Assembly: GCA_026390695.1 (NCBI GenBank)
Contig: JAPLFL010000016.1
Location: forward strand, 1-58,182
Direction: 5' to 3'
Length of the DNA: 58,182 bases
DNA from: Candidatus Kapaibacterium sp.
GTDB lineage: Bacteria > Bacteroidota > Ignavibacteria > Kapaibacteriales > UBA2268
The position numbers were made by a program, and so were the translations under genes. Positions 1 through 58,182 of the stretch are shown in pieces. The notes below the pieces were generated by a model. It searched no databases and was not told where the DNA came from. It saw only the letters and a program-made list of their open reading frames with translations. Within the stretch, counting starts at the first letter, position 1; every line of letters starts with the position of its first letter.

Positions 1-637
1 AACGTAACCAGATTCTACCGGAAGTATCAGAAACAATTCTTATATCCATTCCAAGTGCTTTTATTCCGGTTTGTGTTGAATTATAAAATTTCCATACTTT
101 TCCATCAAATCTGCCTATTGAACCTGAATCACTGAATACAGTCCAAATATCTCCTTTAGTTGAAGTGCAGATATGCCATATTTTTACTGCAGGAAAACCG
201 GAGTTCTCTTTATTAAACAATGTCCAATTTATATTATCAAATTTTATAAGACCCGAATCCGATGCAAACCACTTGTTATCATTAAAATCAATCGTAACAT
301 CATAAACATTTCGTGTTTTATAAGAATATTTAATGGTATCAATGTTTGTTCTTTTTTCTATACCAAATGGAGTAGCAAGCCAAAGATAACCATTGTTGCC
401 TATTGTTAGGTTATTTATTAAAAGACTATTATTTTCTGTTATTTTATTAATAATACTATAATAGAAATGTAATCCAGCATTTCTTATTATAACACTATTA
501 ATATCTGACATTTTTATGAAATCTAATGCTTTTGATCCGTTAACTCCGAATAATTTAAAGGAAACCCACTCAGCGCTTCCTTTTGTTTCAGTAACATACG
601 CAAAAAGTAAGGCTATGCTTATTAATATTCTTAACAT
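1..637 (-). CDS. Secreted beta-propeller (two-component-regulator-propeller-like) protein, C-terminus outside window
   Basis: The minus strand is open from an ATG at 637-635 to the window edge, about 212 residues, without a stop. The first 20 or so residues (MLRILISIALLFAYVTETKG) look like a signal peptide. After it come repeats of the type GNNGYLWLATPFGIEK, DFNDNKWFASDSGLIKFD and STKGDIWTVFSDSGSIGRFD, the W-x-G-l-x-F blade signature of Reg_prop propellers. The role is not known; such propellers are usually extracellular or periplasmic sensor or adhesion modules. An AAGGAGT ribosome site lies about 7 bases upstream, overlapping the stop of the gene at 649, so the two are probably cotranscribed. 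The C-terminal half, which would show any sorting domain or histidine-kinase part, is not in the window. Confidence 0.75.
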   Translation of the reverse strand, partial: MLRILISIALLFAYVTETKGSAEWVSFKLFGVNGSKALDFIKMSDINSVIIRNAGLHFYYSIINKITENNSLLINNLTIGNNGYLWLATPFGIEKRTNIDTIKYSYKTRNVYDVTIDFNDNKWFASDSGLIKFDNINWTLFNKENSGFPAVKIWHICTSTKGDIWTVFSDSGSIGRFDGKVWKFYNSTQTGIKALGMDIRIVSDTSGRIWLR

Positions 638-648
638 TGTTTTACTCC

Positions 649-2259
649 TTATCTTATAATAGAAATTGGTAAAACTTTTGATTGTGTTCTTGTTCGTATC
701 TGAAGGTAATAAATACCTGAATTTACGTCAGATAAGTCGATTTTTAATTTATTTCCTCCTTTATTAATATAAGAGATTTTCATATCCTTTAAAACTGCAC
801 CTAAACAATCAATTATGACAATCTGACAATCTCCGGCAGCATTAGCATTGAATTGCAATTCTGTCGAATTGTTTGTTGGATTCGGGAAAATATTGAAGTA
901 GTTTAATATTAAATCATTATTCTGTATGATTTCGTATTGCTTATCTTTATAATCTCCGTTAATCTTGGGAGAAGAATGAATTATCTGACAGTTACTTACA
1001 TCTTTAATTACTGGTGTACATAACGGTTCTCCGTTTTTATCAAGAAATATTAAAGTTAAATGTTGTGGCTGTGGGCATTGTGCCGGTAGCCAGAAGCTGG
1101 AAGTGCAAAATGTTTGCTGATTCAGTGGTATATTGGTTGCTGTGATACTTTTTATTAAACCGGGAACTGGGACAGGATCGGCATTTATCTGAATTCCATA
1201 AAATTTGCATTTATCATAATCGCCATTATAACACCACTGATAATAATTAACTTTCTCTAAGCCGACGTTTATCGGGTCTTCAATCCATACTTCTGTAATT
1301 ATGCAGTGCAGATTAATATCCGGGCAACAATCGCAGGTGTTTGCAATTGATGTGGATAATGGACATAATGCGGCTCCACTTTCATTGAATAATTCAATAT
1401 TAACCAATAAAGGGTCTTCTTTTTCGTTTATACTTAAAGAAATTTTATTTGAACAATCGGAACCAGTACTAAATACAACTTGTTCAAAACTTGTTTTACC
1501 TTGATATGATATTTTTGCCTCTTTGATCTGTGATTTAACCAAAGAAACCAAAGTACTGCAATTTGGATCAACACAAACCTTAAACCAAGGCGTGCAGAGT
1601 GGCACTGCATCAAAACCAGGTTCAATTGTAATACAGTCGCAGGTACATTGTAATTGCTTTTGCTGAGAACAAGTTTTATTATTTGCGAAAGTAAATTCAA
1701 AATTGACCGGTGAACTTAGAAATGACTTATTTATGCACAAATTAATTGATGATTCTGGATCGTTATCAGTTAAAGTCAAATTATGCGGTACACCATCAAT
1801 TAGAACTGTGTTCACAGTACATGCACCAATTTTTTTAATAAAAGTTATATTAAAACAGCATTTATCAGGATCAGTGTTTGTTAAATCATTGGCAGCAATA
1901 ATTTGAATATTCTCATCATCGCAATAGCAGTTAGTTTGTATTGTGGGACATTTATCAGTTTTTTCAATATTCAGATTCATTACCTGCAATTCAAGAGCTG
2001 TTCTTTGTTTTGGTTCATAATGAAAATAATCGGGATAATAACTTGATGGCGTTAAATCGATATTTTCTAAAGTAAAACTGACAGTATGTTTGCAGTCAAA
2101 TAGTGAATTGGTTGAAGTTGTTAAAAGGAAGTTCCAATCAACATCACCTAAATAATCATCAATAAATATTGAACCAACAGGGGTTGTTAAATGTGTAGTA
2201 TTTACTGACTTGTAGAAGTTTGTAAATGTGTAGTCATACGTTTGCTGCCCGTTTTGTAT
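649..2259 (-). pseudogene. T9SS-sorted, cysteine-rich secreted protein lacking its N-terminus
   Basis: The frame is open for about 536 codons. The C-terminal 80 residues form a type A T9SS sorting domain (NYFNIFPNPTNNS, then a beta-rich stretch with GIYYLQIRTR and a final KVLPISIIR). The middle contains repeated Cys-rich segments (CTCDC, TCDCC, CSTL). The first possible start codon is a TTG at 1989, but upstream codons down to a TGA at 2262-2260 read as convincing protein (for example DDYLGDVDWNFLLTTS) with no ATG, GTG or TTG. T9SS cargo needs a signal peptide and none is present. An ATG at 2263-2261, preceded by GGAGC, is out of frame by one base and reaches a stop after nine codons. I infer a frameshift or 5-prime deletion. 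The promoter at 2332-2362 is intact. Confidence 0.6.
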
Positions 2260-2262
2260 TCA

Positions 2263-2607
2263 TATCTGCTCCAAAAAAATGATTAAAATATATATAAAAT
2301 CTGTATTCTTCCTGTGCAATTCTCTACGGTACAAAATTACAAAATATAAATGTTCTTGTCAAGCAGAATTTCTCATTTTTTATAAAAATTCAACTTTTCT
2401 TTGATTATTTATAGACTTATATTTTTGAGTGTAAAGTTTTCCTGACAGCAATTGGACACTTTCATCAGCAATTTCCATTTTATTTAAATGGCAAATTACA
2501 GAACTAAATCATAAATGGCTGCTGGTGCAATTCTTCACTTACTCAGGAAGACATTTATTTGAGTTATCAACCTTTTTTTAATTGGACTCAACTTTACAAA
2601 CTCTCTC
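2263..2607. other. Intergenic gap
   Basis: AT-rich spacer between two minus-strand genes. Apart from the promoter at 2332-2362 I see no gene, hairpin or repeat in it. Confidence 0.5.
2332..2362 (-). promoter_or_regulatory. Bacteroidetes-type promoter for the T9SS gene
   Basis: On the minus strand TTGACA (2362-2357) is followed by TAATTTTG (2339-2332). The distance from TTG to the TAnnTTTG box is 20 bases, the same as at four other sites in this window. Transcription would start near 2325. Confidence 0.6.
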
Positions 2608-4716
2608 TTACCTGCAATAGTCGGAAACTGCTTGCATTGCTGATCTTGAGCCAAGCTGCGAGGCACGGTTCAAATCAATACAAGCTGCATCTTTTTGACC
2701 AAGTTGCAATTTATTCAAACCACGCTGAAAGTAAACATCTGCCGCATCGGGTTTGACGTTAATAACAAAATTACAATCTTCAATCGAGCCCTGATAATCT
2801 TTAAGATAATACTTTGCAACTCCGATTTGGAAGCGAGTTGTCAGATTTCTCTCATCAAGTTTATAAGATATGGTGAAATCGGACAATGCTCCTTTATATT
2901 CTTCATTAGATAAATTAATTATTCCGCGCTCATAGTAAGCTTTTTCACTTTTAGGGTTTAGTTCAATACATTTATTCAAATCAATCAGTGCATTTTTATT
3001 ATCAGCAAATCTTCTTTCGATTATTGCCCTGCTTAAAAATAATTTATCACTTAGCGGATCATTCTTGATTGCGATATTCAATTCGGCTAAAGCTCCTTTA
3101 AAGTCGCCAATTTTGGTCTTACCGGCAATTCTTGATTCGGTATAATAAGTAGAATTTATAAAATCATCAGTTAAAGTTAATTTTGTATTTGGATTTACAT
3201 TGACAAACTCAGGAATATTAGCAGCCAATGTGTCCGGATGCAGGTATTCAAGACAAACTGGTGGAGAATCATTACCATTTTCATCAATATGGGTGAGATA
3301 AATTTTTGTATAAGGCCCGCGAAGTTTCGAGGAAAAAGCCATCCATTTACCGTTTGGCGAAAACGAATGCCATGAATTCATTCTGTTAGTATTGCAATTC
3401 ATTAAACGAGGAGTTCCTCCGTTTGACGGCATAATATAAAGTTTGCTGTCCGGCTGGAGAAGCATAAAATTTCTTGCCTGTGTGAAAACAATCCACTTAC
3501 CATCAGGCGTGTATTTTGGGAAGAAATTACTCATGTCATTTCCTGATGCTCCCAATAATGGTTCGGCAACACCACCTTCACCATTGTTAAAAGGAATTTT
3601 CATTATATCATAATAAAAACGATGAGTGCCGTCAATAAATTCCTTAGCAACTGAAGTGGGGAGAATAACTTTTCTGGACTTTTCGGCTTCGGGATTGGAA
3701 TAAGCTTTTGTTTTACAGAATAGGATATACTTGCCATCCGGGCTCCAGATAGGATTGCTCTGTACATAATCAGGATTATCTGCACCTTTAAGTGAGTAAT
3801 ATCTCTTTTCTTTTCGATCATAAATTGCGACAATTCCACGAATCGGAAAGAAAAGCTGAGATATTTCTAAATTATCGAGAGCAACGAAGATTGAGCGGTC
3901 TTTTACGGTGCTGGCACAATAGCGGCCGTCCGGAGAGACACTTGAAAGTAATCCATAAGTCGGACGATTATCTTCGCGTTTGTAATCACTCCAAGTAATA
4001 ATATTTTCTACATTAATATCCGTTTTGGATTTAAAATCAGTCAGCACATAAGAGCCTTTATCATTGGCGTAATCAACATCCATTCCAATTGTCTTGCCAT
4101 CTTTGGAGAAAGAATGGCAATTTGCACAAACGGGCATCTTTTCAAGAGATGGAGCGGCAAAATGCTTAGATGAAATATTGCCTAATCGCCAGGAGATGGT
4201 TTCAAGATTATTTATAGCATATTTGAAAGGTAAAGTAACAGTTCGGAAGAATATCGGCGCTGCTACTGAATCTTTTGAAGTTGAGATTATTGCTTCTGCC
4301 GAGGCTATGAGTTTACCGGCATCAACTTTCTTACTGCCAAGAACAACAAGCCGAACTTGTTTTTCAATTGAATTTGATTTTATTTTTTCCCAGTCTGAAG
4401 AATCAGGACTCCATTTTTTTTCATTGAGAAGTTTGGATTTGACTAAGACTGATCCATTACTTTCTACAAAAGCAAGCCAAGTATCACAAGAAAAACTTGG
4501 GTCTTCCCACATAACAGTGGGTGAAGCTATATCGGGTGGGAATATTGTTTTATCAACAGGATAAGAAATATTGAAATTGCCAGATTTTGCTTTACTTTTC
4601 CATTGGTCAATCAGCTTTCCTTCAGTTGAATTTAAGCCATTTATTAATAAATAAACTAAAAGGAGTATAAGAATTGAGCTGATAATGCTTATCGGTTTTA
4701 TATATTTTTTGAGCAT
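2608..4716 (-). CDS. Membrane-anchored PD40 propeller protein with one CXXCH motif and C-terminal TPRs
   Basis: 702 residues. Residues 8-27 are a single hydrophobic anchor, so the bulk should lie outside the cytoplasmic membrane. CANCH at residues 197-201 is a c-type haem attachment motif, followed by PD40/TolB-like blades (SVSPDGRY, IWSPDGKYILF, YTPDGKWIVF, FSPNGKWMAF). From about residue 550 to the end there are TPR units (for example AELNIAIKNDPLSDKLFLSR, KAYYERGIINLSNEEYKGAL). The start is the ATG at 4716-4714. The function is not known; the combination suggests a periplasmic haem protein that scaffolds partners. Whether haem is really bound needs a cytochrome c maturation system, which is not in this window. 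Confidence 0.75.
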   Translation of the reverse strand: MLKKYIKPISIISSILILLLVYLLINGLNSTEGKLIDQWKSKAKSGNFNISYPVDKTIFPPDIASPTVMWEDPSFSCDTWLAFVESNGSVLVKSKLLNEKKWSPDSSDWEKIKSNSIEKQVRLVVLGSKKVDAGKLIASAEAIISTSKDSVAAPIFFRTVTLPFKYAINNLETISWRLGNISSKHFAAPSLEKMPVCANCHSFSKDGKTIGMDVDYANDKGSYVLTDFKSKTDINVENIITWSDYKREDNRPTYGLLSSVSPDGRYCASTVKDRSIFVALDNLEISQLFFPIRGIVAIYDRKEKRYYSLKGADNPDYVQSNPIWSPDGKYILFCKTKAYSNPEAEKSRKVILPTSVAKEFIDGTHRFYYDIMKIPFNNGEGGVAEPLLGASGNDMSNFFPKYTPDGKWIVFTQARNFMLLQPDSKLYIMPSNGGTPRLMNCNTNRMNSWHSFSPNGKWMAFSSKLRGPYTKIYLTHIDENGNDSPPVCLEYLHPDTLAANIPEFVNVNPNTKLTLTDDFINSTYYTESRIAGKTKIGDFKGALAELNIAIKNDPLSDKLFLSRAIIERRFADNKNALIDLNKCIELNPKSEKAYYERGIINLSNEEYKGALSDFTISYKLDERNLTTRFQIGVAKYYLKDYQGSIEDCNFVINVKPDAADVYFQRGLNKLQLGQKDAACIDLNRASQLGSRSAMQAVSDYCR

Positions 4717-4862
4717 AATTAGGTTTTCAATTTATTAATAAATACATTATACAAAATAACAAAAAAAATCCAAATTATACAAGAATTATTAATAAAATCA
4801 GGAAATCAAATATTCTTGTCAATTTTATTAGAAATATTTGCTTATTTTTGTTTTTGGAAATA

Positions 4863-6167
4863 ATGAAAGTCTATTCGAAAATTAATATGAAAATATATCT
4901 TGAAATAATACCAACAGAACAAGGGTCTCATGCCGATCAATTGAATGAGTGTTTGAATATTTTGGATAAAAAACTATTAGATAAAGGAATAAATCAGTCA
5001 TATATCATAAAGCAATCTGTTTTTTTTTCAGATAATTTAAATGAAAATTCAAAAAAACTAATTGAACAGTTAAAACAAGTTATTTCAAATTATTATGATG
5101 GGAATATTCCTCCAGCATCTATTATTTCACAATCACCGGCAACATCGCTAATTGCTTTAGAAGTTGTTGCATTAGACTCTTCATCGAATCATTATTCAAT
5201 CGAAAGAAAGAATTACCAAGACATCATTTATACAATTATAAACTATACTTCACACGAGGAATTGTGGATTGCCGGAATTTGGGCAAGCTCAGGGAACGCA
5301 TCTTTTACTGAATTATCCGAAAATTGCCTTCAATTACTTGAACAAATCCTTCTATCCGAAAATTACAGTTTATCTGATATCGTTCGCCAATGGAATTATA
5401 TTCAAGATATTTATTCAATTCAAAACGACGGACTTTCAGACTTTCAGAATTATCAACTATTCAATGATGCAAGAGCTAAATATTATAATAAATATGAATG
5501 GAAAAGCGGTTATCCTGCAGCAACCGGAATAGGAGCTGCAAGCGGTGGTTTAATAATTGATTGTCTGGCAATTAAACCTAAAACTAAACTCGAAATAATC
5601 CCACTCAAGAACCCATCCCAGATTGATGCACATCATTATTCGGATGTAAAAATGTTTGGAGCCACGAACCTCACCCATTCTCTCACTAAAGAAAAGGAAG
5701 TGGGAACTGAATATAATTCGTTGTCCGAAGGATTCAATAAAGTTGAAGTTATTCATTCCAATTATCCTTTTTCAACTCCTAAATTTGAACGGGCGAAAAT
5801 AATAAAATATGGAGAATATATAGAAATATTGGTATCCGGGACTGCTTCGATAAAAGGCGAAGAAACAGTTTTTATTAGTAATCCCCAACAACAGACTCTC
5901 GTTACAATTGATAATATCCAAAAATTAATTTCTTCTGAAAATCTTGAAAGTCATGGATTGCAACATTTATCGGAACAAAGAAGTTTCCAGATGGTTCGAG
6001 TTTATATTAAAAATTCCGATGATGCTAAAGTTATCAAAGAAATTTGCGATAAAGAATACCGACACATAGCGATTATTTATCTAATTGCTGATGTTTGCCG
6101 TGAAGATTTATTGGTAGAAATAGAAGCGGTACTAACATTGACATCAAATATTCCGGCTAATTTTTGA
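4863..6167 (+). CDS. Chorismatase-like protein (FkbO/Hyg5 family, RidA-like fold)
   Basis: About 434 residues. The N-terminal half is divergent; the second half carries IVRQWNYIQDI, FNDARAKYYNKYEW and GYPAATGIGAASGG, which resemble the R-WNYI, N-aR-ayr and P-a-TGIG blocks of the FkbO/Hyg5 chorismatases (two fused YjgF/RidA-like domains). Those enzymes hydrolyse or rearrange chorismate to dihydroxy- or hydroxybenzoate. No other secondary-metabolite gene is nearby, so the substrate is open. ATGs in frame lie at 4863 and 4887; a TATTTTTG box at 4843-4850 would put transcription start near 4857, which favours 4887. rsmE follows 19 bases after the stop. Confidence 0.6.
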   Translation: MKVYSKINMKIYLEIIPTEQGSHADQLNECLNILDKKLLDKGINQSYIIKQSVFFSDNLNENSKKLIEQLKQVISNYYDGNIPPASIISQSPATSLIALEVVALDSSSNHYSIERKNYQDIIYTIINYTSHEELWIAGIWASSGNASFTELSENCLQLLEQILLSENYSLSDIVRQWNYIQDIYSIQNDGLSDFQNYQLFNDARAKYYNKYEWKSGYPAATGIGAASGGLIIDCLAIKPKTKLEIIPLKNPSQIDAHHYSDVKMFGATNLTHSLTKEKEVGTEYNSLSEGFNKVEVIHSNYPFSTPKFERAKIIKYGEYIEILVSGTASIKGEETVFISNPQQQTLVTIDNIQKLISSENLESHGLQHLSEQRSFQMVRVYIKNSDDAKVIKEICDKEYRHIAIIYLIADVCREDLLVEIEAVLTLTSNIPANF

Positions 6168-6186
6168 TAAATACATAAGATACAAT

Positions 6187-6876
6187 ATGGACTTTTTCTT
6201 TAACCAAAACATAAGCAATTCTGATACTGAGATTATCATAAGCGGTGATGACGCTGCCCATTTCAAATCGATGAGAATCAATTCCGGTGAGAAAATTGGT
6301 ATAACAAATGGCAAAGGGCTGATGGCTTTCTCTGCTTGTAGCGAGGCAAGAAAGAATTTCTATAAATTCAAAATATATTCTTTTGAGGAAAATTATAATG
6401 AACGCAAAAACAGATTAGCACTTGCACTCGGCAATTTGGATAATCATTCCCGATTTGAATTTGCATTGGAAAAAGCTGTTGAACTTGGCATTACGGATTT
6501 CTTCCAACTTGAATGCGATCACTCCCAGCGCTCTCATATTAAAACCGAGAGGTTGAAACAAAAAGCCTTAGCCGCAATGATTCAATGCGGACGTTGTAAA
6601 TTACCGCAGATACATGAGCCAATGAATATAGAGAAATTTCTTCAATTGCAAGTGGAAAAATTTGATTTATTTGTTGCTGATATTAACGGTACAAATTCCA
6701 AATTCTTAAAACCGGATACTGATCGAGCTTTGATCATCGGCCCGGAAGGTGGCTTTTCTGATAGAGAATTAACTCTAATAAAAAAAAATGATAACATCCA
6801 TCTATTAAAATTAGGTGATCGCCGTTTGAGAGCCGAAACGGCAGCAATAGTCGGGATCAGTCTGATTTCAATATAA
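6187..6876 (+). CDS. rsmE: 16S rRNA (uracil(1498)-N(3))-methyltransferase
   Basis: 229 residues, normal length for the family. RsmE methylates N3 of U1498 in helix 44 of 16S rRNA using S-adenosylmethionine. The SPOUT knot signature is clear near the C-terminus: GPEGGFSDRE (about residues 184-193) and LGDRRLRAETAAI (about 211-223). The N-terminal PUA-like part (HFKSMRINSGEKIGITNGKG) and the middle motif FALEKAVELGITDF also fit. It starts at ATG 6187, 19 bases after the chorismatase-like gene, probably in the same transcript. Confidence 0.93.
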   Translation: MDFFFNQNISNSDTEIIISGDDAAHFKSMRINSGEKIGITNGKGLMAFSACSEARKNFYKFKIYSFEENYNERKNRLALALGNLDNHSRFEFALEKAVELGITDFFQLECDHSQRSHIKTERLKQKALAAMIQCGRCKLPQIHEPMNIEKFLQLQVEKFDLFVADINGTNSKFLKPDTDRALIIGPEGGFSDRELTLIKKNDNIHLLKLGDRRLRAETAAIVGISLISI

Positions 6877-6931
6877 ATCGAATAAAACAAGCATATTTAA
6901 CTCAGATTTTTCATAAGACATTAAAAAAATA

Positions 6932-6991
6932 CTCCTACCACGGTTATAGGAGGTAGAAAAGTAGAAGGTAGAAATGTAACTTATGAGACAG
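6932..6991. repeat. Hairpin, heptad microsatellite fragment and piece of the dispersed element
   Basis: Downstream of rsmE, CTCCTA (6932-6937) pairs with TAGGAG (6947-6952). It is followed by a purine tract GGTAGAAAAGTAGAAGGTAG, which is the reverse complement of the TTCTACC heptad found at 33732-33773, and then GAGACAGCCTT, which matches an arm of the dispersed hairpin element. The stem could act as a weak terminator. Confidence 0.4.
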
Positions 6992-7070
6992 CCTTAAGGG
7001 GAGATTTAAGTAAGTTCATTATTTGCTAATAATATTTCAATTGCATCAAATCTTAATGAAAAATCTGGGT

Positions 7071-7508
7071 TTAAATTATTTGTTGTTTTGGGTTCTCAAG
7101 TCCATAACGTATTGAGGCTTCAAGTATATCAATGTTAATATCTTTTAGAGTTTTGAATTTAATGCAATACCCAGTCACACTTGCCTTTCCAAGTTTTCCA
7201 CCATAAGTTTTAGCTAAGTATGTTTTATCTTCAATACCAAGGATATAAACAGAGATTCCGGTTTTGTTGGCACTCAGACCAACTTGATAAAACTCTCTGC
7301 TTGTTCCATCGGCATATTTTATGGTCTGACAACCATATCCTATATTAGGATTTGAAACAATTTTACCTTCGCTGTTTTTACCATCTAAATACCATAATTT
7401 ACAATCTGGGAATATTTCCAGAATGATTCGGTGCAGCTCCTGCATTTCGCTGCGTTTGGGTTCAGGCTGAGTTTCAATATACTCTTTGATTTGTTCTTGT
7501 ATGTTCAT
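7071..7508 (-). CDS. DUF1801 family protein
   Basis: 145 residues. It starts with IQEQIKEYIETQPEPKRSEMQELHRIILEIFP, typical of DUF1801/YdhG-like proteins, followed by WYLDGKN, GYGCQTIKYADG and FYQVGLSANKTGISVYILG, and ends in a helix with ASIRYGLENP. The fold is related to the frataxin-like YdhG superfamily; the biochemical role is not established. It stands alone on the minus strand between two plus-strand genes. I am fairly sure of the family and not of any function. Confidence 0.7.
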   Translation of the reverse strand: MNIQEQIKEYIETQPEPKRSEMQELHRIILEIFPDCKLWYLDGKNSEGKIVSNPNIGYGCQTIKYADGTSREFYQVGLSANKTGISVYILGIEDKTYLAKTYGGKLGKASVTGYCIKFKTLKDINIDILEASIRYGLENPKQQII

Positions 7509-7790
7509 ATAAAATTTCAGTAATTAGGGTTAGCGGAATGTTTTTTTTGTGGTTGTGCTATATCAAATTGCTTAAAGTCTGCGTGCAGAACTTGTCTGAT
7601 GCAAAGATTGTCAAATAAAAAGACTATAAAAAATTAAGCATCTGGAATATTTGTTCTACTAATTGTTTATTTACGTACTCTCAATAAACATATTCAAAAC
7701 TAATACAATAATTATTAATAACCAATTTTTCAATATTAAATTCGTAAATTTGTAATTGATATTATGTTTTATTTATAAATTATACAAAAA

Positions 7791-7967
7791 ATGGAAATTA
7801 AAGAACAAGTATTAGAAGCTATGAAAAAAGCTGCTGTTCCATTAAATGCTGGAAAAATTGTAGAACTAACCGGCTTAGACCGTAAGCAGGTCGATAAAGC
7901 AATGAAAATACTGAAAACAGAGGAGGTAATTTTTTCTCCCAAGAATTGTTTTTGGCAAGCGAAATGA
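7791..7967 (+). CDS. Small winged-helix DNA-binding protein (58 aa)
   Basis: ATG at 7791, stop TGA at 7965-7967, 58 codons. The product begins MEIKEQVLEAMKKAAVPLNA and continues GKIVELTGLDRKQVDKAMKI, a compact helix-turn-helix in which LTGLDRKQVDKAMKILK is the recognition part, followed by a short wing (EEVIFSPKNCFWQAK). Such proteins resemble the DNA-binding core of MarR/ArsR-like regulators. A TAAATTTG box at 7745-7752 could be its -7 element. It is followed 43 bases later by a flavin-binding-family gene and may regulate it. Confidence 0.65.
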   Translation: MEIKEQVLEAMKKAAVPLNAGKIVELTGLDRKQVDKAMKILKTEEVIFSPKNCFWQAK

Positions 7968-8010
7968 AATTAATTAACAAATTTGCCTAAAAAATTTTAA
8001 GAAATCGAAT

Positions 8011-8397
8011 ATGAGTGAAAATAAAAAATTACCAGAAAAATTCACAGAAGTTTTACAACACGAAGGCGTAGTCTCAATTGTATCCTGGGGTATAGAAACA
8101 CATGTGGCTAATACTTGGAATTCCTACCTTGTTGTAACAGATGATGAACGGATCCTAATTCCCGCTTATGGTTTTAGAAAAACCGAAAAAAATGTAAATG
8201 TTAATAATAATGTTAAATTAACCTTGGGTAGTAAAGAGGTTATTGGTTTTAGAGATTATCAGGGTACAGGTTTTCTTGTTGATGGACTGGCAAGGTTCGT
8301 TGAATCCGGTAAGGAATATGATTTCATGAAAGAAAAATTTTCATTTTTAACAAGAGTTCTTGAAATAGAAGTTAGTTCTTGTGCGCAGAAGATTTGA
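8011..8397 (+). CDS. Pyridoxamine 5'-phosphate oxidase family (FMN-binding split barrel) protein
   Basis: 128 residues. The pattern LPEKFTEVLQHEGVVSIVSW, THVANTWNSYLVVTDDERIL, IPAYGFRKTEKNVNVNN, VKLTLGSKEVIGF and GTGFLVDGLARFVESG is that of the small FMN-binding split-barrel proteins related to the Desulfovibrio FMN-binding protein. These are homodimeric cytoplasmic flavoproteins of uncertain redox role. Start ATG 8011. A strong terminator follows at 8438-8470. The small winged-helix gene lies immediately upstream in the same direction. Confidence 0.75.
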   Translation: MSENKKLPEKFTEVLQHEGVVSIVSWGIETHVANTWNSYLVVTDDERILIPAYGFRKTEKNVNVNNNVKLTLGSKEVIGFRDYQGTGFLVDGLARFVESGKEYDFMKEKFSFLTRVLEIEVSSCAQKI

Positions 8398-8437
8398 CAA
8401 TTATTTTTAAAATAAGTCATTAATAAAAATTGTGATA

Positions 8438-8470
8438 ATGGGAACTTTTTTATTAAAGTTCCCATATTTT
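8438..8470. terminator. Bidirectional intrinsic terminator
   Basis: ATGGGAACTTT (8438-8448) is a perfect inverted copy of AAAGTTCCCAT (8455-8465) with a 6-base loop, followed by ATTTTATTCC. It lies between the plus-strand flavoprotein gene (ends 8397) and the minus-strand arr remnant (ends 8511), so it can serve both. Confidence 0.75.
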
Positions 8471-8510
8471 ATTCCTTATTCATGCGCCACTGGAGCTTGG
8501 AATCAAAGAA

Positions 8511-8948
8511 TTAATTAATAATTTTTGCATTCGAATCTGCTTTGATATTCGCTAATTTTTCGTGCCATATTTGAAGTTCCTTTGGTGATTGCCTCACCCA
8601 ATCTGTAAATTCTCAAACAATTTTCAATGGAGCTTGGCTGCGATATGAGCGAGTCGGATTTCCGGGGAATTTTTTATCCGTAACGTTCGGGTCATTTTCA
8701 AAGCTACCTATCGGTTCTACGATATAAACATGTTCTTGTCCATCACCATTGGCCAATGCAGCGGCGAGTCCCGCTCCATTAGCCAAGGCTGTAAAATAAA
8801 TGTGATTCATTATAACTTCGGGTTTGTAATTCGACCTGAAGCCTGCTGTCAGCAAATCTCCAACTTGGAGTTCAGCTTTTGTCCCATGATAAAAGGGCCC
8901 GCTGTCAAAAACGTCAGCTCCATTCGAAAATTTAATTTCGCTTTTCAT
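8511..8948 (-). pseudogene. arr: Rifampin ADP-ribosyltransferase with an in-frame premature stop
   Basis: Arr enzymes inactivate rifamycins by transferring ADP-ribose from NAD+ to the drug. The frame from ATG 8948 gives SGPFYHGTKAELQVGDLL, GFRSNYKPEV, HIYFTALANGAGLAAALANG, GQEHVYIVEPIGSFENDPN and GNPTRSYRSQAPLKIV, all diagnostic of Arr. It then hits TGA at 8615-8613, where Arr proteins normally have Gly (V-G-E/V). Reading on in the same frame gives EFTDWVRQSPKELQIWHEKL and a natural TAA at 8513-8511, the expected C-terminus. One GGA-to-TGA change therefore explains the break. The truncated 111-residue product lacks the last helix. A sequencing error is the main alternative. Confidence 0.85.
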
Positions 8949-9290
8949 TATAATATCTTGTTTTTAGGGTGGAGGGTTACAATGAGCTCTATCTCATTCT
9001 TTAAAACACACTAATTTAATTGTAAAATCACGAAAGTATTCCTAAATTATTATATTCTTTTTTCAATTCATTGCGCATAGACAATTACTTTTTATTATCT
9101 AAATTACTAAGCCCCGATTTTTTTTCATATTAAACCCAAAACCTTCAGTAGAATATTTTAATTGTTTGAGGGACTTCACTCCCTGTACCTCGCCACAGGA
9201 GAGGAGAGTCATATAAGACGCAAATTGAAAGTTAATAAAGATAGTGGTTGAATTTTAATTATATTTAGTCTAATAATAAATTACAATTTT

Positions 9291-9376
9291 GTCAGACGAG
9301 AACGTCTGACCTACTGTGCAGTAAAACAGGTGAGAACGTCTGACCTACTGTGTAGTAAAACAGCCGAGAACGTCTG
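9291..9376. repeat. 34-bp tandem repeat containing a perfect palindrome
   Basis: Units start at 9298 and 9332 and a partial one at 9366; each begins GAGAACGTCTGACCTACTGT. The first two full units differ at three positions. The left boundary forms the palindrome GTCAGACG-AGAA-CGTCTGAC at 9291-9310 (8-bp arms, 4-base loop). Confidence 0.75.
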
Positions 9377-9443
9377 TTTAGTTGTAAATATTTATTAGTT
9401 ATTATATAATTTCATTGTGTTAGATATATGAGATAAATGCTTC

Positions 9444-9498
9444 AACTCAGCAGTCTCAGAAGCTTCGCTCCTGCCTTCCCTGCGATTGAGACTGCCTC
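9444..9498. repeat. Decayed copy of the dispersed hairpin element
   Basis: GCAGTCTCA near 9445 pairs with TGAGACTGCC near 9488, and CTGCCTTCCCTGCG in the loop resembles the core (CATTCCTGCG) of the better-preserved copies at 13059, 21844, 23368, 23955 and 29139. Confidence 0.4.
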
Positions 9499-10010
9499 TT
9501 AGGTTCGAGCAATCAAGAGATTTTACATTTATAATTAATTTAAGATAAAAGTTTACTATTCAATTAAATTATTAATGAATATTTCCTAAACCACTGTAGA
9601 TGCCAATATCAGGGATATTATTTATAATTAACTCCTAAACATCGCATCAGGATTAAGTTTCTGGATATAAATCAAGTGAAATATTTTATACTTATTGAGA
9701 ATAATGTAGAGACTGGCTTCTACACCTGTCCTACAGTTAATTTATATTTGTAAAACTCACAATAACCTTTAAAATACAGACCAGTTCTGTGTTTATAATT
9801 AACGGAGCATGAATGAACAAGGCTAAAAATAAATTATTGCTAAAAATATTCATTTTTATTTATGAATATATAATTAATATTTCTATATAATTAATTAATC
9901 TCAATAAGATATAATATTTGTATTCCTTTAAGAATATTATGATTAGCTAATATTAACAGGCGATTAATAAAATATTTTTATGAACCTAAATTAAAAATAT
10001 TTTTATTTTA

Positions 10011-10042
10011 TTTGGAAATCTCATTCCTTCTATTTAGTTTTG
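10011..10042 (+). promoter_or_regulatory. Bacteroidetes-type promoter upstream of the energy module
   Basis: TTTG at 10011-10014, then exactly 20 bases, then TAGTTTTG at 10035-10042. Predicted start near 10049 gives a 5-prime leader of about 76 bases before the ATG at 10125. Confidence 0.6.
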
Positions 10043-10124
10043 AATTGTTATAGTTCTATGTCAACATTTTCGTTTTATGCATCAATGAGATAATAAATGT
10101 TTCAAAATAAAATCGGAGGTGAAA

Positions 10125-10946
10125 ATGTTTGTTGTAGCTATTTCCAGAGGCTCAGAGAGCGCAAGTAAAAGTCTAAGAGAGTATCTTTCCAGAGAACTTG
10201 AAGTCCCTGTCTTATTACGTGAAACCGTTTTTGAGGAAGCTGATAAGTACTCAATCCACGAAACCGGTTTTTCGGATATTTCATTTATTGATCGGGCTCC
10301 TTCTGTTTTCGAAAGACGCTATTACCGAAATAAACATTATTTATTAGCTTTTCAAGTTGCCTTATTTGAATTAATCATGAAAGGTAGCTGTATTTATGAA
10401 GGACATTTAGGGCATTACTTACTAAAAGGTTTGCCATTTATTTTAAGAACCAGAGCCATTCTATCCGAAGAAAACAGAATCAAGCTGTACATGAAATCAA
10501 ATAACGTTAGTTATGAGATTGCCTCTAATTATGTTAGTCTCGTGGATGATCGGCGCCGTCATTGGTCAGAATTCCTTTACGGCATGAATCTGGAAGACCC
10601 TAAATATTATGATTTGGTGATTAATCTTGACTATATGAGCGTTCATACGGCTGTAGAAATAATCTTAACGGCGTTGAAACAAGCTGAATTCAATTCAAAT
10701 GATGATTCAATGAAGCTTATGAAAAATCTGTATTTGGAATCCAAGGCAAGTCTTTATCTTTATCTTGAACCTGCGACAAGGGGAATTGAGGTTGATATTA
10801 ATGCAGATTATCACAATGGATCATTAATTGTTAAAGGAATAAGCAGCGTTATGGATTCTGACAAATCCGAACAGCTTATTCGGGGCGTTCTTTCAAAATT
10901 AGAAAAAGTGAAGGTCATTAAATTTATTGATAGTGACCATAAGTAA
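10125..10946 (+). CDS. Cytidylate-kinase-like protein with degenerate P-loop and BON-like C-terminus
   Basis: 273 residues from ATG 10125, 6 bases after a GGAGG ribosome site (a GTG at 10119 is possible but overlaps that site). The N-terminus FVVAISRGSESASKSLREYL matches cytidylate-kinase-like proteins (PF13189 type), but the P-loop reads GSESASKS, lacking the Gly before Lys. FIDRAPSVFERRYYRNKHYL and a lid-like VDDRRRHWSEFLYG follow. Residues of about 215-270 (IEVDINADYHNGSLIVKGIS, LIRGVLSKLEKVKVIKFI) look like a BON domain. Such proteins are usually regulatory rather than metabolic kinases. It precedes etfB by 270 bases and has its own terminator-like hairpin. Confidence 0.7.
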   Translation: MFVVAISRGSESASKSLREYLSRELEVPVLLRETVFEEADKYSIHETGFSDISFIDRAPSVFERRYYRNKHYLLAFQVALFELIMKGSCIYEGHLGHYLLKGLPFILRTRAILSEENRIKLYMKSNNVSYEIASNYVSLVDDRRRHWSEFLYGMNLEDPKYYDLVINLDYMSVHTAVEIILTALKQAEFNSNDDSMKLMKNLYLESKASLYLYLEPATRGIEVDINADYHNGSLIVKGISSVMDSDKSEQLIRGVLSKLEKVKVIKFIDSDHK

Positions 10947-10981
10947 CCGTAGTTAGTTTAGTTAGTTAATTTACATAGTTA

Positions 10982-11016
10982 TCTCTACGAAAGATTAAAT
11001 ACTTTCGGAGATTTTA
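10982..11016 (+). terminator. Probable intrinsic terminator
   Basis: TCTC-(TA)-CGAAAG pairs with CTTTCG-GAGA (11002-11011) around an AT loop and is followed by TTTTAATATCC and a further T tract. It separates the kinase-like gene from etfB. Confidence 0.55.
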
Positions 11017-11161
11017 ATATCCTATTTTTTTGTAGGGATCATTCCTATATATAAGATAGAAGATGGAATATTTAAATCTTATAAATTATATTCGGATAAT
11101 TTAGTCGTAATTTAATTAATTATTTTTATTGTTTGTTTTTAAAGTTAGTAACAACTATAAG

Positions 11162-11198
11162 ACTTTATAAACTTTACAAACTTTATGAACTTTATAAA
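11162..11198 (+). repeat. 9-bp tandem repeat in the etfB leader
   Basis: Four successive 9-base units close to ACTTTATAA (ACTTTATAA, ACTTTACAA, ACTTTATGA, ACTTTATAA) end 13 bases before the AAAGGAGAG ribosome site of etfB. The array is a short, possibly length-variable sequence within the untranslated leader. Confidence 0.65.
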
Positions 11199-11216
11199 CT
11201 CATTAAAGGAGAGAAA

Positions 11217-11996
11217 ATGAATATTTTAATTTTTATTCGAATGGTAGCAGATGTTGTTGAAGAATTAAAAATAGCTGATGATTTCAAATCGCTTGATATT
11301 GATTGGATTCGGTTCAGGTTGAGCGAAACCGATGAGCATGCTGTTGAACAAGCTATATTATTAAAAGAAAAATATGGTGGAATGGTAACAGTTATTGCTC
11401 TTGATGCTCCCGAGGTCGATGATGCACTATACAATGCACTTGCAAAGGGAGCCGACCGAGCGATTAAAATCTGTGGAGATTGGATGAATTTCCGTTCTCC
11501 AGGAATTGCAAAACTATTTTCAAATTATATCAAAGACGAAAATCTGCTTGTTACACAAACACTTATCATGTCTGGCTCTCAAGCAATAGACGATCTCGAA
11601 GGAGAATTGATCTATTACATGGGTGAAAATCTGAATATCCCGACCTGCGGAATCGTTACTTCAGTTAATTATCGTTCTGACTTTAATTTAATCAATGTTT
11701 ACAAGGAATTTGCGGGTGGATTAAGAGGAGAATTTGAAATTAATCTTCCTGCAATAATTGGTATTCAGGCTGCCGAGAAGCCACCTCGTTATATTCCTAT
11801 TGCAAAAATCAGAGCAATCATGAAAACGGCCAAAATTGAGGAAATTGATATCCCTGATGACCATATCTCCGCCGGTAAAGAGGTCAATCGCCTGTTAGAG
11901 CCTGAAGTCAGCGGCAGAGCAACTATGCTCGAAGGTAGTCCTGATGAGATTACTGCAAAATTAATTGAAATTTTATCAGAAAAAGCAATAATTTAA
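11217..11996 (+). CDS. etfB: Electron transfer flavoprotein, beta subunit
   Basis: 259 residues from the ATG at 11217, which follows AAAGGAGAG. An upstream in-frame TTG at 11133 would only translate the leader repeat. EtfB and EtfA form the heterodimer that carries electrons on FAD between acyl-CoA dehydrogenases or other flavoenzymes and a quinone reductase. Visible features are LSETDEHAVEQAILLKEKYGG, VTVIALDAPEVDDALYNALAKGADRAI (the EtfB repeat) and LPAIIGIQAAEKPPRYIPIAKI near residue 180. The 3-prime end is followed after 10 bases by etfA. The nearby EMO-like and HdrA genes suggest it feeds, or is fed by, that complex. Confidence 0.9.
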   Translation: MNILIFIRMVADVVEELKIADDFKSLDIDWIRFRLSETDEHAVEQAILLKEKYGGMVTVIALDAPEVDDALYNALAKGADRAIKICGDWMNFRSPGIAKLFSNYIKDENLLVTQTLIMSGSQAIDDLEGELIYYMGENLNIPTCGIVTSVNYRSDFNLINVYKEFAGGLRGEFEINLPAIIGIQAAEKPPRYIPIAKIRAIMKTAKIEEIDIPDDHISAGKEVNRLLEPEVSGRATMLEGSPDEITAKLIEILSEKAII

Positions 11997-12006
11997 GGAG
12001 GATAAA

Positions 12007-12975
12007 ATGAGTAAAGGTATTTTAGTATTAGCTGACCACACCAAAGAAGTAATAACTGATGTTAGTTATGAAATGTTGGGAATTGGAAGGAAATTAGCTG
12101 ATTCGATGAATCAGCCTCTATATTCTTTAATTATTGGTGATGGTGCAGAGAAATTTGCTTCAGGATTTGGTATTGCAGATAAAGTTTTTGTTGTTGCAGA
12201 TAAAAAAATTGAAATCGCCATACCTGAACTTATCGTTCAAATTCTTAAAAAGATTGTAACTGAGAACGATATTTCGCTAATATTAGTTGCGGGAACAAAT
12301 ATTTCATCAGGAGTAGGTCCACTTCTTGCTGCAAAACTTGATTACAGGTTCATCCATTTTTGTAAAAATCTTATTTATGAAAATGGGGAATTAATGGCAA
12401 CCAGTCAATTATTTGGAGGGAAAATATTTTCCGAGACCGTTTTAAACGATTGCAAGGGAATTTTCAGCATTCTACCAGGATCATTTCCTGCAGAAGCCGG
12501 AAAAGCAAGCCGATTCCCGGAAATAATTGATATACCACATCCCGACGATGGCTTAAAGATTAAATTCAAAGCATTTATAGAACCGGAAGCAGGAGATGTG
12601 GATGTGACAAAAGAAAGCATTCTTGTTTCAGTAGGTCGCGGCATTGGCAGCAGCGATAATATTTCTATTGCCGATGAATTAGTTGAAATTATTGGTGGAG
12701 CGGTCTGTGCATCACGCCCTATTATCGATCAAGGCTGGCTGCCACTGAGCCGTCAAATCGGAAAATCCGGAATGATTGTGAAACCAAAATTATATATGGC
12801 ACTTGGAATTAGTGGTGCCCCCGAGCATATTGAGGGAATGAAAGATGCAGAATTGATTATTGCTGTAAATAAAGACTCTGCTGCACCGATATTCAATGTA
12901 GCTCAATATGGGATCTGTGCCGATATAGACGATATTGTGCCCATGTTGATTGATAAGTTAAAAGAGAGGAAGTAG
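12007..12975 (+). CDS. etfA: Electron transfer flavoprotein, alpha subunit
   Basis: 322 residues. The C-terminal FAD-binding domain is complete: VSVGRGIGSSDNISIADELV, GGAVCASRPIIDQGWLPLSRQIGKSG, MALGISGAPEHIEGMKDAEL, IIAVNKDSAAPIFNVAQYGI and a closing DIDDIVPMLIDKL. The N-terminal half contains the adenine-nucleotide-like alpha/beta domain (LVLADHTKEV, LVAGTNISSGVGPLLAAKLD). It is cotranscribed with etfB (10-base gap with GGAGG) and ends 287 bases before the membrane FeS gene; that gap holds a dispersed hairpin element. Confidence 0.93.
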   Translation: MSKGILVLADHTKEVITDVSYEMLGIGRKLADSMNQPLYSLIIGDGAEKFASGFGIADKVFVVADKKIEIAIPELIVQILKKIVTENDISLILVAGTNISSGVGPLLAAKLDYRFIHFCKNLIYENGELMATSQLFGGKIFSETVLNDCKGIFSILPGSFPAEAGKASRFPEIIDIPHPDDGLKIKFKAFIEPEAGDVDVTKESILVSVGRGIGSSDNISIADELVEIIGGAVCASRPIIDQGWLPLSRQIGKSGMIVKPKLYMALGISGAPEHIEGMKDAELIIAVNKDSAAPIFNVAQYGICADIDDIVPMLIDKLKERK

Positions 12976-13040
12976 GAGGATTAGAGGATCAAGTTAATTA
13001 TAGTTCTTTGAAAGAAGAAACACACCACCTAAGTGGCTAA

Positions 13041-13138
13041 CTCAGAAGCCTCATTTCTGTCATTCCTGCGAATGCAGGAATCCCCTAAAGTGGCTATGGA
13101 AGGAGATTCCAGCATTCGTAGGAATGACATTTCGGAAT
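13041..13138. repeat. Dispersed hairpin element, copy 1
   Basis: GTCATTCCTGCGAATGCAGG from 13059 pairs over about 24 bases with the segment ending GGAATGAC at 13138 (GATTCCAGCATTCG). The loop reads TAAAGTGGCTATGGAAGG. A degenerate left outer arm, ACTCAGAAGCC, lies at 13041. It sits between etfA and the EMO-like gene. Confidence 0.75.
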
Positions 13139-13262
13139 TATATTCCTTATCCTTGCATCATTGGAGTTAGGGGGTGTGTAAATAATAACACATAAGTTTA
13201 TTTTTTATGATAATTTTCAGAATACTAAATATTTAATTTCATTAACTAATTTATTAAAAATC

Positions 13263-15248
13263 ATGGATCCTGTAGAATTAAAAATATTGTCAATCCCCGG
13301 CTATTTTTATTTATGGCTGCTAACGATTATATCACTAACCTTTTTTGTTACAAGAACATATAAAATTATCAATATCTTAAAAAAGGCTAAACCCGAAAAC
13401 CGGCTTGATAACTACTCAAAAAGAACCTATAATTTTATTAGATATGTTTTAGGGCAAAAAAAACTCTTCGGGGAGCGTTCAATCGGGCTGCCACATTTTT
13501 TCTTTTTCTGGGGATTTGTCTTTTATGCAACTACATTCTGGTGGAATTTAATCCGCGGCTTAGTACCCGTTATTCCTATCCCTTATGCAGATGAGGTTGG
13601 AATTGTCGGATTAATTCTCGAAATTTCCGGTGTACTGGTATTAATTTCAATAATAATTGCCGTAATACGACGGACTTTCTTTCCTCCACCGCATCTTCAG
13701 AAATCAAGAGATGCAGTAATTATATTAAGTTTAATTACAATTTTGATGGTTACTTTGCTCATTGCTCAGGGAGCCAAAGGCACAATCGAACAATCATCAC
13801 TGAGTCCTGCAGGCACAGTAATAGCAACATTCTTTGCAGGTATGCCTATAAGCGGAGCACATAATTTATACTCGGCGATGTGGTGGATTCATATAATCGC
13901 CGTTCTTTTCTTTTTGGCATATATACCATATTCCAAGCATTTGCATTTATTAACATCACCGGTTAATGCATTTCTTCTCAATGATGATTCACCGGCAAAC
14001 CTGACAATAAAAGGCGGAACCGAAGAAATAACTCAAGGGTCATCAAAATGGGATGAATTTACCTGGAAACAGGTTTTCCAAACTTTGACCTGTGCTGAAT
14101 GCGGTCGATGTGACCGGGTATGTCCGGCATTAAATTCAGGATATAAGCTCTCTCCTCGTTCAATTCTCCATGAAATGAAAATGCACCTTTACGAAGAGGC
14201 TTTCACAAAAGAAATTGATAAAATTGAAGTTAAGTCGCTTATCGGTGGATATATAAGCCATGAAGAGCTTTGGCAATGTACAACATGTATGGCTTGCATG
14301 GAGCGTTGTCCGGTATTAAATGAACATGTTACCGCTATAGTTCAGATGCGGCGTTATCTTGTAAGTCAGGGAGATGTCGAAGCAACAGTTCAGGATATGC
14401 TTCAGAAACTCACAAGATATGGAAATTCATTCGGACAATCCGATCGTAACCGCGCAAAATGGACTAATGGATTAGATTTCAAAATCAAAGATGCCCGCAA
14501 AGAAGAAGTTGAATATCTATGGTTCACAGGTGATTATTCAGCCTTCGATCAAAGAGTACAGAACCTTACTCGATCAACAGCAAAAATTTTTCAGGCATCA
14601 GGTTTAGATTTTGGTATCCTTTATGAAGCCGAAAAGAACTCAGGAAATGATGTTCGAAGAATAGGCGAAGAAGGTCTATTTGAGGTTCTGAAAGACAAAA
14701 ATATCGCAGCACTTGGGAAGGCAAAATTTAAAATAATTGTCACAACCGATCCACATACATATAATACTCTTAAAAATGAGTATAATCTTGATGAAGCATT
14801 GGGAGCGCACATTGAAGTTCTTCATTATACTGAGCTTATTGACGAATTAATCTTAAATAGAAAAATTGAAATAAAGAACAAACTTAATATTAATGCAACT
14901 TATCATGATCCATGCTATCTCGGAAGGTACAATGGAATATTCGATCCACCACGAAGAATATTAAAAGCAATAGGAGTAAATTTAATCGAAATGCCAAGAA
15001 ATAAGCAAAATAGCTATTGCTGTGGAGCCGGTGGTGGAAAAATATGGATGGAAGACAAAACTAAAGTCATGGAAAGACCAGCAGAAAATAGGATAAATGA
15101 AGCGGTTGCCTTGAAAAATGTTAAAACCTTCATCGTTGCCTGTCCCAAAGATATTGCAATGTTTCAGGATGCAATCAAAACTGTGGGCTGTGAAGAATCA
15201 ATGACTGTCAAAGATATTTCCGAGTTGGTTCTTGAAGTAATAGGTTGA
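13263..15248 (+). CDS. Membrane FeS oxidoreductase, EMO-like (NarI-type domain + 2 x 4Fe-4S + CCG domain)
   Basis: 661 residues. The first 250 or so contain about five membrane helices with a NarI/cytochrome-b-like arrangement (LPHFFFFWGFVFYATTFWWN, ISGAHNLYSAMWWIHIIAVL). Then come two cubane ligand sets, CAECGRCDRVCP and CTTCMACMERCP, and a CCG domain with CYLGRYNGIFDPPRR and YCCGAGGGKIW. An earlier CCG half (YLWFTGDYSAF, EKNSGNDVRRIGEEG) has lost its cysteines. Family knowledge: proteins of this build next to etfAB pass ETF electrons to menaquinone (EMO). Placed after etfA and before the HdrBC-like and hdrA genes, it is the likely membrane exit or entry of the module. Confidence 0.85.
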   Translation: MDPVELKILSIPGYFYLWLLTIISLTFFVTRTYKIINILKKAKPENRLDNYSKRTYNFIRYVLGQKKLFGERSIGLPHFFFFWGFVFYATTFWWNLIRGLVPVIPIPYADEVGIVGLILEISGVLVLISIIIAVIRRTFFPPPHLQKSRDAVIILSLITILMVTLLIAQGAKGTIEQSSLSPAGTVIATFFAGMPISGAHNLYSAMWWIHIIAVLFFLAYIPYSKHLHLLTSPVNAFLLNDDSPANLTIKGGTEEITQGSSKWDEFTWKQVFQTLTCAECGRCDRVCPALNSGYKLSPRSILHEMKMHLYEEAFTKEIDKIEVKSLIGGYISHEELWQCTTCMACMERCPVLNEHVTAIVQMRRYLVSQGDVEATVQDMLQKLTRYGNSFGQSDRNRAKWTNGLDFKIKDARKEEVEYLWFTGDYSAFDQRVQNLTRSTAKIFQASGLDFGILYEAEKNSGNDVRRIGEEGLFEVLKDKNIAALGKAKFKIIVTTDPHTYNTLKNEYNLDEALGAHIEVLHYTELIDELILNRKIEIKNKLNINATYHDPCYLGRYNGIFDPPRRILKAIGVNLIEMPRNKQNSYCCGAGGGKIWMEDKTKVMERPAENRINEAVALKNVKTFIVACPKDIAMFQDAIKTVGCEESMTVKDISELVLEVIG

Positions 15249-15361
15249 AAGTTATAAGGTTATTAAGTTGAAGAAAATGAAAATTGAAAAAAAGTTGGGT
15301 TATAAGATTAACACTATTTTAAAAAGTTATTGTTTATATATGTTTTTATTGGATTTCATCA

Positions 15362-15394
15362 TTAACAATTGACAATTAACAATTAATAATTGAT
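15362..15394. repeat. Short AT-rich tandem repeat
   Basis: The stretch before the next gene repeats the unit AATTAACAATTGACAATTAA with small changes (TTAACAATTGACAATTAACA, then ATTAATAATTG). It ends next to the GGAGG ribosome site at 15397-15401. Confidence 0.5.
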
Positions 15395-15410
15395 TTGGAG
15401 GATTAAATTT

Positions 15411-16607
15411 ATGATTGTAGATATTGAAAGTTTACGAGGATTGTCAATGGATACTCTATATGATTCACCGGAAGGAAGGCTTATACAAAGCTGCATTCAG
15501 TGCGGAACATGTGCCGGAACCTGTCCCCATGGAGAATATATGGCTTATCCACCGAGAAGAATAATAAAAATGATGCAGCACGGGCTAATCGACAAAGTTT
15601 ATGCGAGCGATAGTATGCTAAAATGTGTGAATTGCTATGCATGTATGTCGAAATGTCCGCGTGAAATTCATTTAACTGAGGTTTTATTACAATTAGTGAA
15701 GGAACAGACTATAATCAGGTTGCCGAGCGTTCCACCCGAACTTCAAAAGGCACTCGAAAATAGTTATCGTTATGGTAACCCGATGGGAGAATCGGGTAGA
15801 AAAAGAATTAACTGGATGAAAGATCTTGATTTTCCGATCAGGATACTGTCTCAAAATCCCGATCCGGTCGATGTTTTGTGGTTTGTTGAAAGCTATCCGT
15901 CTTATCATCCGAGAGGACAGGATACTGCCAGAGCAATAGCAAAAATTATGCACCGGCTCGAAATTGATTTTGCTATTTTAGGAAATGAAGAACGCAGTGC
16001 CGGTGAATGTGGTTTATTAGCTTGGGAGTCCGGTTTAGCCGAGTCTTTGGTGGACTATAATATGGCAATTTTGACCAAGTACAAGTTCAATCGAGTGATG
16101 ACATCGGATCCTCATGCTTTGGATGCTTTTAATTATCGTTATAAGATGTATGGGTTTAATCTCAATGCAACCCACAATATTCCATTTATTTATGAATATT
16201 TCGATAAAATAAAAAAAATGTTCACCCGAAGTCTTCATTATTCTGTAACTTATCATGATTCCTGCTGCCTTGGCCGACATAACGGATATTATGATCAACC
16301 GAGACAAATTCTTAAAGCAATTCCGGGAATCAAATTAATCGAAATGGTACACAACCGCGAGAACGCACTCTGCTGTGGCGGTGGTGGCGGTGGAATGTGG
16401 CTCGATACTTACTATAAATCACAGAACATGGAACGATTGTCCGATATCCGTGTCAAAGAAGCGATTGAAACAGGGGCAGATATACTTGCGGTGGCTTGTC
16501 CTTATGAAATTCCGAGATTTGAAGATGCGCTTAAACTTGCAGGCTATGACAAAAAAATGATGGTAAAAGACATTTCCGAACTAATTGTCGATTCGATGGG
16601 AGGCTAA
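15411..16607 (+). CDS. Soluble HdrBC-like (HdrD-type) FeS protein with one intact CCG domain
   Basis: 398 residues from ATG 15411, after GGAGG; the in-frame TTG at 15390 precedes that site. Two cubane sets, CIQCGTCAGTCPHG (about residues 25-38) and CVNCYACMSKCP, form the HdrC-like part. The HdrB-like part has a degenerate first CCG half (ERSAGECGLL where HdrB has a CC) and an intact second one (DSCCLGRHNGYYDQPR, ALCCGGGGGGMW, VACPYEIPRFEDAL). It is a soluble paralogue of the preceding membrane protein. Four bases separate its stop from hdrA, so it most likely docks on HdrA and takes the place of HdrB/HdrC. Its acceptor is unknown. Confidence 0.8.
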   Translation: MIVDIESLRGLSMDTLYDSPEGRLIQSCIQCGTCAGTCPHGEYMAYPPRRIIKMMQHGLIDKVYASDSMLKCVNCYACMSKCPREIHLTEVLLQLVKEQTIIRLPSVPPELQKALENSYRYGNPMGESGRKRINWMKDLDFPIRILSQNPDPVDVLWFVESYPSYHPRGQDTARAIAKIMHRLEIDFAILGNEERSAGECGLLAWESGLAESLVDYNMAILTKYKFNRVMTSDPHALDAFNYRYKMYGFNLNATHNIPFIYEYFDKIKKMFTRSLHYSVTYHDSCCLGRHNGYYDQPRQILKAIPGIKLIEMVHNRENALCCGGGGGGMWLDTYYKSQNMERLSDIRVKEAIETGADILAVACPYEIPRFEDALKLAGYDKKMMVKDISELIVDSMGG

Positions 16608-16611
16608 TATC

Positions 16612-18627
16612 ATGGAAAAAACAAACGGACAAATAAGAATTGGCTTTTATATTTGCCATTGCGGAACAAATATTGCGTCGTCAGTAGATGTTCAAAAAGT
16701 CACGGATTTTGCTGCCACACTGCCAAATGTAGTGGTAGCAAAACATTACAAATATATGTGTTCGGATCCCGGACAGGATATGATCATCAATGATATTAAA
16801 GAGCAAAACCTCAATCGTGTTGTTGTTGCTGCATGTTCACCATTTTTGCATGAACGTACTTTCCGAAATGCGACTTTTCAGGGAGGATTAAATCAGTTTT
16901 ATTTCCAAATGGTTAATACCCGAGAGCAAAATGCATGGGTTCATCTTGACCCACTGGCTTCGACCGATAAAGCAATTGACCTGGTCAGGGCTGCTGTTCA
17001 GCGTGTTGCTTCTCATAAACCTCTTGAGCAGAAAAAAGTGCCGATTCATCCTGATGTACTTGTTATTGGTGGTGGTATAGCTGGTATTCATGCAGCCTTA
17101 ACGCTTGGCAATGCCGGGAAAAAAGTATATCTGGTTGAAAAGGAACCTACAATAGGTGGACACATGGCCATGTTCGATAAAACATTTCCAACTTTGGATT
17201 GTGCTGCATGTATTCTAACACCAAAGATGTCGGCTGTGAAAAATCATCCTAACATCAAACTCTGCACCTATTCCGAAGTTGAGAAGATTGATGGCTATGT
17301 TGGTAATTTTAAAGTTACAATTAAACATAAACCAAGATTTATTATTGATGATCTTTGCGTAGGCTGTATGGATTGTGTGGAAGCCTGTGTTTATAAAGAA
17401 GCACGTTTCCCTGATGAATTCAATCAAGGATTATCGCGCCGTAAACCAGTTTATATGCCATTTCCGCAAGCAACACCTCAGTTGGTTTTAATAGATCCGG
17501 AAACTTGTATTTGGTTTAAATCCGGAAAATGCAAGAAAACCTGTGTGGATGCCTGCGAACGAAAAGCTGTGGACTTAGAGCAGCAAGCAAGGGTTGAAGA
17601 AGTAGAGGTCGGTTCAATTGTGGTTGCAACGGGCTTCCAGCCTTTTGATTCAAAGAAAATATCCTATTATGGCTATGGTAATTATCCAAATGTATATACA
17701 TCACTTGAGGTAGAGCGTTTAATTAATGCTTCAGGCCCGACTCAGGGAGTTGTAGTATTGCGTGATGGCTCTCATCCTAAGACAATAGGAATAGTTCATT
17801 GCGTCGGTTCACGTGATAAGAATACAAATTCATGGTGTTCGAGAGTCTGTTGCCTATATTCAGTAAAACTGGCACATCTTCTAAAAGAGCATACAGGAGC
17901 GGAGATTTACAATTTCTATATCGACATGCGTACTCCCGGAAAGAGTATGGAGGAATTTTATAACCGAATAGCAGAAGAGGGAATGAAGTTCATCCGTGGC
18001 CGTGTTGCCGATATTTATCCTGATATGAGTGATCCTGACCATAAGAAATTAATAATGAAAGCTGAAGACACATTGATTCAGGAAATAATAAAAGTACCAG
18101 TGGATATGGTTGTGCTATCAGTTGGATTAGAACCTCGTCACGATGCACAGCAAGTACGTAGGATGCTGAATATTAGTTGTTCGACAGAAGGTTTTTATAT
18201 CGAACGTCATCCGAAATTGGCTCCTGTCAGTACTTTCACAGATGGAATCTTTCTTGCCGGTTGTTGTCAAGGGCCGAAAGATATTCCTGATACCGTAGCT
18301 CAAGCAGGTGCAGCAGCAGCAGAAGTTCTTGCTCTTATCGACAGAGGATTTATCGAACTTGAACCAAACACTGCCTTCATCACCGAAGAAGAGTGCTCCG
18401 GCTGCAAGTCTTGCATCCATTTATGTCCTTATACTGCAATTTCATTTCTTGAAGAGAAAAAGAAAGCCTTCATCAACGAAGCATTATGCAAAGGCTGTGG
18501 AACCTGTGTGGCAGCCTGTCCATCGGGATCAATCAAACAAAATCTATTCGATGATGAAGAAATTTACAGCGAGATTGATGGAATTTTGAATTTTGACCAC
18601 ATTTCCAGGGAGTTAAGTTATGTATAA
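16612..18627 (+). CDS. hdrA: Heterodisulfide-reductase-type FAD/FeS protein HdrA
   Basis: 671 residues from ATG 16612. N-terminal FeS-like part (YICHCGTNIASSVD, YMCSDPGQDMI, AACSPFLHERTFR), FAD fold VIGGGIAGIHAALTLGNAGK and EKEPTIGGHM, the HdrA cysteine block LDCAACILTPKM, then ferredoxin sets CVGCMDCVEACVYKEA, a second one (CKKTCVDACERKAVD) and C-terminal CSGCKSCIHLCPYTAI and CKGCGTCVAACPSGSI. HdrA is the flavin centre that splits or merges electron pairs in hydrogenase-Hdr complexes. Here it overlaps mvhD by 8 bases, as in classical hdrA-mvhD units. Confidence 0.93.
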   Translation: MEKTNGQIRIGFYICHCGTNIASSVDVQKVTDFAATLPNVVVAKHYKYMCSDPGQDMIINDIKEQNLNRVVVAACSPFLHERTFRNATFQGGLNQFYFQMVNTREQNAWVHLDPLASTDKAIDLVRAAVQRVASHKPLEQKKVPIHPDVLVIGGGIAGIHAALTLGNAGKKVYLVEKEPTIGGHMAMFDKTFPTLDCAACILTPKMSAVKNHPNIKLCTYSEVEKIDGYVGNFKVTIKHKPRFIIDDLCVGCMDCVEACVYKEARFPDEFNQGLSRRKPVYMPFPQATPQLVLIDPETCIWFKSGKCKKTCVDACERKAVDLEQQARVEEVEVGSIVVATGFQPFDSKKISYYGYGNYPNVYTSLEVERLINASGPTQGVVVLRDGSHPKTIGIVHCVGSRDKNTNSWCSRVCCLYSVKLAHLLKEHTGAEIYNFYIDMRTPGKSMEEFYNRIAEEGMKFIRGRVADIYPDMSDPDHKKLIMKAEDTLIQEIIKVPVDMVVLSVGLEPRHDAQQVRRMLNISCSTEGFYIERHPKLAPVSTFTDGIFLAGCCQGPKDIPDTVAQAGAAAAEVLALIDRGFIELEPNTAFITEEECSGCKSCIHLCPYTAISFLEEKKKAFINEALCKGCGTCVAACPSGSIKQNLFDDEEIYSEIDGILNFDHISRELSYV

Positions 18628-19150
18628 AGAAAAAACTGAAAAAGGTCACCAGATTAAAATCGTTGCATTTTTCTGTAACTGGTGTACATATACCGCAGCA
18701 GACCTTGCTGGAGTTTCAAGAATAAAACATGCTCCTAATTTCAGAGTTATCCGTGTTATGTGCTCAGGAAGGGTAGATCCGCAATTTATTCTTGATGCTT
18801 TTTCCAAAGGTGCCGACGGTGTGCTCATTGGTGGCTGCCATCCCGGAGATTGTCATTATATCGAAGGAAATTACAAATGTCTCCGTCGTTTCCAACTTTT
18901 CAAAAAAGTTGTTGCAGACCTCGGAATAGAAGCTGATCGTCTGCGACTGGAGTGGATTTCCGCTTCAGAAGGTGATAAAGTCAGGCTGGTTATCAACGAT
19001 ATGGTTTCTAAAATTCAAAAATTAGGGCCATTGGACTTACCGGCAAAATATAAGTCATGGGATTCCGAAATGGAACTCCTTGAAAAGTGTGTCAGAGAGC
19101 AATCTAATGAAATAATTAAGGAAGAAATGGAGGTGATTAGTCATGGCTGA
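18620..19150 (+). CDS. mvhD: Hydrogenase delta (iron-sulfur) subunit MvhD
   Basis: 176 residues. MvhD carries a [2Fe-2S] cluster linking the hydrogenase to HdrA. Cysteines sit in AFFCNWCTYTAADLAG, RVMCSGRVDPQFI and IGGCHPGDCHYIEGN, all in family positions; the C-terminal tail past residue 140 is variable. It overlaps hdrA upstream and mvhG downstream by 8 bases each, indicating translational coupling and fixed stoichiometry. Confidence 0.93.
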   Translation: MYKEKTEKGHQIKIVAFFCNWCTYTAADLAGVSRIKHAPNFRVIRVMCSGRVDPQFILDAFSKGADGVLIGGCHPGDCHYIEGNYKCLRRFQLFKKVVADLGIEADRLRLEWISASEGDKVRLVINDMVSKIQKLGPLDLPAKYKSWDSEMELLEKCVREQSNEIIKEEMEVISHG

Positions 19151-20126
19151 TAAACCAAAAGTAGCATTTTATTGGTGCGCTTCCTGCGGTGGCTGCGAAG
19201 AATCAATCGTCGATTTAGCTGAAGATATATTATTCGTTGCTGATAATGTTGATATTGTAATGTGGCCGGTAGGGCTGGATTTCAAGCGTCATGATGTTGA
19301 AGCAATGCCTGATAAATCAATTTTAGCTGCATTGATTAATGGTGCAATCAGAACATCTGAGCAGGAAGAAATGGCTCATCTGATGCGCCAAAAGAGTCAG
19401 GTCGTTATTGCTTATGGAGCTTGCGCCCATCAAGGCGGTATCCCCGCATTAGCTAATCAATTTGAATTAGAAGAAATATTAAGATGGGTCTATCATGATT
19501 CACCATCAACTTACAATGATGAGAAAACCAGACCACAGACAAAATTCTATGATGAAAACGGCAGAATCCCTGAATTGCCGCAACTGTGGAACGTTGTCAG
19601 GACTTTGGATCAAGTTATTGATGTTGATTATTATTTGCCGGGTTGCCCTCCATCGCCGAAATTACTGAAAGATGCAGTGATCGCACTTCTTACCGGAAAT
19701 GTTCCACCCAAGGGAACTGTCCTTGCTCCTGATATTGCACTTTGTGAAGAATGCCCAAGAAAAGAGACTAAGCCTACGGACTTAGTTTTTGATGAATTCA
19801 AAAGACCTCATCAGGTGATGATTGATACGGAAAAATGTCTTTTAGCACAAGGCTTAATCTGCATGGGGCCAGCAACACGTGCGGGCTGCGGAGCATTGTG
19901 TACAATTGGCAATATGCCTTGTTCAGGCTGTTATGGCCCAACTTCGAGAGTAAGAGATCAAGGTGCTAAAATTTTATCATCAATCGCTTCGTCCGTAAAT
20001 GGAAAAACAGAGCATGAAATTGATAAAATAATAGCCGGAATCCCAGATCCAGTCGGTACTTTCTATCGTTATGGATTAGCTGGTTCAATTCTAAGGAAAA
20101 AAGTTAAATTTGAGGAAAGGGTATAA
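19143..20126 (+). CDS. mvhG: NiFe hydrogenase small subunit, group 3c-like
   Basis: 327 residues. The proximal cluster ligands are CASCGGCEESIVDLAE near the N-terminus, GACAHQGGIPALAN in the middle and LPGCPPSPKLLKDA. A second cysteine-rich part (CEECPRKETKPTD, then GAGCGALC-like and PCSGCYGP) binds further clusters. It lacks a Tat signal, so the enzyme is cytoplasmic. It pairs with MvhA directly downstream and passes electrons to MvhD. Low similarity of the C-terminal third to archaeal MvhG is expected in bacterial homologues. Confidence 0.93.
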   Translation: MADKPKVAFYWCASCGGCEESIVDLAEDILFVADNVDIVMWPVGLDFKRHDVEAMPDKSILAALINGAIRTSEQEEMAHLMRQKSQVVIAYGACAHQGGIPALANQFELEEILRWVYHDSPSTYNDEKTRPQTKFYDENGRIPELPQLWNVVRTLDQVIDVDYYLPGCPPSPKLLKDAVIALLTGNVPPKGTVLAPDIALCEECPRKETKPTDLVFDEFKRPHQVMIDTEKCLLAQGLICMGPATRAGCGALCTIGNMPCSGCYGPTSRVRDQGAKILSSIASSVNGKTEHEIDKIIAGIPDPVGTFYRYGLAGSILRKKVKFEERV

Positions 20127-20127
20127 C

Positions 20128-21636
20128 ATGGAAACTGGAATTAAAGAAAATTGGAATGAAGCTCAGGCTCGGTCAAACACAAGACGCATAGTTGTTGACC
20201 CGATAACACGCCTTGAAGGACATGGAAAAATTGATATTTTCCTTGATGATAAAGGTGATGTTGAAAGAGCATATTTTCAAGTGCCGGAACTTCGGGGCTT
20301 TGAAGTATTCAGCCGTGGACGTCCTGCAGAAGATATGCCTCAGATTACCAGCAGAATATGCGGGGTCTGCCCGACAGCTCACCACATGGCTGCCACAAAG
20401 GCTCTTGATGATTTGTATAAAGTCGAGCCAACATCCACAGCCAAGAAAATCAGAGAACTGGTCTATAATATCTTTTTCTTAGAAGATCATGCACTCCATG
20501 TTTATGTGCTTGGTGGCCCTGATTTCATAGTCGGGCCTCAGGCTCCTAAGGAATTAAGGAATATTTTAGGTGTAATTCAAAAAGTGGGAATTGATATTGG
20601 CAAAAGAGTGATTGGAACGCGGCGCCAGTTGCGCGAATTGATCACTTATCTCGGTGGAAAGGTAATTCATCCGGTTTTGGGACTCCCCGGCGGAGTAGCC
20701 AAGAGACTTGCTCCCGAAGATTTGCCAAAATTCAAAGAAATTGCAAAAGAAGGACTTGATTTTGCACTTTTTACTCTTCAGGTTTTCAAGGATATTGTTT
20801 TGAAAAATGAGGAATATGTGAAATTAATAACTTCTGATGCTTATACCCATGAAACTTACTATATGGGCTTGGTTGATGAAAATAATAAAGTCAATTTTTA
20901 TGATGGCTTGATTCGTGTCGTTGATCCAAGTGGTAAGGAATATGCAAAGTTCCATACTCATGATTATCTTGATTATGTAGCTGAACATGTCGAACCGTGG
21001 AGCTATATTAAATTCAACTATTTGAAACCTCTGGGCTGGCGTGGTTTTACCGACGGTCCTGATACGAGTATTTTTTCAGTTGCTCCGCTTGCAAGGTTGA
21101 ATGCCGCTGACGGAATGGCTACTCCTGAAGCACAAAAGGCTTATGAAGAAATGTTTACTGTTTTGGGTGGTAAGCCGGTTCATTATACTTTGGCTAATCA
21201 TTGGGCAAGAGTTGTTGAGATGATTTATGCAGCAGAACGTATTGTCGAGTTAGTCAATGATGAGGAAATTACAAGCAAAGACATCAGGACGATTCCTACA
21301 AATAAGCCATCTGTCGGAATAGGAGTAGTGGAAGCACCTCGTGGGACATTATTTCATCATTATGAAACTGGGGAAACCGGATTGATTGAAAAAGCTAATT
21401 TAATCGTTGCCACTCAGAATAATGCATCGCGAATAGCCATGAGTGTGGAGAAATCTGCAAAAGCATTAATCCATAATGGCAATGTTTCCGAAGGGCTATT
21501 GAACATGATCGAAATGGCTTTCAGAGCTTATGATCCTTGTCACGGTTGTGCTACTCATTCGATACCCGGACAGATGCCGCTTGTAGCCAGAATTTATAAT
21601 AAAGATAAGAATATAGTGGAGGAGATTAAAAGATAG
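20128..21636 (+). CDS. mvhA: NiFe hydrogenase large subunit, group 3c-like
   Basis: 502 residues from ATG 20128; an in-frame TTG at 20110 overlaps mvhG and would add six residues before the ribosome site GAGGAAAGG. The Ni-Fe site ligands are present in L1, RICGVCPTAHH (about residues 71-81), and L2, DPCHGCATH near the C-terminus. The 25 or so residues after the His (SIPGQMPLVARIY and onward) form the tail removed by the endopeptidase encoded at 22794. The N-terminal DPITRLEGHGKI is the usual large-subunit start. The enzyme oxidises or evolves H2 in the cytoplasm. Confidence 0.95.
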   Translation: METGIKENWNEAQARSNTRRIVVDPITRLEGHGKIDIFLDDKGDVERAYFQVPELRGFEVFSRGRPAEDMPQITSRICGVCPTAHHMAATKALDDLYKVEPTSTAKKIRELVYNIFFLEDHALHVYVLGGPDFIVGPQAPKELRNILGVIQKVGIDIGKRVIGTRRQLRELITYLGGKVIHPVLGLPGGVAKRLAPEDLPKFKEIAKEGLDFALFTLQVFKDIVLKNEEYVKLITSDAYTHETYYMGLVDENNKVNFYDGLIRVVDPSGKEYAKFHTHDYLDYVAEHVEPWSYIKFNYLKPLGWRGFTDGPDTSIFSVAPLARLNAADGMATPEAQKAYEEMFTVLGGKPVHYTLANHWARVVEMIYAAERIVELVNDEEITSKDIRTIPTNKPSVGIGVVEAPRGTLFHHYETGETGLIEKANLIVATQNNASRIAMSVEKSAKALIHNGNVSEGLLNMIEMAFRAYDPCHGCATHSIPGQMPLVARIYNKDKNIVEEIKR

Positions 21637-21750
21637 GTAGGTAAAAGAACGAAAGAACCCCTTCCTAACCCTACCCGAAGTGGAGTGAATAAAGCCATGT
21701 TCCAGCTCCCTCCGCTTCGGGGTAATGGTAGGTTGATAGTGAATTTAATT

Positions 21751-21810
21751 GTCATTGATGCGAATGCATGAATCTCAAACGACGCTATTGAAGGGGATTC
21801 CTGTATTCGA
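21751..21810. repeat. Dispersed hairpin element, copy 2a (decayed)
   Basis: GTCATTGATGCGAATGCATG at 21751 and GGGGATTCCTGTATTCGAGA ending near 21812 correspond to the two arms of the core of copy 1, with many substitutions. Confidence 0.6.
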
Positions 21811-21812
21811 GA

Positions 21813-21936
21813 GTGTGTGAAAACGAGGAAATTCCCATGGAATGTCATTCCCGCTCATGCGGAAATTTCCTTCCAGTGCCAATCAGGGGATTCCTGCATG
21901 CGCAGGAATGACAAGAAATTGCAGTTTTCACACAAG
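21813..21936. repeat. Dispersed hairpin element, copy 2b (type II outer arms)
   Basis: Outer arms GTGTGTGAAAAC (21813-21824) and GTTTTCACAC (21924-21933) enclose a core running from GTCATTCCCGCTCATGCGG at 21844 to GGGGATTCCTGCATGCGCAG and GAATGAC at 21912. The core matches copies 1 and 3, while the arms differ from the CTCAAAAG type. Confidence 0.75.
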
Positions 21937-22039
21937 CTCATTTATAGGAATGACAATTCCTTGATTAATTCCCCTAACTTAGTTACATTACCCTTCGGGG
22001 AGGCTTAGGGAGGGGTTCTTATAAAAAAGTAGGATAGTT

Positions 22040-22750
22040 ATGAATAATGAATTATTGATTTTATCAGGGATTGCAATTTCAACTGGTTTGGTTCATACTA
22101 TATTGGGACCTGATCATTATGTTCCTTTTATTGCTTTGGCTAAAGCAAGGGATTGGAGCAAGTTGAAAACCGCAACCATTGTGCTATTATGCGGATTGGG
22201 ACATGTTTCTTCCTCAATAATTATTGGTTTTTTAGGAATTGCACTGGGTTGGTCTTTGAGTTCATTAACAGCCTTTGAATCTGCCCGTGGTGAAATTGCT
22301 GGCTGGCTTCTAATTGCTCTGGGATTGGTTTATCTTGTTTATGGAATAAGATATGCTTTTAAAAATCAGTCACATGAACATGTTCATTTTCACCATGATG
22401 ATGGTTTTCATGTTCATGAACATCAGCATAGAAAAGAACACAGCCATGTTCATGTGAATGAGAAGAAACATACAACTCAGTGGGTTTTATTCTTGATTTT
22501 TATTTTCGGGCCTTGCGAGCCGCTCATTCCAATAGTAATGTATCCGGCGATAAAACATAATTATTTTGGTGTTTTTTGGGTTTCTCTTTTGTTCTCAGTT
22601 GCAACACTTATTGTGATGCTAAGTGTGACTTTATTGGCAATTTCCGGATTGAAATTTGTTCCTTTTAGTCGGTTAGAGAGATATACTCATGTTTTTGCAA
22701 GTATTGCAATATTATTTTGTGGGGTTGCAGTTAAGTTTTTGGGATTGTGA
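22040..22750 (+). CDS. Nickel/cobalt transporter (UreH/SafE-like) with His-rich loop
   Basis: 236 residues, six predicted membrane helices. Helix I has GLVHTILGPDHYVPFIAL, the H-x-GPDH metal motif of this superfamily. A central cytoplasmic or periplasmic loop of about 45 residues is packed with His (HEHVHFHHDDGFHVHEHQ), and a second motif FIFGPCEPLIPIVMYPA lies near residue 155. It probably imports Ni2+ for the hydrogenase encoded just upstream. The gene starts at ATG 22040. Substrate could also be Co2+; the location between mvhA and the maturation genes favours nickel. Confidence 0.8.
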   Translation: MNNELLILSGIAISTGLVHTILGPDHYVPFIALAKARDWSKLKTATIVLLCGLGHVSSSIIIGFLGIALGWSLSSLTAFESARGEIAGWLLIALGLVYLVYGIRYAFKNQSHEHVHFHHDDGFHVHEHQHRKEHSHVHVNEKKHTTQWVLFLIFIFGPCEPLIPIVMYPAIKHNYFGVFWVSLLFSVATLIVMLSVTLLAISGLKFVPFSRLERYTHVFASIAILFCGVAVKFLGL

Positions 22751-22793
22751 AGATGATTAAATGATAGTAAGGTAGTCCTTTGGGAATAAAGTT

Positions 22794-23285
22794 ATGCAAG
22801 ATAAAATTTTAATAATAGCTCTCGGAAATGATCTTCTTGGTGATGATGGCTTGGGTATTGTGGCTTCAGCAATTTTAAGAGAACGATTGCATGATATTAT
22901 TGAAATTGAAGATGTTTTCGGTGGTGGACTCGAGCTTTTAGATTTAATTGAAGGGAAAGATAAGGTGCTGATTTTGGATTCGATTCAAACCGGAACAAAT
23001 GAAATAGGTACTATCATGGAAATTGATCCTGAAAAACTTTCTGCATTTCAGGCTTATTCTCCGCATTATATCGGACTGCCGGATGTACTCAGGCTTGGGA
23101 AGGAATTGAATGTAAAATTACCTGAGATAATTAAAATTTTATGTATGGAAATTCCATTTTCTGAAGAAATTAAACAAGGTTTAAGTTTGAAAATAAAAGA
23201 AAAATTACCAGAATTTTGCAAAATGGCTGAACAAATTATTAGGCAATGGGGATTGGATTATTATATAAGATTAGAAAGGTTTTAA
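22794..23285 (+). CDS. Hydrogenase maturation endopeptidase (HycI/HupD/FrhD family)
   Basis: 163 residues. These Ni-dependent proteases clip the C-terminal tail of the large subunit after Ni insertion. ALGNDLLGDDGLGIVAS (about residues 9-25) and DVFGGGLELLDLIEGKDKVL are the family blocks, with Glu/Asp and SPHYIGLPDVL (metal-binding His) in place. The substrate is presumably MvhA, which ends with a 25-residue extension after DPCxxCxxH. It starts 43 bases after the nickel transporter gene. Confidence 0.9.
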   Translation: MQDKILIIALGNDLLGDDGLGIVASAILRERLHDIIEIEDVFGGGLELLDLIEGKDKVLILDSIQTGTNEIGTIMEIDPEKLSAFQAYSPHYIGLPDVLRLGKELNVKLPEIIKILCMEIPFSEEIKQGLSLKIKEKLPEFCKMAEQIIRQWGLDYYIRLERF

Positions 23286-23302
23286 ATGATGGATATTAAA
23301 GA

Positions 23303-23487
23303 GGCAGCCTCAAAAGTCTCGTTTCTGTCACTTGTGGGAAAGAGACAGTGTGAAAACTGCAATTTCTTGTCATTCCTGCGCATTCAGGAATCCCCTGATT
23401 GGTACTGGAAGGGGATTCCCGCATGCGCGGGAATGACAGATACGTTATTATTTCGAGTTTTCACACAGTCTCATGTGCGGGAATGAC
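23303..23487. repeat. Dispersed hairpin element, copy 3, apparently nested in another copy
   Basis: Core 23368-23436: GTCATTCCTGCGCATTCAGG pairs with the arm ending GCGGGAATGAC. Type II outer arms GACAGTGTGAAAACT (23343-23357) and AGTTTTCACACAGTC (23456-23470) enclose it. Flanks on both sides are halves of a second element: GCCTCAAAAGTCTCGTTTCT and GTCACTTGTGGGAAA on the left, TCATGTGCGGGAATGAC on the right. I infer a nested insertion. Confidence 0.7.
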
Positions 23488-23535
23488 AATTTGTTAAATA
23501 TTTTACTTTCAACTTTACAAACTTTTAACTGATTT

Positions 23536-23880
23536 ATGCACGAAGTATCAATAGCAAGCGAAATAATCGAAATTGTCAGACAAAATTTACCTGATGGTTT
23601 TGATAATAAAGTAAAATCCGTTAAATTGGATTTGGGAGAATTTACAAATATTGTTCCTGAAGCATTGAAATTTGGTTTTGAGGTACTAACAGAAGGAACA
23701 GAATTAGACGGAGCTCAATTAATAATGAATATTTTACCTCTTAAAATTGAATGCCAGATTTGTGAAAATGTATCTCTTACCGAACCTGGATATTTTTTTT
23801 GTGTAAAATGCGGAACTGATAAAGTGAATATAATATCGGGAAAAGAAATGAAAGTTGTGGAAATTGAGATTTATGATTAG
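23536..23880 (+). CDS. hypA: Hydrogenase nickel chaperone HypA
   Basis: 114 residues. HypA delivers Ni2+ to the large subunit together with HypB. MHEVSIASEIIEIV gives the Ni-binding His2-Glu3 start, VKLDLGEFTNIVPEALKFGF fits the middle domain, and the zinc knuckle is CQICEN (about residues 74-79) with FFCVKCG (about 91-97). Start ATG 23536. It is separated from the protease gene by the nested hairpin element. Confidence 0.95.
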   Translation: MHEVSIASEIIEIVRQNLPDGFDNKVKSVKLDLGEFTNIVPEALKFGFEVLTEGTELDGAQLIMNILPLKIECQICENVSLTEPGYFFCVKCGTDKVNIISGKEMKVVEIEIYD

Positions 23881-23921
23881 AACAACATCTTCAGATGGCT
23901 TATTCGTTCAAAAAATTTGGA

Positions 23922-24047
23922 GTCTGACTCAAAAGTTGAATATTTGTTAAAAATGTCATTCCCGGGCATGCGGGAATCCGCTACCAGTGCCACTTTTGGA
24001 GATTCATACACTGGCATCAATGAAAGAATCGAAACTTTTGAGACAGC
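23922..24047. repeat. Dispersed hairpin element, copy 4 (type I outer arms)
   Basis: Outer arms GTCTGACTCAAAAGTT (23922-23937) and AACTTTTGAGACAGC (24033-24047) enclose a core beginning GTCATTCCCGGGCATGCGGG at 23955 and ending in a degenerate CACTGGCATCAATGAAAG. It fills the hypA-hypB gap. Confidence 0.7.
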
Positions 24048-24154
24048 TTCATGGCTATTGATTATTAGGATTAAGGAGTGTGTAACAACCCTGATGACAG
24101 GTGAGATTAAAAAGATATTTAATTTGCTGAAAAGAAATAAATTTAAGGAAACAA

Positions 24155-24805
24155 ATGAGTTTAATAACAATCGAAAAAAAAGTGCTTGAGGCTAATAATA
24201 GCATCGCTGATGAAAACAGAAGTAAATTTAAAGAGAAAGGAATTTTCTCAATTAATTTAATTAGTTCTCCCGGATCGGGCAAAACCAGTCTTGTTGAGCA
24301 AACAATAATTCATTTGAAAGATAAAATGAAAATCGCTGTGATTACAGGCGATATTCAAACTAATCTTGATGCCGAAAGAATTGATAAATTCGGTGTTCCG
24401 GTTGTTCAGATTATTACAAATGGTGGCTGCCATTTGGATGCAAGTCTTGTTCGGAATGCTTATAAGGAAATTGAAAATGAGGATATTGAATTGTTAATAA
24501 TTGAAAACGTCGGCAATTTAGTCTGCCCTTCCGAATATGATTTGGGTGAGAATCACAAGATTTGTGTGATGAGCGTTACCGAAGGAGACGATAAACCACT
24601 GAAGTATCCTTTAATTTTCCATCATTCCGAAGCTTTCGTGATAAATAAAATTGATCTGATTCCTTATCTTAAATGTTCTCTTGATGAGATGAGGAATAAT
24701 GCTGTTAAAGTGAATCCTAAACTTAAAGTATTTTCAACTTCGTGTTATTCTTGTGAAGGAATGGACGAATGGACTAAGTGGCTGTTTCATCAATGTAGGA
24801 TGTAA
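24155..24805 (+). CDS. hypB: Hydrogenase nickel incorporation GTPase HypB
   Basis: 216 residues. HypB is the GTPase that drives Ni insertion with HypA. P-loop SSPGSGKTSLVEQTI (about residues 37-51), GDIQTNLDAERI, NGGCHLDASLV, ENVGNLVCPSEYDLGE and NKIDLIPY (G4-like NKxD) are all present. It lacks the N-terminal poly-His stretch of some homologues, consistent with the separate His-rich transporter nearby. Start ATG 24155. Confidence 0.95.
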   Translation: MSLITIEKKVLEANNSIADENRSKFKEKGIFSINLISSPGSGKTSLVEQTIIHLKDKMKIAVITGDIQTNLDAERIDKFGVPVVQIITNGGCHLDASLVRNAYKEIENEDIELLIIENVGNLVCPSEYDLGENHKICVMSVTEGDDKPLKYPLIFHHSEAFVINKIDLIPYLKCSLDEMRNNAVKVNPKLKVFSTSCYSCEGMDEWTKWLFHQCRM

Positions 24806-24829
24806 AATTAAGAATTAAAAAGTTAGATT

Positions 24830-25132
24830 ATGAAAGTGCTGAACATCAGAAAAATTCGGAATTGTCGTCAAATTGATATAATGTATGATTTGGAATTTGA
24901 TTATGAAATTACAAAACATTTTATTGATCATCTTGCCAAAATTGCAGCATGCGAGTATTTTCCGAATTTCCCAAAGCCATTTTTTAGGATATATTTACAT
25001 GAGCATTTGATGATTAAGGGATCAGTGGGAAATTCGATTGTAAGAGTTGTTGTATTGAATTTAATTTATAGTCAATCGGTTAAAGAAAGTATTGAGAATT
25101 TTATTGTTCATGCGGAAGGTTATACGAGATAG
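24830..25132 (+). CDS. Uncharacterised small protein between hypB and hypF
   Basis: 100 residues, no family recognised. It is rich in beta-prone and aromatic residues (IDIMYDLEFDYEITKHFI, AACEYFPNFPKPFFRIYLHE), with one Cys and several His, and no signal peptide or membrane helix. It starts 25 bases after the hypB stop and is followed closely by hypF in the same direction, so it is probably part of the maturation operon. Base composition matches its neighbours, so I take it as real. A role in maturation is inferred only from position. Confidence 0.55.
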   Translation: MKVLNIRKIRNCRQIDIMYDLEFDYEITKHFIDHLAKIAACEYFPNFPKPFFRIYLHEHLMIKGSVGNSIVRVVVLNLIYSQSVKESIENFIVHAEGYTR

Positions 25133-25216
25133 TAAAGTTCATAATGTTGGTAAAGTTGTTGGTTGATTTTTATTATTTATGACTATTCAAATAAGAAATT
25201 ATATTCTATTAGATCA

Positions 25217-27691
25217 ATGTCAATATTAAGGATAAATATTAAAATTCAGGGAACTGTTCAAGGGGTTGGCTTTCGTCCGTTTATTTTTAGGCTTGCTAAT
25301 GAATTGAATCTTAAAGGATTTATAAATAATTCATCTTCCGGGGTGACAATTGAGGCAGAGGGCGAAAAATCGGAATTGGATAATTTTATTTATCGAATAA
25401 AATCAGATAAACCTAATTTATCTAAATTAAGCAGTTTTGATTTTCATTATCTTGATCTGGTTGGATATAATAACTTTACTATCAACCAATCAGAGATATC
25501 AGAATCTATTAATGCCCATGTTTTGCCAGATATTGCAGTTTGTTCTGATTGTTTAAAAGAAATGAATGATCCTGATAACCGGCGCTTTCGGTATCCTTTT
25601 ATAAATTGTACTAATTGTGGACCCAGATTTTCAATTATTGAAGCTCTTCCGTATGACCGTCCGAATACTTCGATGAAATTTTTTGCTATGTGCCCGGATT
25701 GTAGAAGAGAATATGAGAATCCTTATGACCGACGTTATCATGCCCAGCCAATAGCCTGTCCCAATTGCGGCCCGTATATCGAATTATGGGATTCTGAAGG
25801 TAAATTTATCTCTTTTTATGAACAGGCATTAGATGATGCTTGCAAAATTATTTTAGAAGGTAACATTCTTGCTTTAAAAGGTATCGGAGGATTTCAATTT
25901 ATATGTGATGCAAGAAATAATGTAGCTGTTAAGAATCTGAGGGACAGAAAGCGTAGGGAAGAAAAACCCTTAGCTATTATGTGCCCGGATTTGGAATCAG
26001 CAAAATCTCTTTGTGAAATTTCTGATATAGAAGAAACTCTGTTATTTTCTCCTGAATCACCTATTGTTTTGCTTAAAAGAAATAGGCAAGCTAATTTTTC
26101 GGCAGATTATTTATCAGATTTTATTGCACCAGATAATCCCTATCTTGGGATTATGCTTCCATATTCTCCTCTTCATCATTTGTTATTAAATATATTAAAA
26201 ATACCGATAGTGGCAACAAGTGGTAATTTATCCGAAGAACCAATAAGTATTAATGAATATGATGCAGTTACAAGATTAGCTGGAATTGCCGATTATTTTT
26301 TGGTTAATAATAGACCAATTGTTCGGCATGTTGATGATTCAATTGTAAGAATTATTGCTGGAAGAAAGACAATCATTCGACGTGCAAGAGGTTATGCGCC
26401 CTTGCCGGTAATTATAGATGCACCAGATATTCCTGACGATGAAGGATTATACATTGATGAAAAAAGAGATTCCATCATTCACAAAAATGGCAATGATAAA
26501 GATTCCAGAATTCACAAGAACGATAATCAAAAAAGTATATTAGCTGTGGGTGCTCATCTGAAAAATTCAATAGCTCTTAAAAAAGGGAAGAATGTATTTA
26601 TTAGCCAACATATCGGAGATTTGTCCACTAATGAAGCAAATAGCGCCTTTATAAAGGTTATAAATGATTTTGAAAAATTATATGATACGTCTGCTGATAA
26701 AATTATTTGCGATTTACATCCTGAGTATCTTTCAACAAAATATTCCAAAGGTCTGAACAAAAATTTGATACAGGTCCAGCATCATGTTGCCCATGTTTTG
26801 TCATGCAGATTAGAAAACAGTGTCAGCGGCAAAGCGCTCGGAGTAGCCTGGGATGGAACAGGATTAGGCTTTGACGGTTCAATCTGGGGCGGAGAATTTT
26901 TCATTTCTGATGATTCAACTATCGAACATATTTGCCAGTTTCGCAGGTTCCCACTGCCAGGCGGCGAGATTGCCATTAAAGAACCTCGGCGTTCGGCTGC
27001 GGGTATGCTTTATCAAATGATGAACGGACATTTATTTGATTCCGAGAATATCGCATTACTTAATAATTTTTCCAATGAAGAAAGATCAATTTTATATACT
27101 ATATTAAATAAGCAAATAAATTGCCCAAAAACATCAAGTTTAGGGCGAATATTTGATACCATAGCTTCACTTTTGAATTTAAAACAAAAATCGGGTTATG
27201 AAGGTCAGGCAGCAATGTCAGTTGAATTTATTGCCGATCCTGAGGAACAAGGGTCGTATCCAGTGATTATAAAACAAGAAATTCCCAATGATGAAATGGA
27301 AGATTCCTGCATTAGCAACAATGACAAGACTGGCAAATTAAAGAATATTCTGATTATTGACTGGGAGCCAATGCTTAATCTGGTTCTGTCAGACATTTCA
27401 GAGGAATTACCAACAGCAAAAATAGCTGCAAAATTTCATAATTATCTATCTGATACAATTGTTTATTTAGCTGAAATGCTTAAATTGCAAAAAGTAATTT
27501 TATCGGGAGGTTGCTTTCAAAATAAAATTTTAACAGAACAAACAATAATTAAATTATTAAATAAAGGGATTCAGCCTTATTGGCATCAGCTTGTTCCTAC
27601 AAATGACGGCGGAATAGCATTAGGACAGATTAATTTCGAATTACAAATGAAAGCTATTAACCCTTTCCAGACATTAACAATTAACCATTAA
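25217..27691 (+). CDS. hypF: Carbamoyltransferase HypF with two inserted low-complexity segments
   Basis: 824 residues from ATG 25217; an in-frame upstream start at 25163 would add 18 residues without family support. HypF makes thiocarbamoylated HypE for the cyanide ligands. Acylphosphatase domain (VQGVGFRPFIFRLA), zinc fingers (CSDCLKEMNDP, CTNCGPRFS, CPDCRREYENP, CPNCGPY), YrdC domain (ALKGIGGFQFICDARN, SPIVLLKR, VATSGNLSEEPI), RRARGYAPLPV, and Kae1-like domain (QHHVAHVLSC, AWDGTGLGFDGSIWGGEF, GGCFQNKIL). Two stretches are longer than in the family and resemble the dispersed element core: 26468-26533 and 27302-27330. No hypE is found in the window. Confidence 0.93.
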   Translation: MSILRINIKIQGTVQGVGFRPFIFRLANELNLKGFINNSSSGVTIEAEGEKSELDNFIYRIKSDKPNLSKLSSFDFHYLDLVGYNNFTINQSEISESINAHVLPDIAVCSDCLKEMNDPDNRRFRYPFINCTNCGPRFSIIEALPYDRPNTSMKFFAMCPDCRREYENPYDRRYHAQPIACPNCGPYIELWDSEGKFISFYEQALDDACKIILEGNILALKGIGGFQFICDARNNVAVKNLRDRKRREEKPLAIMCPDLESAKSLCEISDIEETLLFSPESPIVLLKRNRQANFSADYLSDFIAPDNPYLGIMLPYSPLHHLLLNILKIPIVATSGNLSEEPISINEYDAVTRLAGIADYFLVNNRPIVRHVDDSIVRIIAGRKTIIRRARGYAPLPVIIDAPDIPDDEGLYIDEKRDSIIHKNGNDKDSRIHKNDNQKSILAVGAHLKNSIALKKGKNVFISQHIGDLSTNEANSAFIKVINDFEKLYDTSADKIICDLHPEYLSTKYSKGLNKNLIQVQHHVAHVLSCRLENSVSGKALGVAWDGTGLGFDGSIWGGEFFISDDSTIEHICQFRRFPLPGGEIAIKEPRRSAAGMLYQMMNGHLFDSENIALLNNFSNEERSILYTILNKQINCPKTSSLGRIFDTIASLLNLKQKSGYEGQAAMSVEFIADPEEQGSYPVIIKQEIPNDEMEDSCISNNDKTGKLKNILIIDWEPMLNLVLSDISEELPTAKIAAKFHNYLSDTIVYLAEMLKLQKVILSGGCFQNKILTEQTIIKLLNKGIQPYWHQLVPTNDGGIALGQINFELQMKAINPFQTLTINH
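26468..26533 (+). repeat. Two tandem element-like segments inside hypF
   Basis: Two 33-base units start at 26468 and 26501, GATTCCATCATTCACAAAAA and GATTCCAGAATTCACAAGAA. By eye about 18 of the first 24 bases of each match the right arm of copy 1 (GATTCCAGCATTCG). Both read in frame as D-S-x-I-H-K-N. They lie in the linker between RRARGYAPLPV and ILAVGAHLKN, which is normally short. Confidence 0.5.
27302..27330 (+). repeat. Element-like segment inside hypF C-terminal domain
   Basis: GATTCCTGCATTAGCAACAA followed by TGACAAGAC matches the right arm of copy 2b (GATTCCTGCATGCGCAGGAA, TGACAAGAA) at about 24 of 28 positions by eye. It encodes D-S-C-I-S-N-N-D-K-T, in the same frame as the two units at 26468, within a loop longer than in other HypF proteins. 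Confidence 0.5.
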
Positions 27692-27702
27692 TAATAAAAA
27701 AA

Positions 27703-27933
27703 ATGTGCCTTGCAATACCGGGGAAAATAATTTCCCAAGAAGAACGTGAAAATCTTAAAATGGCTAAGGTTTCTTTTGGAGGCGCTATCCGTGAGGTATG
27801 CCTCGATTTGGTACCGGAAGCTAAGGATGGAGATTACGTGATAGTCCATGTCGGATATGCGCTTAACATAATAGATGATAATGAAGCCGTTGAGACTTTG
27901 AAATTATTTGAAGAGCTCGAGGCTTGTGGATGA
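27703..27933 (+). CDS. hypC: Hydrogenase assembly chaperone HypC
   Basis: 76 residues. HypC carries the Fe(CN)2CO group with HypD and contacts the immature large subunit. The essential N-terminal Cys is present (MCLAIPGKIISQ), followed by VSFGGAIREVCLDLVPEAK, GDYVIVHVGYALNIID and a C-terminal helix with LKLFEEL. The stop overlaps the hypD start (ATGA at 27930-27933). Confidence 0.95.
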   Translation: MCLAIPGKIISQEERENLKMAKVSFGGAIREVCLDLVPEAKDGDYVIVHVGYALNIIDDNEAVETLKLFEELEACG

Positions 27934-29057
27934 AATACCTCGACGAATACCGTGACTCATCTAATATCAAATCTATTTATTTAAAAATTTGTGAGATTAC
28001 TACCAAGCAATGGAGAATAATGGAGGTTTGCGGCGGGCAGACCCATTCTATCATGAAATATAATCTCGAAAATATTCTTCCAGATAAAATTTCATTTATT
28101 CACGGCCCGGGCTGTCCGGTATGTGTAACTCCAATTGAAATGATTGATAAAGCTATTTATTTAGCTGGTCTTGAGGATGTGATACTTGTTTCTTACGGTG
28201 ATATGCTGCGTGTGCCCGGCACTTATACTGATTTACTGACTTGCAAGGCTAATGGAGCGGATATTCGGATGCTTTACTCTCCACTGCAAGCTATTAAAAT
28301 TGCTGTTGAAAATAAAGATAAAAAGGTTATTTTTTTTGCTGTCGGATTTGAAACAACTGCACCAGCTAATGCACTATCGATTATTAGCGCTAATAAGCAA
28401 AAAGTTAATAATTACTTTATGCTGTGTTCTCAAGTTACCGTCCCAACTGCCCTTGAACTTTTATTGTCGAATCGAAATAATGTAATACAGGGTTTATTAT
28501 TACCCGGACATGTTTGCACAGTGATGGGTTACGAAGAATATTTCCCAATTGTGGAAAAATTTAATATACCGGCTGTTGTTACAGGATTTGAGCCAGCAGA
28601 TATCCTAAATGGAGTTTACACTTTAATCAAACAGCTTGAAGATGATGAATGTACCATAAAAAATGAATATAAAAGATTAGTCCGGAAAGAAGGAAATAAA
28701 CAAGCAAAAGCAATAATAAATGAAGTATTTGACAAATGTGATCAGCATTGGCGTGGAATTGGGAATATACCTGGATCCGGACTCAGAATCAGGGATGAAT
28801 ATTTGGCATACAATGCAGAAATTGAATTCGGATTATCGAAAATAAATATAATTGAAGAGATTAGTAAAATATATAAGAATAAAATCATTGATGGATCTTC
28901 AGTTTGTATTGCCGGCGAAGTGCTGCAAGGGATTGCCAAACCGAATAAATGCCCTGCTTTTGGCATTGAATGCACACCTGGGCATCCATTGGGAGCGCCA
29001 ATGGTATCGTCGGAGGGAGCTTGTGCTGCATACTTCAGATACGCGAAAGAGGATTAA
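27930..29057 (+). CDS. hypD: Hydrogenase Fe-ligand assembly protein HypD
   Basis: 375 residues from ATG 27930, overlapping the hypC stop. HypD carries a [4Fe-4S] cluster and builds the Fe(CN)2CO centre with HypC. CGGQTHSIMKYNLENILP, FIHGPGCPVCVTPIEMID, SYGDMLRVPG, FAVGFETTAPAN, LLPGHVCTVMGY, VVTGFEPADIL and the C-terminal cluster ligands CPAFGIECTPGHPLGA are all in place. It is the last gene of the operon before a hairpin element; hypE does not follow. Confidence 0.95.
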   Translation: MKYLDEYRDSSNIKSIYLKICEITTKQWRIMEVCGGQTHSIMKYNLENILPDKISFIHGPGCPVCVTPIEMIDKAIYLAGLEDVILVSYGDMLRVPGTYTDLLTCKANGADIRMLYSPLQAIKIAVENKDKKVIFFAVGFETTAPANALSIISANKQKVNNYFMLCSQVTVPTALELLLSNRNNVIQGLLLPGHVCTVMGYEEYFPIVEKFNIPAVVTGFEPADILNGVYTLIKQLEDDECTIKNEYKRLVRKEGNKQAKAIINEVFDKCDQHWRGIGNIPGSGLRIRDEYLAYNAEIEFGLSKINIIEEISKIYKNKIIDGSSVCIAGEVLQGIAKPNKCPAFGIECTPGHPLGAPMVSSEGACAAYFRYAKED

Positions 29058-29105
29058 TATCAAGTCAATAATTAAGCAAGAATAATTGTGCTACATAGAG
29101 TAGAA

Positions 29106-29188
29106 GGCTGTCTCAAAAGCCACATATTTAACAAAAATGTCAATCCTGCATTCGCAGGAATGACAGAAATAAGGCTTTTGAGACAGTC
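29106..29188. terminator. Dispersed hairpin element, copy 5, in terminator position
   Basis: Outer arms GGCTGTCTCAAAAGCC (29106-29121) and GGCTTTTGAGACAGTC (29173-29188) enclose the inner palindrome GTCAATCCTGCATTCGCAGG running to GAATGAC at 29164. It lies between convergent hypD and the helicase gene. This best-preserved copy shows the full structure: inner core, AT spacers, outer arms; it probably also stops transcription both ways. Confidence 0.65.
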
Positions 29189-29203
29189 TCTTTGAAAGAA
29201 GAA

Positions 29204-31186
29204 TCATTCTTCTTCTACTAAGATATACTTTTCATAAAGGTCTTTTTCAATATCATCAATAAACCGCGATGGCTCACTCAAAACAAACCCAGATTCCCTA
29301 TCATAGAAATTCATAGGATATGAAATATACAATTCATCTTTTGCCCTTGTGCAGGCAACATAGAACAGTCGCCGTTCTTCCTCAAGTGATTCTATAGAGT
29401 CCACAGACTTAGCGGATGGGAAGCGGCCTTCTAAAGCCCATATTAAAAATACTACTTTCCACTCTAAACCTTTTGCTGAATGAATTGTTGATAAAGTCAG
29501 ATACTCGTCCTCTTTAGATTCGGATTCAAGATCGGATACAGCTTCTACAGGAGGATCTATAGCCATATCATTCAAAAAATCTCTTAATGATTTATATCTT
29601 TCAGCAATATTAAGGAACATTTCTATATCTTTCCAGCGTTTTTGCCAGTCATCATAACGTTTTTTAAGAAGTGGTTTGTAGAATTCCGCAATAGCAGAGG
29701 CTTTATCGCCAACACCTTGTTTTGAATTACTGATTTCTGATAAAAACTGAAACAGTTCCTGAATAGATTCTTGTTTTTTACCTTTTAAATCAATATTTTT
29801 TAAATCGCTAACAATAAGCACTCCTGTACTTAATTTCTCTATTATATCCGATGCAGTTCGCTGTCCAACTCCGTCTAACAAGAGAAGAATTCGTTGCCAG
29901 CTTACAGCATCGCGTGGATTAAACAATATTCTCAAATATGCGATCAGATCTTTTACATGAGCGGTTTCGATAAATTTTATCCCACCGAACTTCCGGTAAG
30001 GTATATTTGACTTATTAAGTTCAATTTCGACATCGAATGCTAAAAAACCCGATCTGAACAAAACAGCAATTTCGTTTAATTCAATTCCCTGTTCGCGAAG
30101 TTCGAGAATTTGTTGTGTAATAAATTCAGATTGCTGACGTTCATCATTGGCTGCAACGAGCTTTGGCAGCTCTCCTCCGTCACGGTCAGTAAAAAGTTCT
30201 TTTTCATATTTGAACAATGCTTTATTAATCAGACTATTGGTCAAATTAAGTATAGGCTGATTGGAGCGGTAGTTCTGTTCAATTTTATATACTTTACAAT
30301 CAGTAAACGATTCAGGGAAAAATAAAATATTTTGAAAATCAGCTCCACGGAAAGCGTAAATACTTTGTGCATCGTCTCCCACAGCCATTATATTTTGCTT
30401 TTCGCCTGCTAACTGCATGACAATTTCGTGCTGCAATCTGTTTGTATCCTGATATTCATCCACCATAACAAAAGGTAATCTTTTATTTATATCGCGACGT
30501 GCCGAAACAGAGGTTTTTAACAAGTTCAGCAAGTTCAGCAGCAGATCATCGTAATCCATTAATCCATATTTCTTTTTATATATATCATATTGAAGCAATA
30601 TATTCGTTATGTTTTGTGTTTCATCTGAGAAAAGAGGGAAATTATCTTCAATTATTTTTTCGACGGTATCTCGTTTATTAATTGATAAACTTAGAATTTT
30701 AATTAAAGTTGATTTTTGAGGGAATCTTTTTTTTGACTTTTCAAATTTATATTGGCTGCGGATCAGATTGACAGTGTCCTCAGCATCGCTCTGGTCGAGC
30801 ACATTGAAGGACGGGTCGTAATTAATATGGGCTGCATAAGTCCTGAGTGTCTGAAGAGAAAAAGAGTGAAATGTTCCGCCGGAGACTTTCTCGCAACGTC
30901 CATCTAACAGAGCAGATGCGCGTCTTAGCATTTCAGAGGCAGATTTACGAGTAAAAGTAAGCAAAAGAATTTGTTCAGGGGCAGTGCCATCTTCAATCAG
31001 TCTGGCAACTCTGTAAATAAGTGTTCTTGTTTTGCCAGTACCGGCACCAGCGACGACTAAAGCAGCACCTTCATTATGCATGACCGCTTCGTATTGGGCG
31101 GCATTCAGAGCGGCTTCGTAAGGAATTTTATATCCTATTCTGGCTCTTGGTTCAGCTACGAATTTTTTTAGAACAATTTTTTTCAA
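29204..31186 (-). CDS. UvrD/Rep-family ATP-dependent 3'-5' DNA helicase
   Basis: 660 residues. Superfamily 1 motifs are complete: Q motif LNAAQYEAVMH, Walker A VVAGAGTGKTRTLIYR, Ia LLLTFTRKSASEM, II FVMVDEYQDTNRLQHE, III VGDDAQSIYAFRGADF, IV KIEQNYRSNQPIL, V STIHSAKGLEWKVVFL and VI RRLFYVACTRAKDEL. It is close in size to UvrD/PcrA but shorter at the C-terminus. Role in repair or replication restart. It stands alone on the minus strand, its 3-prime end facing hypD. Confidence 0.93.
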   Translation of the reverse strand: MKKIVLKKFVAEPRARIGYKIPYEAALNAAQYEAVMHNEGAALVVAGAGTGKTRTLIYRVARLIEDGTAPEQILLLTFTRKSASEMLRRASALLDGRCEKVSGGTFHSFSLQTLRTYAAHINYDPSFNVLDQSDAEDTVNLIRSQYKFEKSKKRFPQKSTLIKILSLSINKRDTVEKIIEDNFPLFSDETQNITNILLQYDIYKKKYGLMDYDDLLLNLLNLLKTSVSARRDINKRLPFVMVDEYQDTNRLQHEIVMQLAGEKQNIMAVGDDAQSIYAFRGADFQNILFFPESFTDCKVYKIEQNYRSNQPILNLTNSLINKALFKYEKELFTDRDGGELPKLVAANDERQQSEFITQQILELREQGIELNEIAVLFRSGFLAFDVEIELNKSNIPYRKFGGIKFIETAHVKDLIAYLRILFNPRDAVSWQRILLLLDGVGQRTASDIIEKLSTGVLIVSDLKNIDLKGKKQESIQELFQFLSEISNSKQGVGDKASAIAEFYKPLLKKRYDDWQKRWKDIEMFLNIAERYKSLRDFLNDMAIDPPVEAVSDLESESKEDEYLTLSTIHSAKGLEWKVVFLIWALEGRFPSAKSVDSIESLEEERRLFYVACTRAKDELYISYPMNFYDRESGFVLSEPSRFIDDIEKDLYEKYILVEEE

Positions 31187-31317
31187 TTTTTTTTCAATTT
31201 ATGTAAAATACAAAAATAACAATTTCGTTTACACTTATTACCTAAAATCAATTTTTAGGTTAGTTATTTGAATATAATTTATTTTAAATATTTCTCAACT
31301 AATTTTAAAGGGTTGAA

Positions 31318-32223
31318 ATGAAGAATTTTTTCTACACATTAATTGCTTTTTTTATAATAACCGTGTATGCGAATGCACAGATAAATGCAATTCCATTCTT
31401 AGCCAAAGAAGGCTATGGATCAGCTAAATCCAAAATTGTTAGCAAAGGTTTTACAAATCCTCAACTGGTTTGTTGTTTAACATTAAATAAATCTATCACC
31501 TATAGTGGAATTCCGGTAACAATTAATTTTGACGAAACCAGCGGAAAATCACAAGCATGGTTCTATTTTTTCAGGGATAATGCTTTTCCTGATTCTATTA
31601 TGTCAACAGCAGTAGTAAATTTAGGTATTTACGCTACATTGGATTATGATCTATCCCAATATATGACCGGTATTTTTAAATTAAATAAAACTATGGGTTT
31701 TGTTAAAGATACATTATGGATTGAAAGTTCAGCCTTTGCGTCTAAATTAAGTACCTCCAATGAGCTAAAGACTTACAGAGCTGCTAATCCAAATCCGGAT
31801 ATAACTATTTTTGCACTTTTGTTCAATACATATATTAAAAGCCTTACAAAAAATCAGCCATACTGGACTATTTCAATACAAAATGGAGCAAATAATTATG
31901 TTTGTGCAGTTGATGCATTTCAAGGCATGATAAGCTGTCCAGGAATTTTAGCTGTTCAGGACAATCAAACTAATAGTGAAAAAATAAATGGCTATCCGAA
32001 TCCAAGTTCAGATAAGGTCTTTGTTAAATTCAATTCGAATGAAATAGTAAATTCCTACGAAATTTTTAATAGTTTGGGCAACAAGATTAATTCCGATTAT
32101 TCACCCAATCAGCTTGCCGGACAGCTTGAAGTGTCTGTATCGGGATTGAGCAATGGAGCATATTTCTTAAAAATAATTTGTAATGGAACAAATAAAATTG
32201 TCCCTATTAACGTTGAAAAGTGA
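31318..32223 (+). CDS. Secreted protein with T9SS type A sorting domain
   Basis: 301 residues. Signal peptide MKNFFYTLIAFFIITVYANA ends in a typical ANA-Q cleavage site. The middle (residues 40-215) is a beta-rich unknown domain (VCCLTLNKSITYSGIPVTIN, MTGIFKLNKTMGFVKD). The last 75 residues are the sorting domain: INGYPNPSSDKVFVKFNSNE, YEIFNSLGNKI, VSGLSNGAYFLKIICNGTN. The protein should be exported across the outer membrane and anchored or released by the type IX machinery, which is not in the window. Ribosome site AAAGGG 6 bases before ATG. Confidence 0.8.
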   Translation: MKNFFYTLIAFFIITVYANAQINAIPFLAKEGYGSAKSKIVSKGFTNPQLVCCLTLNKSITYSGIPVTINFDETSGKSQAWFYFFRDNAFPDSIMSTAVVNLGIYATLDYDLSQYMTGIFKLNKTMGFVKDTLWIESSAFASKLSTSNELKTYRAANPNPDITIFALLFNTYIKSLTKNQPYWTISIQNGANNYVCAVDAFQGMISCPGILAVQDNQTNSEKINGYPNPSSDKVFVKFNSNEIVNSYEIFNSLGNKINSDYSPNQLAGQLEVSVSGLSNGAYFLKIICNGTNKIVPINVEK

Positions 32224-32278
32224 TAAAATTTAGTTAATTTGCAATTTAGTTATGTCAAACCGGGGAGAATTTTAATTT

Positions 32279-32704
32279 ATGAGCTTTTTATTTGAAGATT
32301 TAAGCGGAATTTCTGCAGTTCTTGGACCCTATAATCAAGAGACAGAAAACTCATGGTCTTGGCAAATAAAAGATAAAAATTCAAATTTATCGTTAATATT
32401 AATTATATATAACATAAAAAGTGATGAGAATGATTATAAAACCTTGGTTGCGGTTCAGACAAAACAAGGATATTATGAATTACATAATTTAACTGGATTT
32501 ATTCCATTTGAGCCGGACGAAATAATTTTCTACAAATCTGATGATCAATTTATTTCAAGTCTAATTGTAGGCAGACAATCTACTTGTTCAATGTATTCAA
32601 ATATAAGACGAGATTTGTTAAAAGCTGATTTTGCAGAATTGGATCCTGCCAGTTTAATGTCGGCAATGCAATTATCATTGATTGAACCATTTTTAAATAT
32701 CTAA
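32279..32704 (+). CDS. Uncharacterised cytoplasmic protein
   Basis: 141 residues, no family recognised. The sequence starts with a short hydrophobic-aromatic part (SFLFEDLSGISAVLGPYNQE) followed by alternating strands (LILIIYNIKSDE, YKTLVAVQTKQGYYELHN) and a C-terminal helix pair (LLKADFAELDPASLMSAMQL). There is no signal peptide. The gene sits between the T9SS cargo and ybeY with gaps of 55 and 14 bases; cotranscription with ybeY is likely. Confidence 0.6.
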   Translation: MSFLFEDLSGISAVLGPYNQETENSWSWQIKDKNSNLSLILIIYNIKSDENDYKTLVAVQTKQGYYELHNLTGFIPFEPDEIIFYKSDDQFISSLIVGRQSTCSMYSNIRRDLLKADFAELDPASLMSAMQLSLIEPFLNI

Positions 32705-32718
32705 ACAAATTAAAGTAA

Positions 32719-33144
32719 ATGCCGAAAAGCCAGATAGAGATAAATATTATTAATTCAAGTCCAATTAGCTTTTTACCAAAGAAAAAAGTACATACTGTAA
32801 TTGAACGGATACTTTTAGATCATAAAAAGAAAAATGGAACAATCAATATAATTTATACAAGTGATGATTATTTACGGAATTTAAACAAGCAATTTTTAAA
32901 TCATGATTATAATACGGATGTTTTAAGTTTTCAGTTAGATGAGGAGGGTTCTCTTGACGGGGAAGTTTATATAAGCTCAGAAACCGCAGTAATGCAGGCA
33001 CAAGAATACAAAGTATCATTATCCAATGAAATATTAAGGTTAGCAATTCATGGGACATTACATATTTTAGGTTATGATGATGCAGAAATTGAAGCAAAGC
33101 AAAAGATGACAGAATTAGAAAATAAATATATAAGTAGAAACTGA
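32719..33144 (+). CDS. ybeY: rRNA maturation RNase YbeY
   Basis: 141 residues. YbeY is a Zn-dependent endoribonuclease needed for 16S rRNA 3-prime end maturation. The zinc site AIHGTLHILGYDDAE (about residues 115-129) has two His and, as in many Bacteroidetes, D instead of the third His. NIIYTSDDYLRNLNKQFLNH, YNTDVLSFQLDE and DGEVYISSETAV also fit. The stop overlaps the start of the next gene by 1 base. Confidence 0.93.
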   Translation: MPKSQIEINIINSSPISFLPKKKVHTVIERILLDHKKKNGTINIIYTSDDYLRNLNKQFLNHDYNTDVLSFQLDEEGSLDGEVYISSETAVMQAQEYKVSLSNEILRLAIHGTLHILGYDDAEIEAKQKMTELENKYISRN

Positions 33145-33605
33145 TGTTTGAAAGAATAATTGAAATATTAGCGTATGTAATATCTGAACTTAGGCATAAT
33201 AAAAATCTAAATGAAATTGATGTGATTGAACTTCAGGACCGAGGTTATACCAAATCAGAAATATCTACGGCATTTAGCTGGCTTGTGGATAGAATTGAAT
33301 TTGCAGAACAACTATTTTTATCGCTTTCCACAGCTGAGAATCATTCATTTAGAGTTTTTCATCCATTTGAGCAGGATTTATTTTCAAAGGATGCTTGGGG
33401 AGCATTAATTCAGTATCATTCATTAGGGATTATTACCAACGAGCATATTGAATCAATTATTGACCGAGGAATGATGATGGGACTCAGAAGAATAGAAACC
33501 TCCCAGCTCAAAGCATTAATAGGATTATTGATATTCAATAACGATTCAGTTGGTTTAAGATTAGGGAACAAGCATTTACTTGACGGCAATGATACTATTA
33601 ATTAG
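33144..33605 (+). CDS. DUF494 (Smg-like) family protein
   Basis: 153 residues. The N-terminal half MFERIIEILAYVISELRHNK and IDVIELQDRGYTKSEISTAF match the Smg/DUF494 family, and the second half has FRVFHPFEQDLFSKDAWGAL, LGIITNEHIESIIDRGMMMG and LKALIGLLIF. The N-terminal part looks winged-helix-like. The function is not known. It overlaps ybeY by one base and is the last gene before the microsatellite and tRNA. Confidence 0.75.
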   Translation: MFERIIEILAYVISELRHNKNLNEIDVIELQDRGYTKSEISTAFSWLVDRIEFAEQLFLSLSTAENHSFRVFHPFEQDLFSKDAWGALIQYHSLGIITNEHIESIIDRGMMMGLRRIETSQLKALIGLLIFNNDSVGLRLGNKHLLDGNDTIN

Positions 33606-33654
33606 TTATGAGTTATGAAAAAGATGGTGGAGCGTATGCAATGATTAATTCCAA

Positions 33655-33773
33655 TTCTTATTCTTATTCTTATTCTTATTCTTATTCTTATTCTTATTCT
33701 TATTCTTATTCTTATTCTTATTCCTTTTTCTTTCTACCTTCTACCTTCTACCTTCTACTTTCTACCTTCTATA
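33655..33773. repeat. Two adjacent microsatellites
   Basis: (TTCTTA) repeats 11 times without error at 33655-33720. It is followed after 11 bases by TTCTACC heptads (five units, one with a T for C, 33732-33766) and a partial TTCTATA. The two lie between the DUF494 gene and tRNA-Arg. A plus-strand reading frame spanning them (MSYEKDGGAYAM then repeated SY) is only a by-product. Confidence 0.9.
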
Positions 33774-33776
33774 ACC

Positions 33777-33850
33777 GGTTCCGTAGTTCAGCAGGATAGA
33801 ACACCAGTTTCCTAAACTGGGTGTCGGAGGTTCGAATCCTCTCGGGACCG
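33777..33850 (+). tRNA. tRNA-Arg (anticodon CCT)
   Basis: Acceptor GGTTCCG (33777-33783) pairs with CGGGACC (33843-33849) with one T-G pair. The anticodon stem CCAGT/ACTGG holds the loop TTCCTAA with anticodon CCT at 33811-33813. The T arm is GGAGG-TTCGAAT-CCTCT. No CCA is encoded. The integrase gene begins 181 bases downstream, so the 3-prime part of the tRNA is the likely attachment site. Confidence 0.95.
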
Positions 33851-34031
33851 CATAACGTGCAATATTATGCAATCTTATGAAACTTTATGAAACGAATAAT
33901 CTCAATAAATAAGATATTTACGTAAATCGAAGAGGGATATTGCTTTCATAAACTTTCAATACATTACAATAATTTGTCATAAAATGTGTCATAAAACCTT
34001 TAAATGATTTCAAATATTTATGGAGTAAATT

Positions 34032-35279
34032 ATGGCTGGCATCTGTATAAATTTCAATCTTCAAAAAATAAATAAAACTCCTTACTTGTATATTTCAGTA
34101 ATTATACAAGGAGTGCGAGTAAGAAAGATTCTTGATTTTGAGATTGATGAAAATTATTGGGATAAGAAAAAGCAATTATTTAAAAATTCATATACCAATG
34201 CATCTTTGCTAAATGCAAAGCTAAATAGCTATAGAAGCCAACTTATAGATTTTTTTAATAATTTTATTGGATCTTCAAATAATCAAATTATTAAAGATGA
34301 AGTTAAAAAAGCTATTGAACAGGTACTAAAGCCAAAACCCAAGGAAATAGTAAAGTCATTTCATGAATATTTTGATGTCTTCATTAATGATTCTAAATCT
34401 GGGATAAGACTGACTGAATCAGGGAAACCATTAAAATCGACTACAATCCGCTCTTATGCTGCCACATATAACCATTTAAAAATCTTTGAAAAATTATATA
34501 ACTTTAAATTGGAGATAAATGAGGGTGAGAGCCATTTCTTTTCAAGATTTAATCAGTATTGTTGCCAAATTGGTTTAAGCAACCATTCGATATGGAAACA
34601 TTGTAAAATCATCAAATCATTTCTACATTATACACAAAAGAATAAGATTGAAATTGACAATGGTTTTATTAATTCTTTTAAAATTAAAAAAAGTGAACCG
34701 ACTAAAGATATATTATCCGATGAAGAAATAATGAGAATCGAAAATCTTAACAATCTCACTCCGAGATTAGATCGGATTCGTGATTTATTCTTATTTCAAA
34801 TATGCACTGGAGTTAGACAATCAGATTTAGCAATCAGACCTGAAAATATAGATTTAAATGCAAATATAATTTCATTAGTCACAATCAAAAATCAACAGAT
34901 GATCAAAATTCCTTTGATAAACAGGACCAGAGAGATTCTTAATAAATATAATAATAAACTTCCTCGACTTTCAGGACAAAAATATAATGAAGGAATTCAT
35001 GAATTATGTAAATGTGCTGATATTTGTAGTGAGGTTCAGGTAGTTAAATTTATTGGGAAAAATCGGATTGAAGAAAGCAAGCCGAAATATGAATTGATTA
35101 GCAGCCATACAGCCAGGAGAATCTTTGTAACTCGACTGCTCAAGCGAGGATTAATTGCAGAAGATATTATGAAAATTACTGGACATGCCAATAGAACCAG
35201 TTTCCAACGGTATGTGATTCTTTCTCAGGAAGACTCTATAAATAATGTAAGAAATGCTTTAGATGCGATGAATACATGA
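34032..35279 (+). CDS. Tyrosine recombinase (integrase) 1 of the mobile element
   Basis: 415 residues. N-terminal arm-binding domain (KTPYLYISVIIQGVRVRKIL, DENYWDKKKQLFKN), SAM-like core-binding domain (STTIRSYAATYNHLKIFEKL), and the catalytic domain with Arg in TGVRQSDLAIRPENID, HTARRIFVTRLLKRG and TGHANRTSFQRYVILSQED. This build is that of Bacteroidetes integrative-element integrases. It is the first gene after tRNA-Arg and probably catalyses integration there. Confidence 0.88.
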   Translation: MAGICINFNLQKINKTPYLYISVIIQGVRVRKILDFEIDENYWDKKKQLFKNSYTNASLLNAKLNSYRSQLIDFFNNFIGSSNNQIIKDEVKKAIEQVLKPKPKEIVKSFHEYFDVFINDSKSGIRLTESGKPLKSTTIRSYAATYNHLKIFEKLYNFKLEINEGESHFFSRFNQYCCQIGLSNHSIWKHCKIIKSFLHYTQKNKIEIDNGFINSFKIKKSEPTKDILSDEEIMRIENLNNLTPRLDRIRDLFLFQICTGVRQSDLAIRPENIDLNANIISLVTIKNQQMIKIPLINRTREILNKYNNKLPRLSGQKYNEGIHELCKCADICSEVQVVKFIGKNRIEESKPKYELISSHTARRIFVTRLLKRGLIAEDIMKITGHANRTSFQRYVILSQEDSINNVRNALDAMNT

Positions 35280-35281
35280 TA

Positions 35282-35590
35282 TCATTTTTTAAGAACTTTT
35301 TTTAATGCATCAATATAATCGCTCAGATTCCTATTGTCTTTATTGAATTTAACTTTTTTATTTGCTAATAAGTTAATAGATTGATTTAGTTTATTTTCGA
35401 GTTCTTTTTGGGTTATTGGATCATTTAAATTAGTTATTAAGAGATCATCTTTACCCTCAAAGGATCGTTTACAAGAGATACATACGAACCTCTTTTTTCC
35501 ATATCTATCTTTTCCTTTCGACCTAACTCTTTTTAATTTAAAGCAAAATGGACAAATTAAATCTGTTGCTTTTATATTTGTTAATGACAT
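35282..35590 (-). CDS. Small zinc-ribbon protein
   Basis: 102 residues from the ATG at 35590-35588; an upstream longer frame runs to 35794 without support. CPFCFKLKRVRSKGKDRYGK followed by KRFVCISCKRSFEG is a CxxC-CxxC ribbon like those at the N-terminus of IS1-like and IS1595-like transposases. The C-terminal half is a charged helix (NDPITQKELENKLNQSINLL). It lies between the two integrase genes on the opposite strand and ends 2 bases from integrase 1. Likely DNA-binding; a regulator or directionality factor is possible. Confidence 0.55.
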   Translation of the reverse strand: MSLTNIKATDLICPFCFKLKRVRSKGKDRYGKKRFVCISCKRSFEGKDDLLITNLNDPITQKELENKLNQSINLLANKKVKFNKDNRNLSDYIDALKKVLKK

Positions 35591-35714
35591 TTTATGCTCC
35601 AAAATAAATTTAAATAATTTCCCTACAATGACGATTGTTGGGAATCTATATTGAATATATACTCCAAGCAGATAAAATCTGTGAAAATATTTATAATTTT
35701 TTAGGAGTACTAAT

Positions 35715-36056
35715 ATGGGAAATTTTAATCCTATTATCAAAAGCTTGATCGAAATGATTGTGTCTGGCTTCTGTTCATTAATACAAGAAGTCATACGAGA
35801 AGAAATTGATTTAGCATTTCAGAAGCATTTTCAACAACAAAAAGAAGAAGAGTTGTTAACTAAACAAGAGATTTGTGATAAACTAAAAATCTCTGATACA
35901 ACTTTCTGGAGAAGAAAAAATGATTTTGACATTCCAAATCATGGCAGTGGTAAGTTTTCACTGTACAAACTGTCTGAAGTAATCGAAGTATTAGATCAAA
36001 CAGAATGTTCATTGAAGGGCAAATTATTAGATAACATTAGTAGAAATAAAAACTAA
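35715..36056 (+). CDS. Helix-turn-helix excisionase-like protein
   Basis: 113 residues. After an amphipathic N-terminal helix (SLIEMIVSGFCSLIQEVIRE), the part LLTKQEICDKLKISDTTFWR and NDFDIPNHGSGKFSLYKLSE is a MerR/excisionase-like winged helix of the kind found beside Bacteroidetes integrases. The start is ATG 35715, 13 bases after a ribosome-like AGGAG. It ends 13 bases before integrase 2 and may form a unit with it. Confidence 0.65.
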   Translation: MGNFNPIIKSLIEMIVSGFCSLIQEVIREEIDLAFQKHFQQQKEEELLTKQEICDKLKISDTTFWRRKNDFDIPNHGSGKFSLYKLSEVIEVLDQTECSLKGKLLDNISRNKN

Positions 36057-36069
36057 CGAAAGGAAAGCA

Positions 36070-37296
36070 ATGGCAAGATACAATATCAATTACTATATTG
36101 ATAATAAAAATTACATCTTCATCGATATAAATTGGCATCATAATAGAGTTCGTTGTTCAATTGGAATAAAATTAGATGATAAGAATAACTGGGATTTAGC
36201 AAAAAAACGATTTAAATCTTCATCTAAATTTGCTTTTCAAAGAAATAAAAGGTTAAATGAAATCTCAAATACTGTTAGTGAATTCTTTGAAAATAGATTA
36301 ATGAAAATAAAGAGTATTGAAAAATCTGAAATAGTTGAACTTGTAGGAAGAATTACGGGTAGAATCAAAGAACCAGAAGCAAAACAATTTTTGGAACATT
36401 TTCAGGATTTAATATCCAAGAGTGAAGCAGAAAAAATTATACAATCAGGGACTATCAAATGTTACCAATCCACACTCAATCATCTAAAGAATTTTGAACA
36501 AAATAAAAAATGTAAATTAGATTTTAATATTGATTGGGAAGAATTTTACATTAATTTTCGTCAGTATCTAAATAATAAAGGTATGGCAAATAATTCAGCG
36601 GGGAAACACTTTAAAAATGTTAAAAAATTTTTGAACTATTCTTTGAAGAAAGGGATTCATAGCAATTCTTCTTTCATTACTGCCATAAAAGTAGAGAAAA
36701 GAGATCCATTAAAATTAGCACTAAAAGAATCTGAAATATTAATGATTTATAGATTAGAAAATTTACCTCCGAAATTAGAGGTTGTTAAAGATATGTTCGT
36801 GCTACAATGCCAAATAGGAGCAAGAGTATCTGATTATTTTTCATTTAAACCTGAGAACATAGATTTAAATTCTAAAGTGTTATCTTATACTACTCAAAAA
36901 ACCAAAAGATTTGTGAAAGTACCTTTATCTAATCTTTGTTTAACTATTTTGAGTAAATATCCAATTCTGCCAAGATTGAATAAAAATAGTTATAATAATG
37001 GAATTAAAATTATTTGTGATAAAGCTGGCATTAATACTAATGTAGAAGTAATAAAATTTATCGGAAATCAAACGATTCGTGAATTTAAATCTAAATCTTC
37101 TTTAATATCATCTCATACAGCCAGACGTACACTTGTTTCATGCTTAAGTGAAAAAGGTGTTTCTCCCGAACATGGAATGCAAATAACTGGCCATACAGAT
37201 TATAAAAGCTATAAAAGGTACATTTGCACTTCTCAAGATGAAGCAGTCGAAAGTGTAAGAGAAGTGTTAAATTCAACTTATTTGTTAGCTGGTTGA
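36070..37296 (+). CDS. Tyrosine recombinase (integrase) 2 of the mobile element
   Basis: 408 residues, paralogue of integrase 1. CQIGARVSDYFSFKPENIDL, SSHTARRTLVSCLSEKGVS and TGHTDYKSYKRYICTSQDE give the catalytic Arg, His-x-x-Arg, His and Tyr. The core-binding part reads TIKCYQSTLNHLKNFEQNKK and NNSAGKHFKNVKKFLNYSLK. The two share the motif order VIKFIG-SSHTARR-TGH, but the sequences are clearly diverged, so this is an old duplication or two acquisitions. One may act in excision, or it may mark a second integrated element. Confidence 0.88.
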   Translation: MARYNINYYIDNKNYIFIDINWHHNRVRCSIGIKLDDKNNWDLAKKRFKSSSKFAFQRNKRLNEISNTVSEFFENRLMKIKSIEKSEIVELVGRITGRIKEPEAKQFLEHFQDLISKSEAEKIIQSGTIKCYQSTLNHLKNFEQNKKCKLDFNIDWEEFYINFRQYLNNKGMANNSAGKHFKNVKKFLNYSLKKGIHSNSSFITAIKVEKRDPLKLALKESEILMIYRLENLPPKLEVVKDMFVLQCQIGARVSDYFSFKPENIDLNSKVLSYTTQKTKRFVKVPLSNLCLTILSKYPILPRLNKNSYNNGIKIICDKAGINTNVEVIKFIGNQTIREFKSKSSLISSHTARRTLVSCLSEKGVSPEHGMQITGHTDYKSYKRYICTSQDEAVESVREVLNSTYLLAG

Positions 37297-37942
37297 CATA
37301 ATCAATTAAGAATATAAAATTAATTTTAAAAATATAAACATATGCAAATTTTAAATCGTAGTCCATAAAAATTAAGACATAAGCAAGTATTTTTGAATAA
37401 TAAAGATGCCCTATTTACGAAAAAGTAATGAATACTGAAGAATCAATGAGGAAAAGAAGTGATTCTTGATTCCCAAAAACATTTTCACAGATTGGAGTAT
37501 AAAAAATTAGCAAATTAAATAATGCAATATCAATGACTTATGCGATTTCCCACATTTTCACACTTTGTTTTGGGATTTATATACATATTTTTTATTTTTA
37601 TTTTTTTCAAAATCCATTTCAATATAAGAAATAAACTGTGAAAGGGTGGAAAAATATTGTAATTCATTTATTATCATGGGATTAAAGAGATTTTGCAAAG
37701 TGTGTAAAATCCATACAATTCAAATTTAAAGTGTGTAAAATTTACATAAGTCCTTGTTTTATATCATTTATAAATCCAGAAGCAAAGTGTGTAAAAAATC
37801 TAATAGAAAAAATAGATATTATTCTTTTACTGGTGAACATTAAAAAAAATATGCAAAGATTGAAAAAAATATTAAAAGTGAATATGGAAATTTCATATAT
37901 AGAAAGATTGAAAAGATTAAATTAAAAAAAAAGAACAAAATT
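37297..37942. other. Gap with iteron-like direct repeats, possible replication origin
   Basis: No convincing gene (a 64-codon frame at 37731 lacks coding character). AAAGTGTGTAAAA occurs three times, at 37697-37709, 37728-37740 and 37784-37796, and an inverted related copy TTTCACACTTTG lies at 37556-37567. The sequence is very AT-rich. Placed before a primase-helicase gene, it may be the origin. Confidence 0.5.
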
Positions 37943-38164
37943 ATGAAAACAGATTCAACAACAAAAAACATCAGAATTTCTGCAGATGCACTTAATTCTG
38001 TGCTGCAGGTATCTAAAGAATCGCGAAGAAACCTGACTGGTGCTACTGATTACCTCATAGAACGAGGTTATAAAGTGTACATAACAGAAAGTCAAATATT
38101 AGAATCGATTATGCATGAGCAAGCACTAAATGAACAAATAGTAAATAAAAATAACCTAAATTAA
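37943..38164 (+). CDS. Small possible ribbon-helix-helix protein
   Basis: 73 residues. MKTDSTTKNIRISADALNSV followed by LQVSKESRRNLTGATDYLIE resembles an Arc/CopG-like beta strand plus two helices. No family is firmly recognised. It follows the iteron-like repeats and precedes the primase, as a replication or copy-control protein would. An alternative is an unrelated mobile-element protein. Confidence 0.5.
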   Translation: MKTDSTTKNIRISADALNSVLQVSKESRRNLTGATDYLIERGYKVYITESQILESIMHEQALNEQIVNKNNLN

Positions 38165-38166
38165 AA

Positions 38167-38427
38167 ATGATTAATTTATTAAGTAAAAAATCATACCTAA
38201 AGAAGAAGAATTTCTTCAATTCCACATTATTAGCTGTGGATGAAAAACTCCAATGCAATAAATTCAGTAGATCTGGATTTAAAATAGGTTCAAATAGTTG
38301 TAGAAGGTATGAAAATGCACAATCGATGAGTTTACCACTATTCCATATGAATAAAAGAATAATTCATCAAATTGGAAAGTTAATATTAACAAAAGCATCA
38401 GGAAGGATGGTGCATGATGCAAGATAG
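38167..38427 (+). CDS. Doubtful small ORF before the primase
   Basis: 86 codons starting 2 bases after the previous stop and overlapping the primase start by 14 bases. The composition (MINLLSKKSYLKKKNFFNST, then Ser/Arg/Met-rich) resembles no family. The spacing suggests it could be real; otherwise it is a chance frame. Confidence 0.25.
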   Translation: MINLLSKKSYLKKKNFFNSTLLAVDEKLQCNKFSRSGFKIGSNSCRRYENAQSMSLPLFHMNKRIIHQIGKLILTKASGRMVHDAR

Positions 38428-41041
38428 ATTTCCCATTCAACCTCCAGCAAATATACTTGATCGTGAGATTTCGCTTTTTAAATATGCTAAGGATATTCAT
38501 AATCCTCAACAATTAAAAATTACTGATTTCCTTGATAATGTTAAGAATGGATTGTATAAAGATTGTGTAATCAAAGCTCGTGAACTACACCAGATTTCTG
38601 AAGAAAGTTTTAAAAAATTTAAATCTGCAAAAGTTCCTGGAGTTACATTATCAGCAAATTGCTTGCACAGAGTAACATCAGTAACAAATTTAAATAAGCT
38701 GGTATATCATACGGGACTTCTGCAAATCGACATTGATAAAAAACCGAATGAAAATGAAAATATTAGTTTAGATCAAATCAAGGGAATTATCAAAGCTGAT
38801 AAACATACTCTTTTCAGCTTTGTTTCAATAAGTGGAAATGGAATAAAAGCAGCAATTCGGATAAATCCAGATTGCCATTTGGATTATGAGAATTGGAAGA
38901 AATATTACTATCAGCAGATAAAATATTACTATAAGGGACTAAATATTGAAATTGACACATCCTGTTCAGATGTATTTAGGCTATGTTTTATTGGCTATGA
39001 CCCTGACCTATATATCAATAATGATGCGGTACAATTTGAATTCCAAGAACTACAGCAGGAATTCAAAGTTGAAGTATCAACAAAATTGCAGAAACCACAG
39101 ACTAATTCCAATACTACAGATATTCAGATTTTTGGATTAAGCAGAAATGCTGAAAGACTACTAAAAAATGCAAAGCAAATCATTAGTGCTTCAAGTGATG
39201 GAAATCGTCACCAATCACGATTAAAGGCTGGAAATTTACTTGGTGGAGGTATAGCTGGAGGTTTATTTACACAAAAGCAAGCTATCTGTGAGATCCAATC
39301 GGTTGTAAGTAGTAATACTACACTCAAATTAGATAAGGCAATGAAATCAATTTATGAGAGCTTAGAACATGGAAAATTTGAACCAATCACAGATGAAATG
39401 ATGGAAAAAAAATTTCAAGATTATTTAGAACAAAGAAATTTAGATTCTCAAAAGTCACTATTCAAGTGTTTTGAATCCGTAAATAAGGAGACCGGAGAAG
39501 TGATTGATTCAAGTATTAATATAGATTTTGTATGGAAATGCTTAGAAAATGATGAAAAAGGTGATGCAGAATTAATAGCTGAAATCTTTAAAAATAGTAA
39601 AATGTTTTCACATGATGAAGTTGAATGGTTTTCATATATAAATGGAATCTGGATTAAAGATAATAAAAAACAAACAAGGAAGGAAGTAAATCAAAAATTA
39701 ATTGATATTTATGGGACATTGCATTCTCCTTTAAAAGTACAGCTAAAAGATTTGAAACATAACGAAATTGAGAATGATTTGGTTAATGACAAAAAAGATT
39801 CTCCAAAAAATAAGGAGCAGGAATCACTGGAGTCAAAGATTAAATCAGTTCAATATAGAATCAAAAAACTCAATACTAAAAATAGAATTAACAATGTATT
39901 GGATCTTGCAAACTCTTATCTGTCCTGCACATCGAATGAATTTGACTCAAACAAATACTTGCTCAATCTAAAAAACGGGACATATGATTTAAAGAATATG
40001 GTATTTAGATCACACAATCATTTAGATAAATTACGATTATGCTCAGGAGCATATTATATTCAGGATGCTGGATGTTCTGAATGGCTGAAATTCTTAAATA
40101 CAATATTTAATGGGAATACAGAACTTATTGAATTCATTCAGAGATTATGTGGAGTATGGTTATCAGGAATATCCGATTTCCAACACATAGTATTTGCTTA
40201 TGGAAGTGGAGCAAATGGAAAAAGTACATTCTTTAATGCTCTGCAACTTCTTCTTAATGGAAGTGATAATGATGATAATAAAATCAGTAAAGGATATTTT
40301 TCAAGATTTAAGATAGAAACTTTGTTATACTCAAAATCAAAAAATACAGCTACTGATGATTATTGGTTGGCACAATTACAAGGAATCCGATTAGCTGTTG
40401 CAAGTGAAATTCCAAAAGATTCAACTTTGAATGAATCTCTGATAAAGGATTTAACAGGAGGTGAAACAATAAATGCACGTCATCCATATGGACGACCGTT
40501 CTCTTTCAATCCAACTCATAAAACTGTTATTTTTGGAAATAGTAAACCATTAATCCGAGATATTAGTGAAGGTTTGTGGCGGAGAATGTTACTCGTTCCT
40601 TTTGAAGTAACAATTCCAGAAGAAAAGAGGATACCTCAATCTGAATTTGAAATTAAATTTAAAAAAGAGTTATCTGGTATTTTAAATTGGTGTCTTGAAG
40701 GTTGGAAAAATTACATTTCAGAAGGAATCAAAATTCCAGAAATAGTTAAAATAGCAACAAAAGAATATCAAAATGAATCTAATTTACTTTCAGAATTTTT
40801 TGAAGATATTAAAGATAAATTTAATATCAAACCACAGGATAAAATATTGAAAATTAAAGCTGATAATTTCTTTAAATGTTTTATAGAATGGTGTAATGAG
40901 GATTCTTTTGAACGTGAAAATGAATTTAAAAATGTAAAATCTTTTAATAGAAGTATCCGTGAACTTGGTTTTGAAGTTAAACCTTATACAGGTGGGAAAT
41001 CATATATATTTGGTATTGCTGAAAATCAAAAGTTAGTTTAG
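38414..41041 (+). CDS. VirE-N/P4-type primase-helicase of the mobile element
   Basis: 875 residues. The N-terminal 200 residues match the VirE N-terminal/BT4734-like domain (VTLSANCLHRVTSVTNLNKL, LLQIDIDKKPNENEN, SISGNGIKAAIRINPDCHLD). The middle is a variable linker (KVQLKDLKHNEIENDL and Lys-rich coil). The C-terminal half is the D5/P4 family helicase: Walker A FAYGSGANGKSTFFNALQLL, Walker B region LAVASEIPKDSTLNESLIKD and sensor TVIFGNSKPLIRDISEGLWR, closed by a winged-helix part (SNLLSEFFEDIKDKF). Function: initiates replication of the element, probably at the upstream iterons. Confidence 0.85.
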   Translation: MMQDRFPIQPPANILDREISLFKYAKDIHNPQQLKITDFLDNVKNGLYKDCVIKARELHQISEESFKKFKSAKVPGVTLSANCLHRVTSVTNLNKLVYHTGLLQIDIDKKPNENENISLDQIKGIIKADKHTLFSFVSISGNGIKAAIRINPDCHLDYENWKKYYYQQIKYYYKGLNIEIDTSCSDVFRLCFIGYDPDLYINNDAVQFEFQELQQEFKVEVSTKLQKPQTNSNTTDIQIFGLSRNAERLLKNAKQIISASSDGNRHQSRLKAGNLLGGGIAGGLFTQKQAICEIQSVVSSNTTLKLDKAMKSIYESLEHGKFEPITDEMMEKKFQDYLEQRNLDSQKSLFKCFESVNKETGEVIDSSINIDFVWKCLENDEKGDAELIAEIFKNSKMFSHDEVEWFSYINGIWIKDNKKQTRKEVNQKLIDIYGTLHSPLKVQLKDLKHNEIENDLVNDKKDSPKNKEQESLESKIKSVQYRIKKLNTKNRINNVLDLANSYLSCTSNEFDSNKYLLNLKNGTYDLKNMVFRSHNHLDKLRLCSGAYYIQDAGCSEWLKFLNTIFNGNTELIEFIQRLCGVWLSGISDFQHIVFAYGSGANGKSTFFNALQLLLNGSDNDDNKISKGYFSRFKIETLLYSKSKNTATDDYWLAQLQGIRLAVASEIPKDSTLNESLIKDLTGGETINARHPYGRPFSFNPTHKTVIFGNSKPLIRDISEGLWRRMLLVPFEVTIPEEKRIPQSEFEIKFKKELSGILNWCLEGWKNYISEGIKIPEIVKIATKEYQNESNLLSEFFEDIKDKFNIKPQDKILKIKADNFFKCFIEWCNEDSFERENEFKNVKSFNRSIRELGFEVKPYTGGKSYIFGIAENQKLV

Positions 41042-41243
41042 TTAAGTTGATGAGCTGATTTCTCATACATGCTCTATATATATATTATTTTATTTTTTTT
41101 ATCTCTTTATATTTAGGTAACTAAACTAACTAAACTAACTTTTTTTCACTGTTGATAATAAAGATAATCGAGAGAAAGTTAATAAATAAATTGAATAATA
41201 TATAAAATTGTGTTCTTAATAATTATTTATGTAAGGTTACAAG

Positions 41244-41441
41244 ATGAATTTTGAAAATATCACAAACTCTGCTTACTATGAACAGTGTGAAGCAGAGGCA
41301 CTTTTTTGTCAACAGCAGATTAAAGAAAATGAGAGGGGGTGGTTAGAGTATGATGAATTTTTAAAGTTCGAACAGGAAATCAGCCACAGCTCGAATTATC
41401 AGACTGAAACTCACAAAGGATTTTGGATGATAAATTTTTAA
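41244..41441 (+). CDS. Small acidic hypothetical protein
   Basis: 65 residues, MNFENITNSAYYEQCEAEAL, then FCQQQIKENERGWLEYDEFL. Rich in Glu and aromatics, no known motif. A ribosome-like AAGGTTACAAG precedes ATG. It is the last gene of the mobile-element block before the CRISPR locus. I cannot assign a role. Confidence 0.45.
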   Translation: MNFENITNSAYYEQCEAEALFCQQQIKENERGWLEYDEFLKFEQEISHSSNYQTETHKGFWMINF

Positions 41442-41932
41442 GTTTCCCGGAAACGGGTATTTTTAGAAAAAAATGTGGTACAAATTAAAAGAGTTTTTCA
41501 GTTGTAAAAAGTGGCTTTTTTTGAGTCGATAGGGGGTTTTTAGGAATTTGAATTTATTCTCTTAGTTGTTTACTCGTTTCATATAAGTATTTATTAATTC
41601 GTCTGGATGCCGTCTTAAATTATAATTATTATCCTCTATAAGAGGGAATCAAGAATATAATTCCGTTTTAAATTATTGAAATATTTGGTTCAAATAAACT
41701 TCATGTACTTGAAAATTCCTAAAAGTAAATTAATAATTAATTTGGCAATTAATAATAAAAATGATAATTTTGTACTCTGGGATAATTTATATAGGCATGA
41801 GTATTTTAAGTAGCAGATAAAATCTAAAAATAAAAAGAATAAAATTCAGACAATTCAGATGACTATTTCTTAATTAACTAAAGTAAGCTACAATAATTGA
41901 AATTGATTTTAAATATAAAAATATGAATTATT
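41442..41932. other. Gap with weak terminator and the cas promoter
   Basis: It contains a small GNRA-like hairpin, CCCG-GAAA-CGGG at 41446-41457 followed by TATTTTTAG, and the promoter at 41741-41772. The rest is AT-rich with no gene seen. Confidence 0.55.
41741..41772 (+). promoter_or_regulatory. Promoter of the cas operon
   Basis: TTTG at 41741-41744, 20 bases, TAATTTTG at 41765-41772. Predicted start near 41779 gives a leader of about 154 bases to cas6, long enough to carry regulation. Confidence 0.6.
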
Positions 41933-42589
41933 ATGAGATTAAGATTTAGACTATCGAAAAACACAAGCATTGTTCCGTTTGATTATCAGCATCATTTAAT
42001 TGGAGCATTCCATCAAATGCTGGGATGGAACGAAATACATAATGCAATCAGCTTATATTCATTAAGTTGGTTGCAAGGTGGTAGAATCGCCAAGACAGGT
42101 TTTAATTATGAACAAGGCTCAGAGTGGCTTGTAAGTATTTGGGATGATGAAATTGCCAAAAAGCTCATTAGTGGTGCGTTATCACAATTTGAATTATTTT
42201 TTGGAATGAAGATAGTTGAAATAGGTATTCAACCAACACCTATATTTTCTAATCATCAGCGGTTTGTTCCAGCCAGTCCAATTTTTATCAGAAAATATGA
42301 TGAGAATAAAAAAGCTATCCATTTATTATATGATAATCCTGAATCTGATTTTTTCTTGACTGAAGCAATGAAAAAGAAATTAAAAACTGTGGGTTTAGAT
42401 TATGAAATTAAAATTGAATTCGATAGAAGTTATCCAAAACCTAAAACTAAGTTAGTACACATTAATAATATTGCAAGTCGTGCAAGCATGTGTCCAGTTA
42501 TAATTGAAGGTGATCCAAAAGCTGTCGAATTCTCATGGAATGTAGGAGTAGGGCATTCAACGGGTAGTGGATTTGGGGCAATTTATTAA
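41933..42589 (+). CDS. cas6: CRISPR endoribonuclease Cas6
   Basis: 218 residues. Cas6 cuts the repeat RNA to release crRNA with an 8-base 5-prime handle. The C-terminal Gly-rich loop NVGVGHSTGSGFGAIY is diagnostic; the His likely for catalysis is in YQHHLIGAFHQMLGW. Two RAMP-like halves are visible (LRFRLSKNTSIVPFDYQHHL, and EIKIEFDRSYPKPKTKLVHI). It opens the operon; 17 bases separate it from cas8b. Confidence 0.92.
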   Translation: MRLRFRLSKNTSIVPFDYQHHLIGAFHQMLGWNEIHNAISLYSLSWLQGGRIAKTGFNYEQGSEWLVSIWDDEIAKKLISGALSQFELFFGMKIVEIGIQPTPIFSNHQRFVPASPIFIRKYDENKKAIHLLYDNPESDFFLTEAMKKKLKTVGLDYEIKIEFDRSYPKPKTKLVHINNIASRASMCPVIIEGDPKAVEFSWNVGVGHSTGSGFGAIY

Positions 42590-42606
42590 GATATTGGAGA
42601 AAAAAG

Positions 42607-44772
42607 ATGAGTTTGGACACAGTATTAAAGATAGGAAAGGCTTTCAGAGCTGCTGACAATGGATTGAAACATTTTAGATTTGTAAGACCTTGTCCTAAGG
42701 ATGAATATGATAACAAGGGCAATCTAAAATCTAAAATCCTTCGTTTATCGCTGCCAATCAAAGAAGATTATAGCTTCGATTTTGAAAATATTGAAGAAAT
42801 TACTGATGAGAATATTATTGGATCTGAGACTAAAGATACAAAGTTATTTTATTTAACTTTTAAGACATCAGGAAGTGATGGGCTTGTAAAATATGTTTTT
42901 GGAGATATATTTTACTCTGTATCATCAGCTTCGAAAAATGGTAAAATTGAGAGAAATGAATCTGGTTTTTACCGCTTAGACAATCCTATAGCAGCTGCAG
43001 CATATAAAAAAAATTCTTACGATAGAGGTAAAGACGATTTTAGTGGAATTGTGGAACTTTCAAAAAAATCATCATTAATAGCTCCTATAGACATTCTTGA
43101 AAAATTTAGTGCAGAATTTAATAAAAATAAGCAACAAATTCATAATATTCTCAAATATCATGTTGGATTAGAAGAAACAATTCAAGAAAAGAAAGGGATT
43201 CCACCTAATTTTTTTAACGAGAATGAAAAAATGAAAGAAATTGCCGCAAAGAAAATTTTAGAAAAATTGGAAAAGTCAAAAAATGGGAAAAAAGAGATTT
43301 CTAATATATTGGGTGAAAGACAATCATATAATTGGGATGATGTTAAAAGTAATGAAGAAAATATTAATAAATTATCCGAATACTGCAATAGTAGCGTATT
43401 TATTCATTTTAAATTTCCAGAAAAAGACAAATCCAATGAGCATTGGTATAGTTATAAGGACGATATAAAACTAATCAATCTAAAAATGTTTGATGATTTT
43501 GTAGAACCATCTAATATTGACAATTGTTATGTCTTCAAAAAAACACTTTACAATACTTTATGCTCTGGAAATTTAAAAAATGATATTCAGTTTCCAGAAT
43601 TTCTATTAGCTGGAAAATATAAATCTAAAATTTTTAATATTGATGAAATTAATGATCTATTCTTTGCAATTGATTATTCCAAAAAAGCAACACTATTTTT
43701 ATCTGAAGATATAAAATTAATTGTTTTACCTTTTGGGAATGACTTGAAAGCAAATGATTATGAGAGCTTCTCTAAAACATCAAATGAACTTGTTATAGAT
43801 AGAAGTAATACTGGCTCTGATTCTTTATTTTCATGGTTTGATATTCAAGATGACCATGAAAATAAAGTAACTCAGTTTGATTTAATTTTTTGTAAAATTG
43901 GAGGTAAAAATCCAGATGTCAATTTGATTGAAATCTCTGGAATTAAAAAAAGCCATTTACAACAAATTAAAAAACGAATTGAAGATATTCAAAAACAAAT
44001 TTATGAAAAAAGGCAATCAGAGCTATTAATTCAAAAAGAGCTTGAACCAATTAGCATAAACTGGTCATTTACTAAAATTTTAGGGAATTTGTTTACTGAT
44101 GAAAAAACTGGAAAATTAATTTTCAAACCAAGTCCAAAATATCAATCACACCTTCTGAAAGTGCTTCCTCAGATATATACTGCAACTTATACAAATGATG
44201 AAATGTTGCTGCCAGCCTTTATAGACATTGTAGAGTATTCAATAAGGCAGGGTGACCCAAAGTTTGTCTTTTTAAAATATGACTTAGAATTTTTATTATC
44301 AATTCAAAATACACAACAGCCAAAGGAGAATTTTATGAGAATTATCGAATCACCAAGTTATCAGTTAGGTATAATACTTGGAAGACTTGCAAGGCAGTTC
44401 AGTGGCGAAGATTCACCAATTAAATCTTTTGAAAAAAATTATTGCGGGAACCTCACTCGAAGAATTCCAACACTTAAGGACTTTATCATTTTAAAAAATG
44501 AAATTGAAGAAAAGTTAATTATGCATGATAGAGTTAAATACACTTTCAAGGAGTCAAATCAATTGGCAGATTTAGTCAATGAATTTGAAGAAATTTTTGA
44601 TAAGAATGAATGTGCTTATGGATTCTTTGATAGTTATTTTGAGAGATTATCAAAAAAATCACTTTCAGAGAAAATTGAAAAACTTCTTGATGATGAAAAA
44701 GAAGTAGAATTGAATAAAAATTTAATAGCTAATATTAAAAATGTCTTAATCAATAATAAAAAAGGAGGATAA
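42607..44772 (+). CDS. cas8b: Type I-B Cascade large subunit Cas8b
   Basis: 721 residues, the length of TM1802/Csh1-type Cas8b. It starts LDTVLKIGKAFRAADNGLKH, common in this family, has SGSDGLVKYVFGDIFY, DRSNTGSDSLFSWFD and near the end LGIILGRLARQFSGEDSPIK and LVNEFEEIF. Family role: PAM recognition and Cas3 recruitment within Cascade. Confidence in the family is fair; the family is defined mostly by position between cas6 and cas7. Confidence 0.82.
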   Translation: MSLDTVLKIGKAFRAADNGLKHFRFVRPCPKDEYDNKGNLKSKILRLSLPIKEDYSFDFENIEEITDENIIGSETKDTKLFYLTFKTSGSDGLVKYVFGDIFYSVSSASKNGKIERNESGFYRLDNPIAAAAYKKNSYDRGKDDFSGIVELSKKSSLIAPIDILEKFSAEFNKNKQQIHNILKYHVGLEETIQEKKGIPPNFFNENEKMKEIAAKKILEKLEKSKNGKKEISNILGERQSYNWDDVKSNEENINKLSEYCNSSVFIHFKFPEKDKSNEHWYSYKDDIKLINLKMFDDFVEPSNIDNCYVFKKTLYNTLCSGNLKNDIQFPEFLLAGKYKSKIFNIDEINDLFFAIDYSKKATLFLSEDIKLIVLPFGNDLKANDYESFSKTSNELVIDRSNTGSDSLFSWFDIQDDHENKVTQFDLIFCKIGGKNPDVNLIEISGIKKSHLQQIKKRIEDIQKQIYEKRQSELLIQKELEPISINWSFTKILGNLFTDEKTGKLIFKPSPKYQSHLLKVLPQIYTATYTNDEMLLPAFIDIVEYSIRQGDPKFVFLKYDLEFLLSIQNTQQPKENFMRIIESPSYQLGIILGRLARQFSGEDSPIKSFEKNYCGNLTRRIPTLKDFIILKNEIEEKLIMHDRVKYTFKESNQLADLVNEFEEIFDKNECAYGFFDSYFERLSKKSLSEKIEKLLDDEKEVELNKNLIANIKNVLINNKKGG

Positions 44773-44773
44773 A

Positions 44774-45721
44774 ATGGCAAATCCAGCAACTATTACGGAA
44801 AAATCCGAATTACTATTTTTGTACGAAAGTACATATTCAATTCCTAACGGAGACCCATTCACTGGAGAACAACGTTATGATGACGAAACTAAAAAGGTTC
44901 TTGTCAGTGATGTAAGAATAAAGCGGTTTATTAGGGATTTTATTATAAACGAAGCAAAAAATGATGTTTATGTATGGAATGACCAAAGTATGGCTGAAGG
45001 GAAGGAATCCGGTTCAGCAGCGCGGGTTAAGTCTTTAAAAGAAAAATATAAAGGAGATAATGAGATATTTGTTAAAACTGGAGATAAAATAAATTGTAAT
45101 ACATTAAATTTGTTGAAAAAATGTATTGATGTCCGACTTTTCGGTGCAATTTCGACTGAAGAAGGTGATGCTGTAAATTTAACAGGACCAGTGCAGTTTT
45201 CCTTATTGAATCCATCCTTAAATAAAGTGGATTTAAGAACCCATCAAAATACGACAGTTTTTCCATCTAAATCAAGTAACAAACAAGGATCCATCGGAAC
45301 AACATCCATTGTACCATACTCATTGAATCAGATTCATGGTTGGATTAATCCGAAATCAGCACTTAAAACCGGATTAACTGAAGATGATGTAAAAACAATG
45401 TTTAAATCACTTTGGAACAGTATTAATGATGCAAATACAAGAAGCAAAAGCAATCAAAATTCTTTACTTTTATTACAACTTGTTTATCAAGAAGATAAAA
45501 ATAAACTCTATAGTGTAGATAAAGTAATAAAAATTAAACCAAAAGAAAGTAAAAGAGAAGAACAATTGCGGAGTTTGGATGATTTTACTTTTGATTTTGC
45601 GGAGTTAATTACAATTGCGAAAGATCAAAAGATAAAAGAAATCAGATATTTTACAGAATGTACAAGTATAAAAGAACAATTCAAAGAAGTAAAGGAATTT
45701 AAAAATTTAGATTTGATTTAA
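44774..45721 (+). CDS. cas7: Type I-B Cascade backbone Cas7 (Csh2-like)
   Basis: 315 residues. SIPNGDPFTGEQRYDDETKK, VLVSDVRIKRFIRDFIINEA and DVRLFGAISTEEGDAVNLTG are signature blocks of the Csh2/Cas7b family, with SSNKQGSIGTTSIVPYSLNQ later. Several copies would bind the crRNA spacer along its length. GGAGG ends just before the ATG. Confidence 0.93.
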   Translation: MANPATITEKSELLFLYESTYSIPNGDPFTGEQRYDDETKKVLVSDVRIKRFIRDFIINEAKNDVYVWNDQSMAEGKESGSAARVKSLKEKYKGDNEIFVKTGDKINCNTLNLLKKCIDVRLFGAISTEEGDAVNLTGPVQFSLLNPSLNKVDLRTHQNTTVFPSKSSNKQGSIGTTSIVPYSLNQIHGWINPKSALKTGLTEDDVKTMFKSLWNSINDANTRSKSNQNSLLLLQLVYQEDKNKLYSVDKVIKIKPKESKREEQLRSLDDFTFDFAELITIAKDQKIKEIRYFTECTSIKEQFKEVKEFKNLDLI

Positions 45722-45724
45722 ATT

Positions 45725-46432
45725 ATGAAAGCAATACAATTGATTATTCAAGGGGATTGGGGGCATTTCAAGCGTCCAGAAACAAATAACAATCCTCTTA
45801 CACATGATTTTATTACTAAAACTGCCCTTATCGGATTGATAGGGGCAGTTCTTGGCATTGAACGCGAGGATATGAAACAACTATTCCCTATACTATCCTC
45901 AAATCTACTTTATGGAGTCCAACTTTTAAATCCTGTTAAAAAATTCTCATGGGGTTTTTCAAGTAGAACTGCATTTGAACCTGTGAAAAAGGGAAGTCCA
46001 AAATACTTTGAGTTTCTCAAAGACCCAAAATTTAAAGTGACAATTGCATTAAAAGAGGAAGAATCAAAGGATATTTTTCAAAAATTTTCTCAAGCTGTTA
46101 TTAATTCAGAATCAGTATATACAGCTGTATTAGGCTGGCATAATTGTCCTGCAGCCATTTATTTTAATGATAAAGGATATTTTTCAGAAATTCTAAACGG
46201 GGATTTTGAAACTTTTTCCTTTGTTGAAAAACCACCTATTCATAAACCAATCCTTACTAAAGTTGGTTTCAGGATTGGTTTTGACAAAATTCCAACATTT
46301 CAGAATGATGATTTCTGGAATTTACCTGAATATTATAAGGAAGTAATTTATCCAGCGTCAGGCTATCTCTTAAAAGTAAATGGAAATTATTATCAATTCT
46401 CCGAGGATAAGTCGCAATGGTGGCTGATTTAA
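45725..46432 (+). CDS. cas5: Type I-B Cascade Cas5
   Basis: 235 residues. MKAIQLIIQGDWGHFKRPET is the RAMP start of Cas5, followed by ALIGLIGAVLGIEREDM and YGVQLLNPVKKFSWGFSSR. Cas5 caps the 5-prime handle of crRNA in Cascade. Its last 16 bases overlap cas3, indicating coupling. Confidence 0.9.
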   Translation: MKAIQLIIQGDWGHFKRPETNNNPLTHDFITKTALIGLIGAVLGIEREDMKQLFPILSSNLLYGVQLLNPVKKFSWGFSSRTAFEPVKKGSPKYFEFLKDPKFKVTIALKEEESKDIFQKFSQAVINSESVYTAVLGWHNCPAAIYFNDKGYFSEILNGDFETFSFVEKPPIHKPILTKVGFRIGFDKIPTFQNDDFWNLPEYYKEVIYPASGYLLKVNGNYYQFSEDKSQWWLI

Positions 46433-48786
46433 GTGCATTCAAATCACATCCTGAAAAAGACTTAACTGTTCATATTTCTGGTGTTCTAAAGAATGTAAAA
46501 TCTCTAACAGATTTGTGGATTGCAGGGATAGCAGCCATTTTCCATGATATAGGTAAGATGAACCCTAATTTTCAGAAAAAATTACTAAAAGAGAAATATT
46601 CAGGATATACAAAACACTCATATTTATCTGCCTATGCGTTTTTTTGTTTTATTTTTGAAAATAGAGCATTTCTGGAAAAGGAATTTGGAGCTAATTTAGA
46701 AAATAAATTAGTTTCAATAATGGCAATAATAGCCAAACATCACGGTCATCTGCCAAATTTTAATGAAATTTTTTCTGATACTGAATGTGATGATTTATTC
46801 GATTGTATCAGAAAATTTAAAGACGTTATTCCTTCAAATGATTATGTCAAATATTTTATTCCTACTATCAATTATTTCGAATTAAGTCAATTGGATCGGC
46901 TTCAAGAATATTTCAAAAAAAATTTAGGTTACAGTTCAAATGGAAATAATTTAAGTGATTTCCTTGAAACTCAGTATGCATTTGCTTGTCTCATCCGAGC
47001 TGACAAGGCTGATGCCAGCGATACTGAATTAAATGAGGTTCAAAATTCCGTTGATAAATTTTCAGAAATAATGGATGATTTGTTATCTAAATATTTGCAA
47101 TTACTTGTTCAAAATTCAGATTTGAATATTTTAAGAACTAAGTTGAGGAATGAAGTTACTGAAAATATTAGAAATATTTTGTCTTCATCAAAGCATCGAG
47201 TTTTTTCTTTAACAGCGCCTACTGGCTCTGGAAAGACTTTAATGCTTCTTTCACTTGCGAATGAAATAATCAAATCAAAAGGAAATTTCAGAGTAATTTA
47301 CACACTTCCTTTTTTGTCAATCACAGAACAAATTGAAAAAGAATGTATAAAAATTTTTGGTAACGAATTCATTCATCGAATTGATAGTAAATCAGGTAAT
47401 ATGGAATTTGATAAAATTCAAGATGAACTTGAAGAAAATACAGATAGAACCAAAGATATTATTAATGCAAAATTTGTTGAAGATAATTTTTTATCTCCAT
47501 TTATTATTACTACATTCGTGCGTTTCTTTGAAACCGTAGTAAGCAACATCAATTCTACACTTCTAAAGTTACCAAGTTTTTCAAATTGTATTTTTCTGAT
47601 AGATGAAATTCAGTCTTTACCCCCAAGATTATATACATTCTTTGTTGCGTATTTAACTGCATTTTGCGAAAAATTTAATTCTTATTGTATTGTTTCAACA
47701 GCAACTATGCCCTATTTCAAAATTTCTGATAATGAAGCTTTAACACTTTTTAAGGATTATGAAGAACCAATTGAATTATCGGATATTAATTATTTCAATC
47801 ATAAATTATTTAATAGATATGAAATTCACTACCTAAAGGAAACTGTTGTTATTCAGCAATTGTCTAACATGATAACCGAAGAGAATAATTCAGTTTTAGT
47901 AATTATGAATACAATTGATGATACTAAAAATTTGTTTAAAGAACTTTCTGTAAAGCTCAATAAATCTATTTTGATGCTCCTAAACACACATTTTACTCCT
48001 AATGATCGAAAGAAAAAAATTGAGGAAGCAAAACAAAAGTTGAAGGAAAACAACAAAGTAATTCTGATTTCAACACAACTTATTGAAGCGGGTGTTGATA
48101 TTGATTTTCCGATTGTTTATAGAGATATGGCTCTTATTCCCAGTATTATCCAAGCATCAGGAAGAGGGAATAGAAATGGGATATTTAATATTGGGAAAAT
48201 AGTGTTGATAAACCTTAATAATCGTTCAGAATTGATTTATAGGGGCAGAGATAAAATTTTGTTAAATAAAACAAAATTATTCTTAACAGAAAATAGTTAT
48301 TCTGAATCATCTTTATTCAATTTACAAAAAGAGTTTTTTAATTCTATTGGTAAAGAATTAATATTTGGTGAGCACATACAAAAAAGTCCAAAAGTAAACA
48401 TCAATTTTGTCCAAGATATAATGGAAATGAACTTTGAGACAATTGGAAAATTCAGATTAATTGATGAAGATACTTTCGGAGAAGAGCAAAGGTTTTATGT
48501 TCCAGAGAGTGAAACAGATAATAATTTCAATGAGCTAACGATATTAGATAAGGAAGTTAAGATTTTAATAAAAAATAAGGTTGAGTATAATTTGATAAAA
48601 GTTGCAAAAATCAAGGTAGAAGAGCAACTAAAGAAAATGAGCAATCAAATTGTACAAATACGGGTAAAAAAAAATGAAACTCCCCCATTAACTAAAGACA
48701 ACTATTTTGATTTGAAATTACTTGATATGAGAAGTTATAACCCAGATTACGGAGTCATACTGGATTCTTCAAATCAAATTATTTAA
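46417..48786 (+). CDS. cas3: Cas3 nuclease-helicase (HD + superfamily 2 helicase)
   Basis: 789 residues. HD domain in the first 230: GIAAIFHDIGKMNPNFQKKL (about residue 43) and AIIAKHHGHLP. Helicase motifs: Walker A LTAPTGSGKTLMLLSLANEI, motif II FLIDEIQSLPPRLYTF, motif III VSTATMPYF, motif V ISTQLIEAGVDIDFPI and motif VI IQASGRGNRNG. It degrades DNA bound by Cascade. Start ATG 46417 lies inside cas5. The domain order HD-helicase is the normal one. Confidence 0.95.
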   Translation: MVADLSAFKSHPEKDLTVHISGVLKNVKSLTDLWIAGIAAIFHDIGKMNPNFQKKLLKEKYSGYTKHSYLSAYAFFCFIFENRAFLEKEFGANLENKLVSIMAIIAKHHGHLPNFNEIFSDTECDDLFDCIRKFKDVIPSNDYVKYFIPTINYFELSQLDRLQEYFKKNLGYSSNGNNLSDFLETQYAFACLIRADKADASDTELNEVQNSVDKFSEIMDDLLSKYLQLLVQNSDLNILRTKLRNEVTENIRNILSSSKHRVFSLTAPTGSGKTLMLLSLANEIIKSKGNFRVIYTLPFLSITEQIEKECIKIFGNEFIHRIDSKSGNMEFDKIQDELEENTDRTKDIINAKFVEDNFLSPFIITTFVRFFETVVSNINSTLLKLPSFSNCIFLIDEIQSLPPRLYTFFVAYLTAFCEKFNSYCIVSTATMPYFKISDNEALTLFKDYEEPIELSDINYFNHKLFNRYEIHYLKETVVIQQLSNMITEENNSVLVIMNTIDDTKNLFKELSVKLNKSILMLLNTHFTPNDRKKKIEEAKQKLKENNKVILISTQLIEAGVDIDFPIVYRDMALIPSIIQASGRGNRNGIFNIGKIVLINLNNRSELIYRGRDKILLNKTKLFLTENSYSESSLFNLQKEFFNSIGKELIFGEHIQKSPKVNINFVQDIMEMNFETIGKFRLIDEDTFGEEQRFYVPESETDNNFNELTILDKEVKILIKNKVEYNLIKVAKIKVEEQLKKMSNQIVQIRVKKNETPPLTKDNYFDLKLLDMRSYNPDYGVILDSSNQII

Positions 48787-48799
48787 AATATTCCACTCC

Positions 48800-49291
48800 A
48801 TGCTTCCATCCGGTACACATATAAACTACTACCTACTCTGCAAGCGCAAGCTCTGGCTATTTTCACATAACATTCAGTGCGAACAGGATTCAGATGCCGT
48901 GCTTCAGGGGAAAGTGCTGCATGAAAACTCCTACCAGCGGGAAAACAAAGAATATCAATTCGGCCCTATTAAAATTGATTGGCTCGACTTGAAAAATAAA
49001 GTTGTGCATGAAGTGAAAAAATCTGATAAAATGGAAGATGCACACCTGTGGCAACTGAAGTATTATCTATACTATCTGAAACATAATGGCGTGGGGGAAT
49101 TCCGAGGTGAATTGGATTATCCGAAACTCAAAAAAAAACTACCCGTAAATCTGGCTGAGACCGATGAAATAGAAATTCAAGAAATTATTATAAATATACA
49201 CGATATTTGTAACATAGAATTGCCACCAGAGCCATTAATTGGAAAGTCATTTTGTAAGAATTGCTCCTATTATGAACTTTGTTTTATTTGA
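48800..49291 (+). CDS. cas4: Cas4 spacer-trimming nuclease
   Basis: 163 residues. Cas4 belongs to the RecB/Dna2 nuclease superfamily and processes prespacers so that the PAM side is defined. Cysteine ligands for the FeS cluster are visible in NYYLLCKRKLWLFSHN and CKNCSYYELCF at the C-terminus; the nuclease core is GKVLHE, VVHEVKKSDKMEDAHLWQLK and YYLYYL. It is slightly more GC-rich than its neighbours. It ends 2 bases before the cas1 start. Confidence 0.9.
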   Translation: MLPSGTHINYYLLCKRKLWLFSHNIQCEQDSDAVLQGKVLHENSYQRENKEYQFGPIKIDWLDLKNKVVHEVKKSDKMEDAHLWQLKYYLYYLKHNGVGEFRGELDYPKLKKKLPVNLAETDEIEIQEIIINIHDICNIELPPEPLIGKSFCKNCSYYELCFI

Positions 49292-49293
49292 TT

Positions 49294-50367
49294 ATGAAAA
49301 GATACTACTACATATTCACCCCAGGAAAATTAAGTCGTAAAGATAATACAATTTTTTTTATACCCTTCAAGGATTTTGAACAAGAAGATGATGAAAATCT
49401 TCAAAATGAGCTCCTGATGTCTTTTGATGGTGATTATGAAGAATCAATTCCATCAAATAAAACAGTGCTTCCGATAAACGACATTGATTCGATTTTTCTA
49501 ATGACTACAGCCACTTTCAATACCAAATTAATCAGTTTTTGTTCTCAAAATTCAATCCCAATCCACTTCTTCAATCATTACGGTTATTATGATGGAACCT
49601 TCTATCCACGTGAAACCCTCATTAGCGGTAGATTATTAGTCATGCAAGCAAAAGCATATTCATCAAAACAAAAGAGATTAATTATTGCAAAAAAATTTAT
49701 TGAAGCAGGAATTTATAATATTGTCAAGAATCTGAAATACTATGGAAGTCGAGATCGTGATTTAGCTAATCAGATTGAGGCTATTGAGGAAATTGCTCAA
49801 GAGCTGCCTGAAGTGATAGAAATAGTTGATATTATGAACATCGAAGGAAGAATTAGAAAAATCTATTATTCAACCTTTGATCAAATTATTAAATCTGAAT
49901 TAAAATTCGATTCCCGCAAGTATAATCCACCAAGTAATGAGATCAATGCTCTGATGTCCTTTGTAAATGCCTTGGTTTATACAGCAGTTATTTCAGAAAT
50001 CTATAGAACTCAGCTCAATCCAGCTATATCATATCTACATGAGCCAGGAGAGCGGAGATTCTCTTTAGCTTTAGATATTGCTGAAGTATTTAAACCAATA
50101 TTTGCTGATAGATTAATATTTAAGTTAATAAACAATGAGCAGATTAGTAATAAACACTTTGAAAGTCGCCTCAATGGCTGTTATTTAAATGAAAAAGGTA
50201 GAAAAATTGTTGTTCAGGAATTTGATGAAAAGCTAAAGACAATTATCAAACATAAAGAGCTGAAGCGGCAATTGAGTTATCGCAGAATAATCAGACTGGA
50301 GTGTTATAAATTAATAAAGCACTTGCTTGGAGAGAAAGAGTACGAGCCATTTAAGATATGGTGGTAG
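49294..50367 (+). CDS. cas1: Cas1 integrase of the I-B system
   Basis: 357 residues from ATG 49294; the frame open back to 49279 overlaps cas4 and starts at a TTG. Cas1 with Cas2 inserts spacers. MKRYYYIFTPGKLSRKDNTI, PIHFFNHYGYYDGTFYPRET, SFVNALVYTAVISEIY and LNPAISYLHEPGERRFSLAL with LDIAEVFKPIFADRLIF include the conserved Glu/His/Asp set. Start and order match I-B loci. Confidence 0.95.
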   Translation: MKRYYYIFTPGKLSRKDNTIFFIPFKDFEQEDDENLQNELLMSFDGDYEESIPSNKTVLPINDIDSIFLMTTATFNTKLISFCSQNSIPIHFFNHYGYYDGTFYPRETLISGRLLVMQAKAYSSKQKRLIIAKKFIEAGIYNIVKNLKYYGSRDRDLANQIEAIEEIAQELPEVIEIVDIMNIEGRIRKIYYSTFDQIIKSELKFDSRKYNPPSNEINALMSFVNALVYTAVISEIYRTQLNPAISYLHEPGERRFSLALDIAEVFKPIFADRLIFKLINNEQISNKHFESRLNGCYLNEKGRKIVVQEFDEKLKTIIKHKELKRQLSYRRIIRLECYKLIKHLLGEKEYEPFKIWW

Positions 50368-50479
50368 TTTTATTAATGTAGAATGAAAAATGCAAAATTA
50401 AAAATGTTAAACATTGGAAGTATGCACTGAGAGCTTGATTTGTATAGTTTGAATAAGAAAATATTAAACAGGTGGAAAA

Positions 50480-50746
50480 ATGTATTGTATATTGGTTTAT
50501 GATATAAATGAAAAGCGAGTTGCTAAGATTTTAAAATTGATGAGGGGGTATTTGAATTGGATTCAAAATTCTGTATTTGAGGGTGAGTTGAGCAAAGGAA
50601 TGCTGGATGAATTGATGTTCAAGGCTGGCAAGATAATACATAAAGAAGAGGATTCGATAATAATTTACACACTTCAGAATCAAAAATTTTTAGACAAGTT
50701 GAGTATGGGAATTGATAAAAGCGAAAAAACTTCAAATTTTCTTTAA
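50480..50746 (+). CDS. cas2: Cas2 endonuclease-like subunit
   Basis: 88 residues. MYCILVYDINEKRVAKILKL is the Cas2 start with the strand-YD motif, followed by LRGYLNWIQNSVFEGEL-like SVFEGELSKG and DSIIIYTLQNQKFL. It forms the central dimer of the adaptation complex. The gap of 112 bases from cas1 is longer than others in the operon. The array leader begins at its stop. Confidence 0.93.
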   Translation: MYCILVYDINEKRVAKILKLMRGYLNWIQNSVFEGELSKGMLDELMFKAGKIIHKEEDSIIIYTLQNQKFLDKLSMGIDKSEKTSNFL

Positions 50747-50986
50747 CGCAGTAGCAGCCAGTTTCAGAGCATGTAAGTTTGTCGGGTGTCTTGATAGTAA
50801 GTGGATAAAGTTACAGAAACAATTCCAATGGACAAAACGTTCTTTGAAAATTTGAAAAATCAACAGGTTAAATTGAATTGTCGGGTGAGCGGGAAAAAAG
50901 CATTAATTGAGCTCGACAAGAAAAAAAATAGAAAATCGAAAGAATTTTCTTGAATAGAAGCCACAAATAGGTTAATTTTGTAGCGT
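50747..50986 (+). promoter_or_regulatory. CRISPR leader
   Basis: 240 bases between cas2 and the first repeat without a gene. TTGTCGGGTG occurs twice, at 50779-50788 and 50878-50887. A TTG (50950-50952)-N20-TAATTTTG (50973-50980) promoter ends it, so the transcription start would fall at about the first base of repeat 1. Confidence 0.8.
50950..50980 (+). promoter_or_regulatory. Promoter of the CRISPR array
   Basis: TTG at 50950-50952, 20 bases, TAATTTTG at 50973-50980, the same spacing as the cas promoter. The start is expected around 50987, the first base of repeat 1. Confidence 0.65.
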
Positions 50987-53900
50987 CTTTTAATCGAACT
51001 ATTGTAGAATTGAAATAACTCAATGCTACCTACGCCTAATGCTGTGCTTGTCTTTTAATCGAACTATTGTAGAATTGAAATCCGATATGGCTGCGCCGCT
51101 GTTTTCTATTGTGTTCACACTTTTAATCGAACTATTGTAGAATTGAAATCCGTTACCAATAATTTTATCGGGGTCGTGATTTAATAACTTTTAATCGAAC
51201 TATTGTAGAATTGAAATGTGAATTAAAATTTGTTATATCTGTATAGGCGTGTGACTTTTAATCGAACTATTGTAGAATTGAAATGAATACCTTCAAATAT
51301 TTGGACTGCTATTATTAGCTTTTAATCGAACTATTGTAGAATTGAAATACAATAGCTTGGTATAAAGCTATGGATAGATATTATCTTTTAATCGAACTAT
51401 TGTAGAATTGAAATAACACTTGACCTGAACATCACAGAAGGGCAGCACAAACTTTTAATCGAACTATTGTAGAATTGAAATACAGGTAAGAAATTTATTG
51501 TAGATTTTAATAAAGGACTTTTAATCGAACTATTGTAGAATTGAAATGAAGATAATGTATAAGCAAATACATACGGTTTATTACTTTTAATCGAACTATT
51601 GTAGAATTGAAATTCATCATCATTAATAAAATCAGGCATTTATGAACCCTTTTAATCGAACTATTGTAGAATTGAAATGAGTTCCCTGGCCCTATTGTTT
51701 TTATTATCTGTCCGCTTTTAATCGAACTATTGTAGAATTGAAATAAATTCAATAATGAAGGCAAAATGATTTTCAATTGCTTTTAATCGAACTATTGTAG
51801 AATTGAAATGCTGTTGTCGTAATCAATGGTAAATTGGCAGTTGCCTTTTAATCGAACTATTGTAGAATTGAAATCTGTCTTTTATCGTCTTACCACCAAC
51901 TCCATTGAACTTTTAATCGAACTATTGTAGAATTGAAATCAAGAAATCAAAGTACAGTCTTTAGTGACAGCGGCTTTTAATCGAACTATTGTAGAATTGA
52001 AATCTTGGATCAACATACAATCAATCTGCAGGCGATTCTCTTTTAATCGAACTATTGTAGAATTGAAATACGCTTGACCTGAACATCACAGAAGGGCAGC
52101 ACAACTTTTAATCGAACTATTGTAGAATTGAAATTTTTGGGAGTGGGAGTGTAGCGTCAAAAGAATTGACTTTTAATCGAACTAGTGTAGAATTGAAATT
52201 ATTGAAGGTGCAATAAGAACCTGTAGTGAATGTGCACTTTTAATCGAACTATTGTAGAATTGAAATATCAAAATTATAATAGGATCACCTAAGCCCTATG
52301 CGCTTTTAATCGAACTATTGTAGAATTGAAATACGAGACGCTGTACTTGTCCCGGTTATGCAGGCGGCCTTTTAATCGAACTATTGTAGAATTGAAATTC
52401 TAATAAAAGATGCTTGCTGTTTATCCTTATCGACTTTTAATCGAACTATTGTAGAATTGAAATTATGTACCAGCTAAAGGCGGGCTACAATAACTATTCA
52501 CTTTTAATCGAACTATTGTAGAATTGAAATGAAAAAGTGTTCACAAATTCGGCAGTTGAATAACTTCTTTTAATCGAACTATTGTAGAATTGAAATCAGA
52601 TATTAGCATGGTACTGGCGCTGTTTTCCGTCTTTTAATCGAACTATTGTAGAATTGAAATCTCGTAAGACAAAGTTTGCCTGATAAATAGTTGTTACTTT
52701 TAATCGAACTATTGTAGAATTGAAATGAGGTTGATCCATTTTGACCAACTGATTCAGTAAGCTTTTAATCGAACTATTGTAGAATTGAAATCTCATTATA
52801 AATCTCCCCTACCCCTCTTTTCTAAGCTTTTAATCGAACTATTGTAGAATTGAAATTAAGGATGGGTGACAAATCAGATGCGCGCTTTGATCTTTTAATC
52901 GAACTATTGTAGAATTGAAATATCCCTTAGATATTGTGATTTTTGTTTGCAAGTTAATCTTTTAATCGAACTATTGTAGAATTGAAATGAAGGATAAGTC
53001 ATTGACCCGCCACCGCCACCAGCCCTTTTAATCGAACTATTGTAGAATTGAAATAATAATATTTTAAATAATCATTAAAGGACTAACACAACTTTTAATC
53101 GAACTATTGTAGAATTGAAATTAGGACAGGAACGGAGGGATAAATGAATAATATAAACTTTTAATCGAACTATTGTAGAATTGAAATCGGGGTTAAAACA
53201 AAACTAAGCGGCTAATACTTGGCTTTTAATCGAACTATTGTAGAATTGAAATGAAAACAAAGCGGTTCCGGCGGAGATTTTATCTTCCTTTTAATCGAAC
53301 TATTGTAGAATTGAAATATTCCATCAAGCGCTATTAAACCGATTTCGGTTAAACTTTTAATCGAACTATTGTAGAATTGAAATGAGTTCAAGAACGGGTT
53401 ATTGAAAAGTTAGATAAAACTTTTAATCGAACTATTGTAGAATTGAAATTTTAAAAGCCCTTTAGATGCTCAGAGTAAGACTATTCTTTTAATCGAACTA
53501 TTGTAGAATTGAAATCTTCGTAGATTAAATTCATTCAAAAAACTTAGAAGCTTTTAATCGAACTATTGTAGAATTGAAATGATGTTATGGAACAGCAAAA
53601 CAACGAGCCGATTAAACTTTTAATCGAACTATTGTAGAATTGAAATGATTTATCTAAATCGAGCGCAGATACCGCTATATTAGCTTTTAATCGAACTATT
53701 GTAGAATTGAAATTGGTTTGGAGCCGTTGACAAGCTATTGTTGTCTTACCTTTTAATCGAACTATTGTAGAATTGAAATAACTCCGGCACATCCACTCCC
53801 CAATCACTCAACAACTTTTAATCGAACTATTGTAGAATTGAAATATTTTTATGGCAGTAGCAGCGATGGCAGGGGCTTTAACTTTTAATCGAACTATTGT

Positions 53901-56900
53901 AGAATTGAAATATTTTTATGGCAGTAGCAGCGATGGCAGGGGCTTTAACTTTTAATCGAACTATTGTAGAATTGAAATGTTTACGGGACGATTCCAATAA
54001 CATTAGATTTACCTTTTAATCGAACTATTGTAGAATTGAAATGCATATAATACGCCTACGGTTTTGCCATAAGACGGTGGCTTTTAATCGAACTATTGTA
54101 GAATTGAAATATTTTTATGGCAGTAGCAGCGATGGCAGGGGCTTTAACTTTTAATCGAACTATTGTAGAATTGAAATATATTTTACAAGGCGGAAGTATT
54201 GCAATTATTTAACTTTTAATCGAACTATTGTAGAATTGAAATCAAGTTTAGTTATGACCACAAGCGAAATAATCAGTTCTTTTAATCGAACTATTGTAGA
54301 ATTGAAATATTTTTAAAATTCGATATAATAAAAGGGAATTTACTTTTAATCGAACTATTGTAGAATTGAAATTCGTTTGTTACTTTGTATTCGATGTATG
54401 AGTTTGTCTTTTAATCGAACTATTGTAGAATTGAAATATAAAATGATCCATGTCCCATCTCACCGGTCTAATTTCTTTTAATCGAACTATTGTAGAATTG
54501 AAATCACGAAGTGGTTATTTATATAGTAATAATTGAGGTTTCTTTTAATCGAACTATTGTAGAATTGAAATACTAATTTGAAATTTTCTTTCATAAACTG
54601 ATGAAGGACTTTTAATCGAACTATTGTAGAATTGAAATGCGGCAACATTATTAAGAGCATTAAGAGCATTAATCTTTTAATCGAACTATTGTAGAATTGA
54701 AATATTGTTTCACTACCGACTAATTTGAAATTTTCTTTCTTTTAATCGAACTATTGTAGAATTGAAATACTTTTAGATCGTGCTTCTTTACATATTCGTC
54801 TTGTCTTTTAATCGAACTATTGTAGAATTGAAATATCATTAACTTTTGTAAGTTATATCGGTACTGAATCTTTTAATCGAACTATTGTAGAATTGAAATG
54901 CCTTTTGTGCACCTCGGTTAGTTGCTCTTCCAACCTTTTAATCGAACTATTGTAGAATTGAAATGCTGGAAGGTCATCTAAAGCGTGCAGATTCTGTTAT
55001 CTTTTAATCGAACTATTGTAGAATTGAAATTCGATGGAGCGGAATATAATTTTGCTTCTTTTACGCTTTTAATCGAACTATTGTAGAATTGAAATTACTG
55101 TGTTCGTATCTGCGAAATCTTTTCTTTTTTCCTTTTAATCGAACTATTGTAGAATTGAAATCTGGATGATGCTAAAAAAGCGATCATGGACGCAGAGAAA
55201 CTTTTAATCGAACTATTGTAGAATTGAAATCAAACAAAAAAGGAGGCATAATTTAATCGAACTATTGTAGAATTGAAATGATGAAGTTCCCTTTTAAAAA
55301 CAAATAAAGAGGTATCTTTTAATCGAACTATTGTAGAATTGAAATGTAAATGATGTCATTTCGTCTATATAATCATTCACTTTTAATCGAACTATTGTAG
55401 AATTGAAATTAAACTCCTCTGCACAGGCTTGTTTCGTGCACTTTACTTTTAATCGAACTATTGTAGAATTGAAATTCTGATAAAAGACGCTTGCTGTTTA
55501 TCCTTATCGAACTTTTAATCGAACTATTGTAGAATTGAAATTTTTTACGTTTTACATTATCAGATATTCTTTTTCTCTTTTAATCGAACTATTGTAGAAT
55601 TGAAATGAGATAAATGATATCCCGTTTGGTGATGATTATTTACTTTTAATCGAACTATTGTAGAATTGAAATCACAATAGCACCGCTTGCATAATACCAC
55701 TCACACACTTTTAATCGAACTATTGTAGAATTGAAATAAGGAGATAAAGGAGCAGACGGGACAGGTACCAACGACTTTTAATCGAACTATTGTAGAATTG
55801 AAATTTTGAAGTGGTTGAACGCAGAAACAGTTTACAATTACTTTTAATCGAACTATTGTAGAATTGAAATAACGAATACCAATTCGAGCACTCAGCTTTT
55901 ATTTGCTTTTAATCGAACTATTGTAGAATTGAAATAGGACATAACTCTCATATTAACTTTGAAGAATATGCTTTTAATCGAACTATTGTAGAATTGAAAT
56001 AGCGAACGATGCTGGGATTAGTTTAAACTATTCTTTCTTTTAATCGAACTATTGTAGAATTGAAATGCAGGTATCACGATAAACAGTGACACTACTGACA
56101 TCGGCTTTTAATCGAACTATTGTAGAATTGAAATAGAATTGCCTGTGTTGCAGGATCAATACCAGTTGGTCTTTTAATCGAACTATTGTAGAATTGAAAT
56201 CTGAGATAATATCTAAAAGCCCTAAACTCACCTTGACTTTTAATCGAACTATTGTAGAATTGAAATAAATCATGTTCGCAAGCAGCGTAACCATCTGCGA
56301 ATCTTTTAATCGAACTATTGTAGAATTGAAATTTCAATTTAGCAATTACACGATCCTGTGAGGCAATACTTTTAATCGAACTATTGTAGAATTGAAATAG
56401 CAAATACTCAGGGTCTAACAATTCATCATCCTGACTTTTAATCGAACTATTGTAGAATTGAAATAATATTGGCTGCTTTAGGCTTGGAGGTGCTTTTTTC
56501 GACTTTTAATCGAACTATTGTAGAATTGAAATTCCGCAACAGGTACGGCTCTTTAATGTTTTCAACTCTTTTAATCGAACTATTGTAGAATTGAAATTAA
56601 AGTACGATCCATATTCGGTGAAAAAGAGTTCTCACTTTTAATCGAACTATTGTAGAATTGAAATAGAGGAAGAAGATAAGTACAGAAGCGGGCACGCAGA
56701 CTTTTAATCGAACTATTGTAGAATTGAAATTCGATAGACTTGCTGAATTTGGAGAAAAGAAGTTTGGCTTTTAATCGAACTATTGTAGAATTGAAATAGA
56801 AATAGATTACGCTAAACAGAAACAGGCAATTGACTTTTAATCGAACTATTGTAGAATTGAAATGGGTAATTTTTTGCTGGCTCTGTTAGATTGCGAAGCC

Positions 56901-57456
56901 TTTTAATCGAACTATTGTAGAATTGAAATCCGTAAATTGAGAGTGCTCGTGAAACAAGTTCCGGCCTTTTAATCGAACTATTGTAGAATTGAAATTAGAT
57001 TCTCCTTTTTGAATAAATTTAATTGTTTGATCTTTTAATCGAACTATTGTAGAATTGAAATGCAATTTAGGGGGACACGATGGATGCAGCACAGAAGACT
57101 TTTAATCGAACTATTGTAGAATTGAAATCGAATAGCAGCTTCGGTTTGCTTTCTCCATTTTTCCACTTTTAATCGAACTATTGTAGAATTGAAATTTGTA
57201 TAATACAATTCTGGCTTGTAAATTATAACCGCTTTTAATCGAACTATTGTAGAATTGAAATAGCGATACGGCAGCTCCACCAACTGCATCTTTTGCCTTT
57301 TAATCGAACTATTGTAGAATTGAAATAAAAGAAACACTCTTTCGACGGCAAAGTCTTTGCTCTTTTAATCGAACTATTGTAGAATTGAAATAGAAATTGT
57401 CTTATGAAAACCGGCATCGGTATGTCCTTTTAATCGAACTATTGTAGAATTGAAAT
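50987..57456 (+). CRISPR. Type I-B CRISPR array, 99 repeats
   Basis: 30-base repeat CTTTTAATCGAACTATTGTA followed by GAATTGAAAT; I counted 99 by hand (98 spacers), first at 50987-51016, last at 57427-57456. Spacers are mostly 34-38 bases. The 3-prime end ATTGAAAT is the usual I-B handle. Variants I found: an A-to-G-like change (ACTAGTG) in the repeat at 52170 and a damaged 5-prime end in the one at 55250. Orientation (leader, cas2 on the left) is plus. It is the adaptive memory used by the cas genes upstream. Confidence 0.97.
53845..54147 (+). repeat. Spacer present three times
   Basis: The same 37-base spacer (begins ATTTTTATGGCAGTAGCAGC) fills 53845-53881, 53912-53948 and 54111-54147; two other spacers separate the second and third copies. 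Confidence 0.95.
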
Positions 57457-57490
57457 ATGGTTATCAAGTATTCATTTCAGAATTACTATT

Positions 57491-57775
57491 TTTTTCCGCT
57501 GAAAACTGTCCACTTGTAATATAAATGACCGATAGAATTGTCAAAGCAATTTGATAAAAATCTGGAAAATAGAAAAGGTGATTAAATTGGAAGATTTGAA
57601 ACAAACTTTATGGATGAGATTGTTTTATCGGCAACTATAGACAGGCTTTTACATCACTGTCATCCATTAATTTTTTTATATCGAATGAAGTTCTTATTTG
57701 AAGAATTTATCTAAATTTTGTAATTTTGGGTGGTTAGTTTACGTGACACAGACAGGTCAGTTTTGGGTGGGAAAG
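57491..57775 (+). mobile_element. Decayed IS21-like element
   Basis: Plus-strand translation of 57586-57680 gives DEIVLSATIDRLLHHCHPL, very close to the C-terminus of IS21 IstB ATPases. One end, reverse of GCTGAAAACTGTCCACTTGT (57499-57518), reads GTGGACAGTTTTCAGCGG, and the other at 57752-57772 reads AGGTCAGTTTTGGGTGGGAA, an inverted pair of the type found at IS21 ends. The transposase gene istA and most of istB are gone. Confidence 0.55.
57697..57728 (+). promoter_or_regulatory. Possible outward promoter near the IS remnant
   Basis: TTTG at 57697-57700, 20 bases, TAATTTTG at 57721-57728. It would drive transcription rightwards, away from the array. It may be fortuitous in AT-rich sequence. 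Confidence 0.4.
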
Positions 57776-58182
57776 AACGTATAATTAATTGTTTGAGAGA
57801 TGATATTTTCTTACCACATAAAAGTTATACATATTTTTGCATGAAAATTATATATATTAATAATCCTTTGTTATTTTTTATCATTTTATCAAAAAAAATA
57901 CTAACTAATTCTTCCTGTTGTCTATGCAAATATAGAAAGTTATTCGTGAATACACGGATGTGTGAAGAATACTCTCAAATGTATGTATTGAAGCTACTTG
58001 TATCAATCACATTAAGCTATTTCAAATTATCCTTCCAATAATTTAAGGCTATGATATAACATATTGTGTAGATAAATTGTTTGCTGAAACAAATGATGAA
58101 TTTGATGTCAGCGCTAACTTTAAGTAATTATTTATATTTCCATTCATTGTCTTTTGTATTCTAAACCAATTCATATAGTTCT

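Follow-up and report, generated by a model that had tools for sequence, protein, structure and literature searches.

Three short segments of the hypF gene of Candidatus Kapaibacterium sp. are copies of a repeat dispersed through its genome. We consider it likely, at a probability of roughly 0.87, that they are decayed REP copies of the CGTC/TGTC type, produced by a selfish REP dimer that inserts widely and whose frame-keeping linker inserts survive and then decay. The gene occupies positions 25217-27691 (forward strand) of the window, the whole stretch of 58,182 nucleotides that was analysed. Its 824-residue product, the carbamoyltransferase HypF, matched TIGR00143 at 792.7 bits (E 2.9e-238; cutoff 466.1) and all HypF domains of Pfam were present (HypF_C_2, Sua5_yciO_yrdC, zf-HYPF, HypF_C and Acylphosphatase). 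HypF serves in [NiFe]-hydrogenase maturation; the preliminary description of this DNA called it an essential maturation enzyme, but it is not known as an essential enzyme of the cell.

Insert 1 comprises two relics of the right arm of the repeat, both placed in family D8: the first at 26468-26500 (+; residues 418-428, DSIIHKNGNDK; 16.7 bits) and the second, 33 nt downstream, at 26501-26533 (+; residues 429-439, DSRIHKNDNQK; 12.4 bits). Insert 2 carries one right-arm relic at 27302-27330 (+; DSCISNNDK, from residue 696; 27.4 bits). Over 28 nt, each of the two units of insert 1 is identical to the reference copy at 19 positions (68%) and the unit at 27302 at 24 (86%), the value that had been counted by eye. 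A repeat search made without prior knowledge grouped all three with intergenic copies in one family, whose other members are the hairpin arms at 13105, 21889, 23414 and 29141 and one site, at 13802, that falls within a different ORF. That ORF (13263-15248) scored at most 3.4 bits and we took the site as chance. The three hypF segments all lie in the sense orientation, share one frame and begin Asp-Ser. These results confirm the initial observation that they resemble the right arm in a single frame, and they support the view that a dispersed hairpin element entered hypF in frame.

Scores were obtained with an arm profile of 32 columns, for which 845 kb of genome sequence, hypF being left out, supplied 124 arm sites. 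With 2,000 column-permuted profiles the three highest scores in hypF were at most 7.4, -3.5 and -10.6 bits respectively, and 2,000 codon-order shuffles of the gene gave a best score of 11.0 bits. When both strands of an enlarged sample of 1,232,577 bases (∼27% of the genome) were scanned, the reversed profile reached a maximum of 1.6 bits, and across 60 permuted profiles the maximum over the whole sample was 20.3 bits. Judged by this sample-wide maximum, 27302 alone is significant genome-wide, and 26468 and 26501 are significant within hypF only. The case for these two weaker units rests on their lying in the same gene, as a tandem pair that keeps the frame and occupies a stretch missing from relatives.

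We aligned HypF with 12 homologues, six from 59 related genomes and six from named genomes, among which a Chlorobiota MAG was the most similar. Both insert stretches were absent from all 12. The first linker measures 45 residues here and about 11-18 in the relatives by automatic count (L034, short by eye, stands outside this count), and the second loop is likewise longer than in the aligned relatives, in agreement with the original impression of unusually long loops. The arm profile scored at best 0.3 bits in the 12 homologous hypF genes and -21.4 bits in their linker regions. Both checks put forward in the preliminary description, a comparison of scores with randomized sequence and a search for the extra residues in relatives, thus spoke for the element. 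Counting against an insertion is the HKND motif of the second unit, which recurs where the linker ends in L032, the closest relative. The 3′ edge of that unit is accordingly uncertain, and residues 434-439 also align with the solved HypF structure 3vth. Two relatives have unrelated long stretches of their own, one (in L065) located downstream of the first linker and the other (in L037) within the second loop, indicating that these places tolerate extra residues. With identities of about 57% at most, the HypF relatives allow neither a clean empty site nor a target duplication to be read. One aligned relative, G014, has 126 arm copies genome-wide; its second hypF (contig C50) was left out of the alignment, and the two match blocks of that gene also break at 401|438.

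In the alignment to 3vth, residues 401-433 of the present HypF form an extra stretch between the adjoining chain residues 394 and 395. The first unit lies within this gap, whereas the second straddles its end. AlphaFold2 modelling from a seven-sequence alignment gave a mean pLDDT of 58 and a pTM of 0.56, with pLDDT below 50 at residues 694-708, around insert 2, and at residues 333-450, so the model is uninformative on insert 1. Support for the proposal that both inserts sit in surface loops is therefore indirect: insert 1 falls at the junction of two 3vth alignment blocks (394|395), and the model is too poor to bear on the question.

No left arm was clearly recognizable in hypF. The best site in reverse orientation, at 26420 upstream of insert 1, scored -5.0 bits, a value reached by 4.2% of permuted profiles, and we do not claim it as a left-arm relic. 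Insertion of a full dimer into hypF would thus be proposed by analogy. Folding also set the hypF segments apart from intergenic copies: both hypF stretches folded no better than shuffled sequence (z 0.79 and -0.47), while 21843-21914 (-34.7 kcal/mol, z -5.95) and 29100-29195 (-44.2 kcal/mol, z -8.62) folded strongly. This fits a release of the hypF copies from the hairpin constraint.

The genome (4,633,311 bases in 129 contigs) held 503 arm matches at up to three mismatches and none to the reversed pattern; related arms were present in 14 of the 59 related genomes. By eye, a typical copy reads TGTC-ATTCCTGC-GNAT-GCAGGAAT-CCC, with a stem of 8 bp whose first A and T are complementary and a loop of 4 nt (ATTCCTGC-GNAT-GCAGGAAT). 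Copies mostly start with TGTC and end with GACA. The unpaired tail is mostly CCC or CTC by eye; under the published rule most tails, though not all, fit CCA (PMC3733652). Neighbouring non-genic arms less than 60 nt apart formed 55 pairs with tags out (head-head), 4 with tags in and 6 head-tail. The 55 head-head dimers measured 54, 70, 71, 72 and 73 nt in 1, 2, 29, 19 and 4 cases. A terminal-repeat-like flank of the GTCTCAAAAG or GTGTGAAAAC type was found on at least one side of 42 of these 55, versus one of the five genic dimers in the sample.

Within the window, intergenic copies occur at 13031-13145 (inverted arms; families I2, I3, I6, D8 and D9), 21843-21955 (a TGTC-tagged head-head dimer at the start, followed by a TTTTCACAC-type flank; I1), 23326-23438 (86% complementary to the preceding copy; I1), 23938-24047 (ends CTCAAAAG and CTTTTGAGACAG; I2 and I4) and 29106-29192 (one TGTC hairpin within GGCTGTCTCAAAAGCC and GGCTTTTGAGACAGTC terminal inverted repeats; D8 and I3). 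At 29106-29192, 13031-13145 and 23938-24047 the REP hairpins sit inside longer elements whose ends are of the GTCTCAAAAG or GTGTGAAAAC type, so that these copies resemble MITEs with a REP core. Repeats of other kinds are also present. A large CRISPR array at about 50982-57460 has about 70 copies of the 30-bp repeat CTTTTAATCGAACTATTGTAGAATTGAAAT, mostly 64-68 bp apart, and contains near-identical blocks at 53815, 53882 and 54081 (97-99% identical). At about 9293-9380, two tandem 34-nt copies of CAGACGAGAACGTCTGACCTACTGTGCAGTAAAA (91% identical; a small palindrome lies in the unit) are followed by a partial third, and at 33648-33771 a simple tandem tract of ATTCTT precedes repeats of the CTTCTACC type.

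The element has entered further genes. Of the 223 distinct sites in the sample that scored 6 bits or more, 33 fell within ORFs of at least 150 residues; as such ORFs cover 83% of the bases, this is a strong depletion. A site above 20.3 bits was found in 8 of 676 ORFs of at least 200 residues. Two of these were set aside and six genes kept: hypF, an SbcD/Mre11-like nuclease gene, nadE, the acetoacetate-CoA ligase gene (AacS), a glutathionylspermidine-synthase-like (GspS-like) gene and a GT4 glycosyltransferase gene on contig C53. Protein queries added valS and a glycosyltransferase gene on contig C25. The profile scan suggested earlier, run here on ∼27% of the genome and combined with targeted searches, thus yielded seven more conserved genes with in-frame copies, and the six genes from the sample suggest of the order of ten to twenty-odd per genome. 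In the peptide search of the whole genome, hypF, the sense frame of the GspS-like gene and the C53 gene were not among the best matches listed. nadE and valS are genes of the essential kind.

The consensus peptide of the genic copies is VIPAxAGIP...GDSCIRRND. The SbcD/Mre11-like gene has three GDSCIRRNDSQ units and nadE at least five plus an N run; tandem units are spaced 42 nt apart in both genes and 33 nt in insert 1 of hypF. Ranked by arm score, the genes form a graded series, from near-perfect dimers (the SbcD-like gene and the C25 glycosyltransferase) and tandem growth (nadE) to partial decay (the C53 glycosyltransferase) and the near-erased relics of hypF. The insert was absent from all aligned relatives of AacS (9/9; weaker acyl-CoA-ligase paralogues left out), the SbcD-like protein (3/3 with both protein halves aligned, from eight genomes with some match) and the GspS-like protein (5/5), and NadE was compared with one, poorly alignable relative. 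For valS and both glycosyltransferases the insert was placed by profile or solved-structure matches on either side. In valS (L198:3433-6279, reverse strand) it falls between parts matching residues 595 and 606 of 1gax, between the tRNA-synt_1 and Anticodon_1 domains. In the glycosyltransferases (L110:6517-7749, reverse strand, and L216:1049-2485, forward strand) it separates the N-terminal from the C-terminal domain match, which suggests that inserts survived more than once, in two different proteins, at sites of one kind. Just before its REP dimer, valS has a second foreign-looking stretch, HPLPLLTKEGKEE, and the AacS of G014 (L132) has a similar stretch of its own, HPLIPSQEG; the two possibly represent another dispersed repeat that enters proteins.

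Several candidates were dropped. In C15:169102-170040, for which no family was found, the arms (51.0 and 32.1 bits) precede what by eye is an apparent signal-peptide start. C57:13908-14663 is a repetitive ORF whose arms, close to the C-terminal end, read in the other frame, and no family reaches its cutoff; if it is a real gene, it is an exception to the one-frame rule. At C37:57379, upstream of a gene that we take to be gpsA-like, the frame crosses stops. Five ORFs of at least 200 residues each had one site, scoring 6.3-16.5 bits and thus less than the permutation maximum. Outside conserved genes, arm units also form tandem arrays at L200 (C115), L204 (C98) and C57:14471-14663; they read VIPANAGIPLKKIT or LFSHSLMRRNDRKR, and one is broken by an N run.

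In all eight conserved genes the element is read in one frame, giving Asp-Ser-Cys (DSC) in the consensus. A dimer was recognizable in seven of them, with a core of 71 nt in six and 74 nt in one, all of length 2 modulo 3, a class that accounts for 29 of the 55 non-genic dimers. The chance of seven such lengths, (29/55)^7, is ∼0.011, or ∼0.04 for the five genes from the frame-neutral scan alone. The DSC reading makes up 74 of 162 open frames of non-genic dimers, so its use in all seven genic dimers has a chance of ∼0.004 by simple product and ∼0.02 for the five dimer genes of the frame-neutral scan; valS and the C25 gene had come from protein queries in the DSC frame, which favours that frame. 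Both strands of the 29 dimers of 71 nt provided 58 frame tests. Frame 0 was closed in all 58, frame 1, used by the genic copies and reading VIPA...DSC, was open in 38, and frame 2, reading SFLR...IPAxAGM, was open in 48. Over all length classes DSC readings were more hydrophilic than IPAxAGM readings (mean GRAVY -0.46 versus -0.14).

We suggest that what inserts is a head-head dimer about 71 nt long. Being nearly palindromic, it offers the same frames in either orientation; in the 71-nt class one of these is closed by a stop and another reads as the fairly hydrophilic consensus peptide. Dimers would insert widely, presumably by transposition, and the core may do so without terminal-repeat-like flanks, given their rarity on genic dimers. 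An insert would be lost where it stopped or shifted a needed gene, while those that keep the frame in linkers would survive as extra, translated and probably neutral loops, the filtering taking place after insertion. Right arms may then sometimes multiply in tandem. Finally, once the hairpin is no longer needed, a copy would drift at the DNA level with its frame still open, the stage at which we would place the hypF copies. A stronger and doubtful version is that the REP is adapted in frame to invading proteins: 71-nt-class dimers, with a frame that is open and fairly hydrophilic in either orientation, would persist in conserved genes in the numbers estimated above, supply interdomain loops and then tandem 14-residue repeats, even in NadE and ValS.

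Asp/Ser/Asn/Lys-rich linkers in an AT-rich genome might resemble the arm by chance, and the modest identity of the two insert 1 units and the weak single sites in five other ORFs are what such a resemblance would look like. Nevertheless, none of the 60 permuted profiles equalled the score of 27302 anywhere in the 1.23 Mb sample, which refutes chance for this segment. Moreover, 2,000 permutations came nowhere near giving three sites as good as those of hypF, the sites coincide with stretches missing from relatives, and chance resemblance appears to us very improbable. That the frame has stayed open in a HypF with every Pfam domain, and is the same in eight conserved genes, could instead mean that the inserts or their RNA hairpins were domesticated for use by HypF or its mRNA. 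We think this very unlikely: neither hypF stretch folds better than shuffles, aligned relatives manage without the inserts, and related peptides occur in eight proteins that mostly belong to unrelated families, which speaks against a specific role.

The opposite direction of spread, outward from a repeat that arose within a gene, could draw on the tandem units within nadE and the SbcD-like gene, but we find it barely credible. Related arms are present in the related genomes counted above, and when seven chosen relatives were searched with the peptide query, which covers one frame only, the one match to fall in a frame 200 residues or longer (G014:C59, 292 residues) was weak (E 0.18) and crossed a TGA. 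The terminal-repeat-like flanks, common on non-genic dimers and rare on genic ones, also speak against it. We therefore retain the reading that the hypF segments are decayed copies of an inserted REP. On this reading, in-frame REP invasion, for which Rickettsia is the best-known case, extends to Candidatus Kapaibacterium sp., and the graded series within one genome opens to testing the way in which a selfish repeat turns into ordinary protein sequence. For annotators it is a warning that odd loops with VIPAxAGIP or GDSCIRRND may be repeat-derived.

The element probably belongs with the CGTC/TGTC REPs, as judged by described anatomy rather than by a sequence match to a published consensus. CGTC REPs were described from five phyla, Chlorobi and Bacteroidetes included (PMC3733652). 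In family CGTC-1 an 8-bp stem encloses a 4-nt loop and the terminal CGTC is often TGTC; dimers are predominantly head-head with tags outside and can sit inside longer palindromes (PMC3733652). Over half of intragenic CGTC REPs are dimers or groups, encoding 20-30 residues, and many lie in genes of DNA synthesis or repair; the passages of that paper drawn on here report no dedicated transposase as known (PMC3733652). Our element shares with CGTC-1 the TGTC tag, the stem and loop sizes, the head-head dimers and the intragenic copies. It differs in its single reading frame and length class, in the tandem units of nadE and the SbcD-like gene and in the decay seen in hypF. In-frame intragenic REPs are thus already known, and the new part is the single-frame and length-class pattern, which is sharper than in those passages. 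Among the matches listed in a literature search with most subscription journals outside its scope, no title or abstract opening concerned this lineage or hypF.

The resemblance to MITEs is confined to the terminal-repeat-like flanks of most non-genic dimers, which genic dimers mostly lack. Neisseria dRS3 is of the same REP class (CGTC-1) but clusters in large intergenic regions, and in-frame use is not stated in the passages drawn on here (PMC3733652). The closest parallel is with the Rickettsia palindromic elements (RPEs), which are likewise palindromic repeats lying in frame in unrelated proteins (PMC3733652, PMC10969869), their fusions with proteins being summarized in a MITE review (PMC10969869). 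As in RPE-like behaviour, the inserts here are open, in frame and absent from orthologues (HypF, AacS, the SbcD-like and GspS-like proteins, and valS judged against 1gax). RPEs differ in host lineage, in their length of about 150 bp and in forming ten families (PMC10969869), RPE-1 being termed longer (PMC3733652). The preliminary description held that the present element would be of a different family from those of Rickettsia. This is probably wrong, on a likeness drawn from descriptions and not from Rickettsia sequences: the anatomy is that of the CGTC/TGTC REPs, and in R. conorii RPE-6 has been equated with CGTC-1 and RPE-4 with CGTC-4 (PMC3733652).
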